This document shows, piece after piece, positions 1 to 64,000 of a DNA stretch of 64,000 nucleotides. The DNA is from Edaphobacter sp. 12200R-103 (GTDB lineage: Bacteria > Acidobacteriota > Terriglobia > Terriglobales > Acidobacteriaceae), in the NCBI RefSeq assembly GCF_010093025.1, contig NZ_CP048114.1, forward strand, positions 1,922,001-1,986,000. Direction: 5' to 3'. Numbering within the stretch: position 1 is the first letter of the stretch; every line of letters starts with the position of its first letter. The notes beneath the pieces are model-generated. The model searched no databases, had not been told where the DNA came from, and worked only from the letters and a program-made list of their open reading frames with translations. The translations under genes were made by a program, and so were the position numbers.

Positions 1-2
1 AG

Positions 3-833
3 GACACCCAGATAGAACTGACGCGCGCGAAGCTGACGGCGGCGAATCTACAGTTGCGCCGTATCCAGCTGGAGGATGACGCGGACGACCAGCGCAATCA
101 CCTGTCGCACCTCACCGGGCTCCCGGCCGAAGGCCTGACAACCGACCACGCCAGCATCCCGGTCATACCGGCGATCGACAACGCCGCCATCAAAGACTCT
201 TCCCTGCCCGAATCGATCAAGGGAGCCTATTCGACGGCGCACTCCAAGCTTCAATCGGCCTTTGGAGATGCGCGAAAGATGTATCGGCCGCAGATAGGGC
301 TTGGCATACAGTACAGCCGTCTGGCCAGCTTCAACAACTACCAGGACTACTACCGCCCAGGAAGCTTTACCAACTTCAATAACCTGCAGGTAGGCCTGCA
401 GTTCACGCTTCCGCTGCTGGACTACACCCGGCGCGCCAAAGCCCGTGAATCTCTGGCGGAGGCCCGGCGCAGCCTGCGCGAGGCCGATCAATCCCGCGAC
501 CAGTTCCTCGAAGGCCGCTACAAGACCAGCCATGCTATCCGCGAGCTACAGGCGCGGACACAGGTCGCTTCCCTTCAGCGGGAACTGGCGCTGAACCAGA
601 TCGACGTGGTGCAGATCCAGCTCCGCGAGAGTGCCAGCGGCGCACAGCCCGTAACTCCGAAGGACGCCGAAAATGCCAGGATCCAGGAGCGCGCCCGTTA
701 CCTCGATCTGCTGGATACAGATCTTCAGCTTCACCAGATGCAGATTAACCTGATGCGATCGACCGGAAGACTTGAGGACTGGTTGAAGTCCCTCTCGCAG
801 TCACCCGCGTCTGGCGCATCCAACCTGAGATGA
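3..833 (+). CDS. TolC-family outer membrane efflux protein, 3' part
   Basis: The reading frame is open from the left edge, so the N-terminus lies outside the window; the first in-frame TTG (54) is probably internal. About 276 residues are visible. They are alpha-helical and rich in Gln, Arg and Glu, with a short aromatic beta-like stretch (GIQYSRL, then NFNNLQVGLQFTLPLLDY) followed by long helices, the alternation of barrel strands and coiled-coil helices seen in TolC/OprM channels. The family forms the outer membrane exit duct of tripartite efflux or type I secretion systems. The stop overlaps the next gene by 4 bp (ATGA), implying translational coupling. Family assignment is fairly safe; the substrate is unknown. 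An RND pump and adaptor sit 33 kb away without their own TolC, but nothing links them to this gene directly. Confidence 0.75.
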   Translation, partial: DTQIELTRAKLTAANLQLRRIQLEDDADDQRNHLSHLTGLPAEGLTTDHASIPVIPAIDNAAIKDSSLPESIKGAYSTAHSKLQSAFGDARKMYRPQIGLGIQYSRLASFNNYQDYYRPGSFTNFNNLQVGLQFTLPLLDYTRRAKARESLAEARRSLREADQSRDQFLEGRYKTSHAIRELQARTQVASLQRELALNQIDVVQIQLRESASGAQPVTPKDAENARIQERARYLDLLDTDLQLHQMQINLMRSTGRLEDWLKSLSQSPASGASNLR

Positions 834-1144
834 ACTGGAAGGCGATTCTCGGTGCAATCGTCATATTGTTGCTGGTCGCAACTGCCGTGGGAATGATCCG
901 GGACTCCCGCATCGACTCCGATTTTCCTTCTCTGCGGGCGAAAGCATCGGAGGCAGAGGTCCGTCGCATCATGGGCAATCCCAGGACGATTCAGAGCCCG
1001 TGCGACGCCTATGGCACCTCCGTAAGCCCTGACTGCAATCACGTCTTTATCTATCGATCGATCTTTTACCCTGTTCGCGGCAAGTACTGGCTCGTTTTTT
1101 TCAATGAAAACAATCAGGTTACGGCCACTTCCAGTGAGCAGTAA
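830..1144 (+). CDS. Small membrane-anchored protein, BamE/SmpA-like fold
   Basis: A 104-residue protein whose ATG overlaps the upstream TolC-like stop (ATGA). Residues 5-22 form one hydrophobic segment (signal anchor or uncleaved signal peptide; no lipobox cysteine). The remainder contains the pattern A-x-E-A-E-V-R-R-I-M-G-N-P followed by C, Y and two aromatic beta segments. That pattern, a short helix with a G-x-P turn and then strands, is typical of the SmpA/OmlA/BamE-like domain. Two cysteines, in PCDAYG and SPDCNH, could form a disulfide outside the cytoplasm. Function is unknown; coupling to the TolC-like gene suggests an envelope role. Confidence 0.6.
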   Translation: MNWKAILGAIVILLLVATAVGMIRDSRIDSDFPSLRAKASEAEVRRIMGNPRTIQSPCDAYGTSVSPDCNHVFIYRSIFYPVRGKYWLVFFNENNQVTATSSEQ

Positions 1145-1212
1145 TCAGCAAGGGAACCAGCGAAACACGTTCCCCCAGGGCGGTTACCGAATGGTAAAAT
1201 TACCCTAAGATC

Positions 1213-2691
1213 ATGCCGCTCAAGACACTGTTTCTAAACCCGCCCTCCTTTGAGAACTTTGACGGTGGAGCCAGTTCCCGCTGGCCCGCTACCCGCGAGA
1301 TCGAATCCTACTGGTACCCGGTGTGGCTGGCTTATCCCGCTGGAATGCTCGAGGGGTCGCGGCTGCTCGATGCTCCTCCGCACCACATCAGTGCCGAGGA
1401 AACTATTGAGATTGCAAAGGGATACGAGTTCCTCGTCCTGTTTACCTCAACGGTAGGCTGGTCAGGTGACCATGCTTTGGCTCAGGCCATCAAGAAGGTG
1501 AATCCGTCCATCCGGATCGCCTTTGTCGGTCCACCAGTGACAACGGATCCTGACCGCGCCCTGAACGAGTGCAGCGTCATCGATTTTGTCTGCCGCCGCG
1601 AGTTCGATTTTTCCGTCGTCGAGTACGCCAATGGCAAACCCCTCAATGAGATCCTCGGCATCAGCTATCGCGATGCGAGCGGCACAATCCAGCACAACCC
1701 CGACCGTCCGCAGGTCGAAGACCTGGACGCGATGCCGTGGGCTACCAAGATCTACAAGCGCGACATGGACGTCACAAAGTACAACGTGCCGTTCCTTTTG
1801 CACCCCTACATCGCGCTCTACTCTACACGCGGATGCCCGGCACAATGCACCTTCTGCCTCTGGCCACAGACGCTCTCGGGGCACGCCTGGCGCAAGCGCT
1901 CCAGCGACGACGTCGCGGCCGAGATGAAGTGGGCCAAGGAGAACTTCCCCGAGGTCAAAGAGTTCTTCTTCGACGACGATACCTTCAACATCCAGAAGGC
2001 CCGCACCATCGAGCTCTGCTCCAAACTGAAGCCGCTCGGTATCACCTGGTCCTGCACCTCGCGCGTCACTACCGACCGCGAGACCCTGAAAGCCATGAAG
2101 GAAGCTGGCTGCCGCCTGCTGATCGTGGGCTTCGAATCAGGCGATCCACAGATCCTTAAGAACATCAAGAAGGGCGCCACCGTCGAGCGCGCACGCGACT
2201 TCGTGAAGGACTGCCACGACCTCGGGCTCGTTATTCACGCCGACTTCATTCTTGGTCTTCCGGGTGAGACCAAGGAGTCCATCCGTAATACGATCAACTT
2301 CGCCAAGACGCTGGATTGCGAGACGATCCAGGTTTCCGTCGCACACGCCTACCCTGGCACCGAGTTTTATGACTTCGCTAAAAAGGGCGGCTTCATCACC
2401 AACGAGCAGATGGAGGATGGAGGCGGCCACCAGATGGCGCACATCGAGTATCCGGGACTTCCCACCGAGTACGTGATGGAGCAGGTGCACCGCTTCTACG
2501 ACGAGTACTACTTCCGTCCGAAGGCGGCGTTCCGCGTAGTGTGGAAGGCGATCGTCAACCGCGATGTCCCACGCTTGTACGTCGAGGCTAAGAGCTACAT
2601 GAAGCTGCGCAAGGAACGTTACGCCGCGGCTCGCGCCAAGGCCGAGGAGAAGGCGCTGAAGCAGCAGGAATCCGTAAGTATGAATGCGTAG
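1213..2691 (+). CDS. hpnJ: Hopanoid biosynthesis radical SAM protein HpnJ
   Basis: A 492-residue B12-binding-type radical SAM protein. The N-terminus (LFLNPPSFENFDGG, then SRWPATREIESYWYPVWLAYPAG) is characteristic of HpnJ. A cobalamin-binding-like Rossmann region covers roughly residues 1-150. The radical SAM cluster motif is CPAQCTFC, with cysteines at 208, 212 and 215 (C-x3-C-x2-C), followed by the usual TIM-barrel motifs (FFFDDDTF, GFESG, DFILGLPGET). In the family, HpnJ is required for the cyclitol ether head group of extended hopanoids. It is transcribed towards the hpnCDE operon but about 2 kb away, with small membrane genes in between. The ATG at 1213 directly precedes the conserved N-terminus. 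A perfect hairpin follows at 2715. Confidence 0.92.
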   Translation: MPLKTLFLNPPSFENFDGGASSRWPATREIESYWYPVWLAYPAGMLEGSRLLDAPPHHISAEETIEIAKGYEFLVLFTSTVGWSGDHALAQAIKKVNPSIRIAFVGPPVTTDPDRALNECSVIDFVCRREFDFSVVEYANGKPLNEILGISYRDASGTIQHNPDRPQVEDLDAMPWATKIYKRDMDVTKYNVPFLLHPYIALYSTRGCPAQCTFCLWPQTLSGHAWRKRSSDDVAAEMKWAKENFPEVKEFFFDDDTFNIQKARTIELCSKLKPLGITWSCTSRVTTDRETLKAMKEAGCRLLIVGFESGDPQILKNIKKGATVERARDFVKDCHDLGLVIHADFILGLPGETKESIRNTINFAKTLDCETIQVSVAHAYPGTEFYDFAKKGGFITNEQMEDGGGHQMAHIEYPGLPTEYVMEQVHRFYDEYYFRPKAAFRVVWKAIVNRDVPRLYVEAKSYMKLRKERYAAARAKAEEKALKQQESVSMNA

Positions 2692-2714
2692 AACTTAAGC
2701 AAACATTTTTTCCC

Positions 2715-2743
2715 AATGAGCGACCCAGCCTGGGTCGCTCATT
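2715..2743 (+). terminator. Hairpin terminator after hpnJ
   Basis: A 13-bp perfect inverted repeat, AATGAGCGACCCA / TGGGTCGCTCATT, with a 3-base loop (GCC) begins 24 bases after the hpnJ stop. It is followed by TTCATTCAGG, so the U-tract is weak. It is the only strong stem between hpnJ and the next gene. Confidence 0.7.
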
Positions 2744-2819
2744 TTCATTCAGGAGCCACCGTTCCCTGCAGGCCGTATACTTGGTCCGCAGCTAGTTCTT
2801 ACCGTTGAAAGGAACACCT

Positions 2820-3527
2820 ATGCGCTCCTTCTCTCGCTATGCCGCGCTCGCCTCCATCGCCTGTACCTTGATGGCGGGCAGTCTCCTCGCACAGGAAGGC
2901 AATGAAACCAATCGCAAGATCTCTGGCGGCGGCATCACCGTGCCGGGCTGGCAGGGCAAAGTGGATGACTCCGCCTCCAAGGCAGGCGAAACCGTCAACG
3001 ATGCCAAGCTGTCGCAGGAGGGCAAAACCCTGCATGTGACCACTGGCCCCGCTATCACATACTGGAATCCCAAAAACGTAGCGAAAGGTGACTACACCGT
3101 CTCGGCAACCTTCACCGAACCGAAGTTTATGAACCTGAATACCCATCCGCATCCTTATGGAATCGTCATCGCAGGCAACAGCATGGGGACCGACCAGCAG
3201 AGCTACATCTACTGCGCGGCGTATGGTAACGGCAACTTTATCGTTCGCGGCTTTGGGCCTGAGGCATTCCAGTTGAATGGGCGACGCGAGGCGAACGACG
3301 CGGTCCACAAGGCAGCCGGCCCGGGCCAACCAGTGACCCAGGAGATTGCAATGCAGGTGAAAGGCGACAAGGTCTCCTGCATCATCAACGGAACCCCGGT
3401 GAAGACCTTTGAAAAGTCTGAACTGGTCACGGCAGGCAAGCTCAAATCGACCGACGGGGTCTACGGGATCCGCTTCGCACACAATACCGACGCTACCGTA
3501 AGCAACCTGAAGATAACCAAACCTTAA
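2820..3527 (+). CDS. Secreted protein with concanavalin/LamG-like (DUF1080-type) fold
   Basis: The preferred start is the ATG at 2820, preceded by GAAAGGA; an in-frame TTG at 2805 is less likely. The product is 235 residues with a clear Sec signal peptide (MRSFSRYAALASIACTLMAGSLLA, cleavage before Q-E-G). The mature part is rich in beta strands (YTVSATFTEPKF, YGIVIAGNSMG, YIYCAAYGNGNFIVRGFG, YGIRFAHNTDATVSNLKI) in the order seen in the 3-keto-disaccharide hydrolase/DUF1080 and LamG-like jelly-roll proteins. I see no convincing catalytic residues, so the function is unassigned. Location is inferred to be periplasm or outside the cell. Confidence 0.65.
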   Translation: MRSFSRYAALASIACTLMAGSLLAQEGNETNRKISGGGITVPGWQGKVDDSASKAGETVNDAKLSQEGKTLHVTTGPAITYWNPKNVAKGDYTVSATFTEPKFMNLNTHPHPYGIVIAGNSMGTDQQSYIYCAAYGNGNFIVRGFGPEAFQLNGRREANDAVHKAAGPGQPVTQEIAMQVKGDKVSCIINGTPVKTFEKSELVTAGKLKSTDGVYGIRFAHNTDATVSNLKITKP

Positions 3528-3565
3528 TTGCACTCTGAAGCAGAGCCATACCGCCCTGACCTAAA

Positions 3566-3595
3566 GATGGAGGCCTTCTCCTTGCGGCCTCCATC
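3566..3595. terminator. Hairpin, weak terminator candidate
   Basis: A perfect 10-bp stem, GATGGAGGCC / GGCCTCCATC, with a 10-base loop, 38 bases after the stop of the secreted protein gene. No T-tract follows (CCCCTCGCG), so factor-independent termination is uncertain. Confidence 0.45.
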
Positions 3596-3749
3596 CCCTC
3601 GCGAGAAAATGCATCGAATGCGTCGATCTAAGCTGCGAGGCATCCTCCCCTTCCTTTCCTCCCGACGTATAAAGCCTCGCGTTTGGTACTCTTAAGTTCA
3701 GAACTGCGTGTCGTCTCCACAAGGAGATGCGTGCGGTAAGTTTTCTCGC

Positions 3750-4190
3750 ATGAAGCACGCTCTCAAGCCGTCCCAGTACCTGATTCTGGTAGCAGTCATG
3801 CTCACCGCCTCCATAGGCGATACCCTTCTGTCTCGCGGCATGGCCCAGGTAGGCGCGGTCGACCTTCATCACCTGCACTTGCTGTGGAAGGCGCTCTTCA
3901 ATCCCTTCGTCATTTCGGGCATCGTGTTGCTGATAGGATTTTTTGCCAGCTACATGACGGCGCTGAGCTGGGCTGACCTGACCTTCGTGATGCCTGCTAC
4001 CGCCTTCGGTTACGTCGTTATAGCGCTGATGAGCCGGTTCTGGCTGCATGAACATCTTTCCATCTATCGCTGGACAGGCATTGTCCTGATCGTATGCGCC
4101 GTGGGCTTCGTGGCGGGAGGGCCATCGCGCACAGAGCATGAACCCGATCATCATGAGCTGGATGTGATGGACTCCGGAGTCGGACGCTGA
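3750..4190 (+). CDS. Four-helix EamA/SMR-like membrane protein (first of pair)
   Basis: Start chosen at the ATG at 3750 (MKHALKPSQYLILVAVM); an in-frame GTG at 3708 would add 14 residues of non-membrane sequence. About 146 residues with four hydrophobic segments (LILVAVMLTASIGDTLLS, NPFVISGIVLLIGFFASYMTAL, FVMPATAFGYVVIALMSRF, WTGIVLIVCAVGFVAGG). The motif W-x-D-L-x-F-V-M-P-A and the closing Y-R-W-T-G-I-V-L-I are those of half-size EamA/small multidrug resistance transporters. Stop and next start overlap (TGATG), so the two proteins are probably made together and form a heterodimer, as paired SMR proteins do. The position beside hopanoid genes suggests, but does not prove, a role in lipid or lipid-precursor movement. 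Confidence 0.7.
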   Translation: MKHALKPSQYLILVAVMLTASIGDTLLSRGMAQVGAVDLHHLHLLWKALFNPFVISGIVLLIGFFASYMTALSWADLTFVMPATAFGYVVIALMSRFWLHEHLSIYRWTGIVLIVCAVGFVAGGPSRTEHEPDHHELDVMDSGVGR

Positions 4191-4579
4191 TGAAGACCGC
4201 AACCGTATTCCAGACATGGAGCGCCATCGGCGGCGTAGCCGCGCTTGCCGTGCTGGGAGAGGTCTTGATCGCAGCGGCGATGCGCCAGCTCGGCGATCTG
4301 GACAGAATCCGCGAGAAAAGCGGCCTGCCCGGCGCCATTCGAGCAGTGTTGTCAAGTCCCATGTTCCTTGCGGGAGCGCTGTGCATGGCGCTGAACTTCT
4401 TCGGCATGCTCTATGCACTCTCCATCGTCGATCTCTCGCTGGCAGCCCCCGCGATCGCCTCACTCACCTACGTCGGCAATGCCATTGCAGCGAAGCTCTT
4501 CCTGCATGAGAATGTCGACCGACGACGATGGCTGGCGGTCCTGTTTGTCTGCGTGGGTGTTGTTCTGATCTCGCGATAA
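4190..4579 (+). CDS. Four-helix EamA/SMR-like membrane protein (second of pair)
   Basis: A 129-residue protein starting one base inside the stop of the preceding paralogue (4190). Four hydrophobic segments are visible: AIGGVAALAVLGEVLIAAAM, FLAGALCMALNFFGMLYALSI, LAAPAIASLTYVGNAIAAKLF and WLAVLFVCVGVVLIS. The pattern L-S-L-A-A-P-A-x-A-S-L-T-Y matches EamA/SMR half-transporters. It ends 14 bp from the stop of the convergent hpnE, with no obvious terminator in the gap. Substrate not inferable from sequence. Confidence 0.7.
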   Translation: MKTATVFQTWSAIGGVAALAVLGEVLIAAAMRQLGDLDRIREKSGLPGAIRAVLSSPMFLAGALCMALNFFGMLYALSIVDLSLAAPAIASLTYVGNAIAAKLFLHENVDRRRWLAVLFVCVGVVLISR

Positions 4580-4593
4580 TCTCTCTGCGGACA

Positions 4594-5985
4594 CTAAAGA
4601 TACTGCATCAGGCCGGTTGCCGGTAGCTCCGGGGACATGAATCTCTGGTGCTCTCCCATGACTGCACCGGCGGCAAGTCTTCCGCTGCGCACAGCTCCCT
4701 CCATCGTCGAAGGCCACTCGGTCCGGGTCCAGTCTCCCGCAAGAAAGAGGCCCGGCCAGGGGGTCGCCTGAGGCAGACGATACTGATCAAGGCCTGGTGT
4801 CACGGAGAATGTCGCGCGAGCTTCCTTGAGGACTCCTGTCTTGATCAATGTTGCCTGCTTTGCTGCCGGGAAGAATCGCTCGAACTCCGCCAGCGCGGAG
4901 GAGAGTATCTCTTCCCTGCCCATCTGCAGCTCAGGCCATGAAGCGCTGATCACAAGCTCACAGTATTCGCCTCGTTCCTTGCTCCAGCGGCGAATGCGCG
5001 ACTTTGTAAACAGCCACTGAATCCTCGTATCGAGGAGCACGGCATGGTCCAGCCCGGTCACCTCGCGGTCGTACCAGAGGTGGATGGTCGTAATAGGAGA
5101 CGGAGTCAGAGCATCGAAGGCCGCATCAAGGCGAGCACGGTCATCTTCCGCAGCAGGCAGCGTATTCAAAAGCGTGCGCGTCTGCTTAAAGTCTGTCGCG
5201 AGCACGACAGCATCGGCAATATGGCTCTCGCCTGCGGCACGAACGCTCCATCGGCCGTCAGCGGTCTGCTGGAGCGACTCGAGACCTGTCTTCAGCCTAA
5301 GATCCACTCCCGCTTGAGATGCCAGTGAGGCGATGGGAGCGAAAAAATCGCTCAGCGGAGAGGCGGGTATCCCAAGGCGTCCAGCTTCAGGGGACCGCAA
5401 AAAGGACTCGTGGAAGACCTTGCCTGCATACTTCACCGAACATCGATCGAAGGTGTCGTTAAGAGCTCCGACGACAACCGGCTCCCAGAAGTGCCGGATC
5501 GCGCGATCGGTCTGGCCGGTACGCTTCAGCCACGAGGCAAAACTCTCCGAATCGTCCTGTGGAAAACCGTGCAGAAACCGCAGGAGCCCGGATGCGATGC
5601 CCGTCTTGTCCACGAGTCGAAGCATGGGAGCCTGCAGAAAGCTCATCGCACGGTGCATTGGAGCCGGAAGACTCCCCGAACGCAGCGCGCTGCGATTTCC
5701 GTTCGGCTCCAGAAAGATCAGCTCGTCATACCAGCGGAGAGCGTCGGCCATGCCAGCCTGCTGGGCGAGATCGAGGAGGTTTGTGCAGCAACCCACCACG
5801 ACATGCTGCGAGTCAATCGTCTCATCGAGCGAGGGATGTTCGTACGAATAAGCCCGGCCACCGATATAAGGACGCCGCTCGAACAACTTGACCTCCGCAC
5901 CCGCCCCGGATAGAGCCACAGCAGCGGAGAGGCCCGCAAGTCCCGCACCAATCACAATGACTTCGCTGTGCAATGGCTGACTCAT
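4594..5985 (-). CDS. hpnE: Hydroxysqualene dehydroxylase / squalene-forming FAD enzyme HpnE
   Basis: Start placed at the ATG at 5985, whose ATGA overlaps the hpnD stop; the open frame extends 51 codons further upstream but only antisense-like over hpnD. The 463-residue product opens with the FAD-binding motif VIVIGAGLAGLSAAVAL, then LFERRPYIGGRAYSY, and ends with the amine-oxidase-type GLFLAGDWTRTEWPSTMEGAVRSG. In the HpnCDE route, HpnE reduces hydroxysqualene to squalene, the substrate of squalene-hopene cyclase (not in this window). It is the last gene of the operon ADH-hpnC-hpnD-hpnE, in which every junction overlaps by 4 bp. Confidence 0.92.
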   Translation of the reverse strand: MSQPLHSEVIVIGAGLAGLSAAVALSGAGAEVKLFERRPYIGGRAYSYEHPSLDETIDSQHVVVGCCTNLLDLAQQAGMADALRWYDELIFLEPNGNRSALRSGSLPAPMHRAMSFLQAPMLRLVDKTGIASGLLRFLHGFPQDDSESFASWLKRTGQTDRAIRHFWEPVVVGALNDTFDRCSVKYAGKVFHESFLRSPEAGRLGIPASPLSDFFAPIASLASQAGVDLRLKTGLESLQQTADGRWSVRAAGESHIADAVVLATDFKQTRTLLNTLPAAEDDRARLDAAFDALTPSPITTIHLWYDREVTGLDHAVLLDTRIQWLFTKSRIRRWSKERGEYCELVISASWPELQMGREEILSSALAEFERFFPAAKQATLIKTGVLKEARATFSVTPGLDQYRLPQATPWPGLFLAGDWTRTEWPSTMEGAVRSGRLAAGAVMGEHQRFMSPELPATGLMQYL

Positions 5986-6887
5986 CGCCGGCCTCGATTT
6001 GCGAATGACATCGCTGCTCCCCGGCCCAGGATCCATAGCTTTTCTCCCGTGGAAACGCTGATGCGCCGCGAAAAGACATCGCCGTTTGCTGAACGGATTC
6101 TTCCAAGCAACCGATGATAGATCTCTACCAAGACCCACAGAGCCGCCCTGCTGTCCGCATCAATCAGTGGCAACAGTTGGTCCGCCGACTGATAATAGCG
6201 TTCCGCACGTGCGGCAAGATCAGTCAGCATCGCACGTGCTTCCACAGAGAGGCGCGCTCCCGCAACCAGCGCATTCACAGACTCAACCGAAAGCCCGTGT
6301 TCGCGCAGCATATCGAGGGGAAGATAGATGCGACTTCGCTCGGCATCCTCCTTCACATCACGAAGAATATTTGTCAGCTGAAAAGCGACGCCGGTCTCTT
6401 CGGCCAGCCTCTCTGCACGCGGATCGCTGTAACCGAAGATGCGGATGCAGACCAACCCCACGACCGACGCAACCAGGTAGCAGTAGCGGTACAGTTCTTC
6501 AAACGTCGCATAGGTCTGCACCTGTCCTGCATGGGGCGGTTGCTGTTCAAGATCCATCGTCGTTCCCTGCACCAGTTCTTCAAGTAACTGGTCGGGGATG
6601 AGAAACCGCTTCTGCGCATCGTTCAGTGCAACAAAGACCGGATCTTCGGTAGGTGCGCCTGCACGAGACTGACGCCATTGCCCGACCCACTGGGCCATCA
6701 CGTTGCGGCGCTGTTCGATCGGCATCGACTCGTCATCGGCGATATCGTCTGCCCGGCGCATAAAGGCGTACACCGCGCACATCGCATCGCTCTTATACTG
6801 CGGAAGCACCCGGAAGGAGTAGTAGAAGTTCTTGGCCTCACGCTTTGCAATCTCCCGACAGGCCGCATACGCCTCAGCGATGGTCAC
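5982..6887 (-). CDS. hpnD: Presqualene diphosphate synthase HpnD
   Basis: A 301-residue squalene/phytoene synthase family protein. The first aspartate-rich motif is ADDIADD (D47, D48, D51, D52) and the second lies in LTNILRDVKEDAERSRIYLP; both bind Mg-diphosphate. HpnD condenses two farnesyl diphosphates to presqualene diphosphate, the first step of the three-enzyme HpnCDE route. The N-terminus MTIAEAYAACREIAKREAKNF is typical of the family. Start overlaps hpnC (6884-6887, ATGA) and stop overlaps hpnE, so stoichiometric, coupled translation is expected. Assignment as HpnD rather than phytoene synthase rests on operon context. Confidence 0.92.
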   Translation of the reverse strand: MTIAEAYAACREIAKREAKNFYYSFRVLPQYKSDAMCAVYAFMRRADDIADDESMPIEQRRNVMAQWVGQWRQSRAGAPTEDPVFVALNDAQKRFLIPDQLLEELVQGTTMDLEQQPPHAGQVQTYATFEELYRYCYLVASVVGLVCIRIFGYSDPRAERLAEETGVAFQLTNILRDVKEDAERSRIYLPLDMLREHGLSVESVNALVAGARLSVEARAMLTDLAARAERYYQSADQLLPLIDADSRAALWVLVEIYHRLLGRIRSANGDVFSRRISVSTGEKLWILGRGAAMSFANRGRR

Positions 6888-7825
6888 CAGGAAATCCTCG
6901 AACGGAGTTTCTCGAAGAGCGAGCCAATCAGCAGACTTACCTTTTTGCTCTTGGAGACCACAGGCCGGCCGCGCAGGACATCGTACTCCTGCGCCGCGAT
7001 GCCACTGAGGATGGCATCGCCACCCTTGCGAAACAGGTTGAGCGTCACAGCCAGGTCACGGTCGACGTGCCGCGTGATCTCGCCTCCTTCGGCGAGCATG
7101 GCGCGGGTCCTGGTGACCAGGTCACGAATCATCGCACCAAACTCCGGCGTAAAGATGCGGCCTTCGATCTGTCCCTCATCGATGTGAAATCGGTCCATCC
7201 ACTCGGCTGGAATATAGCGGCGGCCGCGTTCCTTGTCCTCCACCACATCCTGCCAGAAGTTCGCTAGCTGGAGTGCGGTGCAAATCTTATCCGAGAGCAG
7301 GGCAATAGACTCTTCGCGGTATCCGCAGACCAGAAGCACAAGCCTGCCTACGGGATTGGCGGAGTAATGCGAGTAATCGAGCAGTTCCTGCCAGGTCTCA
7401 TACTCGGTCTTCACCTGGTCCATACGAAACGCGATCAGCAGGTCGTGAAAGAGCTGGCGTGGAAGTTCGCAGGCGACGATGGTCTCACGCAAGGCTACGA
7501 AAACCGGATGCATCGAGCGCTCCGGAGTGTCGTAGCACTCATCGAGCATGGAACCCCACGCGTCCAGCAGACGCATCGCTACGAGGGGATCATCGACCTC
7601 GTCTCCCAGGTCGTCCGCCACACGGCAATACGAGTAAATACTATCGAAATGCCTGCGCGCGTGTGGCGGCACAAACATGCTCGCCACATGGAAGTTTTCG
7701 TAGTGCAGACGGGTAAGCTCACGGCACCAGGACTGCGCCTCTTCAAGGCTCGGGCGCGTCAAAGGGGTCAGATATTGGTGGGGCGCTCCCAGCAGAGCAT
7801 GCTCTGCCGTGCTCTGCTGGTTCAC
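6884..7825 (-). CDS. hpnC: Hydroxysqualene synthase HpnC
   Basis: A 313-residue squalene-synthase-fold protein. Motifs are YCRVADDLGDEVDD in the N-terminal third and LANFWQDVVEDKERGRRYIP further on. In the family, HpnC converts presqualene diphosphate to hydroxysqualene. The N-terminal stretch TPLTRPSLEEAQSWCRELTRLHYENFHVASMFVP is diagnostic for HpnC. The ATG overlaps the upstream alcohol dehydrogenase stop by 4 bp (7822-7825) and the stop overlaps hpnD. It is a paralogue of the adjacent hpnD, with which it shares the fold and the order of motifs. Confidence 0.92.
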   Translation of the reverse strand: MNQQSTAEHALLGAPHQYLTPLTRPSLEEAQSWCRELTRLHYENFHVASMFVPPHARRHFDSIYSYCRVADDLGDEVDDPLVAMRLLDAWGSMLDECYDTPERSMHPVFVALRETIVACELPRQLFHDLLIAFRMDQVKTEYETWQELLDYSHYSANPVGRLVLLVCGYREESIALLSDKICTALQLANFWQDVVEDKERGRRYIPAEWMDRFHIDEGQIEGRIFTPEFGAMIRDLVTRTRAMLAEGGEITRHVDRDLAVTLNLFRKGGDAILSGIAAQEYDVLRGRPVVSKSKKVSLLIGSLFEKLRSRISW

Positions 7826-8889
7826 CGGGGCGCTCCTTCAGGAAAGACGGCCGTCTTGATATCGCGCGATCCTCCATTACGCGACAACATACGCGAGAAG
7901 AGGCCCGGGACCTCGTCCAGCCTGACGCGGGCGGTGATCGCCTCGGCACAGTGAAAGCGCCCGCTGGTGATCAGGTTGAAGGCAGTGCGGCAGGTCGCAG
8001 GGGTATGGTGGAAGCTGGCTTTCAAGGTGATGTCGCCATAGTGCAGCCGGTTAGTATCCAGCGCAACGCTGGTTCCGCTGGGAGGACCGCCAAAGAAGTT
8101 GACCACCCCCCCCTTGCGCACCATATCCACGGCCCACACCCAGGTGTCCGGCGTGGCAACCGCCTCAATCACCGAATCGGCGCCGCGGCCCTGGCCCGTC
8201 AGTCCCCTCGTCGCCGCAACGACATCATCCACCTCTGTCGTCTGGACGACGTGCGCAGCGCCAAAGAGCTTCGCGGTCGCTACCTGGTCATCGCGCTTCA
8301 CCACTGCGATCACTTCCATGCCGGAGATCTGAGCCACATGCATAAACATCAGCCCAATAGGGCCGGCTCCGATGACCACCATCGTGTCGCCTGGAGTAGC
8401 TCCCGTCTCTTCGAATCCCCGGACAACGCACGCCAGGGGCTCCGTCAACGCAGCATATTCAAAGGGAACGCCCTCGGGTACCAGCAGAGTATTTTTCTGG
8501 ACGATTCGCGCCGGCACACGGATGTATTCGGCATAGGCGCCATTGTTGAACAGCAAATCTTCGCAGAGATTCTGCTGGTCATGAAGACAAAAGAAGCAGC
8601 GGTCACAGGGGGCGGAGTTCAGGGCGACAACCCGGTCCCCCACACGAAAGTTTGTTACGCCCCGACCAATCTCCGAAACGATACCGGCGACCTCATGACC
8701 AAAGGGGATCGGAGGCTTGAGCATCATCGCGTGGTATCCCCGGCGATACACCTTCAGGTCGGTTCCACAGGTCAGCGCGGCGCCCACCCGGACGACGATC
8801 TCGCCCTCGCCGGCGCGAGGTGTCTCAATCCGTTCCAGGCGCAGATCTTCCTTCCCGTAGAGAACCGCCGCGATCATCTCACACTCCAT
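7822..8889 (-). CDS. Zinc-dependent alcohol dehydrogenase, first gene of the hpnCDE operon
   Basis: A 355-residue medium-chain dehydrogenase. Catalytic zinc residues are in ALTCGTD and PFGHEVAG; the structural zinc lobe is CDRCFFCLHDQQNLC (C-x2-C-x2-C-x7-C); the NAD(P) Rossmann motif is VVIGAGPIGLMFM. The family resembles threonine/sorbitol dehydrogenases. An alternative start is M5 (8877). Four-base overlap with hpnC makes co-translation with the squalene genes likely. No step of the HpnCDE route needs such an enzyme, so it may act on an isoprenoid alcohol, on hopanoid side chains or in precursor supply; this is inference from position only. Confidence 0.8.
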   Translation of the reverse strand: MECEMIAAVLYGKEDLRLERIETPRAGEGEIVVRVGAALTCGTDLKVYRRGYHAMMLKPPIPFGHEVAGIVSEIGRGVTNFRVGDRVVALNSAPCDRCFFCLHDQQNLCEDLLFNNGAYAEYIRVPARIVQKNTLLVPEGVPFEYAALTEPLACVVRGFEETGATPGDTMVVIGAGPIGLMFMHVAQISGMEVIAVVKRDDQVATAKLFGAAHVVQTTEVDDVVAATRGLTGQGRGADSVIEAVATPDTWVWAVDMVRKGGVVNFFGGPPSGTSVALDTNRLHYGDITLKASFHHTPATCRTAFNLITSGRFHCAEAITARVRLDEVPGLFSRMLSRNGGSRDIKTAVFPEGAPR

Positions 8890-9005
8890 CCTTACTATCT
8901 TCTCATCTCGCCGGGCTTCCTTCTATCCCCCATTAAGAAGTCTCCCGAGAGATGCAATCGCAGCCGACCGGCCGCGCATCTGATAGTCTGAGCCACAGAT
9001 AAGAA

Positions 9006-9785
9006 ATGCCTTTCGTCTCTCCAGAGGACTTTGCCAAGCAAAAGGTCGCAGCCGTCCAGGAGTACTCTATCCTCTCCTGGCAGGCGGTTTCTGCGATCTT
9101 TTCGCGCCCGCGCTACTGGGCCGATATCTATACCCAGATGGACTCCATCGGGGTGGGCTCCATGCCGATTATCGTGCTGACGGGCTTCTTTACCGGCTGC
9201 GTGTTGGCCCTGCAGTCGGCAACCTCGCTCAAGGCCTTCGGGGCCATCAGCATGACAGGTAACCTGGTCGCCCTTTCGATGGTCAAGGAGCTGGGGCCGG
9301 TGCTGACCGGACTGATGGTCTCCGGAAGAAACGCCGCCGGAATGGCCTCCGAGCTCGGGTCCATGAAGGTGACCGAACAGATCGACGCCATGCGGGCCCT
9401 CGGGACCGATCCGGTCCGCAAACTGGTGACGCCACGCCTCTACGCCACTATTTTTATGCTCTTCTTCTTGACCATCGTGGCGGACGCCGTGGGGATCGCA
9501 GGCGGTGCCCTGGTCAGTGTCACCTTACTTGGATTGAACGCCTCATCCTACTTCCATGCCTCCTACCGGGCTCTGGAGTACGCCGACGTCGTCCAGGGGC
9601 TGACAAAACCCCTCTTCTCTGCCTTTATCATCGCAACCGTGGGCTGTTACTTCGGGATGAGCACGAAGGGCGGAACCCAGGGTGTAGGGCGTTCCACCAC
9701 ACAGGCCGTCGTTTTCTCTTCGGTCTTCATCATCATCGTAGACTTCCTCGTCAGCCGTGCCATGATCGGCATCTTCGGCAGGTAG
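9006..9785 (+). CDS. mlaE: MlaE-type lipid ABC transporter permease
   Basis: A 259-residue MlaE/TrgD1-family permease. It shows the family landmarks GFFTGCVLALQ, MVKELGPVLTGLMVSGRNAAGMASELGSMKVTEQIDAM and a long set of membrane segments towards the C-terminus (IFMLFFLTIVADAVGIAGGALV, FSSVFIIIVDFLVSRAMIG). In the family, MlaE with the ATPase MlaF moves phospholipids between the membranes, usually with an MCE-domain MlaD protein. It is divergent from the hopanoid operon (116-bp gap) and 9 bp upstream of the ATPase. No MCE-domain gene follows. Confidence 0.88.
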   Translation: MPFVSPEDFAKQKVAAVQEYSILSWQAVSAIFSRPRYWADIYTQMDSIGVGSMPIIVLTGFFTGCVLALQSATSLKAFGAISMTGNLVALSMVKELGPVLTGLMVSGRNAAGMASELGSMKVTEQIDAMRALGTDPVRKLVTPRLYATIFMLFFLTIVADAVGIAGGALVSVTLLGLNASSYFHASYRALEYADVVQGLTKPLFSAFIIATVGCYFGMSTKGGTQGVGRSTTQAVVFSSVFIIIVDFLVSRAMIGIFGR

Positions 9786-9794
9786 GAGGTATTT

Positions 9795-10634
9795 ATGGCC
9801 GAACAGCTCGTCCATGAGGGTCTTCAATCGGCTGCACCCGGCGAACAAGGTTCCGTCGTCGTCTTTGAAGATGTCTCCATCGCCTTCGACCTTAAAACCG
9901 TCCTGGACGACATCTCCTTCTCGGTCGACCACGGCGAGACGCGCATCATTCTTGGACCAGCGGGCGGTGGCAAGTCGGTGTTAATGAAGCTGGCAAACGG
10001 TCTTCTGCGGCCGGACTCCGGCAAGATCCGTGTCTTCGGCCAGGAAGTCAGCTCTATGCCGGAGCGAGATCTCTTCAAACTGAGGGCGAGGATCGGCATG
10101 GTTTTCCAGGAATCGGCCCTCTTCGATTCTCTCTCGGTCGAAGACAATGTCGCCTACCGGCTGCACGAAGAACATGTTCCGGAGGAAGAGGCCTACAAGC
10201 GTGTCGTGGAAGCTTTGAAGTTTGTCGAGTTGGAACAGGCCATCGACAAGTTCCCGCCGGAACTCTCGGGCGGCATGCGACGGCGCGTCTCCATCGCCCG
10301 CGCCATCATCTCCCGGCCAGATCTCATCCTCTATGACTCCCCCACCGGCGGCCTCGACCCGATCACCTCGACCACCATCGTTGAACTGGTCATGAAACAG
10401 CGCGACGTCAGCCACACAACCTCGCTCATGATCACGCATCGCCTGCAGGATGCCTTCACGCTCGCCATGAACCGCTTCAATCCACAGACAGGGAAGATGG
10501 AGCCGATCCCAAATGGAGGGGTGGACGAGAGCACGAAGTTCCTGGTCCTCAACGAAGGCAAGATCGTCTTCGACGGAACCACCCACGAGCTGGTCCACTC
10601 CACGGATCCCTGGCTGCGCCAATATCTGTCATGA
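9795..10634 (+). CDS. mlaF: MlaF-type ABC transporter ATPase with altered Walker B
   Basis: A 279-residue ATPase preceded by AGGAGG (9784-9789). Walker A is GPAGGGKS (G54-S61), the signature is LSGGM, and the Walker B region reads LILYDSPTGGLDP with D181-S182. The residue after the Walker B aspartate is normally the catalytic glutamate and here is serine. Otherwise the protein looks intact, including the D-loop and MITHRLQDAFTLA (switch histidine). A C-terminal stretch of about 30 residues is inserted between the H-loop and the last strands. It presumably forms a complex with the upstream permease for lipid trafficking. Confidence 0.87.
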   Translation: MAEQLVHEGLQSAAPGEQGSVVVFEDVSIAFDLKTVLDDISFSVDHGETRIILGPAGGGKSVLMKLANGLLRPDSGKIRVFGQEVSSMPERDLFKLRARIGMVFQESALFDSLSVEDNVAYRLHEEHVPEEEAYKRVVEALKFVELEQAIDKFPPELSGGMRRRVSIARAIISRPDLILYDSPTGGLDPITSTTIVELVMKQRDVSHTTSLMITHRLQDAFTLAMNRFNPQTGKMEPIPNGGVDESTKFLVLNEGKIVFDGTTHELVHSTDPWLRQYLS

Positions 10635-10689
10635 GACGACGCCCGGGTATTCACGTATCCGATCGCAATTGCCACCGTCCCGAACGGCA

Positions 10690-10730
10690 AATCCTTCGAC
10701 TACGCACGGGCGCTCCCGCTCAGGATGACC
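10690..10730 (+). repeat. Dispersed intergenic repeat, copy A
   Basis: Contains AATCCTTCGAC, an 18-base spacer and GCTCAGGATGACC. The same borders recur at 21170, 22669 and 22841. It lies between the mlaF stop and the convergent flavin reductase gene. Confidence 0.6.
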
Positions 10731-10765
10731 CCCCAGGTATATCGACTTGCCTCTGCGAATGCGTC

Positions 10766-11404
10766 CTACTCCTGCTTCTTCTGCCACGCTGAATAAGGAA
10801 TACGCGGGATCGTAAGGAAGCTGTCGCGCGTCCGGACATACGATCCCAGCCCATTCATGCGCCCGATTGCATGCAGTTGCTCGGCATGAATATAGGGTCC
10901 TGCAGGATCGACGTAACGATCTTCAACATAGATCGAGACCACACGTCCCAGAATAATGCGCGACCGGCCAATCTCCAGCGTAGTATGCTCCCGGCACTCC
11001 AGTGCAGCGTGCGCAGAGGCGATTCGAGGCACCTTTACAACCGCCGATGGCGCTGACTCAAGGTTTGCCATCTCCAGCTCCGAAACGCCCGCGGGAAAAT
11101 CCGTCGCGCAGATATTCATCTGCTGGGCAATATCTTCGGTCACGACATTGATCACAAACTCGCCCGACCGGCCGATATTGCGTGCCGTATCTTTGTGAAT
11201 GGGTTCTTCGGAGGATCGGTTTGCCACCCCGATACCCACGATGGGCGGATCGGTGCAGAGATAGTTGTAGGCGCTGAAGGGAGCAGCGTTCAAGGTCCCA
11301 TCTTCCTCCATCGTCGTAATCAGCGCAACGGGACGCGGAGCTACCAGCCCGATCAGCAGGTTGTAAATCTCACGCGGCTTGGCGGTCTCAAGATCAAACT
11401 TCAC
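10766..11404 (-). CDS. Flavin reductase-like FMN-binding split-barrel protein
   Basis: A 212-residue protein of the flavin reductase domain family. Visible features are the N-terminal LLIGLVAPRPVALITTMEEDGTLNAAPFSAYN and PPIVGIGVANR, followed by DTARNIGRSGEFVINVV; these line the FMN site in the split-barrel fold. It could be an FMN reductase partner of a monooxygenase or a stand-alone oxidoreductase; no monooxygenase is next to it. Transcribed convergently to mlaF, with a repeat copy between them. Confidence 0.8.
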   Translation of the reverse strand: MKFDLETAKPREIYNLLIGLVAPRPVALITTMEEDGTLNAAPFSAYNYLCTDPPIVGIGVANRSSEEPIHKDTARNIGRSGEFVINVVTEDIAQQMNICATDFPAGVSELEMANLESAPSAVVKVPRIASAHAALECREHTTLEIGRSRIILGRVVSIYVEDRYVDPAGPYIHAEQLHAIGRMNGLGSYVRTRDSFLTIPRIPYSAWQKKQE

Positions 11405-11523
11405 GAATCAAATCCCCTCTCCCAACTACACTCTCCCGCCAGCTTACTTCAGCGGAGCCGGGAGTGTCCCACACGGCGCAGGGCGGATCTTCCCCAGGAA
11501 TTTGCGCATTCGCGATGCTCCCA

Positions 11524-12846
11524 TCAACGACGGTTGGTTGTGGTTTCAGAGGCAAGCGAGGACTGCTCCATCCGGGTCCAGTCTTCGCCACGCGCCTCCC
11601 GCCCCAGACCAGTAATGATCGCAATGGCAAATGCCCCGATCACCACCGTCCAGGACATCACCAGATTGAGTGGACCACCGGAGAAATACTGCGCCAGCTT
11701 CGCCTGAAAGACCCCGTTCCGTGAAGAGATGAGATTGCCGAGCTGGTAGGTAAATCCTGGAAAGACGGCCCGCACCGGGGACGGTGAAAGCTCGTTTAGA
11801 TGAGCCGGAATCACCCCGAAGGCGCCCTGCACGGCAAATTGCATCAGGAATCCACCCAGCGCCAGCAGAGGAACCGTGTGGGACCAGGCCCAGAGAGGAA
11901 TCATAGGGATGGAGGCGAGCGCGGCGATGATGATCATCCGTTTGCGCCCAAACTTTTCTGAAAGCGCGCCGCAGGTGATGCCTCCCAGCATCGCCCCGAT
12001 GTTTGAAACCACCACGATGAAACCCACCCGGCTGGGATCGAGGCCGTGATCCTTCTCGAGCAGCGTCGGATACAGATCCTGCGTTCCATGGCTGAACGAG
12101 TTGAAGGCGGTCATCAGCGCCACAAGGAAGAGGAATGTCGGCAGATATTGCACAATCTGCCGCAGTTCGATGCGCACCGACTTCTTTCCTTCTGATCTCC
12201 TGCGCTGAGCGGCCTCCAGCCAGGTAGGAGATTCCTCCACCTTGAACTGCATGTAGAAGGCCAGTAGAGCCGGCAGGGCGCCGATCATGAACATGACCCG
12301 CCAGCCGGTCATCATCCCTGTTCCGTGCAGGTGCGGAAAGAGGGTGCCATAAAGCGCTGCGGCCAGCAGATTGCCGACGACGTATCCCTCCTGCAGGAGA
12401 CCGGAAAAGAAACCGCGCCTGCCGGCAGGCATGGACTCCAGCGCGAGCGCGGCGCCCACACCCCACTCTCCTCCCATGGCGATGCCGAACAGCGCCCGGC
12501 AGATCATGAAGACCTGGAGAGTCGGGGCGAACGCCGAAGCCAGCTCAAAGATCGAAAACGAGATGATGTTGACGATCAGGGTCGGCCGCCTGCCATATCT
12601 CTCTGCAAGAACCCCGAAGATCAACGCGCCGAGCGGTCGCATCACCAGCGTCCAGAAGATAGCCTCGGCGATCTTCGGAATCCCGACATGGAATTCCGCC
12701 GCAATCGCCTTCAGGCAAACGGTCAGAAGAAAGAAGTCAAACGCATCCAGCGTCCAGCCCATAAAGCACGCTGCGAAGGTGCTTCTCTGGGTGGAGGTTA
12801 GCGACCTGAACTCCGCGCGAAAACCCATATCGCGAGATGCTAGCAT
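11524..12846 (-). CDS. Major facilitator superfamily carboxylate/sugar-acid transporter
   Basis: A 440-residue MFS carrier of the metabolite:H+ symporter type. It has about 12 hydrophobic segments, the early motif GWTLDAFDFFLLTVCL, and the loop motif GVLAERYGRRPTLI (MFS motif A), plus GGEWGVGAALALESMPAGRRG, typical of the aromatic-acid, sialate and lactate symporters. Start at 12846 has a GAGG upstream; an alternative is M7 (12828). Substrate not predictable. The last residues (EDWTRMEQSSLASETTTNRR) are a hydrophilic tail. Confidence 0.82.
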   Translation of the reverse strand: MLASRDMGFRAEFRSLTSTQRSTFAACFMGWTLDAFDFFLLTVCLKAIAAEFHVGIPKIAEAIFWTLVMRPLGALIFGVLAERYGRRPTLIVNIISFSIFELASAFAPTLQVFMICRALFGIAMGGEWGVGAALALESMPAGRRGFFSGLLQEGYVVGNLLAAALYGTLFPHLHGTGMMTGWRVMFMIGALPALLAFYMQFKVEESPTWLEAAQRRRSEGKKSVRIELRQIVQYLPTFLFLVALMTAFNSFSHGTQDLYPTLLEKDHGLDPSRVGFIVVVSNIGAMLGGITCGALSEKFGRKRMIIIAALASIPMIPLWAWSHTVPLLALGGFLMQFAVQGAFGVIPAHLNELSPSPVRAVFPGFTYQLGNLISSRNGVFQAKLAQYFSGGPLNLVMSWTVVIGAFAIAIITGLGREARGEDWTRMEQSSLASETTTNRR

Positions 12847-13025
12847 CCAGCCTCAGACCTGTCTTGCATTTCTCGAAGCCGGGGAATCTGCAAAGATTTC
12901 TGTGGCGCAACCTCCGTGCTGACGGCTACATTCAGAAGAACCGTCGCCTTAACGAGATTCGCCATCGGCCTCTCGAGAACGCACGCATCGCAGTCGTACA
13001 TCTTTATCGGAAAGAGGACCCCCGT

Positions 13026-13610
13026 ATGCGCAATCGCTCGCTGATGGCCATGGCTCTCGGTCTTGCCGCAATGGCCTGCGCTGGAGCCCAGGCCCAAACC
13101 TCCACCTGGAATATCGATCCCGCCCACTCGAGCATCAACTTCACGGTCCGCCACATGGGCGTCTCCAACGTCCACGGCTCGATCAACAACGTTAAGGGAA
13201 CCGTTGTCTATGACGAGCAGGACATCACCAAGTCTTCCGTGCAGGCGACCGCGGACACCTCGACCGTCAACACCAATGTTGAGAGACGTGACCAGGATTT
13301 GAAGTCCGCAAAATATTTCGACGTGGCTCAGTTCCCGCAGCTCAGCTTCAAATCGACCTCGGTGTCGAAGTCTGACGGTAAGCTGACCCTGACAGGAGAG
13401 CTGACGCTGCACGGCGTGACCAAAGCCGTGACCCTCGACCTCGACGGCCCCGCACCGCCACAGACCGATAAGAGCGGGAAGACCCGCAGCGGATTTTCAG
13501 CCTCCGGCGTGCTGAAACGGACGGACTTTGGCGTTGGCACAGGAACTCCAGGCGTTGTCGTGGGTGATGAAGTGAAGTATTCGATCGACGTGGAGATCGA
13601 CAAACAGTAG
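13026..13610 (+). CDS. YceI-family periplasmic lipocalin-like protein
   Basis: The ATG at 13026 is preceded by AGAGGA and begins a clear signal peptide (MRNRSLMAMALGLAAMACAGAQAQ); upstream in-frame codons to 12837 are not conserved-looking. The mature protein starts TSTWNIDPAHSSINFTVRHMGVSNVHGSI, the hallmark of YceI, and continues with the VERRDQDLKSAKYFDVAQFPQLSFKST block and a closing DEVKYSIDVEIDKQ. YceI proteins are eight-stranded antiparallel barrels that bind isoprenoid lipids, an interesting match with the nearby squalene genes. Length (194 aa) is normal. Confidence 0.9.
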   Translation: MRNRSLMAMALGLAAMACAGAQAQTSTWNIDPAHSSINFTVRHMGVSNVHGSINNVKGTVVYDEQDITKSSVQATADTSTVNTNVERRDQDLKSAKYFDVAQFPQLSFKSTSVSKSDGKLTLTGELTLHGVTKAVTLDLDGPAPPQTDKSGKTRSGFSASGVLKRTDFGVGTGTPGVVVGDEVKYSIDVEIDKQ

Positions 13611-13623
13611 CGCAGGGTTTCTC

Positions 13624-13662
13624 AAAAAGAAGAGGAGGCCTGAGTGGCCTCCTCTTCTTTTT
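13624..13662. terminator. Bidirectional terminator
   Basis: A perfect 17-bp inverted repeat, AAAAAGAAGAGGAGGCC / GGCCTCCTCTTCTTTTT, with a 5-base loop (TGAGT). Its A-run and T-run give a U-tract on both strands, and it lies between two convergent genes (YceI and the response regulator). Confidence 0.92.
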
Positions 13663-13687
13663 GGATCAGATTTTGCTGGCGTACCGG

Positions 13688-14473
13688 CTACATCTTGGCC
13701 CGGAGCGGCTGCATGGGCTGCACCTGTACTGTCGCCAGGCTCTCAATCTCCTTCGCGTAATGCTTCAGGAGTTCGTGATGCAGGCAGTAAAGCGCCAGTT
13801 CCAGACGGTCCGAGACACCGAGCTTGTCGTATATCTTGCGAAGGTAGTTCTTGATAACCTGCTCCGTGGTTCCGATCTGGTAGGCAATCTCCTTATTGCG
13901 CATGCCACGAGTGATGCAGCTGATGATGGCAAGCTCTTTCTTTGAAAGCTTGGGCTGCACCTTCGGATCGGTCAAGGTCGCGGCCTGGGAGCGATAGGCT
14001 TCGATCACCCAGCTGATAGAACGGTTGTCGATCCACGTCTCACCCTCCGCGATCTTGCGAACGCACTTCACCAACAGATCAGGAGAGATGGATCGCGGAA
14101 CCACCCCGCGCACCCCACGGCGGTAGAGTTCCACGGTGTTGGACTCATCGGTTTCCGTCACCTGTACGATCAGCTTGGCGTCAGGTGCGCGTCGTACCAG
14201 CTCGGGAATGGCATCGACCGTTCCTGAGATCAGTTGGCCTTCAAGAAGGACGACGTCCGTCGGATAGCGCTGCAGCGCAGCATAAAGATTGCCCAGGGTT
14301 TCTACCTGCGCCACCACCCGGATATCATCTTCCAGGGCGAAGATCTTGCGCATTCCTACGCGGTAGATCGCCTGCGAGTCGGCGAGGATGACTCGAATCC
14401 CGCCAACGGATTCAGCATCGTCAATATTATTGTCGTCTTCATCCCGTGAGGGATCGAAAGTAACAACTGTCAT
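13688..14473 (-). CDS. NarL/LuxR-type response regulator with degenerate receiver
   Basis: A 261-residue protein: an acidic 22-residue leader, a receiver-like domain (about 25-145) and a LuxR HTH (LSKKELAIISCITRGMRNKEIAYQIGTTEQVIKNYLRKIYDKLGVSDRLELAL). The receiver lacks key residues: the acidic pair is D32-S33, the phosphoacceptor position is glutamate (VVLLEGQL, E78), and the conserved lysine is replaced (VVPRSI). It is therefore probably a pseudo-receiver that works without phosphorylation. It lies 4 bp downstream of a PilZ gene, in one operon, which suggests control connected with cyclic di-GMP. No histidine kinase is nearby. Confidence 0.85.
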   Translation of the reverse strand: MTVVTFDPSRDEDDNNIDDAESVGGIRVILADSQAIYRVGMRKIFALEDDIRVVAQVETLGNLYAALQRYPTDVVLLEGQLISGTVDAIPELVRRAPDAKLIVQVTETDESNTVELYRRGVRGVVPRSISPDLLVKCVRKIAEGETWIDNRSISWVIEAYRSQAATLTDPKVQPKLSKKELAIISCITRGMRNKEIAYQIGTTEQVIKNYLRKIYDKLGVSDRLELALYCLHHELLKHYAKEIESLATVQVQPMQPLRAKM

Positions 14474-14477
14474 AGGA

Positions 14478-14804
14478 TCAAGCCTTTAGGAAATATTCAT
14501 CAATTACGGCCGCTGCTTTGCTTGTATTGTCCTGCTGAAAGCATCGGACCACCCGGCCTACACAATGGATCTTCACGTCTGTCGTCGACCCCATCACAGC
14601 GGCCGGCATAGCGATCGTAAACTCGATCCTGCTATTAAGTTCAAGTATATGTTCACTTACAAACAGCAACCCGTTCGCCGAGATGTTCTCCGTCACCGCA
14701 TGGAGTTCACCTCTCGGGGTCTGAATCTGTAAGGGGAGCTTCATGGGAAATCGTACCGCCGTACGAACCGGATTCTCTTCTTTGAGTTTCATCCAATACC
14801 CCAT
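14478..14804 (-). CDS. PilZ-domain protein
   Basis: A 108-residue protein with a strong Shine-Dalgarno (AAGGAGG, 5 bp before the ATG at 14804). It carries the two PilZ cyclic-di-GMP motifs: R14-T-A-V-R18 (RxxxR) and N-I-S-A-N-G (D/NxSxxG). Almost the whole protein is the PilZ barrel. It is first in an operon with the LuxR-type regulator downstream. Likely a stand-alone c-di-GMP adaptor; its target is unknown. Confidence 0.85.
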   Translation of the reverse strand: MGYWMKLKEENPVRTAVRFPMKLPLQIQTPRGELHAVTENISANGLLFVSEHILELNSRIEFTIAMPAAVMGSTTDVKIHCVGRVVRCFQQDNTSKAAAVIDEYFLKA

Positions 14805-15099
14805 GAAACCTCCTTTCTACCCTGTGCAGTGGTAACGTTCTAGATACCTTTTACACAGAAGTCTACATCACAAAGTAACCTGGCAATTTTTTTTTATACT
14901 CCACTTTCTGGTTATGTCCCTCTTTGGGAATACAGGGAATATCGCCTCCTTGCAGGGGGCGGAGCAGGGGTTCTGCCATTGCGAAATCCAGCGTTTTCGG
15001 CCATACTTAGTTGTTGGGTTCTGCCGTTTTCAATCAAGTGCAGAGAATGGACGGCCTGCCGTTTTCCCAAGAACACTCCCGTATGGAAAGGTTTTTCTC

Positions 15100-15357
15100 G
15101 TGTTAATGATCCGTTTGGCGCGCGTTGGAGCGCGTAAGCAGCCCCACTATCGCGTCGTTGTTATTGAAAAGGATCGTGCTCGCAACGGTCGCTCCATCGA
15201 GGTGGTTGGCACCTATAACCCGCGCACCAATCCGGCCAGCGTCGACTTCAAGCGTGATCGCATCGATTACTGGACAAGCAAGGGAGCGCAGCTCTCCGAC
15301 CGTGTCCAGAAGCTTCTGGCGAGCGTTCCTGCCGTCGAATCGGCTCCCGCCGCCTGA
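15100..15357 (+). CDS. rpsP: Ribosomal protein bS16
   Basis: Start chosen as the GTG at 15100 (reads M-L-M-I-R-L), because GGAAAGG at 15085-15091 is spaced 8 bp from it; the ATG at 15106 would be 14 bp away. The open frame runs upstream to 14914 but that part is not protein-like. The product (85 aa) has the conserved IRLARVGARKQPHYRVVV, DRARNGRSIEVVGTYNPRT and IDYWTSKGAQLSDRVQKLL. It is a small-subunit ribosomal protein and first gene of the translation cluster. A roughly 290-bp leader separates it from the divergent PilZ gene. Confidence 0.93.
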   Translation: MLMIRLARVGARKQPHYRVVVIEKDRARNGRSIEVVGTYNPRTNPASVDFKRDRIDYWTSKGAQLSDRVQKLLASVPAVESAPAA

Positions 15358-15371
15358 GTTACCATTCGCAG

Positions 15372-15527
15372 TCTTTGGGAATGCCGGGGTAGTTCCCAAA
15401 GATTTGCTAATGCTGAAGGTTCCTCCTGCTCCTATTCCGGAGCTCCTCACGTAGACTTCAGGTATTGCGATTCCCGATAGCTCGGGTATCCCATAGGTAC
15501 ACTTATGGGCTGTACTCGGGCCTATCG
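15372..15527 (+). promoter_or_regulatory. Hairpin-rich leader between rpsP and khpA
   Basis: In the 272-bp rpsP-khpA gap I see three stems: TCTTTGGGAA (15372) with TTCCCAAAGA (15393), CCCGA (15473) with TCGGG (15482), and CCCATA (15490) with TATGGG (15504). The last can nest inside CGATAG (15475) pairing with CTATCG (15522), which excludes the CCCGA stem. The first may be an attenuator; the others look like a structured or switching leader. No known riboswitch is recognised. khpA itself has a strong AGGAGG site. Confidence 0.4.
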
Positions 15528-15629
15528 AATGACCGCGGCTACGCTCGTGCAGTACATCCCTGAGATCTCGCAATAGACGAGGCAACGGTAGAGCAGCAGC
15601 CCACATTGTGATTCCCCAGGAGGTGTGTC

Positions 15630-15926
15630 ATGACCCAGACCCAGCAGAGGGCGGGCGAAAATAATGGCGTGACGAATATGGTCGAACTGATTGGCGATAT
15701 CGCGCGTGCCTTGGTTGACTTGCCGGACAGCGTCGCCGTCGAGTCCTTCGATGAAGAAGACTCTACCGTCATCCGGCTTCGCGTCGCTCCCACCGATATC
15801 GGAAAAGTCATCGGAAAGCAAGGAAGAACCGCACGATCGATGCGCACCATCCTTTCAGCGGCCAGCATGAAGCTGAAGCACCGCTTTGCGCTCGATATCG
15901 TCGAAGAGCAGTCGCAGCAATCCTGA
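15630..15926 (+). CDS. khpA: KH-domain RNA-binding protein KhpA
   Basis: A 98-residue protein with a 16-residue non-conserved N-terminus and one KH domain; GKVIGKQGRTARSMRTIL is the GxxG RNA-binding loop. It starts at an ATG 6 bp after AGGAGG. In many bacteria this gene lies between rpsP and rimM, as here, and its product binds RNA and partners with KhpB in cell-division and envelope control. Length and position match the family. Confidence 0.9.
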   Translation: MTQTQQRAGENNGVTNMVELIGDIARALVDLPDSVAVESFDEEDSTVIRLRVAPTDIGKVIGKQGRTARSMRTILSAASMKLKHRFALDIVEEQSQQS

Positions 15927-15967
15927 GAAATCCCGCCTCCCCGCCTCAGGCCATTTATCCTTTTTCT

Positions 15968-16555
15968 ATGCTGGAGAGTTTATCTTCGTGGGTCGTACTC
16001 GCCCATCTGCTTCGTCCGCAGGGACGCAAGGGAGAGTTGCTGGCTGAGCTGCTGACCGATTTTCCCGATCGCCTCGCTGGGCGGAAAGGTCTTTTCCTGA
16101 CCGATCCAGAAGCCTCTAACCATCAGGAGCCCCGCGCCGTTGAGGTCCTCTCGGCATGGCTTCCCGTCGGTCGAAATCGCGGCCGGATCGTACTTCAGTT
16201 TGCCGGAATCGAAAGCATCTCCGCAGCAGAAACCATGGCCGGTCTCGATCTGGTGGTGTGCGAAGAAGATCGTATTCCCATCGAAGAAGGCTCTGCGTAT
16301 GTCAGCGATCTTGTCGGATGTAAACTTTTCGATAACTCAGTAACCATAGGAGTGGTTACTGATGTTCAGTTTCTGACAGCCCCGGATGGGGCGAGACTTG
16401 ACGAGGCGGCTCCCCTGCTGGTCATCGAGGCTCTAGATCACTCTGAGATTTTGATCCCATTTGTCAAGGCCTTCATCCAACAGATCGATCTTCCCGGCCG
16501 GAAGCTCCTCATGAACCTGCCGGCCGGACTGATCGATGTTAATCGCCAGGGTTAG
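15968..16555 (+). CDS. rimM: 16S rRNA processing protein RimM
   Basis: A 195-residue RimM. The N-terminal domain (WVVLAHLLRPQGRKGELLAELLTDFPDRLAGRKGLFL) and the C-terminal PRC-like domain (SAYVSDLVGCKLFDNSVTIGVVTDV, EILIPFVKAFIQQIDLPGRKLLMNLPAGLIDV) are both complete. It assists 30S head assembly by binding uS19. Its TAG overlaps by three bases the TAA of a convergent gene that separates it from trmD, which normally follows directly. Confidence 0.93.
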   Translation: MLESLSSWVVLAHLLRPQGRKGELLAELLTDFPDRLAGRKGLFLTDPEASNHQEPRAVEVLSAWLPVGRNRGRIVLQFAGIESISAAETMAGLDLVVCEEDRIPIEEGSAYVSDLVGCKLFDNSVTIGVVTDVQFLTAPDGARLDEAAPLLVIEALDHSEILIPFVKAFIQQIDLPGRKLLMNLPAGLIDVNRQG

Positions 16556-17562
16556 AAGCGGTACCCGAATCCGAGCGAGATAATGGGATAGACCGGAACG
16601 CTGCTCAGGGTATTGTTGATGTCCCGAATCTCGTCCCTGAGACTCTGCTGCGCCTCTTCTTCATCTTCGAAGTTGAAGCATCCATCCTGCTGGCATGCCC
16701 TTCCGGAAAGGCTGACGTCAATCTTCGGAGATCCGGTGAACGCGACTCCGAACTCCAGGGGCACGGCGATGTGACGGTGCTGTCCCGGAAGAATATTGCG
16801 GAAACCTGCCGTCAGCATGGGAGAGACCCGCCGTGGAAAGACCAGGCTGGCATTGCCGTGGACTGGATCATCCACACTATTGACGAAGTTCTCATCGCCG
16901 AGCGTAAACTGCGCGCCCGCCGGGACGTGCGAAGGCGCATTGACGTGGTTGTTCGCGTACAGGATTCCAGGGCTGATGTGGAAGTTCCTGTGACGCGGGA
17001 ACCAGTCAAGGCGCAGGTTGCCGGAGCGCAGCATGATGCGGGAATCGTAGTGCAGGCCGTCCACATCGAACTCGTACCCGAACGATGTCATGTTGGCTCC
17101 GCCACGCACGTCGAAACGCCGGGCGATCGGAGTCGATACTTCAAAGCCCGCACCAAGCGAGTTGGCCATCGCATCGAGGCGCCAGGACCGAAATGGACCG
17201 GCCTCCGTGGTAGGAGCTGGCCCCCCGGTGTTTGCCGACGGAACCGACCTGACGGAGTCCGCCGCAGCCACAGACGGGAAGAGCTCTGCGGTGCGGTTTT
17301 CTGCAAGATCGACCGATGCAGCGGCCGTAGAGCTGCTGGAATACTGCTGTATGGTTCCTGTTGTCTCCTGCGCGTGAAGCGCGGGTGTTGCGGCAGGAAC
17401 CAGGAACAGCATGGCTGCCGCGAGGATGACCTGGGAGAGTCCGCGGCGTTTGAACCTCTGTGACGTGCATGTTGTCGTGGTTGTATTTACCCTGAAGCTC
17501 TGAACTGAAGCTTCCTGATCCGTTTGTGCAGTTCGCTTAGAGAAGGCCTGATAGATCCCCAA
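16552..17562 (-). CDS. Outer-membrane beta-barrel protein inserted antisense between rimM and trmD
   Basis: A 336-residue protein with an N-terminal basic stretch, a signal-like segment ([25 protein letters not shown], residues about 41-65) and then many amphipathic strands ending in the outer-membrane signature LGFGYRF with terminal Phe. The only in-frame start before the signal segment appears to be the TTG at 17562, which touches the trmD ATG (17562) on the other strand. The stop overlaps the rimM stop. A low-complexity Ser/Thr/Ala linker follows the signal. The protein is probably an outer membrane channel or structural barrel, but I do not recognise a family. Confidence 0.65.
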
Positions 17563-18398
17563 TGCGCTTTGACCTCATTTCCATCTTTCCGGATTTTTTT
17601 GCCAGCATCTTTGAGTACGGCATCCTCAGACGCGCTCGCGGCGCGGGTCTGGTAGAGATTGCAACTCACGATCTACGAAGCTTTACCCACGACCGGCATC
17701 GTACCGTTGACGACAGGCCCTTCGGCGGAGGAGAAGGCATGATCCTCAAACTAGAACCACTCTACGATGCTGTCTCTTCGCTGAACATCACCCATAAGCG
17801 GGAGCGTGATCCCCTGAGAGAGTCGGTCATTTTACTTTCCGCGCAGGGTCGGCCCTTCACCCAAAAGATTGCCTATGATCTCTCTGGTCTGGAGCGAGTG
17901 GTTCTGATCTGCGGGCGTTATGAAGGCGTGGATGAAAGGGTGAATGAGCTTCTGTGCGATCGCGAGCTGTCGATCGGCGACTATGTGCTCTCAGGCGGAG
18001 AACTGGGCGCTGCAGTCATCGTAGACGCGGTGACAAGGCTGCTCCCCGGAGCGTTGGGGCACCCGGATTCGTCGCGCTTTGAAAGCTTCGGAGCGCAGGA
18101 CAGCGCTGACGAATCCAAGGATTCCGGGGGCGCGCCACGGACAACGCACGGAGCTGGAGGAATTCTGGATTATCCTCACTACACCCGCCCGGCCGAGTTC
18201 GCGGGTATCACGGTCCCGGAGGTCCTGCAGGAGGGCAACCATGAAGCCATCCGGGCGTGGCGCCGGAGAATGGCTCTCCGCAAGACGTTGGAGAACAGGC
18301 CAGATCTGCTGGAAAAAGCGGACCTGACCGTGCAAGACCGAAGAATCCTGGAGGATCTGAGGCAAGAATCTGAAAGGATGCGCGATCAGTCCTTGTAA
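17562..18398 (+). CDS. trmD: tRNA (guanine-N1-)-methyltransferase TrmD
   Basis: A 278-residue SPOUT methyltransferase that makes m1G37 in tRNAs. Conserved parts: [36 protein letters not shown] and the SAM-binding knot [14 protein letters not shown]. Between the knot and the C-terminal helical domain there is a longer than usual flexible stretch ([20 protein letters not shown]), in the loop that orders on tRNA binding. The start shares base 17562 with the start of the divergent barrel gene, so the promoter must lie inside that gene or transcription must read through it from rimM. Confidence 0.93.
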
Positions 18399-18493
18399 CA
18401 GATGTGGGGCTTTCCTGGATTTGAGCGGTTTCGATCGTTTTAAAGAGCTGAAATCGTGTAAACTGAAATCTCGAGTTCATACAGGAAATCCTC

Positions 18494-18850
18494 ATGTCTA
18501 TTCATCCCATCATGCAGAAACTGGCCGCGAAGCTTGAGCGGACCGATATCCCCGACTTCGCTCCAGGCGACACTGTCCGCGTTCAGGTTAAGATCCGTGA
18601 GGGTGAGAAAGAGCGTCTCCAGGCATTTGAAGGAATTGTGATCGCCTGCCGTAAGGGGCCTCACGGCACCTTCACCGTTCGCAAGATGAGCTTCGGCCAG
18701 GGTGTGGAGCGTATCTTCCCTTACAACTCCAAGGTCGTGGATCGCGTCCAGAAGATTCGCTCCTACGAGGTTCGCCGTTCGAAGCTCTTTTACCTTCGCG
18801 CTCTGCGTGGCAAGGCTGCCCGCCTCCGCGAGGTCGAGCGGGCTAGCTAA
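18494..18850 (+). CDS. rplS: Ribosomal protein bL19
   Basis: A 118-residue bL19 with the typical [27 protein letters not shown] and [22 protein letters not shown] blocks. It sits 95 bp after trmD, in conventional order. AGGAAAT precedes the ATG. A good terminator follows. Confidence 0.95.
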
Positions 18851-18872
18851 CTTCCCCTTATTTCCACAGAAG

Positions 18873-18900
18873 CCACGGCTGCATGCCGTGGTTTTCTTTT
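18873..18900 (+). terminator. Rho-independent terminator after rplS
   Basis: The stem CCACGGC / GCCGTGG with loop TGCAT is followed directly by TTTTCTTTTG, 22 bases after the rplS stop. It ends the ribosomal part of the cluster and precedes rnhB. Confidence 0.9.
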
Positions 18901-18931
18901 GTGCGGGTTATAAACTTTTGCCATAGAGCAC

Positions 18932-19702
18932 ATGGCTTCCTCGACTCCACTGCGCACCCAGAGAACCGTCACCGCGGCTACGGCGAAGCAGCAGATGCTG
19001 CGGCAACTGATCTGCAGCGATGCTCCGGAACAGGCTCTCCGTTATTGCGGCTATCGCGTCATAGCCGGTGTAGACGAGGTGGGCCGGGGTGCTCTGTTCG
19101 GGCCCGTGGTTGCCGCTGCGGTGATTCTTCCCGAACGGATCAAGGGGCTGGCTACTGCCGGACTCAAGGACTCCAAGCAGCTTCTGCGCAAAGACCGCGA
19201 GCGGTTGGAACGGAAGATCCGCAAGGTTGCATTGGCTATCAGCGTGGCGGAGGTTGACGCTGAAACCATCGACCGCGTCAACATCTATCAGGCCACACGG
19301 ATCGCCATGCTGACGGCCGTTCGAGGGCTACCGATCGAGCCTGACCATCTGCTGATCGACGCCATGCGGATCGATCATCCCTGCAGGCAGACGAAGCTGA
19401 TCTACGGGGACTCCCTAAGTCTTTCGATCGCGGCGGCCTCTGTCGTCGCCAAGGTGCATCGTGACGCCCTGATGCGCGAGCTGGATACCGTGCATCCCGG
19501 ATATGGGTTGGCCTCGCACAAGGGCTATGGCACGCCGGAACATCGGAGGGCGTTGACGGCGCTGGGGCCTTGTGCCCTGCACCGCAGGACCTTTGCTCCC
19601 GTCAGAGCGGTCGATCCGGATGCCGCGATTGAGGACCTGGTCGCGGGCGACCTCTTCGAGATGGATCCAGAGGAAGGAGCCGCAACTTGGGCCAACGACT
19701 GA
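18932..19702 (+). CDS. rnhB: Ribonuclease HII
   Basis: A 256-residue RNase HII that removes RNA from RNA-DNA hybrids and misincorporated ribonucleotides. The active-site motifs are GVDEVGRGALFGP (Asp-Glu), LLIDAMRID and the KxxRD-type AKVHRDALM. Residues 1-43 and the C-terminal 30 residues are extensions beyond the catalytic core. The last 16 bases overlap the following deacetylase gene. Confidence 0.92.
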   Translation: MASSTPLRTQRTVTAATAKQQMLRQLICSDAPEQALRYCGYRVIAGVDEVGRGALFGPVVAAAVILPERIKGLATAGLKDSKQLLRKDRERLERKIRKVALAISVAEVDAETIDRVNIYQATRIAMLTAVRGLPIEPDHLLIDAMRIDHPCRQTKLIYGDSLSLSIAAASVVAKVHRDALMRELDTVHPGYGLASHKGYGTPEHRRALTALGPCALHRRTFAPVRAVDPDAAIEDLVAGDLFEMDPEEGAATWAND

Positions 19703-20415
19703 TGTGCGTGGTGGCGCACCCGGACGACGAGTGTTTTGGATTTGGCGGAGCGCTGGCGCTGGCTGCAGATCACGTTATCGAGACATCGGTCCTCTGTATG
19801 ACAGACGGCCAGGCGGCAACCCACCGCGGCTCGGCTGAATCCGGGCTGGAGCTGGGAGCCTCCCGGCGGAGGGAGTTCGCGGCCTCCTGCGAGGTGCTTG
19901 GAGTGACCGAGCATGAGGTTCTGGGCTATCACGATGGACAGCTCCAGAATGTTCCCGTACTCGAAGCGGTGGAGCATCTGGTAAGGCGGATGCGGCGATT
20001 TCAACCGGACGTTGTCATTACCTTCGGCAGCGATGGCGGGCTGAATGTACACCTGGACCACATGATGGTCTCCTTCTGGACAACGACGGCCTTCCATTGG
20101 GCGGGCCGCTCCAACCGCTTTCCGGAGATAACCACCGTCTTCCAGCCAAGGCGGTTATTCCATCTGAGCACCGATGTGTTCCTTCCAGACCGTCAGCCGC
20201 CCATACCGAGCCCCTGGACGGTAGCTCTGGATATTGAAACGACGCGGAAGCGGAAGAGCGAAGCCTTCGAAAGGCACGCCTCCCAGGCGCCGCTGATGGA
20301 GCGCACAAAGCCGTTCTTTGCGGAGTATGGCGGTACTGAGTTTTACACACTGGTAGCGGAGAAGGAACCCAAGCCAGCGCGGCAGATGACGGATTTGTTC
20401 GAGGGCTTGTCCTGA
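19687..20415 (+). CDS. PIG-L/LmbE-family zinc deacetylase
   Basis: Start taken as the TTG at 19687 because AAGGAG (19674-19679) is 7 bp away; the ATG at 19702 (MCVVAHPDDE) is an alternative. The 242-residue product has the zinc motif AHPDDE near the N-terminus and HLDHMMVS further on, both typical of the PIG-L family. Members deacetylate N-acetylglucosamine-linked metabolites, including in bacillithiol and mycothiol synthesis; the substrate here is unknown. It overlaps rnhB by 16 bp and so is probably co-transcribed with it. Confidence 0.82.
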   Translation: MGQRLMCVVAHPDDECFGFGGALALAADHVIETSVLCMTDGQAATHRGSAESGLELGASRRREFAASCEVLGVTEHEVLGYHDGQLQNVPVLEAVEHLVRRMRRFQPDVVITFGSDGGLNVHLDHMMVSFWTTTAFHWAGRSNRFPEITTVFQPRRLFHLSTDVFLPDRQPPIPSPWTVALDIETTRKRKSEAFERHASQAPLMERTKPFFAEYGGTEFYTLVAEKEPKPARQMTDLFEGLS

Positions 20416-20419
20416 GTTG

Positions 20420-20441
20420 GCCTGCCTGCTTTTTGGCAGGC
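20420..20441 (+). terminator. Short hairpin after the PIG-L gene
   Basis: The stem GCCTGCC / GGCAGGC with loop TGCTTTTT lies 4 bases after the stop. No T-run follows, so termination is uncertain. Confidence 0.4.
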
Positions 20442-20500
20442 TGACACCGCAGCTCTGCTATACCTTCGCGACCACTTCTATTGAAGGGTAGACTAGAGGC

Positions 20501-21097
20501 ATGGACTGGCGTGCCGTTGAACAAGCCTTCGATCCCCTTCCCATCTTTCATGAATGGCTGCTAGAGGCGGAGAAGAGCGAGCCAAACGATCCGAATGCCG
20601 CGGCGCTGGCGACGGCGACTGGAGACGGTGCTCCCAGCGTCCGAATGGTCCTGGTGAAGAAGGTGGATGAGCGCGGGTTCTGCTTCTACACCAATGCCGA
20701 CAGCCGTAAGGGATGCGAACTGAAGGAGAATCCGCGGGCAGCACTGTGCTTTCACTGGAAGAGCCTGCGGCGCCAGGTACGGGTGGAGGGTCCGGTGGTA
20801 GAGCTGCCGGCGGAGGACGCGGACCGGTACTTCCAGAGCCGGTCACGCATGAGCCAGGTGGGCGCTGCAGTTTCGCAACAGAGCAGGCCACTTAAGAGCC
20901 GGCAGCGTCTTGAAGAGTTGGTAGAGCGGTTTGATGCCGAGCATCCAGGGGGGATTTCCCGCCCGGAATACTGGCACGGCTATGCAGTAGTTCCGGAGCG
21001 GATCGAGCTATGGATGGATGGAGATTACAGGCTGCATAACCGGTTTCTTTTTGTCCGCAAGGGGGATGAATGGACACGGACGAGACTCTTTCCGTAG
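20501..21097 (+). CDS. pdxH: Pyridoxamine 5'-phosphate oxidase
   Basis: A 198-residue FMN enzyme that makes pyridoxal 5'-phosphate. Conserved pieces: NAAALATATGDGAPSVRMVLVKKVDERGFCFYTN, SRKGCELKENPRAALCFHW, RQVRVEGPV and the C-terminal RIELWMDGDYRLHNRFLFVR...WTRTRLFP. The length is slightly short of E. coli PdxH (218 aa), from a shorter N-terminus. Confidence 0.93.
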   Translation: MDWRAVEQAFDPLPIFHEWLLEAEKSEPNDPNAAALATATGDGAPSVRMVLVKKVDERGFCFYTNADSRKGCELKENPRAALCFHWKSLRRQVRVEGPVVELPAEDADRYFQSRSRMSQVGAAVSQQSRPLKSRQRLEELVERFDAEHPGGISRPEYWHGYAVVPERIELWMDGDYRLHNRFLFVRKGDEWTRTRLFP

Positions 21098-21169
21098 GGC
21101 GATCCCATCGATAGGCCAAGGGGCGTGATTGCGGTTTTTCTCTCACATTTTGAGGACTTCCGGGTAAAC

Positions 21170-21231
21170 CGCAGATCCTTCGACTGCGTCTCTCGCGAAA
21201 GACTGCGAGAGACTTCGCTCAGGATGACACC
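21170..21231 (+). repeat. Dispersed intergenic repeat, copy B
   Basis: Begins GCAGATCCTTCGAC and ends CGCTCAGGATGACACC. Between the borders an inverted pair CTCTCGC / GCGAGAG makes a hairpin, so the unit can fold. It fills part of the 292-bp gap between pdxH and the first Gfo/Idh/MocA gene; I see no gene there. Confidence 0.65.
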
Positions 21232-21389
21232 GTCTATAGAGCCGCATACTACATACCGCTTGGCTGGCCGCGCTACATGCTGTCGGCCTTATTACTACTG
21301 CTTTATGTCGGATGACCTGGATTCCATTTGGACTGTGCGGTTGATATAGTTCGGGGTGCAGCGAAATTGTTTTTTCAGGAGAAGGTACG

Positions 21390-22595
21390 ATGGCGATGGA
21401 TTTTTTGGGGCGGCGGGAGTTTCTGCGCACTGTGGGTTCGGTGGGACTGATGGCTGGGGTTCCTGCGCTGGCGGAGATGAGCGCGATTGATCCAGCGAGC
21501 GTAGCGTATGAGGTCGCGCAGCCGGACCAGAACGCTGAGGCAGCGCCGAAGCACTCCATCAAGTTTGCCGTCTGCGGGATGAGCCATGACCACATCTATG
21601 GCATGGTGGGGGCGATCCAGCGGGGCGGTGGCGTTCTGGTGGCGGCCTACGGGGCAGAGCCCGACAAGCTGGCGAACTTCAAGAAGAGGTTTCCCGACGT
21701 AAAGATGGTTTCGTCGGAGGATGCGATCCTGAATGATCCTTCGATTCAGCTGGTGCTGAGCTCGACGATTCCCGATGAGCGTGCTCCGCTGGGCGTGCGC
21801 GTGATGAAGAAAGGCAAGGACTATCTGAGCGACAAGCCCGGCGCGACCTCGCTCGAGCAGATCGACGAGATTCGCAAGACGATTGCGGAGACGAAGCGTA
21901 TCTACGGGATTCTGTACAGTGAACGCTTTGAGGTGAAGGCAGCGGTCAAGGCCGGGGATATGGTGAAGGCGGGTGCAATCGGGCGCGTGATCCAGACGAT
22001 CAATATTGCGCCACACCAGATTGTGCAGCACGGGATGGATCCTTATGCGGGAGGGGCCGGAGGACGGCCGGACTGGTTCTGGGACCCGGCGCGGTATGGC
22101 GGCATTTTGACCGACATTGGATCGCACCAGGTGGACCAGTTCCTGTTCTACACCGGCTCCACGCAGGCGGAGGTGGTGGCATCGCAGGTAGCAAACGTGA
22201 ACCATCATCAGAAGCCGAAGTTCCAGGACTTTGGAGACATGATGTTGCGGGGCGACCGAGGGTTCGGGTATGTGCGGCTGGACTGGTTTACTCCGGATGG
22301 CCTGGGAACGTGGGGCGATGGACGGCTCTTCATCCTGGGGACGGAGGGTTATATCGAAGTTCGCAAGTATGTCGATGTGGCGCGAAGCAAGCAGGGTAAC
22401 AACCTGTTTATCGTGGACAAAAATCAGCAGAGGTTTATCGACTGCAACAATGTGACGCTTCCGTTCGGGGCGCAGTTTGTCTCAGACGTGGTGAACCGCA
22501 CCCATACGGCGCAGGATCAGACGCAGTGCCTGCTGGCGGCGGAGCTGGTAGTGCGGGCGCAGATGAAGGCTCAGCATGTGACTCTCAAGAGCTAG
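21390..22595 (+). CDS. Tat-exported Gfo/Idh/MocA-family oxidoreductase
   Basis: A 401-residue protein with a twin-arginine leader (LGRREFLRTVGSVGLMAGVP) and a Rossmann-type NAD(P) domain (FAVCGMSHDHIYGMVGAIQ), then SDKPGATSLEQIDEI in the EKP-motif position and a C-terminal Gfo/Idh/MocA barrel domain (GGILTDIGSHQVDQFLFYTG). Such exported members are common in acidobacteria and act on sugars or glycosides outside the cytoplasm with bound NAD(P). Substrate not predictable. A second family member lies 470 bp downstream. Confidence 0.85.
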   Translation: MAMDFLGRREFLRTVGSVGLMAGVPALAEMSAIDPASVAYEVAQPDQNAEAAPKHSIKFAVCGMSHDHIYGMVGAIQRGGGVLVAAYGAEPDKLANFKKRFPDVKMVSSEDAILNDPSIQLVLSSTIPDERAPLGVRVMKKGKDYLSDKPGATSLEQIDEIRKTIAETKRIYGILYSERFEVKAAVKAGDMVKAGAIGRVIQTINIAPHQIVQHGMDPYAGGAGGRPDWFWDPARYGGILTDIGSHQVDQFLFYTGSTQAEVVASQVANVNHHQKPKFQDFGDMMLRGDRGFGYVRLDWFTPDGLGTWGDGRLFILGTEGYIEVRKYVDVARSKQGNNLFIVDKNQQRFIDCNNVTLPFGAQFVSDVVNRTHTAQDQTQCLLAAELVVRAQMKAQHVTLKS

Positions 22596-22668
22596 GTTTG
22601 TTTTGCGGCTCTCTCGCGGGTGGCGAGGCCGATCTGAGATCTGCTGGCTGGCTGAGCATCGCCGAACC

Positions 22669-22712
22669 GCAGATCCTTCGACTTCGGCTTCGCCTTCGCT
22701 CAGGATGACACC
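22669..22712 (+). repeat. Dispersed intergenic repeat, copy C
   Basis: Reads CCGCAGATCCTTCGAC, then CTTCGCTCAGGATGACACC, a compact version of copy B with the central part replaced by a run of CTTCG-like triplets. Confidence 0.65.
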
Positions 22713-22840
22713 TTCAGGTGAAATTGTGTGGAGTGATTTCCATGGAGGTGTACTGTTTCGCAGATCCTGAAGCTGAGTGAAGTGCATCGGACAGATTCCT
22801 ATTTGCCTAGGGCTGTATAGACGCTGCAGACAAAATACAG

Positions 22841-22867
22841 GGATCCTTCGCTTTGCTCAGGATGACG
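22841..22867 (+). repeat. Dispersed intergenic repeat, copy D (short)
   Basis: GGATCCTTCGC...TGCTCAGGATGACGG, 27 bases: the two borders with almost no centre. It lies in the same 470-bp gap as copy C. Confidence 0.55.
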
Positions 22868-22875
22868 GCTTTGGG

Positions 22876-22969
22876 GATTGCATGTGCAACAACCGCCGGA
22901 TTCGTATGCAATAAACGCGGCGATTTCATGCGCAATAAGCTTGGCGATTGCACGCGCAATGAGCGACCG
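22876..22969 (+). repeat. Four imperfect 23-24-bp tandem repeats
   Basis: Units start with GATT at 22876, 22899, 22922 and 22946 and share the core GATT-x-CATGCGCAATAA. They occupy the gap between the two Gfo/Idh/MocA genes, upstream of the second (start 23066). They could be a regulator-binding array or a simple tandem duplication. Confidence 0.6.
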
Positions 22970-23065
22970 CAGGAGCAAGGGGTGCTCTTATGGCTGACTA
23001 AGCATCTTTGCAGAGGGTAGAATCGCGCTCTCAAATAATCTCGTTCAAAATGGAGAGCCCAGCGC

Positions 23066-24448
23066 ATGGGAGATGTAAGCAGGAGAAGGTTTTTGAAGAC
23101 TGCGGCCGGAGCAGCGGCCGTGACAGGTTTCCCTACGATCGTGCCTTCGACTGTCTTCGGGCAGATGGCCCCGAGTGAGCGGATCAATGTCGGTGCGATC
23201 GGCGTCGGCAGAATCTCGCGCGGGCACGACCTTCCGGGCATCTTCAAGTATGAAGGCGCTCGGGTAATTGCTGTGTGCGACCTGGATGCGGGCAGGGCTG
23301 AGCTGGGACGACAACTAGTCACGGAGACGTATACGAAGAAGCTGGGCAAGCCGTATGACGCGGTGAAGGTCTATCACGAGTATCACGAGCTACTGGCGAA
23401 CAAGGATATCGATGCGGTAGTGATCTCTACACCGGACCACCAGCATGCCATCGTCGCGGCGACGGCGGTGCGGGCGGGCAAGGATGTATATCTGCAGAAG
23501 CCGGCTTCGCTGACGATTGCGGAGGGCCGCTACCTGAGCAACGCGGTGCAGGCTTCTGGAAGGATTGTGCAGATCGGAAGCCAGCAGAGATCGTGGAAGC
23601 AGTTCCATCGCGCGTGCGAGCTGGTGCGGAATGGCCGAATCGGTGAGGTGAAGCATGTGGAGATTGGGCTGCCAGGCGACCCCGCGGGAGGGGATGCAAC
23701 CCCGATGCCGGTGCCAAAGGGCTTCAACTACGACGCGTGGCTGGGCTCAACGCCGGTCGTTCCCTACACGGTGGACCGGGTGATGCCGCAGCAGGGGTTC
23801 GACCGGCCGGGATGGTTGCGGATGGAGCAGTTTGGCGCGGGTATGATTACGGGCTGGGGTGCGCACCACGTCGACACGGCGCATTGGGGCATGAACACCG
23901 AGTACACCGGCCCGGTGGAGATATGGGGGACGGCGGAGTTTCCAAAGAGCGGCCTGTGGGACGTGCATGGCGACTTTCTGACGCATGGCCGTTATGCGAA
24001 CGGCGTGACGATGGATATCTCCGGGAAGTTTCCTAATGGCATCAAGTGGTACGGGACCGAGGGCTGGATCTTCGTGCAGAGAGATGGCATGAACTCGCCT
24101 ACGGCGAAGCCGGGTGATCCGGTGCCCAAGGTGGAGGTGCTGCAGGCGAGCGATCCGAAGATTTTGACTTCGGTGATTGGACCGAACGAGATTCACCTGG
24201 AGACGTCGCCTGAGCATCACGCGAACTGGCTGGACTGTGTGAGGTCGCGGAAGCAGCCGCTGGCCCCGATTGAGATTGGGCACAGGGCGTGCTCAACCTG
24301 CCTGCTGCACCATATCGCGATGAAGACGGGAAGGCATCTGCACTGGGATCCGGAGCGGGAGCAGTTCAAGGGCGATGATGCCGCGAATGCGATGCTGTCG
24401 CGTCCGCAGCGGTCGCCGTACACGTTCGCGGAGGCGAGCTGGGTCTAG
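23066..24448 (+). CDS. Tat-exported Gfo/Idh/MocA-family oxidoreductase (second)
   Basis: A 460-residue protein with a Tat leader (SRRRFLKTAAGAAAVTGFP) ending near VFGQ, an NAD(P)-binding domain (INVGAIGVGRISRGHDLPG, VIAVCDLD), DAVVISTPDHQHA, and YLQKPASLTIAEG where the usual EKP is QKP. The C-terminal domain has GWGAHHVDTAHWGMNTE and ends with an extended HHIAMKTGRHLHWDPE region typical of the longer acidobacterial/planctomycete members. Likely a periplasmic sugar or glycoside oxidoreductase; only about 26% of it looks like its neighbour by eye. Confidence 0.85.
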   Translation: MGDVSRRRFLKTAAGAAAVTGFPTIVPSTVFGQMAPSERINVGAIGVGRISRGHDLPGIFKYEGARVIAVCDLDAGRAELGRQLVTETYTKKLGKPYDAVKVYHEYHELLANKDIDAVVISTPDHQHAIVAATAVRAGKDVYLQKPASLTIAEGRYLSNAVQASGRIVQIGSQQRSWKQFHRACELVRNGRIGEVKHVEIGLPGDPAGGDATPMPVPKGFNYDAWLGSTPVVPYTVDRVMPQQGFDRPGWLRMEQFGAGMITGWGAHHVDTAHWGMNTEYTGPVEIWGTAEFPKSGLWDVHGDFLTHGRYANGVTMDISGKFPNGIKWYGTEGWIFVQRDGMNSPTAKPGDPVPKVEVLQASDPKILTSVIGPNEIHLETSPEHHANWLDCVRSRKQPLAPIEIGHRACSTCLLHHIAMKTGRHLHWDPEREQFKGDDAANAMLSRPQRSPYTFAEASWV

Positions 24449-24452
24449 CGCA

Positions 24453-24902
24453 TCATTTGCTAGAGGCGCCTTTAGGTTCAGCGAGGTGGCGCTCTGCTGC
24501 TTTCTCGCGCACAGCCTCATAGCGGTGAGCGAGGACGTCGAGCTCGGCGTCGGAGAGATGCTCGATGTCGATCATCTCGTTCCGGGCTGACTTGATGGAT
24601 TCGATCAGCTCGTTGAGCTTGAGGTTGATGGCGCGGGCGTCGCGGTTCTGGGTGTTCTGGATGAGGAAGACCATCAGAAAGGTGACGATGGTCGTGCCGG
24701 TGTTGATGATGAGCTGCCAAGTGTCGGAGTAATGATAGATCGGTCCAGTGACGCCCCACATCACGATGACACCGACGGCGAAGACAAAGGCCCAACGGGA
24801 ACCCATGTAGTTGCTGCAAGTGTTGGCGAAAAGGGCGAAGCGGTCTTTTCGGGGTTGGTCGTTGCGGGGAGGCTCTTTCGGAGAATTGTTCTTGCCGGTC
24901 AC
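24453..24902 (-). CDS. Low-affinity iron permease-family membrane protein
   Basis: About 149 residues from the GTG at 24902 (VTGKNNSPKEPPRNDQPRKDRFALF); the frame stays open to 25130 but would then overlap the cupin gene. Two membrane segments are visible (WAFVFAVGVIVMWGVTGPIY and LIINTGTTIVTFLMVFLIQNTQNRDARAINLKLNELI). This is the low-affinity iron permease/YkgB-like small family, named after yeast Fet4 homology; transport activity in bacteria is not established. The start is uncertain because no good Shine-Dalgarno is near. Confidence 0.65.
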   Translation of the reverse strand: MTGKNNSPKEPPRNDQPRKDRFALFANTCSNYMGSRWAFVFAVGVIVMWGVTGPIYHYSDTWQLIINTGTTIVTFLMVFLIQNTQNRDARAINLKLNELIESIKSARNEMIDIEHLSDAELDVLAHRYEAVREKAAERHLAEPKGASSK

Positions 24903-24966
24903 GGTCGTCTTGGACTCCGCACAGTGAGATGCAGCAGAGTTCCTTCTATTTGCCTGAAAGGAAAGG

Positions 24967-25551
24967 TTAGGCGATCCACAGGCGGGGCAGAGGGCCTGCT
25001 CTGCCGGAGACGGGATCGGATGCGGGGGAACGCACCTCGCGAATGCGGGCGAGGACTTCGGGAGTTGCGGCGGTGCGGCAGATGTCCCAGTGTTCTCCGG
25101 GCGGATAGGCACCGACGACGAGGAAGTCATCGGAGGCTGAGATGCGGCAGTGGCCGGTTCCGGCGGGAAGCACGGCTACGTCACCAGCGCGGACGGTGAC
25201 AGTGGTTCCCTTCTCTCCGCCGAGCATGATCTCGGCGTGTCCAGCGGCGAAGCCGAGAACCTCGTGAGCGGTGGAGTGGTAGTGATGGAAGTCATAGACT
25301 CCGTTGCGCCACTGGGGAGGCCACCCGTTGCGAGTGAAGAGCTGCTCCATCGCGTCGGCGAGATCGCCGGTGACGGGGAGTGCCTGACGGTAGAGGAGCA
25401 CGGGCAGCGCGTTGTTGGGCATCCAGCCATTGGGCTTTAGGTGCAGCTGCTCGGGCTGGACAGTCGCGGGCGCGGCTGAGGCTGTGCTGCCGGTTACGCC
25501 TGCAGCGAGGATTCCGGCTGCGAAGGTTCTGCGATCGATGGAGTTCTTCAT
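24967..25551 (-). CDS. Exported cupin-domain protein
   Basis: A 194-residue protein with a Tat-type leader ([21 protein letters not shown]) and a cupin barrel in the C-terminal two thirds. The metal/ligand motif is visible as [26 protein letters not shown], with [15 protein letters not shown] as the second cupin motif. The reaction is unknown. It lies upstream of the iron-permease-like gene on the same strand and downstream of msrPQ. Confidence 0.78.
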
Positions 25552-25601
25552 GCTATGCAGTTAGATGGGGCAGAGGGAAGGATGGATCCCTCAGGTAGCG
25601 A

Positions 25602-26309
25602 TCAGCTTCTGGTGGTCTGGAGAGCGGAACGCGGTTTGTTGAGGCGTTTTGAGGCAGTGTAGCCTACGCGCGCGAGGAAGAGAATGACCAGGACTGCAGT
25701 GACCTTCCGGGGTGTCCTTACGCCGGTTTTGACGAGCCACCAGTAGTGGATGACTGCGGCGACTCCGGCGATGTAGACGAGGCGGTGGAGACGCTGCCAG
25801 TTTTTGCCTCCCATGGCTCGCATGATTGCTGCGGGTGAGGTTGCAGCGAGGGCCAGCAGGATTAGCCACGCGAAAAAGCCGACCTGGATGAAGCGACGCT
25901 TGCGGATGTCGTCCCAGATGGTGGGCCAGACGACCTTCCACTCGTCGCTGATTGCGCCGGGATGACCTTGGCGGATCGAGATGAGCACAGATGGCAGATC
26001 GTATCCCGAGAAGAGGAAGATGTAGGTTGCGAGGTGGAGTGAGGCGTAGAAGAAGGCGTAGAGTCCGATGAGGCGGCGAAAGCGGATGAGCCAGTTGATG
26101 CGCGGCGAGAGGCGGCGCAGGGGTGTGATGGCTAGTGAGGCCAAGAGCATCCAGAGTGCCCAGTCGCCGGTGAAGTGGGTGATGTAAGCGACCGGGTCGG
26201 GATCTAGCGCGAGTGCTCCTGAGGTGTAGAAGCGGATAAGCCAGGCAAAGGGCGCGAGGCACAGCAGGTGTGCGAGCGTTTTAAGGAGGATGATGTTGCG
26301 TTTCGACAT
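25602..26309 (-). CDS. msrQ: Heme-binding membrane subunit MsrQ
   Basis: A 235-residue integral membrane protein of the ferric-reductase-like family, with about six hydrophobic segments and the conserved SLAITPLRR, RRLIGLYAFFYASLHLATY and WQRLHRLVYIAGVAAVIHYWWLVK blocks that hold the heme-ligand histidines. It passes electrons to MsrP for repair of oxidised methionines in periplasmic proteins. It is 21 bp downstream of msrP on the same strand. Confidence 0.9.
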   Translation of the reverse strand: MSKRNIILLKTLAHLLCLAPFAWLIRFYTSGALALDPDPVAYITHFTGDWALWMLLASLAITPLRRLSPRINWLIRFRRLIGLYAFFYASLHLATYIFLFSGYDLPSVLISIRQGHPGAISDEWKVVWPTIWDDIRKRRFIQVGFFAWLILLALAATSPAAIMRAMGGKNWQRLHRLVYIAGVAAVIHYWWLVKTGVRTPRKVTAVLVILFLARVGYTASKRLNKPRSALQTTRS

Positions 26310-26330
26310 GGAGGAAGATGCCTGTCCCGC

Positions 26331-27317
26331 TCAGTAGTAGCGCTTGAGATCCATGCCGTTGTAGAGGCTGGCTACCTGGTCGGCATAGCCGTTGAACATC
26401 TGGGTCGGGATGGTCCGGGGGAACGCGGAGCTGTCGATGCGGCGCTCGTGGGCCTGGCTCCACCGGGGATGATCGACGTGCGGGTTGACGTTGGAGTAGA
26501 AGCCGTACTCGCGCGCGTTGATCTCGTTCCAGGTGGTGTGGGGCTGCTTGTCGGTGAAGTGGAAGCGGACGATGGATTTGCCGTTTTTGAAGCCGTACTT
26601 CCAGGGGGAGACGACGCGGATGGGAGCGCCGTTCTGATTAGGAAGCACCTGGCCGTAGCAGCCGAAGGTGAGTAGAGCGAGGGGATTCATGGCTTCGTCG
26701 AGGCGCAGACCCTCACTGTAGGGCCAGTCATAGCCGCTTGGGAGATCAGGCATCTGCTTTTTGTCGACGAGCGAGACGAACTGCACGTACTTCGCGCTGG
26801 GGAGGGGCTGGCAGAGGTTGATGAACTCCGAGAGCGAGTAGCCATCCCAGGGGATGACCATGGACCAGGCCTCGACGCAGCGGTGGCGGTAGACACGGGA
26901 TTCGATGGGGCGGTACTTCAGGAGAGTATCGATGTCGATGGTCTGGGGCTTTTTGACCATGCCGGTGACCTGAAGGGTCCACGGGCGGGTTTTTAGGGTG
27001 TGAGCGTTCTTTGCCGGATCGCTCTTCTCGGTTCCGAACTCGTAGAAGTTGTTGTAGTGGGTTGCCTTGGCAAAGGGCGTCTGGTTTTCAGTCGTGTTGT
27101 ATTTGCTTGGAGCGGCGGGAAGGGCCTGGGCGTGAACGGTGGACGAGGGCCAAAAGATCTGCGGAAGATGGGCTGCAGCCAGCGCACCGGCGGTAAGTGT
27201 GGCTGCTCCACCGATAACGAACCGTCGCTGCCTACGATACCTCTCAAAAGCCTCCTGCGGAGTGATCTCGGATGACTGAACCTTCGCATCGAAGCGGTTA
27301 GACCGGCGCAGCAGCAT
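26331..27317 (-). CDS. msrP: Protein-methionine-sulfoxide reductase catalytic subunit MsrP
   Basis: Start at the ATG at 27317, preceded by AAAGGGA; the upstream codons to 27365 are unlikely. The 328-residue product has a Tat leader (RRQRRFVIGGAATLTAGALAAA) and the molybdopterin oxidoreductase core, with the molybdenum-ligand cysteine in YRHRCVEAWSMVIPWDGY. It reduces methionine sulfoxide in periplasmic proteins. It is divergent from the FAH-family gene and forms an operon with msrQ. Confidence 0.92.
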   Translation of the reverse strand: MLLRRSNRFDAKVQSSEITPQEAFERYRRQRRFVIGGAATLTAGALAAAHLPQIFWPSSTVHAQALPAAPSKYNTTENQTPFAKATHYNNFYEFGTEKSDPAKNAHTLKTRPWTLQVTGMVKKPQTIDIDTLLKYRPIESRVYRHRCVEAWSMVIPWDGYSLSEFINLCQPLPSAKYVQFVSLVDKKQMPDLPSGYDWPYSEGLRLDEAMNPLALLTFGCYGQVLPNQNGAPIRVVSPWKYGFKNGKSIVRFHFTDKQPHTTWNEINAREYGFYSNVNPHVDHPRWSQAHERRIDSSAFPRTIPTQMFNGYADQVASLYNGMDLKRYY

Positions 27318-27455
27318 GATAGTTCCCTTTCCCGATGCGTCCCGTCCGATTTTAGAGACAAACACACCTGTACGTTGGATTTATTCTCGGCCGAAAAGTA
27401 ACAAGAGCGCCATTTTCGTTACGAAAGAAGGCCTTAGGTTGCGTCAGGAGGCACA

Positions 27456-27479
27456 GTGAGAGCAAACTGGTCGGCATGA
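27456..27479 (+). CDS. Seven-codon upstream ORF coupled to the FAH-family gene
   Basis: A GTG at 27456 follows AGGAGG (27446-27451) and encodes V-R-A-N-W-S-A before a TGA that overlaps the ATG of the next gene (ATGA, 27476-27479). The following gene has no good Shine-Dalgarno of its own, so its translation may depend on ribosomes ending here. The peptide may have no function. Confidence 0.35.
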   Translation: MRANWSA

Positions 27480-28246
27480 TTACTGGTGCGCGTGAAAAAG
27501 ACCTGATAAGTGCCGCAGACCTGCTGCTGGATGCCCGAAGAAACTGCCAGCCAATCGCTGACCTGCCGAACGAGCTACGGCCAACGAGCCTGGAAGAGGC
27601 CTACTTTGTGCAGGATAGAATGTCGTGGGCGTACGAGGATGTTGGCGGCTGGAAGGTGGGGGCTCCAACGCCGGACGCCACGCCGACCTTTGCCCCGATG
27701 CCGGCGTGCTGGATGACCTGTACGGGGTGTGAGTTACGAGGCGTGACCCATCGGTACCGCGGAGTGGAGGCGGAGATTGCCTTCAAGATGGGAGCGAACC
27801 TGCCACCACGGGATACTCCGTATACACGCGAGGAGGTCTTCGCAGCGATTGAAAGCATGCATCCGGCCATTGAGATCCTGGAGTCGGGACTGATCGATCC
27901 GGACCAGGCGACGAAGCTAACAACCGTGGCGGATATGGCGATGCACGGAGGCTTCGTATACGGCAACGCTGTGGCTGACTGGAAGAGTATCGACTTTTCG
28001 AAGGAGAGCGTCTCTCTGTGCATCGATGGCGCGGTGCGCGTGGAGAGAACAGGCTCGAACACGGCGGGTGACCTGACGCGGCTGCTTGTGTGGCTTGCGA
28101 ACGAAGGCTCCGGCCGTACAGAGGGACTGAACAAGGGCGACTGGATCACGACAGGAAGCTGGACTGGCAATACGCTGGCTACCGCTGGCTCTGTTGTCGA
28201 GGCCAGGTTTGCTCACGCGGGAAATGTTACCTTCCGGTTCGCCTGA
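27476..28246 (+). CDS. Fumarylacetoacetate hydrolase/2-keto-4-pentenoate hydratase family protein
   Basis: A 256-residue protein of the MhpD/FAH fold. Visible are GGWKVGAPTPDATPTFAPM, the metal-binding ERxxE-like VEAEIAFKMG, IESMHPAIEILESGL, and the closing LNKGDWITTGSWTGNT. Members hydrate 2-oxopent-4-enoates in aromatic degradation or act on other 2-keto acids. No pathway partners are nearby, so the substrate is open. Confidence 0.82.
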   Translation: MITGAREKDLISAADLLLDARRNCQPIADLPNELRPTSLEEAYFVQDRMSWAYEDVGGWKVGAPTPDATPTFAPMPACWMTCTGCELRGVTHRYRGVEAEIAFKMGANLPPRDTPYTREEVFAAIESMHPAIEILESGLIDPDQATKLTTVADMAMHGGFVYGNAVADWKSIDFSKESVSLCIDGAVRVERTGSNTAGDLTRLLVWLANEGSGRTEGLNKGDWITTGSWTGNTLATAGSVVEARFAHAGNVTFRFA

Positions 28247-28475
28247 AGTTGATCTTCGAATGCAGGATTTGGGGAGTGGCTGCGTCGGAAACACCGCATA
28301 ACGGGGTTGCTATTGTGATCCACCGCATGTATGGTGGTCGGCGCGCGACTCCCCAAAATCTTGAAGAAATATGGCATCTTTCGCGGTATTGTGGGGAATC
28401 TGATGGAAAGAGGCAGGGTCTTCTCTGCCTTAGATCGGCTTGATTCGATAAGATTCTTCGCACGCGAGGTTACAC

Positions 28476-29420
28476 ATGGCACGTCCGTATTGGTCTGGGC
28501 AGGTCCAGATTTCTCTGGTGTCGTTTGGAGTGAAACTGTTTGTCGCGACCGAGGCAAAGAGCGAGATCCGGTTTCACCAGATCAGCCGAAAGACCGGGGA
28601 GCGAGTACGGCATCAGAAGGTGACGGCGAGTGCGGTGGAAGACAATCCCACCGAGGCCGGCGAAGCCCTGGACAAAAACGATATCGTCAAGGGATACGAG
28701 TATCGCAAGGGCGAGTATGTGACGATCGAGCCGAAGGAGCTGGAGGCGCTTCGCATTCCTTCGAAGCACTCGATTGAGGTGTCGCAGTTCGTCAACCTGA
28801 ACGAACTTACGCCGGAGTATATGGAGAAACCCTACTTTATCGTTCCTGAGGACGATGTGCAGGCGGAGGCCTTCGCGGTTGTGCGTGCAGCGCTGAAAAA
28901 GACGAAGAAAGCGGCGCTGGGCAAGATCGCATTTGGCGGACGAGAGCACGTCTTCGCCATCATCGCAGACGATGATGACAAGCTGGGCGGCATGATGGGT
29001 TACACGATGAGGTACCAGGAAGAACTTCGCAATCCCGCGGAGTATTTCAAGGACATTAAGAAGGTGGCGGTGAACGAAGATTCGCTTGAACTGGCGATGG
29101 AGCTGATCAAGCGCAAGGCAGGAAAGTTTGATCCTGGTAAGTTCAAAGACCAGTACGAAGCGGCCGTTCGGGAGCTGGTAGAGGCGAAGGTGAAGCATGC
29201 GCCTCTGCCGACCGAAGAGACCGAGGCTCCACGCAAGGCCCAGGTGATCAACCTGATGGATGCGCTGCGTAAGAGCGTTGGCGGAGGCAAGGAAACAGAG
29301 AGTGCGGCGGGAAGAAAGAAGCCCGCGGCGTCGGAGAAAGCGGCTCCTGCATCGAAGGGAAAGAAGGGCATCTCGTTGGTGAAGTCGGCAAAGTCCTCGA
29401 GCAAACGCAAATCGGCCTAA
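28476..29420 (+). CDS. ku: Non-homologous end-joining protein Ku
   Basis: A 314-residue bacterial Ku. The start MARPYWSGQVQISLVSFGVKLF and the following IRFHQISRKTGERVRHQKV, then YEYRKGEYVTIEPKEL, are family hallmarks. The core DNA-encircling domain is followed by a roughly 70-residue Lys/Ala/Ser-rich C-terminal tail (from about residue 245) that probably contacts DNA and LigD. It is 50 bp upstream of ligD in the same direction and so forms the two-gene NHEJ operon. Confidence 0.95.
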   Translation: MARPYWSGQVQISLVSFGVKLFVATEAKSEIRFHQISRKTGERVRHQKVTASAVEDNPTEAGEALDKNDIVKGYEYRKGEYVTIEPKELEALRIPSKHSIEVSQFVNLNELTPEYMEKPYFIVPEDDVQAEAFAVVRAALKKTKKAALGKIAFGGREHVFAIIADDDDKLGGMMGYTMRYQEELRNPAEYFKDIKKVAVNEDSLELAMELIKRKAGKFDPGKFKDQYEAAVRELVEAKVKHAPLPTEETEAPRKAQVINLMDALRKSVGGGKETESAAGRKKPAASEKAAPASKGKKGISLVKSAKSSSKRKSA

Positions 29421-29470
29421 GAGCTTGAGGGAATGCCGCGAACTTCGCCGATCCATAAGCAGGAGTGAGC

Positions 29471-32215
29471 ATGGCGGGTTCGAAGAAGGCAGCCAGCAAG
29501 CGATCGAGCAAGACGGCCAGGAAGACTACGGCTGCACGCAAGAAGCGCACGATCAAAACCAGTTCTGCACCCGATGCGGTGGACGAGCAACTGGCACGCT
29601 ACCGGTCGATGCGCGACTTCACCATTACGGAAGAGCCGAGCGGAGGCCATGCGCGTAAGGAGCCCCGCGAGGGGCTTCCCTTCTGCGTGCAGAAGCATGC
29701 GGCCTCGCATCTTCACTACGACTTCAGGCTGGGATGGAACGGCGTTCTGAAGAGCTGGGCGGTAACGAAGGGGCCCAGCTACTTTACCGGCGATAAGCGG
29801 CTGGCCGTCCAGGTCGAAGATCACCCGATGGAATATGGAGGATTCGAGGGGATCATTCCGCAAGGCCAGTACGGTGGTGGCACCGTGATGTTGTGGGACC
29901 AGGGCAGATGGGAGCCGCAGGCCGGTCACACCGACGTAGATGCCGGCCTGCGGGATGGCAGCCTCAAGTTCATCCTGCACGGTCAGAAGCTGAAGGGAAA
30001 ATGGGCACTGATCCGGATGGGCGGAAAGTGGCAGAGAGAGAAGAAGCCCAACTGGCTGCTGATTAAAGAGCATGATGAGTTCGAGCACAGCGAGAAGGAA
30101 GCTCCCGTAACCGAGACTGAACCTGACAGCGTCATCACCGGCCGGTCGATCGAAGAGATCGCTCGTAACGAAGATCATGTGTGGAACTCAAAGGATACGC
30201 GTTCCGGGGCGAAGGCCTGGTTTCGACAGGAACCTCGTGAGACGAAATCCCAAACGCGTGCGCGGGTGAGTGACAAAGAGCTGCAGAAAGAGATCAAGGA
30301 TCTTCCGAGCGAGCGCCAGCCTTCTTTCACCGAGCCCCAGCTTGCAACGATGGTAGAGATACCTCCATCGGGTTCAGACTGGCTGCATGAGCTGAAGCTG
30401 GATGGGTACCGGATTCAGGCACGCAAGGACGGAAGCAAGGTCCAGATGCTGACCAGGAAAGGACTGGACTGGACCGCGCGTATGCGCAGGATCGCAGATG
30501 AGATTGCGCAACTGCCAGCCGATAAAGCAACGCTGGATGGAGAACTGGTAGTTGTTGCGCCGAACGGTACAACCAGCTTTGCGGATCTGCAGGCATCGAT
30601 GCAGGAAGGGACAAAGAATGAGCTGACGTACTTCGCTTTCGATCTTCTGCATCTGGATGGAAAGAATACGCGCAATCTTCCGTTGAAGGAGCGCAAAGAA
30701 CTATTGCGGTCGGTGCTTGAGGGCTCAAACGAAGAGCGGGTACGACTGAGTGAGCACATCGAGAGTGGAGGAGTCGAGTTGCTGAGGGAGGCCTGCAAAC
30801 TGCAGGCGGAGGGAATCATCTCGAAGCGAGCGGCAGGCAAATACGTCTCCGGACGTGGACGTGACTGGCTGAAGGCAAAGTGCCTACATGAACAGGAGTT
30901 TGTCGTGGGAGGCTTTACGCTTCCGGCGAATGGTATTCACGGCGTGGGCGCACTGCTGCTGGGGTATTACAAAGGCGGAAGGCTGATTTATGCGGGGCGA
31001 ACCGGAACGGGTTTCACACAAAAGACGCATCGGACGGTGCGGGACAGGCTGGATGATCTAGAGGCCAATTTGTCTCCATTTGCTTCGCTGCCCGGTGACG
31101 CGCGCAAGGATGCGCACTGGGTCAAACCCGAGATGGTCGTGCAGGTAAGATTTGCAACATGGACCGCAGATGATCTGGTGCGGCAGGCGGCGTTTCTGGG
31201 CATAAGAGAGGACAAGCCTGCTGCTGAGGTGACACGCGAAGAGCCAGCGGCATCTTTTGGTCCAAGAAAGTCTCGGAGTAAAGTGGCTGAACAAGACAGC
31301 CGCGCGCGCGTTGTGGCGAATTCTTCCGACGAGATCCGGGCTGCGGTGGGAAAGCATGCGCCAGTTCGGCTGACACATCCGGATAAGGTTCTCGATCAGA
31401 TTTCGGGACTGACCAAGCAGATGCTGGCTGACTACTACTGGGCTGTAGCAGACCAGATGCTGCCGCATATCGCGGACCGCCCACTGAGCCTGGTGCGTTG
31501 TCCGGAGGGAGCAGGCAAGCCATGCTTTTTTCAGAAGCATGTGAATGCGATGCTTCCTGAGGGAATCAGCGGAATCGATATTGCCGACAAGAAGGGCAAG
31601 GTAGAGCCCTACATCACGTTGAATACAGCCGAAGCCCTTGCCGGGCTGGCACAGATGGGGGTACTGGAGGTGCATCCATGGGGATCGCGCAACGAAGATC
31701 TTGAGCATCCTGACCGGCTGATCTTCGATCTTGACCCCGACGAGACCTTGCCGTGGAAAGAGATCGTAGATTCAGCGATGGAGGTGAAGGATCTGCTGAA
31801 ACAACTGGGACTCGAAAGCTTCGTCAAGACGACGGGAGGAAAGGGGTTGCACATTGTCGCTCCCATTGAGCCAAAGTACGGCTGGCCGGAGATCAAGGAA
31901 GTGGCGAGACAGATCGTGATGTCCATGGAGAGTGCAGCACCCGATCGTTACCTGACAAAGATGACAAAGACTGCACGAAAGGGAAAGATCTACCTGGACT
32001 ATCTGCGGAATGAACGTGGCGCCACCTCCGTGGCTCCGTATTCTCCCCGCGCGCGTGTAGGAGCGGCGGTATCCATGCCTCTGAACTGGAGCGAGCTGAA
32101 AAAGATGAAGGAGAGGCCGTCGTTCAGCGTGGCTCACTTTCCGGAGTGGAAGGGGCGGCTGAAGAAAGATCCATGGATGAAGATGAATGAGGTGAAGCAG
32201 GGGCTGAAGCTGTAG
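29471..32215 (+). CDS. ligD: Multifunctional end-joining DNA ligase LigD
   Basis: 914 residues from the ATG at 29471 (AGGAG 5 bp upstream; GTG at 29465 is an alternative). Order of domains: Lys/Ser/Thr-rich N-terminus (1-40), 3'-phosphoesterase (about 55-200, with FCVQKHAASHLHYDFRL and IPQGQYGGGTV), ATP ligase (ELKLDGYR, catalytic K309; then DGELVV) and polymerase/primase (about 625-905, with DKVLDQISGLTKQMLADYY, LVRCPEGAGKPCFFQKH, LIFDLDPDE). The order PE-Lig-Pol resembles the Agrobacterium type and differs from the Mycobacterium order. The 3' 92 bp overlap an antisense gene. Confidence 0.95.
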   Translation: MAGSKKAASKRSSKTARKTTAARKKRTIKTSSAPDAVDEQLARYRSMRDFTITEEPSGGHARKEPREGLPFCVQKHAASHLHYDFRLGWNGVLKSWAVTKGPSYFTGDKRLAVQVEDHPMEYGGFEGIIPQGQYGGGTVMLWDQGRWEPQAGHTDVDAGLRDGSLKFILHGQKLKGKWALIRMGGKWQREKKPNWLLIKEHDEFEHSEKEAPVTETEPDSVITGRSIEEIARNEDHVWNSKDTRSGAKAWFRQEPRETKSQTRARVSDKELQKEIKDLPSERQPSFTEPQLATMVEIPPSGSDWLHELKLDGYRIQARKDGSKVQMLTRKGLDWTARMRRIADEIAQLPADKATLDGELVVVAPNGTTSFADLQASMQEGTKNELTYFAFDLLHLDGKNTRNLPLKERKELLRSVLEGSNEERVRLSEHIESGGVELLREACKLQAEGIISKRAAGKYVSGRGRDWLKAKCLHEQEFVVGGFTLPANGIHGVGALLLGYYKGGRLIYAGRTGTGFTQKTHRTVRDRLDDLEANLSPFASLPGDARKDAHWVKPEMVVQVRFATWTADDLVRQAAFLGIREDKPAAEVTREEPAASFGPRKSRSKVAEQDSRARVVANSSDEIRAAVGKHAPVRLTHPDKVLDQISGLTKQMLADYYWAVADQMLPHIADRPLSLVRCPEGAGKPCFFQKHVNAMLPEGISGIDIADKKGKVEPYITLNTAEALAGLAQMGVLEVHPWGSRNEDLEHPDRLIFDLDPDETLPWKEIVDSAMEVKDLLKQLGLESFVKTTGGKGLHIVAPIEPKYGWPEIKEVARQIVMSMESAAPDRYLTKMTKTARKGKIYLDYLRNERGATSVAPYSPRARVGAAVSMPLNWSELKKMKERPSFSVAHFPEWKGRLKKDPWMKMNEVKQGLKL

Positions 32216-33074
32216 CCGGTGAACCCAGCCTCATCACGAGACACTTTGCCGCTCCTCCTGCCTTGAGGAATTCATCGAGCCGCAATGACAGCACACGGAA
32301 TCCTGCGTTCTCCAGTCTACTCGTCAATTCCCTGCTGATCTCGTTCAGCACAATGGTCTGGCCAATGCTAATGGCATTGCAGGCGAATCGACAGGCGTCT
32401 TCTTCCGAGACCGAAATTCGTTTGTGCTGCGGATAAAAGGAGTGGATCCGCTCAAGCGATTTGCTGTCGAACGCTGCAGGGTAGTAGAGAACAAAACCAT
32501 CTGCGAGGGGTGCAAAGCAAGTATCGAGATGGTAGAAACGCGGATCGACCAGATGCAGGGAGGTGACCTTTGCGTCAAAGACATGCGCAAGAAGCGGATG
32601 GCTCCTTCGATCAGTACGCATTCCGCAGCCAACCCACAGAACTGTTCCATTGTTTGAAAAAAGTGCGTCGCCCTCACCTTCGAAGGCCATCTCCTGCGGG
32701 AGATCGGCGATCGTGTATCCCTTTTTCTTAAACCATTCCCGGAAGAAGCTCTCTTCCCTGCGGCGTTCCGTATGAAGAAAATGGCTGGAGACGACAATGC
32801 CGTCTCTCTCAAGCCCAGCATTGGCTGTAAAGACCATATCAGGCAGCCCCGGCTCCGGAGAGATCAGCTCGACGTGCGCGAACCCTGATATCGCGTTGTA
32901 GAGGCCACGCCATTGCTCGATGGCCTGCACGCGCGAAGCTGCGTGCAGGTTGCCTTCCATCCACGGATTAATGATGTACTGCACGTCGTAGAACTCTGGA
33001 AAGCACATCAGCCAATTGGAACCAGCCGACTTCAATGGAAGGGCGTGCAATTCGCCGATGGATTGTGTGCACAT
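32124..33074 (-). CDS. Amidinotransferase/dimethylargininase-fold hydrolase with a late tail
   Basis: A 316-residue guanidine-modifying-enzyme-superfamily protein (arginine deiminase/DDAH type). Conserved: INPWM, DMVFTANAGL, FEGEGDALF, GMRTDRRSHPLL, YHLDTCFAPL and the catalytic-cysteine block GGAAKCLVMRL. The family normally ends close to that block; here 33 more residues of Ser/Pro/Ala (GSPATASAPASPHSSSS...) continue antisense over the end of ligD, as if the original stop had been lost. Enzyme class is sound, substrate uncertain (arginine, dimethylarginine or another amidine). Confidence 0.82.
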   Translation of the reverse strand: MCTQSIGELHALPLKSAGSNWLMCFPEFYDVQYIINPWMEGNLHAASRVQAIEQWRGLYNAISGFAHVELISPEPGLPDMVFTANAGLERDGIVVSSHFLHTERRREESFFREWFKKKGYTIADLPQEMAFEGEGDALFSNNGTVLWVGCGMRTDRRSHPLLAHVFDAKVTSLHLVDPRFYHLDTCFAPLADGFVLYYPAAFDSKSLERIHSFYPQHKRISVSEEDACRFACNAISIGQTIVLNEISRELTSRLENAGFRVLSLRLDEFLKAGGAAKCLVMRLGSPATASAPASPHSSSSMDLSSAAPSTPESEPR

Positions 33075-33246
33075 CTGCGTCCTCTTGGACCAAGAGGATG
33101 AACCTTGTGAAAGCCAGCGTCAATACGAATGATTATTCAACGGACGTTGGATAAAGATGCAGAATTATCCTGCGATGCATGCGCGTCCAAGAAAGAAGCC
33201 CGCCTGGTTGAGTGGCGAGCTTCTCTGTTAGTGAGAGCAAAAAAGA

Positions 33247-36200
33247 CTACTGTGAGATGGTGACCTGCGACTGCTCGAGATCGCTGGTGTCATCGTCGCA
33301 GCCATCAGGACGCGGTCGCGGTCGCGAGCTGAAACGAACCAGAATGCTCTTGACCACAACGTAAAGAACCGGGATGAAGAAGAGATTGAGGAAGGTGGAG
33401 AGCACCATGCCTCCTACAATCGCGGTTCCTACGGAGTGGCGGCCGAGAGCGCCTGCACCGGTTGCGAAGTAGAGCGGGAGTACGCCGAGGATGAAGGCGA
33501 TCGATGTCATCAGGATCGGCCGCAGTCGAAGTTCTGCGGAGACGATGGCCGCTTCAATCACACTTTTTCCGTGTTCGATCTGCTGTTCGGCGAACTCCAC
33601 GATCAGAATGGAGTTCTTTGCGGATAGACCGATCAGCATGACCAGGCCGATCTGGACGTAGACGTCATCAACGAGCCCCCTTGCAGAGACCAGAGCAAGT
33701 GCGCCGAGTACGGCCATAGGCACGGCCAGCAGAATGATAAACGGGAGAACCCAGCTTTCATACTGCGCGGCGAGGGTAAGATAAACGACCAGCAGACCAA
33801 GTCCGAAGATGATGGCTGCCTTTCCGCTCGATTCCACTTCTTCGAGCGCCAGTCCGGTCCAGGAATACATCATGCCCTGAATCTTGTTCTTCTCGAAGAG
33901 CTCCTGCATCTTTTCGAGGCCCTGACCCGAGCTTAGACCCGGAGCCGCAGCGCCGTCGATCTCCGCCGCACGGAAGATGTTGTAGTGATAGATCACCTGC
34001 GGCCCGGAAGTTTCGCGGATGCTGACGAGATTGTCCAGCGGAATCATCTGACCTGTATCGGAACGGACGTAGAACTGGCGCAGATCTTTCGAATTGCGAC
34101 GGAAGTTCTGGTCCGCCTGTACGTACACGCGGTACGAGCGGTTGTTGAAGTCGAAATCATTGACGTAGCTCGATCCCATGTAGGTTCCCAGAGCAGAGGT
34201 GATCTGCGCCAGAGGAACGCTCATAGCCTTCGCCTTTTCACGATCGATCGTGACGAAGAGCTGGGGATCGTTTGAGGTATAGGGCGTGTAGAGACCAACC
34301 AGGCCGGAGTGCGGATCGCGGCTCTGACCGATCATCGTGTGGGCGATACGATCGATATCCTCAAAGGTGTTTCGGCCCTGGTCTTGCAGCATGAACTGAA
34401 AACCGCCAACGGATCCGATGCCCTGAATTGCCGGGGGTTCGAAGGCCGCTATGATGCCTCCAGGAACCTGGAAGAGTTTGGGAGCCAGCTCGGCGACGAT
34501 ATCGTGCGCAGAGTGACCCGGACCTTTCTTACTGCGCTCCTCAATAGGCTTCAGAGGAGCGAAGATGACCCCGGAGTTCGGTGAGCTTCCACCCGCCAGC
34601 GAGAAGCCCATGACAGAGAAGGTTCCGAAGACGTCATCGTTCTGGCGGATGACAGCAGCCGCACGATCTGCAAGCTCAGTGGTGTATTCCAGCGAGGCCC
34701 CCGGAGGCGCCTGCACCAGGTTGATGAAGTAGTTCTGATCCTCGGAGGGCACAAAGGCGGTCGGTACATGGTTATACATGTAGACCGTCGCACCGAGGCC
34801 GGCGACGAAGAGCAGAAGCATCACGACGCGCAGTTTGACGACGTGGGTTACCAGATAAGCGTATCCGGAGATGACCTTCTGCAGAATTTTTTCAAAGAGC
34901 CCCAGCAGGCCGCCGTGCGTGCGCTCTGGTCGAAGCAGGATCGCAGCGAGAGCCGGCGAAAGCGTTAGCGCGTTGAACGCCGAGATGGCGATGGAGAATG
35001 CGATGGTCAACGAAAACTGTTTGTAGAGGATACCCGTGGTTCCCGGGAAAAAGCTGACCGGGATAAACACTGAGATCAGCACAAGTGACGTTGCAATGAC
35101 GGCACTGGTGACCTCGGCCATCGCGTCGGACGTAGCCCGGTGGCTGTCACAGTGCTGGTCGTGGATATGGCGCTGCACGTTTTCGATAACTACGATGGCG
35201 TCGTCGACGACGAGTCCTGTAGCGAGAACGATGCCGAACAGGGTGAGGGAGTTAATGGAAAAGCCAAAGATCTTGATGAAGGCGAAGGTTCCGACGAGTG
35301 AGACTGGGATGGTGGCTGCCGGAATGATGGTTGCGCGCCAATCCTGAAGGAAGAAATAGATAACGACGATTACGATGATGATCGCTTCGATAAGGGTCTC
35401 GATCACGTCGCGCACCGAGTCACTGACAACGGTGGTGGTATCGAAGGCGATCACATATTCGAGTCCTGGCGGAAATGACTTGGAGAGCTCTTTCAGGACG
35501 GCCTTGCACTGGCGGTCTACTTCAAGCGCATTCGCGTTCGAGAGCTGCTGCACGCCCATACCGACAGCATCGCCCCCGGAGAACTTGAGGCTGGTGTCGT
35601 AGTTCTCGGCGCCTACTTCCGCTCGTCCAACATCTTTTAGAAGGACCAGGCCTCCGACATCGGGCGAGTTCTTCAGGATGATGTTTTCAAACTGGCGTGG
35701 ATCAGAGAGGCGTCCCACGACCCGGACGGCCATCTGATATTCCTGCTTACTGTCAGCCGGAGGACGGCCCAGCTGCCCCGCGGCAACTTCCACGTTCTGT
35801 TCCGAGAGCGCGTTGGTAACATCGAGAGCCGTAAGGCCGCGAGCCGCAAGCTTCGCAGGATCGAGCCAGACGCGCATGGCGTACTTGCGCTCTCCGAAGA
35901 TGATGACATCACCCACGCCGGGCACGCGCTTCAACGCATCTTTGACGTACACATCGAGATAGTTGGAGATGAATTCCTGGGAGTACTTTCCATCGCGCGC
36001 GAAGACGCCCGCGGCGAAGACGAAGTTGCTGTTCGCCTTGGTAATCGTGATGCCGGTGGCATTGACCGCAGCGGGCAGTCGTCCCTGCGCAGAGGCAACG
36101 CGGTTCTGAACGTCGACCGCGGCGATGGACAGGTCGTAGCCGGTACGGAACGTGATGGTGATGGTCGAGGTTCCATCGTTCGAGCTGGTGGAGCTCATGT

Positions 36201-36432
36201 ATCGCATTCCCTCGACACCGTTGATGGAGGTTTCAAGGGGGATAGTTACGGCCGATTCGACGATCTGGGAATTTGCGCCGATGTAGTTGCTGGTAACGAC
36301 CACCTGAGGAGGAGCCAGCTGAGGATAGAGCGATATCGGGAGCGACGGTATGACAACTGCGCCAGCCAGAACAATGAGCAGAGCGCAGACCGTAGCGAAG
36401 ATCGGGCGGCGGATGAAGAAATCGACAAACAA
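33247..36432 (-). CDS. RND (AcrB/HAE1-type) efflux pump inner membrane transporter
   Basis: A 1061-residue hydrophobe/amphiphile efflux RND protein. N-terminal MFVDFFIRRPIFATVCALLIVLAG, porter domain blocks with YDLSIAAVDVQNRVASAQGRLPA, the TM4 LATGLVVDDAIVVIENVQRHI with the proton-relay aspartates, and the C-terminal VYVQIGLVMLIGLSAKNSILIVEFAEQ are all present. It exports drugs, detergents or lipids out of the cell with the adaptor gene just upstream (112-bp gap). No outer-membrane channel lies in this operon. Confidence 0.94.
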   Translation of the reverse strand: MFVDFFIRRPIFATVCALLIVLAGAVVIPSLPISLYPQLAPPQVVVTSNYIGANSQIVESAVTIPLETSINGVEGMRYMSSTSSNDGTSTITITFRTGYDLSIAAVDVQNRVASAQGRLPAAVNATGITITKANSNFVFAAGVFARDGKYSQEFISNYLDVYVKDALKRVPGVGDVIIFGERKYAMRVWLDPAKLAARGLTALDVTNALSEQNVEVAAGQLGRPPADSKQEYQMAVRVVGRLSDPRQFENIILKNSPDVGGLVLLKDVGRAEVGAENYDTSLKFSGGDAVGMGVQQLSNANALEVDRQCKAVLKELSKSFPPGLEYVIAFDTTTVVSDSVRDVIETLIEAIIIVIVVIYFFLQDWRATIIPAATIPVSLVGTFAFIKIFGFSINSLTLFGIVLATGLVVDDAIVVIENVQRHIHDQHCDSHRATSDAMAEVTSAVIATSLVLISVFIPVSFFPGTTGILYKQFSLTIAFSIAISAFNALTLSPALAAILLRPERTHGGLLGLFEKILQKVISGYAYLVTHVVKLRVVMLLLFVAGLGATVYMYNHVPTAFVPSEDQNYFINLVQAPPGASLEYTTELADRAAAVIRQNDDVFGTFSVMGFSLAGGSSPNSGVIFAPLKPIEERSKKGPGHSAHDIVAELAPKLFQVPGGIIAAFEPPAIQGIGSVGGFQFMLQDQGRNTFEDIDRIAHTMIGQSRDPHSGLVGLYTPYTSNDPQLFVTIDREKAKAMSVPLAQITSALGTYMGSSYVNDFDFNNRSYRVYVQADQNFRRNSKDLRQFYVRSDTGQMIPLDNLVSIRETSGPQVIYHYNIFRAAEIDGAAAPGLSSGQGLEKMQELFEKNKIQGMMYSWTGLALEEVESSGKAAIIFGLGLLVVYLTLAAQYESWVLPFIILLAVPMAVLGALALVSARGLVDDVYVQIGLVMLIGLSAKNSILIVEFAEQQIEHGKSVIEAAIVSAELRLRPILMTSIAFILGVLPLYFATGAGALGRHSVGTAIVGGMVLSTFLNLFFIPVLYVVVKSILVRFSSRPRPRPDGCDDDTSDLEQSQVTISQ

Positions 36433-36544
36433 GATGAACCTCTTACCGGCGCGGCTGGCACCGTGGGGAATTCAAATCACCTTCGCTCCCGACCAGAGGA
36501 GGGTGCGGCGAGGGATGAACGATCTAGCAGGTGTCCTGTTGCTC

Positions 36545-37645
36545 CTAGCCCATGGGCTGAACAGGGACACCATCCTGCAGGAACTGGAGTCCAGAGACAA
36601 TGACCTTGTCATTCGGCTTCAGACCTTCGATCACGGGATATGTATTGCCAACAGGCTCACCAAGTTTGACCGGAACCTGGTGCGCCGTATACTTTCCGTC
36701 CTTCGGCGCAGCGACGAAGACAAACGGCTGCCCACCGATGCGGGTGACCGCCAGTACAGGAACCACAGGAGCAGGGTTGGTGTTCCAGGTGACCCGGGCC
36801 TTGACCAGCTGCTCTGTACGAAGCCCCTTTGTGCCTGCGGGAATAGGAGCCTTCGCCAGGATGCTCTGCAAGCCGTTATACACCTGGGGCGAAAGGAAGT
36901 TGATCTTCGTTTTAATCAGACTGTTTCCGTCCGAATCGAGGATTTCGACAGGCAGACCCGTTCGCACTTGCGCGGCACGCTCGGTGGGGACGTAGATGTA
37001 AGCCTCAAGATCGACATTTTCATCAACGGTCGTCAACACTGTCGAGGAAGACACGTAATCCCCAATGTGAACCGGAACGTCGCCTACAACGCCGGAGAAG
37101 GGAGCGCGAATCTGGAAATAACCAAGCTGCTGCTTCTGGGTTTCAGTCAGTGCTGAGTTCGCCTCATAATCGGCCTTTGAGTTCTCATAAGCCTGTGTCG
37201 CCTGGTCGAAGGCATCGCGGGAGACAACTCCAGCCTCATAAAGCTTTTTCTGCCGGTCCAGCTCAATCCGGTTGTAATCGTAGAGAGCCTTCTTCTGAGC
37301 CTGGGTTCCCTGCTGCGACTGCACTGCCGCCGCCTGCTTAAGCGGATCAATCTGCATCAGGACCTGGCCGGCGCGCACTATATCTCCGGATTTGACCAGG
37401 ATGCGCGTCAGATTGCCTTCGACCTGCGGCTGCAGGGTGGCAGAACGGCGGCCCTTGATCGTGGAGACATACGTGTCGGACGAGGATACCGGTGAGTTGG
37501 AGACAGACTCAACCTTAACAGGCATAGCCTGGGGCGCCGGAGTCGCTGCGGCATGGTGCCTGCATCCGACGAGCAGAATCGTAAACGCCCCGCTAAACGC
37601 CAGGGAAAGGACAAACTTGGATCTCGAAGACATCATCTCGGACAA
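36545..37645 (-). CDS. RND periplasmic adaptor (membrane fusion) lipoprotein
   Basis: 366 residues. The TTG at 37645 is preferred as start because AGGAG lies 8 bp before it; the ATG at 37636 is 17 bp away. A signal peptide ends in a lipobox (TILLVGC), so the mature protein is probably inner-membrane-anchored. Then biotinyl-lipoyl halves (PQVEGNLTRILVKSGDIVRAGQVLMQIDP; APFSGVVGDVPVHIGDYVSSSTVLTTV) around a coiled-coil hairpin with Gln/Lys-rich helices, and a beta-barrel region. It bridges the RND pump to a TolC-type channel. Confidence 0.92.
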   Translation of the reverse strand: MSEMMSSRSKFVLSLAFSGAFTILLVGCRHHAAATPAPQAMPVKVESVSNSPVSSSDTYVSTIKGRRSATLQPQVEGNLTRILVKSGDIVRAGQVLMQIDPLKQAAAVQSQQGTQAQKKALYDYNRIELDRQKKLYEAGVVSRDAFDQATQAYENSKADYEANSALTETQKQQLGYFQIRAPFSGVVGDVPVHIGDYVSSSTVLTTVDENVDLEAYIYVPTERAAQVRTGLPVEILDSDGNSLIKTKINFLSPQVYNGLQSILAKAPIPAGTKGLRTEQLVKARVTWNTNPAPVVPVLAVTRIGGQPFVFVAAPKDGKYTAHQVPVKLGEPVGNTYPVIEGLKPNDKVIVSGLQFLQDGVPVQPMG

Positions 37646-37837
37646 AGGTCTTTCTCCTCAGAAAACTACAAAGAACAGCAGATCTACCGTCTTTTATCGA
37701 TCCCTCGGAAATTAGACAAGATCGAAGGGCGCAGGATGCTCAAAATTATCCGCTATCAGAAAATAAGCTTTGTGTTTCAGCTTAGATGCATGGTTAAAGA
37801 TCAAGGATGCGAAAAGATGGGAAGCCCTTCGGGCTGG

Positions 37838-38545
37838 TTATTCTTCCACACCATGAATCTGCGAAAAATTGAAGGGATTGAAGCTTTCATGCCGGTCAAA
37901 GGCCTCGGCTCCTTCCGCCCTCTTAAGCCAGGAGATCACCATGTAGGTCAAGGGCGTGGCCAGCACCTCGTATCCTACCTTCAAGAGATACCCGGTCGCT
38001 ATCATATTTGCCATAGTCTTGAAGGGGACCACCCCGACGTATGTAAGAAGAACGACAATTGTCGTATCCACCGCCTGACCCACCACGGTGGACCCTACCG
38101 TTCGAGTCCACAACATGCGACCTTCTGTGAGTAGCTTGAGCCGAGCCATGGTGTAGGAGTTGGCGAATTCGCCCGCCCAGAAGGCGGCTAGACTGGCAGC
38201 GAGAATTCGAGGGATGAAGCCGAAGACGGCTGCAAACGCCTGTTGATTGTGCCAATCCGGCGCAGGCGGAAGAGCAACAGTGAGAGTGCCTATCAGGTAC
38301 AGCAGCGCGGTCCCGAAGAAGCCGAGCCAGATGGCTCTTCGGGAGGCGGCAAATCCATAGATCTCGGTAAATATGTCTCCAAAGATATAGGTGACCGGAA
38401 ACAGGAGGATCGCTGCACTGACGGCAAAGGGACCAATCTGGCAGACCTTCTGGGCGACCAGGTTGGAGACCAGTAGAATCACAACGAATGCGGTCGTTAG
38501 CGCATCAAGATATTTGTACCGGGAAGCTCCCGAATGGCTGGCCAT
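37838..38545 (-). CDS. yhhQ: Queuosine precursor transporter (YhhQ family)
   Basis: 235 residues from the ATG at 38545 (MASHSGASRYKYLDAL); a TTG at 38554 would add three residues. Six hydrophobic segments and the family blocks LLFPVTYIFGDIFTEIYGF, FFGTALLYLIGTLTVALPP, AAFWAGEFANSYTMARLK and GSTVVGQAVDTTIVVLLTY match the VUT/YhhQ family, which imports preQ0/preQ1 or queuine for tRNA modification. No preQ1 riboswitch is visible upstream. It lies next to, and divergent from, the tRNA-Glu gene. Confidence 0.9.
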   Translation of the reverse strand: MASHSGASRYKYLDALTTAFVVILLVSNLVAQKVCQIGPFAVSAAILLFPVTYIFGDIFTEIYGFAASRRAIWLGFFGTALLYLIGTLTVALPPAPDWHNQQAFAAVFGFIPRILAASLAAFWAGEFANSYTMARLKLLTEGRMLWTRTVGSTVVGQAVDTTIVVLLTYVGVVPFKTMANMIATGYLLKVGYEVLATPLTYMVISWLKRAEGAEAFDRHESFNPFNFSQIHGVEE

Positions 38546-38682
38546 GATGGACAAAGTTGATGCTGATAGTATGCCGCGACGATGACGGGAACGCCACCGG
38601 ATGCGCTATGCGCCAGGATTTCAACGATACCTAGAACTATTTGATATGGTTAACAAGGCACGACGTGCCTGCCCTGGAAAGC

Positions 38683-38760
38683 GTCCCCGTCGTCTAGCCC
38701 GGCCCAGGACACCGCCCTTTCACGGCGATAACACGGGTTCGAATCCCGTCGGGGACGCCA
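38683..38760 (+). tRNA. tRNA-Glu (TTC)
   Basis: Acceptor stem GTCCCCG pairs with CGGGGAC; discriminator G and encoded CCA end at 38760. The anticodon loop CTTTCAC gives TTC. The D arm and T arm (CGGGTTCGAATCCCG) are normal; the anticodon stem has a C-A mismatch at its first pair. The 3' 44 bases lie inside the 45-bp left attachment core of the element, and the tRNA is reconstituted intact at this end. Confidence 0.95.
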
Positions 38761-38761
38761 A
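38717..38761 (+). repeat. Left attachment site (attL core)
   Basis: 45 bp, from CTTTCACGG in the anticodon loop through the CCA end and one further A; identical to 46782-46826. The flanking base differs on both sides (C here, T at the right copy; then T here, A at the right copy). Confidence 0.93.
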
Positions 38762-38806
38762 TATAATCAATAGCTTACAAGGGATTGCCTGCACGGTATA
38801 GAAAAC

Positions 38807-38828
38807 TTTTCAAAAAGTTTTCAAAAAG
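38807..38828 (+). repeat. Two abutting 11-bp repeats, candidate arm site
   Basis: TTTTCAAAAAG occurs twice head to tail, 46 bp inside the left end, and is followed by CCGGG. The same 11-mer plus ACGGG is found near the right end (46630). Candidate integrase or excisionase arm-type binding sites. The rest of the 290-bp gap to the AlpA gene holds no gene that I recognise. Confidence 0.5.
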
Positions 38829-39051
38829 CCGGGAGGTTCAGGCCAACCAACGTCTGAAGGCAACACCGCAAAGCCACCCCTCCTCTGACAGCACCCGATA
38901 ACGTTCCCTGCTAATTCAGGTTGAGAGTTGACGTGTCATTGCTGGTTCCAGCAAGCCATTCCAACAACGGTTTGACCTCGAAATTTTCCTTGACCCATCC
39001 GCCCGGTTCCCTTTAGGTTCGCTGAACTTCACGGCGAAAAGGGCTAAAAGC

Positions 39052-39294
39052 ATGTGGTCAAGCACACTCCCAACGATAGAAACCTTCAATGACAAATTGC
39101 TACGTCTTCCGCAAGTCATGGAAATTTCCGGCTTGTGCAGAAGCGTTGTTTACAAGCTTGCAAAGCAAGGGCAGTTCCCTGCGCAAGTCACCGTTGGTGT
39201 TCGCGGTGCACGTTGGTCTGAACATGAAGTGCGCAATTGGGTAGCAGATCGGCTTGCTAACGCGAGACGCGCAACCGTGGCTGAGACCGAGTAA
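39052..39294 (+). CDS. alpA: AlpA-family excisionase/regulator
   Basis: An 80-residue protein with a winged-helix MerR/AlpA HTH: KLLRLPQVMEISGLCRSVVYKLAKQGQFPAQVTVGVRGARWSEHEVRNWVADRLA. In tRNA-integrated elements these small proteins control integrase expression or help excision. It is the first gene inside the left end, before the replication gene. Confidence 0.88.
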   Translation: MWSSTLPTIETFNDKLLRLPQVMEISGLCRSVVYKLAKQGQFPAQVTVGVRGARWSEHEVRNWVADRLANARRATVAETE

Positions 39295-39364
39295 AGAAAA
39301 GGCTTGCCCGGTGTAGCGACCAGAGCAAGCCGAACTGAAAAGAGAGAGTGTCTAGGACTCCCCC

Positions 39365-41314
39365 ATGCAAGAGATAGCACAGAACACCAACGAATTCGTA
39401 AAACTTTTTGCTGCTCACAGGCAGTGGGTCTGCCACAGCAACAAAGTGCCTTTGAATCCCCGCACCGGCTTCAACGCCAGTGTCACGAATCCTGACGATT
39501 GGAGCGACCATGCGCAAGCTGTTTCTTCTGCTGCTGCAAACGATGGTGTTGGTATCGGCTTTGTACTGACGGCATCAGCCGGTTTGGTTTGCATTGACCT
39601 TGACACGCACAAAACAACAGACCCAAACGTTATTGCCTTGCATGAAGAGATACAGCGGCAGTTCAGCAACACATACAGCGAACGCTCACCAAACGGCGGA
39701 AGCCACTTTTGGATGAAGGGTTCAATTGCCCGCTCCATCAGGTCATCGCAAGATCATATCGAGATATACAACCAAGACCGTTACATAACGTTCACTGGAA
39801 ACGCTATCAACAACGTGCCCGTTCAGGATTGCAACGGAACTCTGACAGCACTGTGGGAACGACTGAACGCCGGGCAGAGTAAAGCCAATGTGCCCACATT
39901 GTTTGGAAGTCAGCCACAGACTGGCTCTGACCAAGAGATTTGCAACAAGGCTGCTAACGCTTCCAATGGTGAGTTATTCAAGACTCTGTGGAATGGCAAT
40001 TGGCAAGGTAAGTATCCATCGCAATCTGAAGCTGACCAAGCATTCTGCAACATCGTTGCTTTCTATACAGACAATGCAGAACAGGTTGTGCACATCTTCC
40101 GGGCGTCAGCGTTAGGTCAGCGTCCCAAAGCACAACGCAATGACTATGTGGGCAACATGGTGCGCAAGGCTTTTGACCAACGCTTGCCGCTTCCTTTCAA
40201 TCCCTCAACACTGATCGTTCCAAAGGCCCAGGTTCAAAACATTCCCCTGTTGCCAATTGCAAATGACATTGAAGTTGTCAGTTTGTCAGGAATCGTTGCA
40301 GAGGCTATTGAGTGGCTTTGGGACGGCTATCTACCAAAGGGCAAACTCACCTTGCTTGCTGGCGCAGGTGGAACCGGCAAATCAACGCTTGCTTTCTCAA
40401 TCGCCGCAATTGTGTCGTCCGGTGGAATGTGGCCTGACGGCAGAAGGTGCAACCGTCCGGGCAATGTTCTCATTTGGAGTTCTGAAGATGACCCGGCTGA
40501 CACCATCGTTCCCCGCCTGCTGGCAATGGGCGCAGACGTATCAAAAATACATCTGGTGAAAACAACGGTTGGTGCCGATGGTCAACGCCTTCCATTCAAT
40601 CCTGCCAGAGACATTCCGCTGCTAAAGCAGAAAATTGTTGCAAACGGTGGAATTGGTCTATTCATCGTTGACCCCATTACATCTGCTGTTGCTGGTGACA
40701 TGCACAAGGCCAACGAAGTACGGCAAGGGTTGCAGGCTGTTGTTGACCTTGCCAGCGAGTGCAATTGTGCAGTCATCGGAATCACTCACTTTGCTAAAGG
40801 CACAACAGGCCGCAATCCCGCTGAACGTGTGATTGGCTCTGTTGCGTTCGGCGCGTTTGCGCGTGTTGTGCTGGTTGCTGCGAAAGATGAAGAGACAGAG
40901 CGGCGCGTCTTTGTAAAAGCAAAATCCAACATCAGCAACGATACAGGCGGGTTTTACTACGCCATTCAGGCACGCCCGCTCAACAACAACATCACTGCAA
41001 CGTGCATTGATTGGGGTGGAGCAATTGAAGGCAGTTCACGCGAGATTCTGGCAACGGTTGAACATCAGGACGGCAAGGACGAAAACCGTTCACAGGTTGA
41101 TGAAGCAAAAACGTTCCTTGTTGAAGAGTTGAAGAATGGCCCACGTTATGCGCGAGAGCTAATCGAAAGAGCGCATTCAGAATTGGGCATTTCTGAAAAG
41201 ACCTTACAACGTGCCAGACGGCAGCTAACCATTCAGACAATCAACGAAGGTGCAAACAAGGGTTGGAAGTGGAGCTTTGTTGCTGTTGGTTTCAGCAACG
41301 GTTCCATTCAGTAG
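39365..41314 (+). CDS. Primase-polymerase / RepA-type AAA ATPase replication protein
   Basis: A 649-residue two-part protein. The N-terminal 180 residues look like a prim-pol domain: VCIDLDTHK (D78, D80) and SPNGGSHFWMKG with H as the third motif. The second part (about 315-560) is a RecA-fold AAA_25/RepA helicase-like ATPase with Walker A GAGGTGKST (G333-K339-S340), LIWSSEDDP and FIVDPITSAV as Walker B. A winged-helix-like C-terminus (LIERAHSELGISEKTLQRARRQL) follows. This architecture is common in satellites and integrative elements and probably starts element replication, with the octamer cluster immediately downstream. Confidence 0.85.
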   Translation: MQEIAQNTNEFVKLFAAHRQWVCHSNKVPLNPRTGFNASVTNPDDWSDHAQAVSSAAANDGVGIGFVLTASAGLVCIDLDTHKTTDPNVIALHEEIQRQFSNTYSERSPNGGSHFWMKGSIARSIRSSQDHIEIYNQDRYITFTGNAINNVPVQDCNGTLTALWERLNAGQSKANVPTLFGSQPQTGSDQEICNKAANASNGELFKTLWNGNWQGKYPSQSEADQAFCNIVAFYTDNAEQVVHIFRASALGQRPKAQRNDYVGNMVRKAFDQRLPLPFNPSTLIVPKAQVQNIPLLPIANDIEVVSLSGIVAEAIEWLWDGYLPKGKLTLLAGAGGTGKSTLAFSIAAIVSSGGMWPDGRRCNRPGNVLIWSSEDDPADTIVPRLLAMGADVSKIHLVKTTVGADGQRLPFNPARDIPLLKQKIVANGGIGLFIVDPITSAVAGDMHKANEVRQGLQAVVDLASECNCAVIGITHFAKGTTGRNPAERVIGSVAFGAFARVVLVAAKDEETERRVFVKAKSNISNDTGGFYYAIQARPLNNNITATCIDWGGAIEGSSREILATVEHQDGKDENRSQVDEAKTFLVEELKNGPRYARELIERAHSELGISEKTLQRARRQLTIQTINEGANKGWKWSFVAVGFSNGSIQ

Positions 41315-41337
41315 TGATGATTTCTGGATTAGATATA

Positions 41338-41427
41338 TGTCTTCTTCTCTCTTTTGTCTTCTTCTCAGTTGGCAAGAAGACAAGAAGACAAGACATAAGG
41401 GGTAATACAGTCGGCTGTCTTCTTGTC
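41338..41427. other. Octamer cluster, candidate replication origin of the element
   Basis: Five copies of GTCTTCTT or its reverse complement within about 90 bp: forward at 41339, 41356 and 41417; reverse (AAGAAGAC) at 41374 and 41382. TTGTCTTCTT (41354) and AAGAAGACAA (41374) form a perfect 10-bp inverted repeat with a 10-base loop. It begins 24 bp after the replication gene stop. A hairpin terminator or antitermination signal is an alternative reading. Confidence 0.5.
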
Positions 41428-41440
41428 GGCAACAGTGAAT

Positions 41441-41674
41441 ATGAGCTACGCACTTCAATCCGCAACAGCAAGCAACGGCACTTACTGCGCATACAGAACC
41501 TTGTGGGCAGAGGTCATCAAGCAGGCGTTCTTATCCGCAATGAAGGGTGATCGCAGCAGCATGCTTTGGTTCACCGCAACGAACGGACGCTTTGTTGAGT
41601 TGTGCGGATTGCTGAATTTGGATGCGCAACAGATTCGCAATCAATTGTTGAACAGAAAGGATGTAACGAAATGA
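41441..41674 (+). CDS. Small element protein, phage-type
   Basis: 77 residues from the ATG at 41441; TTG at 41423 and GTG at 41435 are in frame. The pattern W-A-E-V-I-K-Q-A-F...S-S-M-L-W-F...F-V-E-L-C-G-L-L-N-L-D-A-Q-Q-I resembles a small protein often found in phages and satellites near replication genes. Function unknown. The stop overlaps the next gene (ATGA). Confidence 0.6.
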   Translation: MSYALQSATASNGTYCAYRTLWAEVIKQAFLSAMKGDRSSMLWFTATNGRFVELCGLLNLDAQQIRNQLLNRKDVTK

Positions 41675-41913
41675 AAAGCCCTTGGGCAGAATACTTTGAT
41701 CGCTTTATAAGCCACACTGACGATGACCCAACAATAGAGCAATTCAACAAGAAGCTATCAGCCGTCAACCGTAGCCTGCTTTATGTCAGATCGCAAGAGA
41801 ACTACGACAAGCAGGAACTTTACCAATTGCTCAATATGAGCATTCAACTGCAAACAGCAATAGCCCTTGTTACAAAGCTTGAAGAGATTCGCATAGACCT
41901 CACGAAAGCGTAG
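41671..41913 (+). CDS. Hypothetical element protein, helical
   Basis: 80 residues from the ATG at 41671, preceded by GAAAGG and overlapping the upstream stop by 4 bp. It is predicted mostly helical with a leucine-rich stretch (YQLLNMSIQLQTAIALVTKLEEIRIDL). No family recognised. The overlap marks it as part of the same transcript. Confidence 0.6.
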   Translation: MKSPWAEYFDRFISHTDDDPTIEQFNKKLSAVNRSLLYVRSQENYDKQELYQLLNMSIQLQTAIALVTKLEEIRIDLTKA

Positions 41914-42022
41914 ACAACAAGGCACAAACCATGTGGGCAAGGCTACCCCCATCTAGTACGCCGGACGAGCAGGACAGGCCATCCAGGCGCGAATGCGACC
42001 CCTTCCAGATCGGAGACAGCAA

Positions 42023-42478
42023 GTGACAGCAAACGGAAAATTTCAACGCGGCAAGACAGTTCGACTCAGAGAGCAGGCAATTGCTGCGTTGCTTACCAAT
42101 CCTTCGATGCGGGATGCAGCAAGGGAATCTGGTGTTGGTTACAGCACGCTAATCAGGTGGAGCAATGAACCGGAGTTTGCTGCTGCATTGAAAGCCGCAC
42201 GGAATGAATTGTTGGACTCTGCAATTCAACGTCTGAAGACAGCGGCATTCAACGCTGTGGGCACATTGATTGAAGTTGCGGCTTCACCTGCATCCTCAGA
42301 TATGGCGCGAGTGTCCAGTAGCAAGGCTCTGATTGAACTTGCATTGCGTGTGGGCACTATCGAGCAATTGGCAGATCGCATTGAAGAGCTAGAAAGGAAA
42401 ACCACCGATGAGAACAATGGGGGATTTGAAGGGTCTGCACAAACGCTTACAGAAACTCCAAGCGAACGTTGGCAGTAA
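42023..42478 (+). CDS. HTH protein resembling terminase small subunit (phBC6A51 type)
   Basis: 151 residues from the GTG at 42023 (CGGAG 7 bp upstream); a longer frame begins at 41993. An HTH lies at the N-terminus (AIAALLTNPSMRDAARESGVGYSTLIRWSNEPEF), followed by two long helices (LDSAIQRLKTAAFNAVGTLIEVA; ALIELALRVGTIEQLADRIEELERK). This is the layout of phage terminase small subunits and related satellite DNA-binding proteins. With no large subunit present, it might redirect a helper packaging machine or simply bind DNA. Confidence 0.6.
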   Translation: MTANGKFQRGKTVRLREQAIAALLTNPSMRDAARESGVGYSTLIRWSNEPEFAAALKAARNELLDSAIQRLKTAAFNAVGTLIEVAASPASSDMARVSSSKALIELALRVGTIEQLADRIEELERKTTDENNGGFEGSAQTLTETPSERWQ

Positions 42479-42659
42479 TACTGTGCGCTTTGAAATGCCG
42501 GACAAAAGTTACAGGTTCATGCGGCAACAGACTCTTTTTGACACGTTCGCCAATTCAGTATTGGGAACAACAACACCTGAGACGGAAATCGTGTTGGCTT
42601 CGGTTTCGGACAATTCGGGAACGCAATTAGCAGAACTACTAAAGGCCGTTTTGCAATAG
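42408..42659 (+). CDS. Hypothetical element protein
   Basis: 83 residues, overlapping the preceding gene by 71 bp in another frame. The N-terminus is basic and helical (DLKGLHKRLQKLQANVG), the middle is aromatic (RFEMPDKSYRFMRQQTLFDTF). No family recognised. The frame is long for chance, but the overlap makes it less certain than its neighbours. Confidence 0.5.
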   Translation: MRTMGDLKGLHKRLQKLQANVGSNTVRFEMPDKSYRFMRQQTLFDTFANSVLGTTTPETEIVLASVSDNSGTQLAELLKAVLQ

Positions 42660-42671
42660 GGAGAAACAGCA

Positions 42672-42899
42672 ATGGATAAAGACGTTCAACAACTACGGCG
42701 GGTTGTCATGGGTCATCAGACCGTACAACGTGCAGCCAATCACAACCACACCAACTTGCAGGCCCACGCTGAAGATATTGACCCGATGCGCTACTTCACA
42801 ACACAGGACTTCAATGGGCGGGTCTTGCCGCAACAGAAGTGGACGCAGCCGAAACCGTTGCCGCCTGTTGGTGTTTTCGGCAAGTCGTTCCAACGCTAA
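42672..42899 (+). CDS. Hypothetical element protein
   Basis: 75 residues with an upstream AGGGAGA (42658-42664). It contains FTTQDFNGRVLPQQKWTQPKPLPP, a proline-rich C-terminus. No family recognised. It lies 12 bp after the previous stop and 30 bp before the next gene, consistent with one operon. Confidence 0.5.
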   Translation: MDKDVQQLRRVVMGHQTVQRAANHNHTNLQAHAEDIDPMRYFTTQDFNGRVLPQQKWTQPKPLPPVGVFGKSFQR

Positions 42900-42929
42900 C
42901 CATCAACAACAAACCAACGGAGGAAAACC

Positions 42930-43523
42930 ATGAGTGCATTCGGCGCGACACCAACAGCAGAAGTGATTGAGGGAACCGGCGATTTCGATTTGATGATGCT
43001 TGCTCGTATGGGTGAACATGAATTGGTGCAGCAAATAACTTTCGTTTGCCAGCGGTACAGCGAGATTGTAGAGAAGAACAAACAAGACCGTATTGCGGAT
43101 TTGGAGCAGCGGTTTGACGATGCAGTGATACGTGCACGCAACTTACTTGAGAATGCTGCCAAGTTGAAACACGCGACATTCACAGCGATGCAGCAGCAGG
43201 CCAGTGCTGAATCTAATATGCGGAACGCTGATAATGCCTTGGCACGGCTTCACCATTCCATCAATCACGATAGGAGTCTGAAGACCAGAAGGGAAGTTGC
43301 TGAACAGGCAAAGCAGGTTGAAGCAGCGAAGCAAGCTGCCCACAATGCACAGTACGCCTATTCACTCTCAACAACAGCCGTGCGTAACGCTGTGATGATG
43401 GAGAATGCCGCCAATGCTGAAGCTGGTAACGCGCAAGCTGAAGCGCGGGGGTTGAAGTCACAGATTGATGTGATGCAAGGCAAGCAACGCATTCAAGGTA
43501 ACAACGGTTTCTACATCTCTTGA
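42930..43523 (+). CDS. Coiled-coil element protein
   Basis: 197 residues, preceded by GGAGGAAA. From about residue 45 onward nearly the whole protein is heptad-like helix rich in Ala, Gln, Glu and Asn (RNLLENAAKLKHATFTAMQQ, EVAEQAKQVEAAKQAAHNAQ). Could be a scaffold-like or structural protein; scaffold-like proteins in satellites can alter capsid size, but that is only speculation here. It ends the small-gene operon before a terminator. Confidence 0.6.
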   Translation: MSAFGATPTAEVIEGTGDFDLMMLARMGEHELVQQITFVCQRYSEIVEKNKQDRIADLEQRFDDAVIRARNLLENAAKLKHATFTAMQQQASAESNMRNADNALARLHHSINHDRSLKTRREVAEQAKQVEAAKQAAHNAQYAYSLSTTAVRNAVMMENAANAEAGNAQAEARGLKSQIDVMQGKQRIQGNNGFYIS

Positions 43524-43602
43524 GGCGGCAAAATAAATCAGCTTTCCGCCTTTGACCTGCGGTATGGTGCTGCATACCTCGTTGGTTCCTTCCATGCTGG
43601 AT

Positions 43603-43631
43603 GCCCCCAAGTCACCGGGGGCTTTTCTTTT
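43603..43631 (+). terminator. Terminator at end of the element operon
   Basis: The stem GCCCCC / GGGGGC with loop AAGTCACC is followed by TTTTCTTTT. It lies 80 bp after the coiled-coil gene and before the serine recombinase. Confidence 0.88.
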
Positions 43632-43718
43632 GTCCTGAACACAGGCAAATCTCTGTGGACGTTCTGACACGTTAGCTGATACGGTCGTATAGGTAAACGT
43701 AACAATGGAGATTTCGGC

Positions 43719-44396
43719 ATGGCCCAGGGCAAATTTGTGGCTTACTACCGCGTCAGCACAGCGAAGCAAGGCGCGTCAGGTCTTGGCCTAGACGCTCAGA
43801 AGGAAGCCGTGCGCAGCTATCTGAACGGTGGCCGCTGGCGCATGGTGGATGAGGTTGTTGAAGTCGAATCCGGCAAGCGCACTGATCGTCCTGAACTTGC
43901 GCGGGCACTGGCGTTGTGTCGTGTTCATGGTGCAACGTTGATTATTGCCAAACTTGACCGTCTAGCCCGCAACGTCCATTTCATTTCAGGCTTGATGGAA
44001 TCAGGTGTTGAGTTTATTGCAGTAGATATGCCAGCGGCCAACCGGCTGACGGTTCACATTCTTAGTGCGGTTGCCGAACACGAAGCCAAGATGATTTCCC
44101 AACGAACGAAGGCTGCTTTGGCGGCTGCGAAGGCCCGAGGGGTACGTTTGGGTTGCCGTCATCGCAAGATCGCAGCACAGGCCGCTGTAGGCGCACAGGC
44201 GAGTGCCGTAGCGAGACGGGCCAAGGCTCAGAACCGGGCGGCAGACCTGTTGCCGGTCATCCGTTCGATACAGGCAGAAGGTGCAAGTTCGCTTAGAGCG
44301 GTTGCAACAACCTTGAATGAAAAGGGGGTGCCAAGCCCCAGCGGTGGAGCATGGCATGGCAACAGTGTTAGGCGTGTTGTTGAACTAGATTGTTAG
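43719..44396 (+). CDS. Serine recombinase (resolvase/invertase type)
   Basis: 225 residues with the resolvase catalytic core: YYRVST (nucleophile S13), LIIAKLDRLARNVHF, AEHEAKMISQRTKAALAAAKARGVRLG, and a C-terminal HTH-like end (SLRAVATTLNEKGVPSPSGGAWHGNSVRRVV). The size is between small resolvases and large integrases. It could invert or resolve DNA in the element; the integration itself is better explained by the tyrosine integrase. It has its own leader after the terminator. Confidence 0.9.
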   Translation: MAQGKFVAYYRVSTAKQGASGLGLDAQKEAVRSYLNGGRWRMVDEVVEVESGKRTDRPELARALALCRVHGATLIIAKLDRLARNVHFISGLMESGVEFIAVDMPAANRLTVHILSAVAEHEAKMISQRTKAALAAAKARGVRLGCRHRKIAAQAAVGAQASAVARRAKAQNRAADLLPVIRSIQAEGASSLRAVATTLNEKGVPSPSGGAWHGNSVRRVVELDC

Positions 44397-44411
44397 TGAA
44401 AGAGGTATTGA

Positions 44412-44717
44412 ATGAAAAAACCGCATGTCATGTCGCAATTCACCAAGAGCATCAACAACGTTTCGCTTGTCCGATTTCTAGTGGTGCAAGAAATCCCAAA
44501 CGGTAAAGCACTTTTCATTTATGGTGACCAAGAATGCACAGTTGAATCAAATGGTGAACTGACACCGCCGTGGAATCATGAGCTTGACACGCGAAAAATG
44601 TTTCCAACCGTTGATGAAGCTGTGGCCGAATATAAACATCATTTTGCCGCAACAAGAACTGAAGGCTGGACTATGGTGCAAGGCCTTATGTCATCGGCAA
44701 TGGTATTCGTCGAATAA
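44412..44717 (+). CDS. Hypothetical protein, possible cargo
   Basis: 101 residues, starting 15 bp after the recombinase stop with AGAGGT upstream. It is a mixed alpha/beta protein (SLVRFLVVQEIPNGKALFIYGDQECTV, MFPTVDEAVAEYKHHF). No family recognised. Its place between the recombinase and the DUF2321-like gene, next to the integrase, is where satellites usually keep accessory or defence genes. Confidence 0.55.
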   Translation: MKKPHVMSQFTKSINNVSLVRFLVVQEIPNGKALFIYGDQECTVESNGELTPPWNHELDTRKMFPTVDEAVAEYKHHFAATRTEGWTMVQGLMSSAMVFVE

Positions 44718-44742
44718 AACATTAGAGATGGATAGGCGGTTT

Positions 44743-45219
44743 ATGAATTTCTCATCTGAATACTATGGCCAAGTGACCTGTATAAACGGCCATGTCGCCA
44801 CTAATTTTTATGAGGGTGGTGATTATCAACGTTGGTGTGGTTCCTGTGGCAAACAAACAATTGCAGCTTGTCCCTCTTGCCACTGGCCGCTACGCGGTTC
44901 GTATAGAGATTTGATTCATTCACGAGAACCTGATGCGTATTGCCTACACTGCGGCAAGGCACTTCCGTGGACAGAATCAAAACTTGATGCGGTTCGTGAG
45001 GTTGCGAAGCTTGTTGATGGCTTGACTGACAACGACCGCAAGACGCTGAATGAAATTCTGCCCGATCTTATCTCCACAGAAGCAACACCAAGCACTCAAG
45101 TAGCAGCCTTGAAGATGAAAAGCCTTGTCAAGAAGGGTGGCAAGGTCTTTGCGGAATCTGTTCAGAAAATTATTGTTGACGTGATTTCTGAAACCGCAAA
45201 GAAAACACTCTTCCCATAA
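44743..45219 (+). CDS. Zinc-ribbon protein resembling DUF2321, possible cargo
   Basis: 158 residues from the ATG at 44743 (GGATAGG upstream; ATG at 44728 is an alternative). The N-terminal part has QVTCINGHVATNFYEGG and two zinc-ribbon pairs, WCGSCGKQTIAACPSC and YCLHCGKALPWTESKLDAV, matching DUF2321. The C-terminal 70 residues are helical and basic (KMKSLVKKGGKVFAESVQKIIVDVISETAKKTLF) and may be amphipathic. Function unknown. It ends 1 bp from the convergent integrase stop. Confidence 0.65.
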   Translation: MNFSSEYYGQVTCINGHVATNFYEGGDYQRWCGSCGKQTIAACPSCHWPLRGSYRDLIHSREPDAYCLHCGKALPWTESKLDAVREVAKLVDGLTDNDRKTLNEILPDLISTEATPSTQVAALKMKSLVKKGGKVFAESVQKIIVDVISETAKKTLFP

Positions 45220-45220
45220 C

Positions 45221-46609
45221 CTAAGCCGTCTTTGCCTGCCGCTGCACCAGCAGAGGCCCGTTCATAATCTCAACAGGTTCAGCAAATCCAAACGATGGTG
45301 CATGAGCACGAACGGACTGTTGTTTGTAGTCAGAGCACAAATGTGCGTAATGCTTGATGGTGATGCGAATGTCTTTGTGGCCTAGCTGTTTTTGCAGCAC
45401 TTCTAGCGGCATTCCGTTCATAACGCTGTGACTCGCGTATGTGTGTCGCAATATGTGGAAGGTCACACCCTCAATGTGGGCATCCTTGCAAGCGGCATCC
45501 ATTGGCCGTTGTTGCTCTGAGGTCTTCCACGGTTCGCCGTTCGCTCTTACAAACATTGGGTCATTCGGGTTGCGTCCCTTCACCATCTGTTTGAAGAAGG
45601 CAATTCCTTCATCGTTCAAGTGAATGTGGCGAGACTCCCCGTTCTTGCTTGTGGCAACGTAGACCGTTCCATTGGGTTCATTGAAGTCTTCAACGAACAT
45701 CGCAGCAAGTTCGCCGTAACGCGCACCTGTAACCAGTGCGCCTTTCACCAACCGCCGAAAGTCTGTTTCACATACAGGAATGAATGCCTTCAATTCGCTG
45801 ACTGAAAGAAAACGAATCTTGGCCGCGTCAGCATTGCGGAACGCTTTGACATTTTCCCACGCTGCTTTAGTGCTAACCTTCCGCTCTACACAAGCATGGT
45901 TCAAAGCAGCCTTCAAAACCGTGAGTATGCGATTTGCAGATGCCTGACGTTTGCGCAGTGTTTCCGGGTCATCATCTATTTCCCGGTGTGCTTGCTTCAG
46001 TGGAATCTTCGTCTCTGTGACGCGCATTCTGTATTGGCCCTTTGGCTTGCCATGAACCATGCGGACGCACCAGACCTTTTCCTTGGCGAACCCTGTGCGT
46101 GTACGGGGTGAACCGTCAGCCAGAGCATCGCGCCACTTCTTCACCTTGCCGTGCGTCAGCTTGCTTAGTTGAATGGTGCCCAACGCTGGCAATATGTGGG
46201 CATCAATGGTTGATTTGGTGCGGTCTTGAGGCTTGCGCTTCTCGCGTTCAAGATGCTTCAGGTAGTCGGCCATTGCGTCAGCAACGGTGTACTTGCCGCT
46301 GACCACCTCACCGGCATCATCTGCGGCCTTCCTTGTTGCCCACTCTCTTGCCTTCACTTGTGCTTGGTCGCAGGACAGCACGGCGATGCCGTCAGCGTCC
46401 GCGTGATCGTCAGCCACGCCCAAAGGCTCAAAGCTGTATTTGGTGCCCCCCTCGTGCCGTCTGGCAATCCATGACCCGCCGCGCAGCCCCTTGCGGTAGC
46501 CAAGGGCAAGGCCGGTCTGAATCTTGGTCGTGTGCAGCTTCGCGCTGACGGGAATGGAGCGGCGGGCCGTCCGGGTGTCCAGCTTGAGGTTTCCTTTGAG
46601 TCTTGCCAT
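45221..46609 (-). CDS. int: Tyrosine integrase of the element
   Basis: 462 residues. The catalytic set is visible: TGARYGEL (Arg), SKNGESRHIHL (Lys), H385-I-L-R388, LGHKD (H411) and KHYAHL (nucleophile Y421). The N-terminal arm and SAM-like domains are basic and long. It lies next to the right attachment site and reads inward, the usual layout for tRNA-targeting integrases. Confidence 0.93.
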   Translation of the reverse strand: MARLKGNLKLDTRTARRSIPVSAKLHTTKIQTGLALGYRKGLRGGSWIARRHEGGTKYSFEPLGVADDHADADGIAVLSCDQAQVKAREWATRKAADDAGEVVSGKYTVADAMADYLKHLEREKRKPQDRTKSTIDAHILPALGTIQLSKLTHGKVKKWRDALADGSPRTRTGFAKEKVWCVRMVHGKPKGQYRMRVTETKIPLKQAHREIDDDPETLRKRQASANRILTVLKAALNHACVERKVSTKAAWENVKAFRNADAAKIRFLSVSELKAFIPVCETDFRRLVKGALVTGARYGELAAMFVEDFNEPNGTVYVATSKNGESRHIHLNDEGIAFFKQMVKGRNPNDPMFVRANGEPWKTSEQQRPMDAACKDAHIEGVTFHILRHTYASHSVMNGMPLEVLQKQLGHKDIRITIKHYAHLCSDYKQQSVRAHAPSFGFAEPVEIMNGPLLVQRQAKTA

Positions 46610-46629
46610 GTCCTAAAAATATCAAAAAC

Positions 46630-46640
46630 TTTTCAAAAAG
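46630..46640 (+). repeat. Right-end copy of the 11-bp repeat
   Basis: TTTTCAAAAAG followed by ACGGG, between the integrase start and the right attachment core; matches the two copies near the left end. Confidence 0.45.
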
Positions 46641-46781
46641 ACGGGCACAAATTTCAAGAAATTTCTGCGGACGACTCGACCCTTTGCACGGAATAAAACA
46701 ACGTAAACATAGCGTCATTATTGAACAATATCGCCATTAAAGGTTCCAACAACGGTGACCAACAACGAACCCTGCGCCTCT

Positions 46782-46826
46782 CTTTCACGGCGATAACACG
46801 GGTTCGAATCCCGTCGGGGACGCCAA
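46782..46826 (+). repeat. Right attachment site (attR core)
   Basis: 45 bp identical to 38717-38761. It holds only the 3' half of the tRNA (no D arm or acceptor 5' strand upstream), so it is not a second tRNA gene. Confidence 0.93.
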
Positions 46827-47243
46827 ATCCTTTCAGGCACATATAACGGGCTTCGCCATCTAGTCGATGGTAAATCCGAACGTCAAGGCTCTTCCATTAA
46901 TCTCTGAGTCGAGGTCTGTGGCAGCCACCTGGACCTAAGGACAAATGTCTCATCGGCTTTTGCATCACCTTGAATTCAACCTCCAGACTTCCCAGGTGTG
47001 CCGTATGAATGTCGGAAGATGCGCCCTCCGATCCGCTTGTTGATGCGCACGTTTTCAGCAATCGGACGAATGAATTTAAGGAGGATTGAAGCCTGCGAAG
47101 TTGGGCAGCCTACGAAGCCCGTTCGGCCACTCTTGATATACGCATCCTCCTGGGCTGATCGGTCCAGTCTTGCTCGCGCGAAGTCTCTAATTAGTAAAAA
47201 ATAGAAAAGCCGATCTTTTGCCTGGAGCCGGTGCGAGGAAAAC
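46827..47243. other. 417-bp region between the element and the sigma-54 activator gene
   Basis: I see no credible gene, repeat or strong hairpin here. It should contain the activator promoter. A short AGGACAAATG near 46937 has no long frame behind it. Confidence 0.4.
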
Positions 47244-49399
47244 ATGATGGAGAAATACGAACCTTCTCCCGTATCTCAAATCCCCAGCCAGCAACTCTCC
47301 GGCGATCCGGAGTCGTTCTCTGGCGAGTCTGTGCTGAATATTCTGAAATTGATTCTCTCAGGAACGTCTTTAACAGACGTTCTCTCGATCATTGCCAGAT
47401 TGGTCGACTCCAAGGAGACGGAATGTTGTGCACAATCTGGCTCCCGACAGCTCTAGGGAACAGCCTCTATTGTGCGACCGCTCCAAGTATGCCCGGTTTC
47501 GTGGTTGAAGCTGGAACCATGCAGATCGGACCTCAGGGGGGTTCCTGCGGCGCGGCCGTATACAGAAGAGAACCCGTGTTTGCTCTTGATGTACTTGAGG
47601 ATCCGGTTTGGGATGTTTATCGTGACCGGATCCTGCCCTTCGGGATTCGGGCGGTATGGTCGCAGCCACTGTTCACACGAGACGGCCAGGTCTTGGGTAC
47701 TTTCGCAATTCATTATCGTGAAGTGCGTAGCCCCAATCCTCTAGACATCAAGGTCATCGAGAATGCAAGCCGTATTGCCGCCATCGCGATCGAGCGCCAC
47801 CAGAATGAGGAGAAGTTGCGGCTTGAGCGCGATCGGTTGCGCTTGCTGCTAGAGATTACAAGCAGCATGGCATCCAAGCTTGATTTGCAGCAGCTCTTGG
47901 AGACACTGTCTACCGATCTCCTTAGGGTGACGCTGTGTGATTTCTGCGCGGTACTTCTTCCTAATGACGACAAGGAAAATCTGAGCGTAACGACGCTATA
48001 CAATCCGGAGGCGCGAGCTTCCATAGCGGATGGCCCGTATGTACTGAAGGCTGGTTCTTTGTGTGGCGAGGCTTTTCGAACAGGCAAGACTCAATTCTTG
48101 AACGATTTCGAAGACCTTCGTCTTGCCGTAGGAGATGTCGCGAATAGTGGAGGAAGGCGCACCCAGCAGCGGTTCACAGAGGAAGGGTTTGTATCAGGAT
48201 GTTGCCTTCCTCTCCTGGGCAGGAATGGAGTGATTGGCGTTCTAACCGCCTTAAATCGCTCAAAAAAGACGCTGGAGCACGATGAGATCAGTTTTCTTGA
48301 ACAACTCTCCCGCCAAGTGGCCCTGGCGATCGAGAATGCACTCGAATATGAAAAGGCAATAACGGATCGAGACAAAGAGACGAAGCAGCGACTTTATCTC
48401 GAAGAAGAGGTTCGCTCCGAATTTGGGGAGATTGTCGGAGATAGTCCCGCATTGAGAGCCGCGCTGGAAATGGTCTCGATAGTGGCTCCCACAGATTCCA
48501 GCGTTCTGATCCTGGGAGAAACCGGAACAGGCAAGGAGCTGATCGCACGTGCGATCCACAACCTGAGCAATCGTCGAAATCGACCTTTTGTAAAGTTGAA
48601 CTGCGCAGCTATTCCGCTAGGCCTTCTCGAAAGCGAGCTGTTCGGCCACGAACGAGGAGCATTCACCGGAGCAATCGCACAGAAGACAGGCCGATTCGAA
48701 CTCGCAAATAAAGGAACATTGTTTCTGGATGAAGTTGGTGACATCCCGCTGGAACTTCAGGCGAAGCTGCTGCGCGTTCTACAGGAGCAGGAATTTGAAC
48801 GGCTAGGCGGAACTCACACGCACAAAGTTGATGTTCGCGTGATTGCGGCTACGCATCGTGACCTGCCCGCTATGGTAAAACAAACGACATTTCGCGAGGA
48901 TCTCTACTATCGCCTGAAAGTCTTCCCTATCCAGATCCCTGCTCTGAGGCAGCGAACTGAAGATATTCCCCGTCTAGTCCGACATTTCGTCGATTTATAT
49001 GCGCGCCGGATGAGCAAAAAGATCGATGACATCCCCCGCGAAACGATAGATGCGTTGACCAAGTATCGATGGCCGGGAAACGTGCGGGAACTGCAGAACT
49101 TTATCGAACGCGCGGTGATCCTTTCGCCCCATACGGTGTTACGCGCGCCGATCACGGAGTTGGAGCCGTATACCGCGTCCAAAGGGCATCTTCCTTCTCT
49201 ATCAAATCTTGAGGATATGGAACGGGACCACATCCTGAGAGCACTTGACGCAAGCAACTGGGTGGTCGGAGGACGGCACGGTGCAGCAGAGCGTTTGGGA
49301 TTAAAACGGACGTCACTGGTTTACAAAATGCAGAAGCTTGGTATCGGCCGCAATTCTTATTCCGCTAACAGTTTCAGAAAGCCTGCTTCCTCTGATTGA
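47244..49399 (+). pseudogene. Sigma-54-dependent GAF-GAF-AAA+-Fis activator with apparent frameshift
   Basis: The N-terminus starts at ATG 47244 (SVLNILKLILSGTSLTDVLSIIARLVDSKE) and is typical of a GAF domain, but the frame ends at 47456. The continuation GMLCTIWL...ATAPSMPGFV...GPQGGSCGAAVYRREPVFALDV lies in the -1 frame; loss of one G near AAGGAGACGG (47412-47421) explains this. Then a second GAF, AAA+ (GETGTGKE Walker A, GAFTGA sigma-54 loop, LFLDEVGD Walker B) and a Fis HTH (AAERLGLKRTSLVYKMQKL). If the frameshift is a sequencing error the activator is intact; otherwise translation from ATG 47423 would give a partial first GAF. It probably controls the two -24/-12 promoters downstream. 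Confidence 0.8.
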
Positions 49400-49449
49400 G
49401 CTGCAACCTCTCTGCAACCTTGATCCCTGCCAAGCGGCGAGACGGCGAA

Positions 49450-49484
49450 CTGTCAGTGACGGACATTGGTCACGGGTTCGTCAC
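49450..49484 (+). promoter_or_regulatory. Candidate sigma-54 activator-binding site upstream of egtB
   Basis: CTGTCAGTGAC...GTCACGGGTTCGTCAC: GTGAC-N8-GTCAC plus a second GTCAC. 23 of 35 bases match the site at 51170-51204, and both are exactly 120 bp upstream of a -24 element. Confidence 0.6.
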
Positions 49485-49569
49485 CGGATTAAGACCGTAG
49501 GGAACGGATTCGTTTCGAAGCTACACGACTTCAGATCACTCTCAGTACGCTTGTGGCGTATTCGGACTT

Positions 49570-49585
49570 TGGCATCTCGCTTGCA
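49570..49585 (+). promoter_or_regulatory. Sigma-54 (-24/-12) promoter of egtB
   Basis: TGGCAT-CTCGC-TTGCA, with GG and GC separated by 10 bases as RpoN needs; it matches the consensus TGGCAC-N5-TTGCA at 10 of 11 positions. It lies 92 bp upstream of the EgtB-like start. Confidence 0.75.
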
Positions 49586-49677
49586 GCTTGATGTCTCGCC
49601 GGTAAGGAACCAGCTTTGAATGTTTGAAATCGCGTGTATGTCTGAGTTGCTTCGCGAGTCCGGCCACCATCTTAGCC

Positions 49678-50940
49678 ATGCCAGATGTCGAAGCAAAATA
49701 TAAAGCAGTGCGATCTATGACCCAATCTCTTGCGGCCACATTGTCTGCTGAGGACCAGATGGTTCAATCGTTCCCCGAAGCAAGTCCTATAAAGTGGCAC
49801 CAAGCCCATACAACGTGGTTCTTCGAAACCTTTATTTTGAGGCCATTTCTTCCAGACTATCGCCCCTTCCGGGAAGACTTTCACCGTCTCTTCAACAGCT
49901 ACTACATCTCCCTCGGCGAGGAGATCCCCCAAAAGAAGCTTCGGGCTTCATTTTCGCGCCCTTCCCTCGATGAGGTTCTGGCCTTTCGCGACCATGTCGA
50001 CCATGCAATGGAACGACTGTTCGCTTCCACAATCGATGGAGAAGTATCTCGACGTATAGTGCTCGGTTTGAATCATGAGCAGCAACATCAGGAGCTGGTG
50101 CTCACAGACATCAAGCATGCATTTTTCTCGAATCCGATCCACCCGGTGTACGGATCGCCAGACACCCCTCAAACACCACCATTTTCTGTGCCAAGTCTCG
50201 AGTGGCGGGAATTCTCTGGCGCCCTGGTCGAGATCGGTCGCTCTCCGAACTTCGAAGATCCGTTTGATTTCTGCTTCGACAACGAGACTCCGCGCCACCG
50301 AGTACTCCTCGAGCCATTCGAGTTTGCGAATCGCAAAGTGACTTGCCGAGAGTATTTGGAATTCATGGCTGATGACGGGTATATCCGTTCGGAGCTTTGG
50401 CTCTCTGATGGTTGGGACGCAGTTCAGGAAAGTAGATGGGAAGCGCCACTCTATTGGGAGCGCGATGCCAGCGAGGAAACAGGCTGGCGGATGTTTACCC
50501 TCAGGGGATGGCAGGGAATTTCAGGATTGCTCGATGTGCCTGTGTGTCACGTAAGCTTCTACGAAGCCGACGCATTCGCGCGCTGGCGTGGATGCCGCCT
50601 TCCCACCGAAGCTGAGTGGGAGTCCGTCGCCAGCCAGCTGCCTCAGCATGGAAACTTCCTGGATACCGGGAGACTGCACCCCTCGCGGGTCACCGAGTCT
50701 GGTGTCACACAAATGTTTGGCGACTGCTGGGAATGGACTTCCAGCCCCTATACGGGATATCCAGGATACAAACGTCCTCCCGGAGCACTGGGTGAATACA
50801 ACGGAAAATTCATGGTGAATCAGATGATTTTGCGGGGAGGATCGTGTGTCACACCCGCAGATCATGTGCGTGCGACCTACCGTAACTTCTTCCCTCCAGC
50901 CATGCGTTGGCAATTCACCGGAATACGCTTGGCTATTTGA
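49678..50940 (+). CDS. egtB: EgtB-like iron-dependent sulfoxide synthase
   Basis: 420 residues from the ATG at 49678; the frame is open to 49624. A DinB-like N-terminal half carries the iron motif H133-E-Q-Q-H137-Q-E139 (HxxxHxE), with the earlier KWHQAHTTWFFETFIL. The C-terminal half is a formylglycine-generating-enzyme-like domain (RLPTEAEWE, GDCWEWTSSPY, RGGSCVTP, RNFFPPAMRWQFTGIRLA). EgtB joins hercynine and a thiol in ergothioneine synthesis, but no egtD gene is next to it, so a related thiol or selenium role is possible. Confidence 0.85.
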   Translation: MPDVEAKYKAVRSMTQSLAATLSAEDQMVQSFPEASPIKWHQAHTTWFFETFILRPFLPDYRPFREDFHRLFNSYYISLGEEIPQKKLRASFSRPSLDEVLAFRDHVDHAMERLFASTIDGEVSRRIVLGLNHEQQHQELVLTDIKHAFFSNPIHPVYGSPDTPQTPPFSVPSLEWREFSGALVEIGRSPNFEDPFDFCFDNETPRHRVLLEPFEFANRKVTCREYLEFMADDGYIRSELWLSDGWDAVQESRWEAPLYWERDASEETGWRMFTLRGWQGISGLLDVPVCHVSFYEADAFARWRGCRLPTEAEWESVASQLPQHGNFLDTGRLHPSRVTESGVTQMFGDCWEWTSSPYTGYPGYKRPPGALGEYNGKFMVNQMILRGGSCVTPADHVRATYRNFFPPAMRWQFTGIRLAI

Positions 50941-51169
50941 AAGGATTGGCCCCAGCACATTTCATTTCTGGAAACACAAACCATTCACATGGAAAATAGC
51001 TACAAGTTCACCAATACCTCAATTGCAAGCCTCACACGTGACTCAGAGCTTCGGTGAGAACACGCGGAAGAACCAACGGGGACCGTATGCGTTCCCTCTC
51101 GCCTCCCCGATGGACTTGTAATAGCCCACAGCGATAACAGCGGTGTCCTGTCGGTACGCTGTCTATTTC

Positions 51170-51204
51170 CTGTCACTGTTGGTATTCCGTCACGGTTCTG
51201 TCAG
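51170..51204 (+). promoter_or_regulatory. Candidate sigma-54 activator-binding site upstream of the DUF427 gene
   Basis: CTGTCACTGTTGG...GTCACGGTTCTGTCAG, matching 49450-49484 at 23 of 35 positions (CTGTCA, TG, GG, GTCACGG and GTCA aligned without gaps). Confidence 0.6.
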
Positions 51205-51289
51205 GCGAGTTCATCCTTATCCACAGTTGGAACATTGTTATCTGATAGGAACGACGAATTTTGCAGCACATTTAATTCGAATAGATTGT

Positions 51290-51305
51290 TGGCTCGTGAC
51301 TTGCA
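51290..51305 (+). promoter_or_regulatory. Sigma-54 (-24/-12) promoter of the DUF427 gene
   Basis: TGGCTC-GTGAC-TTGCA with the required GG-N10-GC spacing; 85 bp upstream of the ATG at 51391. Confidence 0.72.
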
Positions 51306-51390
51306 AGCAAATCCATAAAGGAGTGCTCCGGCCCGAAGCTGGTATGTCGGAGGGCACTCACACCAACCCGCAGAATATTGAAGGTCGATC

Positions 51391-52260
51391 ATGGGATTGT
51401 CTTGGCAGCAAGGTCCACTATCGTCGGGAGCAATAGGCCGATTTCTAGTTCCTGAGCCCCTACCAAAACGGCTACTCTACATCGAACCGTTGCGACGGCG
51501 CATGCGGGTTCGTTTTGGGGGAACATGGATCGCTGACAGCGAACATGTGATTCTTCTCTTCGAACCTGGACGTTATCCGGTCGCCTACTTTCCGGAAACA
51601 GACATCGCTCCAGACGTTCTGGAGGCAACTCCGCATACGACGCAGCACCAAGACCTCGGCCGCACCTCCTGGCACATCGTAAAGGCAGGAGGGCAACGAG
51701 CCTCACGAGGCGCCTGGCAGCATATCGAACTGCCAGCTTATGCAGACGAGTTGCGCGATCACATCGCGTTTGCATGGGCCGCGATGGAGGCCTTCTATGA
51801 AGAGGATGAGCGCATCTTAGGCCACGCTACGGATAGCTACCATCGGATCGACATACGCCGGACATCTCGAAGCCTTGTCGTTCGACATCGCGACTGCATC
51901 ATTGCAAACACAAACCGTCCACTTGCCCTTTATGAATCTGGCTTTGCTCCTCGGTGGTACGTTCCCCATGCTGATGTCGACATGTCTTCTCTAACGGCGG
52001 TAGAACATCAGACTTTCTGCCCGTACAAAGGACTCTGCAACTATTACGACATCGGAGCTGCACGTCTTGGGGCGTGGTCCTATCCGAAGGCCTATTCAGA
52101 AGTTGACCGCATCTCCGGGTTCGTCTCGTTCGAGCCAGACATCGTCTCGGTTGAATTGGACGGTAAGGCTATGAAGCTTGAGCCGGGCCAGACAGTAGTT
52201 GCCCATGGCCCAGATCGTCTACTCACTATTGAAGAAGGACAGCCGGGCGTTCGGGCATGA
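51391..52260 (+). CDS. Protein with two DUF427 domains
   Basis: 289 residues: a first DUF427 unit (about 25-125, RRRMRVRFGGTWIADSEHVILLFEPGRYPVAYFPETDI) and a second (about 150-265, IRRTSRSLVVRHRDCIIANTNRPLALYESGFAPRWYVPHADV), with CPYKGLCNYYDI as the usual cysteine-containing motif. DUF427 proteins are small beta-rich domains of unknown function, often near oxidative or solvent stress genes. It starts the run controlled by the second sigma-54 promoter. Confidence 0.8.
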   Translation: MGLSWQQGPLSSGAIGRFLVPEPLPKRLLYIEPLRRRMRVRFGGTWIADSEHVILLFEPGRYPVAYFPETDIAPDVLEATPHTTQHQDLGRTSWHIVKAGGQRASRGAWQHIELPAYADELRDHIAFAWAAMEAFYEEDERILGHATDSYHRIDIRRTSRSLVVRHRDCIIANTNRPLALYESGFAPRWYVPHADVDMSSLTAVEHQTFCPYKGLCNYYDIGAARLGAWSYPKAYSEVDRISGFVSFEPDIVSVELDGKAMKLEPGQTVVAHGPDRLLTIEEGQPGVRA

Positions 52261-52310
52261 GCAGCTTGGTGGCAACGCTCTAATGAAAGACGTAAATAGG
52301 GGAACTGACC

Positions 52311-52829
52311 GTGGTACAAGCTAGCTTTTCAATCGAGGTGATTGTCCTTCCGGTAGCTGACGTGGAGCGCGCAATAGGCTTCTACGTCGATCAGATCGGA
52401 TTCGTCCTGGATGTCGACTATTCGCCCACACGCACGTTCCGGATCGTTCAACTCACTCCACCAGGCTCGAATTGCTCTATCCAAATTGGTAAAGGACTTA
52501 CCGACGAGCCCACAGGCTCAGTCCAGAATCTTTATCTGGTTGTCTCGGATCTTGAAACCACACGGAATAGTTTGCTCGAACGTGGGGTGATGGTTAGCGA
52601 TATTCGGCATAAAACTCCAATCGGCAGATGGGACGGCGGATTTGCATCGGGCGTCGACCCAATGCGTGGAGACTATGCGAGCTTCGCCGACTTCTCCGAT
52701 CCAGATGGCAATGGATGGGTATTGCAGGAACGCGGATATCGACGAAATACAACAGAAACGGAATTTAGCGGGCGCGAATGGGCTTCCCAAACAACGCTTC
52801 CGCCACTGCGAAAACCCCTATCAACCTGA
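52311..52829 (+). CDS. VOC-family (glyoxalase/bleomycin-resistance fold) protein
   Basis: 172 residues from the GTG at 52311 (AGGGGA upstream). The single VOC module reads IEVIVLPVADVERAIGFYVDQIGFVLDVDY...NLYLVVSDLETTRNSLLERGV...DYASFADFSDPDGNGWVLQE. Metal and substrate cannot be predicted. It is 50 bp after the DUF427 gene and probably co-transcribed. Confidence 0.85.
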   Translation: MVQASFSIEVIVLPVADVERAIGFYVDQIGFVLDVDYSPTRTFRIVQLTPPGSNCSIQIGKGLTDEPTGSVQNLYLVVSDLETTRNSLLERGVMVSDIRHKTPIGRWDGGFASGVDPMRGDYASFADFSDPDGNGWVLQERGYRRNTTETEFSGREWASQTTLPPLRKPLST

Positions 52830-52853
52830 CTCGATCACCCAAGGAGGGATGTT

Positions 52854-53795
52854 ATGACCCAAATCAATTCAGCAGAAGCTGTAAACAGAAGCGATGCGAT
52901 ACCGCGGGTATCAGTTTCCAGAGTAGAGACAGATGACGTTCAGGTGTTCTACCGGTCTGCCGGCGATCCTGCTGCTCCTACTATTCTCTTACTGCATGGT
53001 TTTCCGTCATCATCATTCATGTTTCGCGAACTGATCACGCGTCTCGCAGACGAGTACTGCGTAATTGCTCCGGATCTTCCAGGTTTTGGGTTTACCGAAA
53101 TCCCCGAGAATCGCAATTACATCTATTCCTTCGACGCATTGACGGACACCATGGAAGCTTTCACTGAGGTGTTAGCACTGCAGAGCTATGCACTTTATGC
53201 GTTCGACTATGGTGCACCGATCGGCTTTCGGCTGGCAATGCGCCATCCGGAGCGGGTGACAGCGATCGTCACCCAGAATGGCAACGCATATGAAGCAGGC
53301 CTTGGCGATGCTTGGGGACCGATCAGAACTTACTGGTCTCAACCCACTGCAGAGAATCGTGAGGCCCTACGTAAAGACATCCTGACCTTCGAAGGTACGC
53401 GTTGGCAATATACCCACGGTGTAACAGACCCGGGCAAGATTGCTCCTGAATCCTACACTTTGGATGCTGCGCTACTTGAGCGTCCTGGGAATAAGGATAT
53501 CCAACTAGATTTGTTCCTCGACTATGCGTCGAACCTTAAGCTGTATCCTCGGTTTCAGGAATACTTTCGTACATTCGCTCCACCCCTGCTAGCCATATGG
53601 GGAAAAAACGATCCTTTCTTCGTTCCCGCTGGTGCAGAAGCTTTCCGGCAAGACGTCCCCGGTGCGCGGGTTCGCCTTCTTGAAACTGGTCATTTTGCAT
53701 TAGAAACTCACGTGTCAGAGATCGCGTCGGCAATGAAGGAGTTTCTCTGCCCTGATGGCGCTCGTGCAGAAGACAGAAAGACAGCGTCGCGATGA
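52854..53795 (+). CDS. Alpha/beta hydrolase, epoxide hydrolase/haloalkane dehalogenase type
   Basis: 313 residues with a strong AAGGAGG site. Landmarks: LLHGFPSSSFMFRELI (oxyanion hole), VIAPDLPGFGFTE, nucleophile aspartate in YAFDYGAPIGFRLA, acid loop GKNDPFF and catalytic histidine in ETGHFALETH. The nucleophile Asp points to epoxide hydrolase or dehalogenase chemistry, not esterase. Its stop overlaps the next gene by 4 bp (ATGA). Confidence 0.85.
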   Translation: MTQINSAEAVNRSDAIPRVSVSRVETDDVQVFYRSAGDPAAPTILLLHGFPSSSFMFRELITRLADEYCVIAPDLPGFGFTEIPENRNYIYSFDALTDTMEAFTEVLALQSYALYAFDYGAPIGFRLAMRHPERVTAIVTQNGNAYEAGLGDAWGPIRTYWSQPTAENREALRKDILTFEGTRWQYTHGVTDPGKIAPESYTLDAALLERPGNKDIQLDLFLDYASNLKLYPRFQEYFRTFAPPLLAIWGKNDPFFVPAGAEAFRQDVPGARVRLLETGHFALETHVSEIASAMKEFLCPDGARAEDRKTASR

Positions 53796-54490
53796 ATGAG
53801 AGGACCCCTCACACGGTGGTGTTGGTTCATGGTGCCTGGGCAGACGGATCATGTTGGAGCAACATCATTCGTCCACTACAAAGAATGGGCTTGAAGATAA
53901 TAGCAGCTCCACTTCCGTTGACATCGCTGATCGACGACACAGATGCATTGCAGCGCGCGATCGAGAGGACTTCAGGATCTGTCACGCTGGTCGGGCATGC
54001 ATATGCGGGCGCGGTAATTGGCTCCACTCTCTCGGCCCAGGTGACGTCTTTAGCATTTATTGCGGCGCTGGCTCCGGCCGAGGGAGAAACCGTCGCCGAT
54101 GTTTTCTATCGCGCGTTGCCACACCCACAAGCGCCGCATCTGCAACCGGACGCTCACGGATTGATCTGGATGCCCGAAGAAGGTTTTCGTTCAGCCGTTG
54201 CTCACGAAGCTTCGACAGATCAACTCGCCATCATGTCTGCCGTTCAACGGCCTATCGCCGTGCAATGCATTCAGGAGCAGGTGCAACACTCCAGATGGAG
54301 AAAGACGCCGTCCTGGTATCTGGTCGCAGAGAAGGATCGGATGGTCAATCCAGAAACACAGCGATTCATGGCGCAGAGAATGAATGCGAACATGCGGACT
54401 CAGAAAGTCGACCATTCACCGATGTACACAGCCCCGGACTCCGTTGTCGACTTGATCATCGAGGCTGTTGGCACGAACTCTGCAAAATAA
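53792..54490 (+). CDS. Alpha/beta hydrolase with Ala at the nucleophile position
   Basis: 232 residues of the small esterase-like family (VVLVHGAWADGSCWSNIIRPLQ; LVAEKDRMVNPETQRFMAQRM; DHSPMYTAPDSVVDLI). The nucleophile elbow is VGHAYAGAVIG, where GHSYGG is expected, so the serine is alanine (codon GCA). It is coupled to the preceding hydrolase by ATGA. Either the family works differently or this is a non-catalytic binding protein. Confidence 0.82.
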   Translation: MNERTPHTVVLVHGAWADGSCWSNIIRPLQRMGLKIIAAPLPLTSLIDDTDALQRAIERTSGSVTLVGHAYAGAVIGSTLSAQVTSLAFIAALAPAEGETVADVFYRALPHPQAPHLQPDAHGLIWMPEEGFRSAVAHEASTDQLAIMSAVQRPIAVQCIQEQVQHSRWRKTPSWYLVAEKDRMVNPETQRFMAQRMNANMRTQKVDHSPMYTAPDSVVDLIIEAVGTNSAK

Positions 54491-54737
54491 GTGAGCCAAT
54501 TAAAGAGAAGCGATAGCAATAAAGGTGTGACGAATAATCTGCCTGAGCTCAGACAGTGTCAGCTTTCCGTCACGCACTTGCCATCTGGATTCGCCCGGGT
54601 CGCAGGCGACGAGAGAGATCAACGGAGGTGAGGTCACATGCTGCAAACCAGAAGATACCGATGATACAGTGGCCGCTTTACCTAAGTACCGCAGGCGAAG
54701 CGAAAAGGTATTTCCCAAAAGGAAAAGGAGATGACTT

Positions 54738-55307
54738 GTGAACCAGGTAGTTTCAGCGAAATCAATTAGCGCGCCTAACGGAGACCGTTTGCCTTCCGGC
54801 AATCTCTTTGCTGGAGCTTCGGGGCGGCTGGTCCGCCTGGCTGTGTGGATCTACGATCGGAACATTCCGTTTCTGATAGCCAGCGTTAGCATGATCGTCA
54901 TGCTGCTCTGGGCCGGCGCGTTCAAGATGACTGCTCCGGGAGCTGAAGGGATCATCCCGTTAGTTTCGAACAGCCCATTGATATGGTGGCACTTCAATTT
55001 GTTTGGTCCATATATCGGTTCGGATTTGATCGGGATTACAGAATGGCTTGCAGCGTTCTTCATCATTGCGGGATATTTCAAGCCTCAGGCAGGAATCATC
55101 GGTGGACTCATTGCTTCCCTCATGTTTTTTATAACAAGCACCATGATCATCTCGACTCCCGGAACAACTATGCTGGTTCATGGGATCCGATATATGACTT
55201 TCCTGGGTCTATTCCTCTTCAAAGACATCATCTCCTTCGGGGTGTCTTTCTATCTGATCGGCTACTTCGGGAAGAAATCTGTCGTTCTGAACCGAGTGTC
55301 TGCGTAA
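54738..55307 (+). CDS. DUF417 (YkgB/RclC-type) membrane protein
   Basis: 189 residues from the GTG at 54738 (AAGGAG 7 bp upstream). Four hydrophobic segments (FLIASVSMIVMLLWAGAFKM, LIGITEWLAAFFIIAGYF, IGGLIASLMFFITSTMII, MTFLGLFLFKDIISFGVSFYL) and the family WAGxFKMTxxGAEGIxPLVxNSPL block. E. coli RclC belongs to this family and is induced by reactive chlorine species; the function is unknown. A 247-bp gap precedes it, with no gene that I trust on the plus strand. Confidence 0.85.
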   Translation: MNQVVSAKSISAPNGDRLPSGNLFAGASGRLVRLAVWIYDRNIPFLIASVSMIVMLLWAGAFKMTAPGAEGIIPLVSNSPLIWWHFNLFGPYIGSDLIGITEWLAAFFIIAGYFKPQAGIIGGLIASLMFFITSTMIISTPGTTMLVHGIRYMTFLGLFLFKDIISFGVSFYLIGYFGKKSVVLNRVSA

Positions 55308-55611
55308 GACATGAGACAACATGGATCGTCAGACCAGGCCGGAGGTCTACGGGCCGCTCATCCCGGGAAGCGGGCCCTACAACAAACTGCTGGCATGAAC
55401 CTGCTTCGAAAACTTAATGAACTGACAAAGGCGTATGACGTGCGATTCAGATAATCATGTTGAAGCGGTGTATGCTACGCCTGCAAGTGTTGTTTGTTAA
55501 GCGAATAACTCGATTATGCCCTAGAGTCCTTGGACAATCCTGCTCGGGGGAGCACTCTCATCTGCTGTTCGACCTCCAATCAAATGTCACCCTCGGCCTA
55601 TAAGAAGTCGT
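55308..55611. other. 304-bp region upstream of the aquaporin gene
   Basis: One 25-codon frame (ATG at 55321; MDRQTRPEVYGPLIPGSGPY...) follows the DUF417 stop but has no strong support. No -24/-12 promoter with the right spacing is seen. The aquaporin promoter should lie here. Confidence 0.35.
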
Positions 55612-56547
55612 ATGCGCATGTTCCAAGAATTTCGAGGCCAGCCGATGCACTCGCCTGGGTATCCGGCGTTGAGGGAAATTGCGCCTAAGTTTCCGGTCAC
55701 AGCCCTTCCACAGAATGCAACGTTATCCGATGCCATCAGAGTTCACTGGCGGGAATACCTCATGGAAGGAGCGGAACTGGGCGCGCTTATGCTTGGCATC
55801 TGCTTCTCGGGATCGTACATCTACTGGAAGGCTTCCCCGCTATCGACGTTTCCAAAGACAGTGGACGCTTTCGTCATGGGAACACTGGTAGCGATAGTGA
55901 CACTTGCCATTATTTGGTCTCCATTCGGGAGGAGAACGGGGGCTCATTTCAATCCGGCACTCACATTCACATACTATTGTCTCGGTTTTATTCATAGGTG
56001 GGACACGATGTTTTATATTTTGTCCCAATTCCTCGGCGGGCTTGGAGGAGTCCTTGTTGCAAAGCTGATCCTCAGACGCCGTCTTTCCATGCCGCCGGTC
56101 TCCTACGTAATAACCCTTCCGGGGATGAACGGGGTTGGATCGGCGTTCCTCGTAATATTCCTTTTCGCCGGGATAGTAATGGGAACCATCCTGTTCGCAT
56201 CCAATCGACCTCGCCTGGTGGGTTCAACACCTTTTTGGGTGGCAGGATTGACCATCATCTTCTACACCGTGAGTCCTAATCTTTCAGGATTCAGCGTGAA
56301 TCCTGCCCGTTCATTTTCGTCCGCTCTGTTTGCGTTTCTGTGGGCTGGCTTGTGGATTTATTTTCTGGCCCCTTGTTGCGGCATGCTGACAGCGGCTGCG
56401 CTTTACACTCATTGGCCTGGAGACCGCCGAATATATTGCGCAAAGGTCTTACACGACCGCATATCGCCCTGCCCTTTCTACTGCCAATTTATTGAGATGC
56501 TTCCAGATATGGAATGCCAGCGGCATACTTCAATGAATAGCCGCTGA
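55612..56547 (+). CDS. Aquaporin/glycerol facilitator family channel
   Basis: 311 residues. Both NPA boxes are present, HFNPALTF and FSVNPARSFSSALF, with six hydrophobic segments between residues about 50 and 265. A 48-residue N-terminus and a Cys-rich C-terminus (CAKVLHDRISPCPFYCQF) are longer than in typical AqpZ or GlpF. The first loop and pore residues do not clearly settle water, glycerol or peroxide. The location next to the stress-like run suggests H2O2 or small-solute passage, which is inference. Confidence 0.85.
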   Translation: MRMFQEFRGQPMHSPGYPALREIAPKFPVTALPQNATLSDAIRVHWREYLMEGAELGALMLGICFSGSYIYWKASPLSTFPKTVDAFVMGTLVAIVTLAIIWSPFGRRTGAHFNPALTFTYYCLGFIHRWDTMFYILSQFLGGLGGVLVAKLILRRRLSMPPVSYVITLPGMNGVGSAFLVIFLFAGIVMGTILFASNRPRLVGSTPFWVAGLTIIFYTVSPNLSGFSVNPARSFSSALFAFLWAGLWIYFLAPCCGMLTAAALYTHWPGDRRIYCAKVLHDRISPCPFYCQFIEMLPDMECQRHTSMNSR

Positions 56548-56650
56548 TAGAAGGTTGGCCCGTCATAGAAACGCGCTTCGCTTGACTTGAAATTGCAGGT
56601 CTGTTGCAAAGCATCCCCGTCCAGGATCTGTGGATCATCCATAACAATAC

Positions 56651-56680
56651 GGCGTCGCTTTCTCGCAAGAAAGCGACGCC
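56651..56680. terminator. Terminator between aquaporin and the TonB receptor gene
   Basis: A perfect 13-bp stem, GGCGTCGCTTTCT / AGAAAGCGACGCC, with a CGCA loop, between two convergent genes. The T-tract is short on both sides. Confidence 0.75.
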
Positions 56681-56718
56681 TATTGCGGGAATCATTTTCC
56701 TTATTAACGCAAGTTTCT

Positions 56719-59700
56719 TTAGAAGGTTATCTTTCCTGCAAGCTCTGTTATGCGGTTTCCGGTTGCATTGCCATTCGTAAAGTTGATGTGCCCGAAATCC
56801 GGACTTGTAACGTTGCCGTTCGGATTGCCGAATTGGGGGGTATTTGTAAGACTGAATGCTTCTGCACGCAGCTCCAATCCGACTCTTTCTGTAATTGCGA
56901 ATTTTCGGAAGAGCGCACCATCCAGGTTGAAGAAGCCCGGTCCGATATAGGCGTTCTGCCCACTATTTCCGAGACCAGAAACGCCCGTTGTTGCGGCGGA
57001 AGGCTGACTGAAGGATGACGGATCGAACCACAGGCTCTTTCCCACTCCTTTCAGCTTATGAAAAGTTCCATCGGTGTTTGCCAGCTGCGTTCCGTTTCCT
57101 GGAGCATTCAGGCTGGCAGTGCTTGCTGTCACCGAGAAAGGTGCCCCCGATTCGAGCGACAGAACACCAGTAACCTGCCACCCTCCAACTACCCAGCTTG
57201 CCACTCCACTGTTGAGCCACTTCTTGCCCTTCCCGAAGGGAAGCTCATAGATGAAGCTTTGAACGAACGTATGTTTCCGGTTGTTTCCCAGCAATGAATA
57301 ATTACGTGAGAAATCAGTATAAAAAGTTGTGCCACCTACACCACTTCCACTCGAGGTCGTATAGCCAAGCGCTTTCTGATAGGTATAGGAGGTAGTAGCG
57401 GACAGTCCATTCGTAAACCGACGATCCAGTTTTACCTGGAGCGAGTTGTAGTTCGATCCGGCCTGTTTGAAGATGTTCGTCGCGGCAGTTCTTTTGAACT
57501 GTGCGTACTCCGGTTGCCCCGCGGCACCGGCCCCGGCTATGAGTCCTGCATTCATGTTGTAGCCCTGAGGCTGCCGTATCCCGACGTTCCCGACATAAGC
57601 GACATCGAGCACGAATCCGCCCGGAAGAGCACGCTGTACGGCTGCATTGAAGGAGTGCGTGTAAGGAGCCTTCCAGTCGGTCGGTATGGTGTAGTAAGTC
57701 TGGGCAATCAACGAAGGCGTGTTTGCCGGAATAATTCCATTGGCAGGAATGGTGGCAATGATAGGTGCCGGGAACCCGGCCGCCATCGATGCTCCAGAAC
57801 CATCCGGCGCCAATGCCTGGGTATAGGTACTCAGTGCCTGAAAGGAATTATTCTGCTTCAGAGGAAAATTGGTGGCATAAACATTCAGGTTATCCGGCCA
57901 GGATTGGTAGCTGATTCCATATCCTGCACGGACGACCGTTTTGTTATCGAGGCGATAGGCCAGGCCGAAGCGAGGAGCGAAGTAGTAGTATCGCGTCTTC
58001 ATGCCGAGGTTCGCAGGATTGCCGCCAATTCCGGCGATAATCAATGAGTTCGTCGTGGGATCGTAGTTCGAATAATCCCCGTTATGGCGCGCCGTTGGCG
58101 GAACGTAAAGCTCCCACCGCAATCCAGCGGTTAATGTGAGTTTCGATGTCGCCTGCCATGTGTCCTGGCCAAAGGCAAACACCTGTGACTCTCTCCACGA
58201 GGCGTCTTTTACATTAACATCGCGCCCTACTTCATTCGGGATATCCAGAAGGAAGCTCGCGAAATCATTTGCCTGACCCGTTTTTGGCGCAGTTCCGGAG
58301 GTAGCCTTCAGTCCAGTCTGTCCATCGCGGAACCGAAAGACACCTCTCTGTCCGAAGACCTGCCCTTGCTGAAGATCATCGCGAACACGACGGTAATTTA
58401 CGCCGAACTTGAAGCTGTGATTTCCCTTGATCAGGGTCCAGTTATTCGAGAGGTCGATGTTGGTTTCGCCACGGTTCCAGGGATAGGAGGCACCCGTGCC
58501 GAGCATCGGAGAGGAGAAGCCTGCGATATCAATTCCAGTCATGCCGCTTGTCAGTTGGTCGACATTGACTCCGGGAATGCCCACCGCCGTTGAAGCCGTT
58601 GTGCCATAGCCAACGGGAAGAGCGACATTTTTGTAATGGTTGAGCCCAAGGCGAATCTCTGTCAGCAATGTCGGAGCAAAGACATGAGTGTAGTTGAAGG
58701 CGGTGTTGTATGCGGTCTGCGTTCCATGCGCGTTATTCGCTCCCTGCGCAGGCCCACCCACAGATCCAAAGATTGCCTCCTGGTTCTGGTCAACCTTTTG
58801 CCAGCTATAACGGTAGGAGAGGTGATCCTCCCCATGAGGATTGGCATCGGCTTTAACATCGAAAGAATTCGTGTCACGAGTGAAATGGGTGTTCTTGGAG
58901 TAGTTATTCGTTAGGCCCGCTCCGGGAACATTGGGGAGCGGGACGAGAGCCAGAATATTTTTGGCGATCGGACTGATCCTTGCAGGATCGATGACATTAA
59001 GGCGGCCTTGATAGTTGAACTGAGACCTTCCCGTCCCATTGGGATTGCCGGTTTGGGGGTCATAGATATTGAAGCCACCCGCACTTAGGTCTCCGTTACG
59101 AAATGCGGCGGTGGGTACAGTAATCGTATTGAACTGTCCCTGGTGATCGGCAACATGGAGGTAGTCGCCAAAGATAAACAGTTTGTTACGGATGATTGGC
59201 CCACCGATATTGGCTCCGTAGTAATTGTAGGTCGTTACCGGATTGGGGCCAGTTTGGAAGTAGGTCTTGGCGGCCAATGCACTCACACGATTGAACTCGT
59301 AGGCCGCGCCGTGAAAATCGTTCGTGCCTGATTTCAAAATGATGTCGGTTACCGCTCCACCCACTCTTCCAAACTCAGCCGGATAGTTGCTGGTCGATAC
59401 ACTTACACTCTGAATCGCTTCGCTGGGAGGAATGAGAACCTGCAGCAGGCCGGAACGTTCATTATCGTCAATTCCTTCGATGACGGTGTTGTTGGCAAGT
59501 CGAGACTGGCCATTGACCTCGGTAGAAAGGGACGCCTGCGCATTGAAGAAGTTGGAGTGCTGAAGATGCGGTTTTGTGGCGCCCGGCACAAGTGCAAGCA
59601 ACCCCTGTACGTTTCGATTCGTTGTGAGTGGAAGGTCCTCTGCCTGATGAGAGGAGATATCTATTCCAACATCCGCCCGGTCCGTCTTGAGGGCTTCGGG

Positions 59701-60069
59701 GGCTGAAGAGATGGTAATGCTTTCTGTCGCGGAACCTACTTCGAGCGTCAGGTCAACGCGCATGGTCGTATTGACCAAAAGCAATCTGTTTTCGATCTTG
59801 GCCTGCTTGAAACCATTTTGTACTGCAACGATGTCATAGGTGCCAGGCTGCAGGGCTTCGAAATCGAAATTGCCACTCTCGTTCGTTTGAGCGCTTTTGG
59901 TCACTCCGCTCTTTGTCTCTGTAATGGTTACTGTCGCACCGGGAATGGCTGCTTTGGTTGGATCTGTAACCGTACCCACCAGATTTGCATTGACCGCTTG
60001 CCCGAACCCTATACAGGAGCACGCCAGCAATAGCAGGGTAATCCCCCCGGAGAGATAGAAACGTCGCAT
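56719..60069 (-). CDS. TonB-dependent receptor, Oar-like with carboxypeptidase-regulatory domain
   Basis: 1116 residues. Signal peptide (MRRFYLSGGITLLLLACSCIGFG), then a carboxypeptidase-regulatory-like domain (about 27-115: NLVGTVTDPTKAAIPGATVTITETKSG...FDFEALQPGTYDIV), a plug domain and a barrel of about 22 strands ending ITELAGKITF. This is the standard acidobacterial Oar/CarboxypepD_reg receptor; a role in outer membrane uptake of large glycans or siderophores is possible. It is followed, in the opposite direction of transcription order, by a sulfatase gene upstream on the same strand, as in glycan-use loci. Confidence 0.88.
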   Translation of the reverse strand: MRRFYLSGGITLLLLACSCIGFGQAVNANLVGTVTDPTKAAIPGATVTITETKSGVTKSAQTNESGNFDFEALQPGTYDIVAVQNGFKQAKIENRLLLVNTTMRVDLTLEVGSATESITISSAPEALKTDRADVGIDISSHQAEDLPLTTNRNVQGLLALVPGATKPHLQHSNFFNAQASLSTEVNGQSRLANNTVIEGIDDNERSGLLQVLIPPSEAIQSVSVSTSNYPAEFGRVGGAVTDIILKSGTNDFHGAAYEFNRVSALAAKTYFQTGPNPVTTYNYYGANIGGPIIRNKLFIFGDYLHVADHQGQFNTITVPTAAFRNGDLSAGGFNIYDPQTGNPNGTGRSQFNYQGRLNVIDPARISPIAKNILALVPLPNVPGAGLTNNYSKNTHFTRDTNSFDVKADANPHGEDHLSYRYSWQKVDQNQEAIFGSVGGPAQGANNAHGTQTAYNTAFNYTHVFAPTLLTEIRLGLNHYKNVALPVGYGTTASTAVGIPGVNVDQLTSGMTGIDIAGFSSPMLGTGASYPWNRGETNIDLSNNWTLIKGNHSFKFGVNYRRVRDDLQQGQVFGQRGVFRFRDGQTGLKATSGTAPKTGQANDFASFLLDIPNEVGRDVNVKDASWRESQVFAFGQDTWQATSKLTLTAGLRWELYVPPTARHNGDYSNYDPTTNSLIIAGIGGNPANLGMKTRYYYFAPRFGLAYRLDNKTVVRAGYGISYQSWPDNLNVYATNFPLKQNNSFQALSTYTQALAPDGSGASMAAGFPAPIIATIPANGIIPANTPSLIAQTYYTIPTDWKAPYTHSFNAAVQRALPGGFVLDVAYVGNVGIRQPQGYNMNAGLIAGAGAAGQPEYAQFKRTAATNIFKQAGSNYNSLQVKLDRRFTNGLSATTSYTYQKALGYTTSSGSGVGGTTFYTDFSRNYSLLGNNRKHTFVQSFIYELPFGKGKKWLNSGVASWVVGGWQVTGVLSLESGAPFSVTASTASLNAPGNGTQLANTDGTFHKLKGVGKSLWFDPSSFSQPSAATTGVSGLGNSGQNAYIGPGFFNLDGALFRKFAITERVGLELRAEAFSLTNTPQFGNPNGNVTSPDFGHINFTNGNATGNRITELAGKITF

Positions 60070-60912
60070 AACAAGTGCCTCCAGAAATTTGATCAGCGAG
60101 AGAAAATAACTATCCTTTGCGAAACGGGCTAAACCCTAACAGCCAGACAAGTGGAATGTCAACGATAGTTCGGGGTCTGTACTATTCAAGTTTTAACGAG
60201 GATGATCATAGATACGCCCCATTTCAAATTGGGATGCTCGTCCAAGAAACACCCACGTGCGGACCTCGAAATTAAGCTTCACGTGGCCGCCCTGACGCTC
60301 GCAAGGTATTACGAATGAGCGAGCCTCCAACGCCAAAGACTTCCACTACATCGTTTCAGCTATCTCTTCACGGCAAAATACTCAACCTGTATTTAGAAGT
60401 CGCTAACACCCTCCAGGTTTGCCCGCCAGGCGTCACCAAGTCGAAGGGTGCGATCGTGTTGCGAGTGCCTTAGTTCGTGTGTGGCCTTTTCGGTTCCGAA
60501 ACGAGGTGACCCATCCGACAACGCGAGATTAGCAGCCACGCGGCAATTCACCGATGAACGGGCATGCCTGTGCGATCGCTGGGTGAACCATCATTGTGTC
60601 TTCAGAAGCCGTCCCATCAACGGCTCCAGCAATGCTTTCCAGACGACCCAGTGCAAGCCATGTCCGTCTGGCGTCCGTGCGGGGTGTGACGATCGGGAAG
60701 GCCGGTTCATCGCTGTCGAGCAGACAGAAGAACCCGAGTAGAGTGACCCGCTGCCCACTGATGTCGATCAGCTTCGTTGCGATAACATCCTGCGGCGAGA
60801 TCAAGCCGCCCATCAGCCGGTTGAGAGATTTGTTCTAGCGCCGCTGCAGATTCCATTCGATACAAAATCAACGACGGCCGTGATGGATGCTGTACGTCTT
60901 TCAACGCATCGT
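60070..60912. other. 843-bp region between sulfatase and TonB receptor genes
   Basis: No clear gene. The longest reasonable frame is on the minus strand (60529-60813; it includes GLISPQDVIATKLIDISGQRVTLLGFFCLLDSDEP), without a good start or Shine-Dalgarno and not recognised. The start of the TonB receptor is at the left edge (minus strand), so its promoter is expected near 60070-60200. Confidence 0.3.
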
Positions 60913-62604
60913 TCATAAATAGCTGGCGTATTCCCTGAGAGCTTCTGGATATTGCCTCTTCCCTTTGCGCTGTTCCATGAGCAGCTCCCGCAAATGCTTT
61001 TCGATCTTCCGCGTGCTGCGATCGCGATGGGCGGGATGAGCCAGGTTAACCTGTTCCAGCGGATCGTCGGTCAGGTTGTACATCTCGAATTCCGCCGGTT
61101 TCGGCTTGCTGTACTGTTTGTCTTCATCCACAACGTTGTATTGGAACGGGCTGGTCCAGAATTGGGGATTATCGAAATAGCGAGCGTATTTCCAGATCTG
61201 AGTCCCACTGTCCGTCTCGATCATGGTGAACACCGCCTCCACATGATTCGGTTGAATGACCGAGGTATACGGTTTGCCTGTCATCATGGTCGTCTGATTG
61301 AGGCCGGAGCTGATCTCGTCATCCGTCATAAAATACAGCGGTTCGGCGCGGTCACGGTTCGCCTTGCCCAGAAGCGCGGGGGCAAGGCTACGCCCGACCA
61401 ACGGACGCGCATCGGTGTGAGTCTTCGCCAATTCGGTACGCACTTTCTCCGGATCGATGCCGGCGAGATCGAGCAGGGTAGGCAGAAGATCCACATGTGT
61501 CGACAAGAGATTGGCTGATTGCGGTTCCTTAAAAAGAACCGGGTTGGAGAAGATAAGCGGCACATGCACGGATTCTTCGTACATGTTGTGCCACTTCTGC
61601 TGCATCCCTCCATGCGCGCCCAGTTGATCGCCATGATCTGCGGTAAACACCACGATGGTGTTCTCGAAGAACGAGGAGTTTTCGAGCGCGCGATACACCT
61701 TCTGAATATGGGAGTCCACTTCCTTCTGCAGGTAGTAATAAAACTGGCGGTATTCCTGCACAGTGGGCTGCGGGGTGAGCATCTTCGGATAAACGTCTAC
61801 GTAGCTCTTCTGGCAGCTCGGTTTAGTGTCCAAATTTTCACGCTCGGTCTTGGGCTTCGGAATTTCCGGAACCGGACCTCGCGTGTAGGGTAATCCGAAC
61901 TTTTTCCATGCGGCCCCGAAGAAGACAATATCGTGGGGGTTTACGAACGAGCTCACCATCAGCCACGGTGGAAGCGGCGAACGCGACTTCTTCCTCTCCT
62001 TATCAAGCATTTCGACCTGTGCCACAACTTCGCGGGCGTAGAGTGGATCACGACGCGTTCCGGAATTTGCCAGCTTGGGGCCATGCGGCTCAGGGCCGAC
62101 CCACCCATCAAAGCCATATGAGTCCAGCCGGTTGGCGCGCCGGTAGATATCTGCGATCTCCGGAATGGGCTTGCCGGCATCGGTCGAACTATCGATGGAT
62201 TCGTGAGTGCCCCCCATCACGATATCGGCATGCGAAAAGTGCCACTTGCCCTTGTAGTACGTGCGATAACCACCCGCGCGAAAGTATTCTCCGAGCGTCG
62301 GTATGGTATTCGCATCGAGCCAGAACATGTCCGGATCAAAGGAACCTTTCGCGGCTCCAGCTGTCTGGCTCACACCGTGCAGCGAAGGGTATTGGCCGGT
62401 GAACAGGGTCGCGCGGCTGGGCTGGCAGGCCGTGGACGATGCATAGTGCCGGTGAAACTCCATCCCTCGGGAACGCATCCATTCCTGTGCCTGAAGGCCG
62501 CGCTTCAGATACTGCTTCACTTCCGGAGTTTCATAGCTCACAGGATAACGTTGCTGATCCACCATGATTATCAGAAAGTTCGGCCTGCTTCCGCTCAATT
62601 TCAT
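60913..62604 (-). CDS. Type I sulfatase
   Basis: 563 residues, no signal peptide (MKLSGSRPNFLIIMVDQQRYP). The sulfatase signature is ACQPSRATLFTGQ with C60-x-P-S-R, the cysteine being changed to formylglycine by a separate enzyme. Other metal-site blocks: YYKGKWHF and VVFTADHGDQLGAHGGMQQKW. It removes sulfate from sugar or aryl esters; the lack of an export signal suggests a cytoplasmic role or a missed start. The same-strand TonB receptor downstream hints at a sulfated-glycan locus. Confidence 0.88.
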   Translation of the reverse strand: MKLSGSRPNFLIIMVDQQRYPVSYETPEVKQYLKRGLQAQEWMRSRGMEFHRHYASSTACQPSRATLFTGQYPSLHGVSQTAGAAKGSFDPDMFWLDANTIPTLGEYFRAGGYRTYYKGKWHFSHADIVMGGTHESIDSSTDAGKPIPEIADIYRRANRLDSYGFDGWVGPEPHGPKLANSGTRRDPLYAREVVAQVEMLDKERKKSRSPLPPWLMVSSFVNPHDIVFFGAAWKKFGLPYTRGPVPEIPKPKTERENLDTKPSCQKSYVDVYPKMLTPQPTVQEYRQFYYYLQKEVDSHIQKVYRALENSSFFENTIVVFTADHGDQLGAHGGMQQKWHNMYEESVHVPLIFSNPVLFKEPQSANLLSTHVDLLPTLLDLAGIDPEKVRTELAKTHTDARPLVGRSLAPALLGKANRDRAEPLYFMTDDEISSGLNQTTMMTGKPYTSVIQPNHVEAVFTMIETDSGTQIWKYARYFDNPQFWTSPFQYNVVDEDKQYSKPKPAEFEMYNLTDDPLEQVNLAHPAHRDRSTRKIEKHLRELLMEQRKGKRQYPEALREYASYL

Positions 62605-62639
62605 GAGTTCTCCTTTTCATTAGCACAGGATTTACAAGG

Positions 62640-63005
62640 AATCCCATTCCGCAATGTTTGTTCCTGCGTCCCTAAAATTCGGGGGAACAGGATTTAATAC
62701 ATTGATAAATACAGGGTGCGGTGAAAGTCGTATCGCGTACGAAAAACGCATCGAACCTGAGATTCGCATTCGGAGACATGACGCAGGTCCGAGAGTGCCT
62801 GGCGTCATAGTCACTCAGGGCATCTCTGATGGGTGCTATAGACGTCGCCAGCCGTACCATTCTTCGTATTCACTTCCGGCAATACGAGGATGTCAATCCG
62901 GTTATCTGCGACAACCATTGCAGTGGCTTCGACAATATCGAGGAAGCGCGCGTTGGTAGGGTCGCAATCCTGCATATTCCAGTTAAGGATTCGGGCGTTC
63001 GGCAT
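62640..63005 (-). pseudogene. Decayed endonuclease/exonuclease/phosphatase-like gene
   Basis: The start MPNARILNWNMQDCDPTNARFLDIVEATAMVVADNRIDILVLPEVNTKNG has the look of the EEP (Mg-dependent nuclease/phosphatase) fold, but it stops at 62811. A second frame continues with ...IRDALSDYDARHSRTCVMSPNANLRFDAFFVRDTTFTAP (62672-62860) and a third with VFINVLNPVPPNFRDAGTNIAEWDSL (to about 62632). Two or more frameshifts in 370 bp make this a degenerate gene or a chance set of frames. Confidence 0.4.
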
Positions 63006-63233
63006 GCTTGAATCAGATCTCAGCTTTCGTAAAGCTCAACAAGGCTTCAGACAAATTCACTTTTCAGCCGAGCCATCGCAATGGTCTGCTTCTTTCGACA
63101 ACAACGGTAACATGGCAGTGGGTGGAACATAAACCACATCAGCAGATAGCCGTTTTAAAACGAGCTGAATGCGGTACCGCATTACGGTCGGCAACCAGAG
63201 TTCCTGACGGTTCGACGCGTTCTTCTTCTGGCG

Positions 63234-64000
63234 TCAGAATGAGGCTTCCGGGTCGTGCTCGACGGGAGGGGCTTTGATCATAATGGAACGGACTTTTCCC
63301 AGAGCTTCCTGATCGGCTAATACCGAAAGGATGTCTCCGGCCCTGATTGTTGTACTGCCTCGCGGTACCAGATGCTCGTTCTTTCTTGTCACCAGCATGA
63401 TATGAGCCTCGCGCGGGAGATGGAGGGCAACAAGCTGCCTGTCCACAGCGTTTGATCCTTCACTCACTGTTATTTCGACGACCTGGCCCTGCTCTTCTCC
63501 AGCCGGGAGCATCTCTAAAGGAAATCTTCGGTCAGTAGCGGGCAATGGCTTCTGCAACTTCAGCTTCTGCGCAAGCCATCCAATCGTGGTTCCCTGCAGG
63601 AGCAAAGAAATCGATACCGTGAAAAAGACGATGTTGAAGTAGATCTCCGCATTCTGCACTCCCTCAAGCAGCGGAAAAGTCGCCAGAACAATGGGGACCG
63701 CTCCTCTCAGACCGATCCATGAGATCAGGATCTTGGGGCGTAATCCGACCTTCCCGAAGGCGAGGCTGATAAAGACGCCCAGAGGACGTGCAACCACGAC
63801 CAGAAACAGCGCAAGAAGCACAGAAACTCCCATGACTGGCAGCAGTCTCGACGGATAAACCAGAAGACCTAAAACCAGGAACAGGATGATTTGCATAAGC
63901 CATGCAAGACCGCTGTGGAATGTCGTCAGGCTGCGGCGATGGACGAAGTCTCTATTTCCCATCACCACCCCAGTGAGATAGACGGCCAGAAATCCGCTTC
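63234..64000 (-). CDS. Cation/proton antiporter with C-terminal TrkA_C domain, partial
   Basis: The 3' part of a CPA1-type (NhaP2-like) K+ or Na+/H+ antiporter; the frame is open to the right edge. Visible: membrane segments (WLMQIILFLVLGLLVYPSRLLPVMGVSVLLALFLVVVARPLGVF), the conserved LISWIGLRGAVPIVLATFPLL motif near the last membrane helices, and a cytoplasmic TrkA_C-like regulatory domain (VVEITVSEGSNAVDRQLVALHLPREAHIMLVTRKNEHLVPRGSTTIRAGDILSVLAD). Confidence 0.85.
   Translation of the reverse strand, partial: SGFLAVYLTGVVMGNRDFVHRRSLTTFHSGLAWLMQIILFLVLGLLVYPSRLLPVMGVSVLLALFLVVVARPLGVFISLAFGKVGLRPKILISWIGLRGAVPIVLATFPLLEGVQNAEIYFNIVFFTVSISLLLQGTTIGWLAQKLKLQKPLPATDRRFPLEMLPAGEEQGQVVEITVSEGSNAVDRQLVALHLPREAHIMLVTRKNEHLVPRGSTTIRAGDILSVLADQEALGKVRSIMIKAPPVEHDPEASF

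Follow-up and report, generated by a model that had tools for sequence, protein, structure and literature searches.

Enhancer sites (UAS) of the FhlA/NifA type consist of inverted TGT/ACA repeats 10–12 bp apart, and in the Clostridiales, where sigma-54 regulons comprise 39 groups of enhancer-binding proteins (EBPs), most UAS-promoter distances lie between 100 and 250 bp (both from the available text of PMC6615313). For NorR, a GAF-controlled activator, three enhancer sites before norVW scaffold the hexamer (available text of PMC2941729). The rcl genes of E. coli are controlled by RclR and defend against HOSCN; RclA reduces HOSCN, and loss of RclC leads to HOSCN sensitivity (available text of PMC12096828). 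From the Acidobacteriota we found no sigma-54 enhancer-activator pair described among the matches listed when the open literature was searched by titles and the starts of abstracts. Searches on egtB with sigma-54, on hypochlorite with GAF enhancer-binding proteins and on enhancer spacing gave nothing on the regulon reported here, and the available part of the main text of PMC12316311 does not contain 'acidobacteri'.

Here we describe a locus in a 64,000-bp stretch of DNA (the window; positions 1922001–1986000 of the genome of Edaphobacter sp. 12200R-103, a single 4.55-Mb contig), in which a sigma-54 activator gene is followed by two similar 35-bp sites, each upstream of a -24/-12 element. We consider it very likely that these elements belong to a real regulon of sigma-54 promoters and their enhancers, whose kind is known and whose spacing is narrow and falls into two classes. 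Like FhlA, the formate hydrogenlyase activator of E. coli, the window's activator has GAF domains, an AAA+ domain with GAFTGA and a Fis-type HTH, and the FhlA model NF011958 is its best NCBIfam match. It differs from FhlA in that its score of 505.5 bits falls below the equivalog cut-off of 830, in that no formate genes were seen among the regulon targets and in that the site is composite, with extra GTCA copies. It likewise scores below the equivalog cut-offs for NifA (398.3 versus 528.85 bits, TIGR01817) and NorR (355.7 versus 476 bits, NF003451). NorR has one GAF domain; the activator in the window has a GAF-GAF arrangement. The targets also differ from those of NorR, whereas GAF control and several enhancer sites are features that the available account of NorR shares with this locus. 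The core of the site is close to TGN-N10-TCR, an inverted-repeat geometry similar to that which the available text of PMC6615313 gives for the FhlA/NifA UAS. As in the Clostridiales regulons of the same text, an orthologous EBP goes with its own UAS motif and a -24/-12 promoter downstream; the phylum is different, and the spacing here (119–135 bp) is narrower, a loose comparison because one EBP group is set against 39 pooled ones. RclC (DUF417) and RclA have distant relatives among the targets, which in this resemble rclABC of E. coli, but these relatives score far below the RclA and RclC cut-offs, and the available account of rcl has control by RclR and no sigma-54 activator.

Results

On the + strand the activator gene is followed by an egtB-like gene, a DUF427 gene, genes for a glyoxalase-fold protein and two alpha/beta hydrolases, a DUF417 gene and an MIP channel gene (start 55612) (Table 1). 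The activator matches PF00158 (248.6 bits) and PF02954 (33.2 bits) and contains the sequences GAFTGA and GETGTGKE, and the genome also encodes RpoN (TIGR02395, 361.4 bits against a cut-off of 277.35). The egtB-like gene scores 536.1 bits with TIGR03440, well above the cut-off of 360, and is thus a member of the EgtB family. The DUF427, glyoxalase and two hydrolase genes probably form one operon because the gaps between them are small (50 bp, 24 bp and a 4-bp overlap). An earlier note on this DNA had assigned the promoter at 51290 to the DUF427 gene; that gene is indeed the first behind the promoter, but the gene spacing suggests that a four-gene operon is served rather than DUF427 alone. Judging from gene order and spacing, we propose that two transcription units, egtB and DUF427-glyoxalase-hydrolase-hydrolase, would make up the regulon in this genome.

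Table 1. Features of the activator locus, in coordinates of the window
Feature	Coordinates	Strand	Remarks
Sigma-54 activator, GAF-GAF-AAA+(GAFTGA)-Fis HTH	47231..49399	+	open frame as it runs
70-codon frame, activator N-terminus as in orthologues	47244..47456	+	in a frame other than the rest of the gene
UAS 1, composite 35-bp site	49450..49484	+	matrix score 45.8
Sigma-54 -24/-12 element TGGCATCTCGCTTGCA of the egtB-like gene	49570..49585	+	score 15.2
egtB-like gene, first target	49681..50940	+	TIGR03440 above cut-off
UAS 2	51170..51204	+	matrix score 37.5
Sigma-54 -24/-12 element TGGCTCGTGACTTGCA of the DUF427 operon	51290..51305	+	score 16.5, best in the window
DUF427 gene, first behind UAS 2	51391..52260	+	PF04248, two stretches
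Glyoxalase-fold protein, likely DUF427 operon	52311..52829	+	50-bp gap to the DUF427 gene
Alpha/beta hydrolase 1, likely DUF427 operon	52854..53795	+	in other genomes, relatives most often stand first behind the UAS
Alpha/beta hydrolase 2	53792..54490	+	overlaps the stop of hydrolase 1
Weak UAS-like sequence before the DUF417 gene	54550..54584	+	matrix score 15.0
DUF417 membrane protein, distant RclC relative	54738..55307	+	regulon member in relatives; uncertain here

The two 35-bp sites are identical at 23 positions without gaps, and each starts exactly 120 bp before its -24/-12 element, as the earlier note had described in arguing that chance would hardly give the same spacing twice. In simulation, a 23/35 match at equal offset arose in none of 300 pairs of first-order Markov sequences. 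Among 68,121 offset pairs of the actual sequences (40–300 bp in each upstream region) the best were the equal offsets 120 and 121. A 23/35 match at any offset occurred in 2 of 300 such pairs, so the evidence from the window by itself is good and not decisive, and it is the relatives that decide. Both promoter elements read TGGC-N7-TTGCA, with GG at -24 and GC at -12, as expected of sigma-54 promoters. The note had asked for them to be scored with a sigma-54 matrix; using one with approximate weights, and hence approximate scores, we found them to rank first and third among the 14 places in the window that score above 11. A UAS matrix trained on 46 sites, all from other genomes (training sites score at least 33.2), placed the window's two sites first (45.8) and second (37.5), with the third place scoring only 15.0. 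Searched throughout the genome with up to three mismatches, the motif was found at the window's two sites, with no further UAS at that stringency, and the reversed control gave 1 match.

With a pattern for the UAS alone (one mismatch allowed), 398 genomes of the family yielded 56 matches in 27 genomes, and the reversed control yielded 9. By our own judgement 48 matches in 19 genomes are convincing, and we dropped one match each in G370, G275, G208, G014, G328, G304, G274 and G108; from the reversed control about 8 chance matches are expected, which is about the number dropped. None of these eight has a sigma-54 match of at least 9 bits at 119–135 bp (G014 and G328 have one of 4.0 at 123). Such a match lies 119–135 bp downstream of 46 of the 48 convincing sites, a somewhat favourable figure because the eight were dropped partly for absence of a promoter, and the unselected figure is 46 of 56. 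Likewise, at 46 of 48 sites no sigma-54 match within about 300 bp in either direction scores higher than the one 119–135 bp downstream on the same strand, and the other two sites have a weaker match at 130. By comparison, 11 control intervals of the same 17-bp width held a match of at least 9 in 0–1 cases each, and the opposite strand in 1 of 48, a contrast that is large enough not to depend on the details of the approximate matrix.

A combined pattern of UAS, spacer and -24/-12 element matched 13 places in 9 of 250 family genomes (reversed control, 3), and exactly two in the genome of the window; the matches in G087 and G276 look like chance. At the level of the class, 9 of 220 genomes had matches (reversed control, 6). 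Convincing sites outside the family were those in G521 and G438, the latter with a poor -24/-12 match downstream (best 5.9 at 112; 4.5 at 131), and matches in G468 and G483, which scored 7.6–15.8 with the UAS matrix, were treated as chance. Weaker UAS-matrix matches (12–33) in the loci examined included four more with a promoter at 130–134 bp. When the region upstream of egtB was compared in seven genomes, columns conserved in at least six of them numbered 23 of 35 in the UAS and 8 of 16 in the -24/-12 element, whereas the spacer had 9 of 83 such columns, the leader 10 of 95 and the stretch bordering the UAS on its upstream side 14 of 45. The comparison with relatives, to which the earlier note had looked for confirmation or refutation, was therefore in its favour: 19 of 398 family genomes share the site together with its -24/-12 element and a narrow range of spacings, and 2 further genomes of the class have the site, counts that are not independent because the sites are related by descent.

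UAS 1 carries GTCA three times (relative positions 3, 20, 31) and has the inverted repeat GTGAC-N8-GTCAC in full; UAS 2 fits this repeat only in part (CTGTT-N8-GTCAC). The letters named in the search pattern (GTCA, S, TG, GG, GTCR, T and GTCA) are conserved by construction, so that the unnamed positions provide the independent evidence. Over the 48 sites, position 1 is C in 40, position 14 is A in 33, position 17 is T in 42, position 18 is C in 35 and position 24 is C in 41, while positions 2 and 11 are C or T, and position 29 T or C, in all 48. The core is close to GTGNC-N8-GTCAC and is flanked on both sides by more GTCA copies; GCGAC blocks, which are weaker, stand at -10 and -22. A UAS with several half-sites would suit a hexamer put together from several dimers, as described for NorR.

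With the first base of the 35-bp site and the T of TGG as end points, the spacing is 120 bp at both sites in the window, as the note had stated, but as a general constant 120 bp fails, since the 48 sites range from 119 to 135. The short spacings are 119 (2 sites), 120 (5), 121 (1) and 122 (1), and the long ones 128 (2), 129 (2), 130 (12), 131 (6), 132 (6), 133 (6), 134 (4) and 135 (1). These form two classes, 119–122 (n = 9) and 128–135 (n = 39), with 123–127 empty and the modes about one helical turn apart; one site of the short class (L162, at 120) also matches at 132 with a nearly equal score (11.6 versus 10.5), so that this class may have 8 members. Conservation of exactly 120 bp is ruled out within the genus itself, where the egtB sites of G000, G002, G036 and G422 stand at 120, 128, 132 and 132. 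The window's two promoters therefore belong to the minor class, and their equality reflects a shared preferred distance that is not unique to the pair.

A strict helical phase was also rejected. Resultant lengths for 47 sites are 0.48 at a period of 9.5 bp, 0.61 at 10.5 bp and 0.69 at 12 bp; they rise with the period, so that 10.5 bp is not singled out. Only the empty gap of 123–127 between the two modes favours phasing, which is plausible and unproven because the long class spans 8 bp and the period test is not specific for 10.5 bp. No IHF-like conserved element was seen between UAS and promoter, where promoter-aligned columns reach at most 0.59 bit, except at the two T that directly precede the -24 box.

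The distribution of the activator was determined with the window's protein as query in 53 family genomes (E ≤ 1e-140, at most 21 candidates scored per genome), of which the 34 without a convincing motif were picked by us and not at random. A full-length orthologue (at least 935 bits) is present in 18 of the 19 family genomes with the motif, the query's own included, and the other 17 orthologues are 64–75% identical to the query. All that the nineteenth genome, G354, has is a fragment of 290 residues (78% identical), which stands at a contig end and could be from the orthologue or from a short paralogue. The 34 genomes without a convincing motif gave at best 530.7 bits, with 45–53% identity. 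In G521 and G438, the genomes outside the family in which the motif had been found first, an orthologue adjoins the site (68–70% identical), and 12 other genomes of the class have none (best 545.8 bits, at most 54% identical). In total, the orthologue occurs in 20 of 21 motif genomes (the query's own included, the 21st being the ambiguous fragment) versus 0 of 46 others, three of which (G014, G468 and G483) have pattern matches judged to be chance. The earlier note had named the upstream activator as the natural regulator of both sites; this joint distribution of motif and orthologue supports such a role, although the two could also go together merely as neighbours.

Discussion

The elements are directly visible in these genomes, as are their conservation, the restriction of their spacing and the way they occur together with the activator; to these we would fit the following mechanism. 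With high probability, each site would be an enhancer (UAS) for the GAF-domain sigma-54 activator encoded upstream, and each -24/-12 element the RNA polymerase-sigma-54 promoter served by it. Dimers of the Fis-type HTH would read the GTCA half-sites, at least one pair of them as an inverted repeat close to GTGNC-N8-GTCAC, and the flanking GTCA copies may hold further subunits, leading to hexamer assembly. The GAF domains would sense a signal, and the AAA+ ring would reach the promoter by looping over about 120 or about 131 bp and then open the complex.

The genes behind the sites offer some guidance as to physiology. They are counted out of 47, because one of the 48 sites has no downstream open frame in the stretch examined, and were grouped by sequence similarity, with family names taken from one representative each and 'DoxX' being our own reading without a family search. 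The first gene encodes an alpha/beta hydrolase at 18 sites, EgtB at 9 (window included), a DUF417/DoxX-like protein at 5, a flavin disulfide reductase at 3, and an MIP channel, an esterase-like hydrolase and a DM13 protein at 2 each; the six single cases include the window's DUF427 gene, a class II aldolase and a chorismate mutase, and some may be wrong frames. For the flavin disulfide reductase (L171), RclA is the second-best NCBIfam match, at 342.6 bits against a cut-off of 740 (NF040477), and the DUF417 proteins score 44.3 bits (window) and 54.4 bits (L159) against the RclC cut-off of 275 (NF040476); DUF417 is the family of RclC, but both proteins lie far below these cut-offs. Because RclA- and RclC-like targets occur together with EgtB, our guess is that the regulon content points to defence against thiol-attacking oxidants or electrophiles.

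The same circuit may instead serve another physiology, in which the activator senses an organic substrate (an ester, a lactone or a halogenated compound) and the hydrolases are catabolic, not part of a stress response. Small metabolites are sensed by GAF activators, FhlA among them, alpha/beta hydrolases are the most frequent first target, and the window's alpha/beta hydrolase is closest to haloalkane-dehalogenase models, albeit below their cut-off. EgtB, the DUF417/RclC relatives, the RclA-like flavin disulfide reductase, DM13 and the MIP channel nevertheless fit stress better than a single pathway, and we regard catabolism as a possibility to be kept in mind without being inclined to it.

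Whichever signal is sensed, this isolate may have a weakened or non-functional circuit, because the N-terminal frame of the activator is broken. The N-terminus (47244–47456) and the rest of the gene lie in different frames, with the break between about 47405 and 47422, whereas all 17 full-length orthologues that we read have the N-terminal GAF domain in one frame with the rest; the window's activator gene thus lacks an intact one-frame sensory domain. Damage to the gene, a restart at ATG 47423 and an assembly error are all conceivable. An integrated element of about 8 kb, bounded by exact copies of a tRNA-Glu 3'-end (38735–38760 and 46800–46825, the only two in the genome at up to two mismatches) and carrying a phage-type integrase (45221–46609), ends about 420 bp before the activator gene. 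On a relict reading, a frameshift near this element disabled the activator, and UAS and promoters persist without it. The weak UAS-like sequence before the DUF417 gene, which has no sigma-54 element at the right distance and is possibly a decayed third site, would fit such a history. The scores of the two UAS and their -24/-12 elements, however, lie within the usual range, the downstream frame stays open throughout and offers the ATG at 47423 for restart, and the break itself may be a sequencing indel. We therefore think it unlikely, though worth taking seriously, that the circuit is a relict.

If the enhancer reading is right, the regulator could still be another bacterial enhancer-binding protein. 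Short AAA+-HTH paralogues without GAF domains occur in G218, G199, G324 and G354 (74–79% identical over AAA+-HTH); they could bind too, as possible unregulated or competing activators. The window genome has 29 activator candidates at first look, and it retains both UAS intact despite the broken activator frame. A short paralogue is found, however, in only 4 of the 19 family motif genomes (E ≤ 1e-140), versus a full-length orthologue in 18 of 19, the contig-end fragment of G354 could be either, and other activators (at most 54% identical) occur both with and without the motif. Control by a different regulator is for these reasons quite improbable. That the window's sites resemble each other by mere chance or through copying of a promoter, and have no function, is scarcely credible: the any-offset frequency in random pairs makes the window alone suggestive and not overwhelming, but orthologous sites are conserved across genera where spacers are not, and a search for the motif only leads to correctly spaced promoters in 46 of 56 cases.

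Returning to the enhancer served by the GAF activator, we put forward, tentatively and with more doubt than conviction, that it may be rigid and helically phased, working only at two distances from the -24 element, about 120 and about 131 bp, and that a redox/electrophile defence regulon may have been passed between acidobacterial genera as a unit with its activator. If so, promoters would have shifted in steps of full helical turns while the sequence of the spacer was free to drift, and the system would depart from the usual freely looping sigma-54 enhancer, with spacing as a readable evolutionary constraint. The narrow two-class spacing is in any case a natural data set on the reach and rotational phase of a sigma-54 activator, and the locus, with activator and 35-bp enhancer defined and the target families listed, can be put to the test in the cultured relative Edaphobacter lichenicola.

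Three further observations were made. The second-ranking sigma-54 match of the window is a strong one, TGGCACGAACTCTGCA at 54469–54484, and lies inside the end of hydrolase 2 with no UAS upstream. G521, outside the family, also has short AAA+-HTH paralogues of the activator, with 63–65% identity. Ergothioneine genes are present in the genome separately from the window's egtB: the only egtD above cut-off lies near another egtB at 4.42 Mb (G000:C1:4423064-4427751), and because egtD sits there, the egtB of the window is an extra copy.
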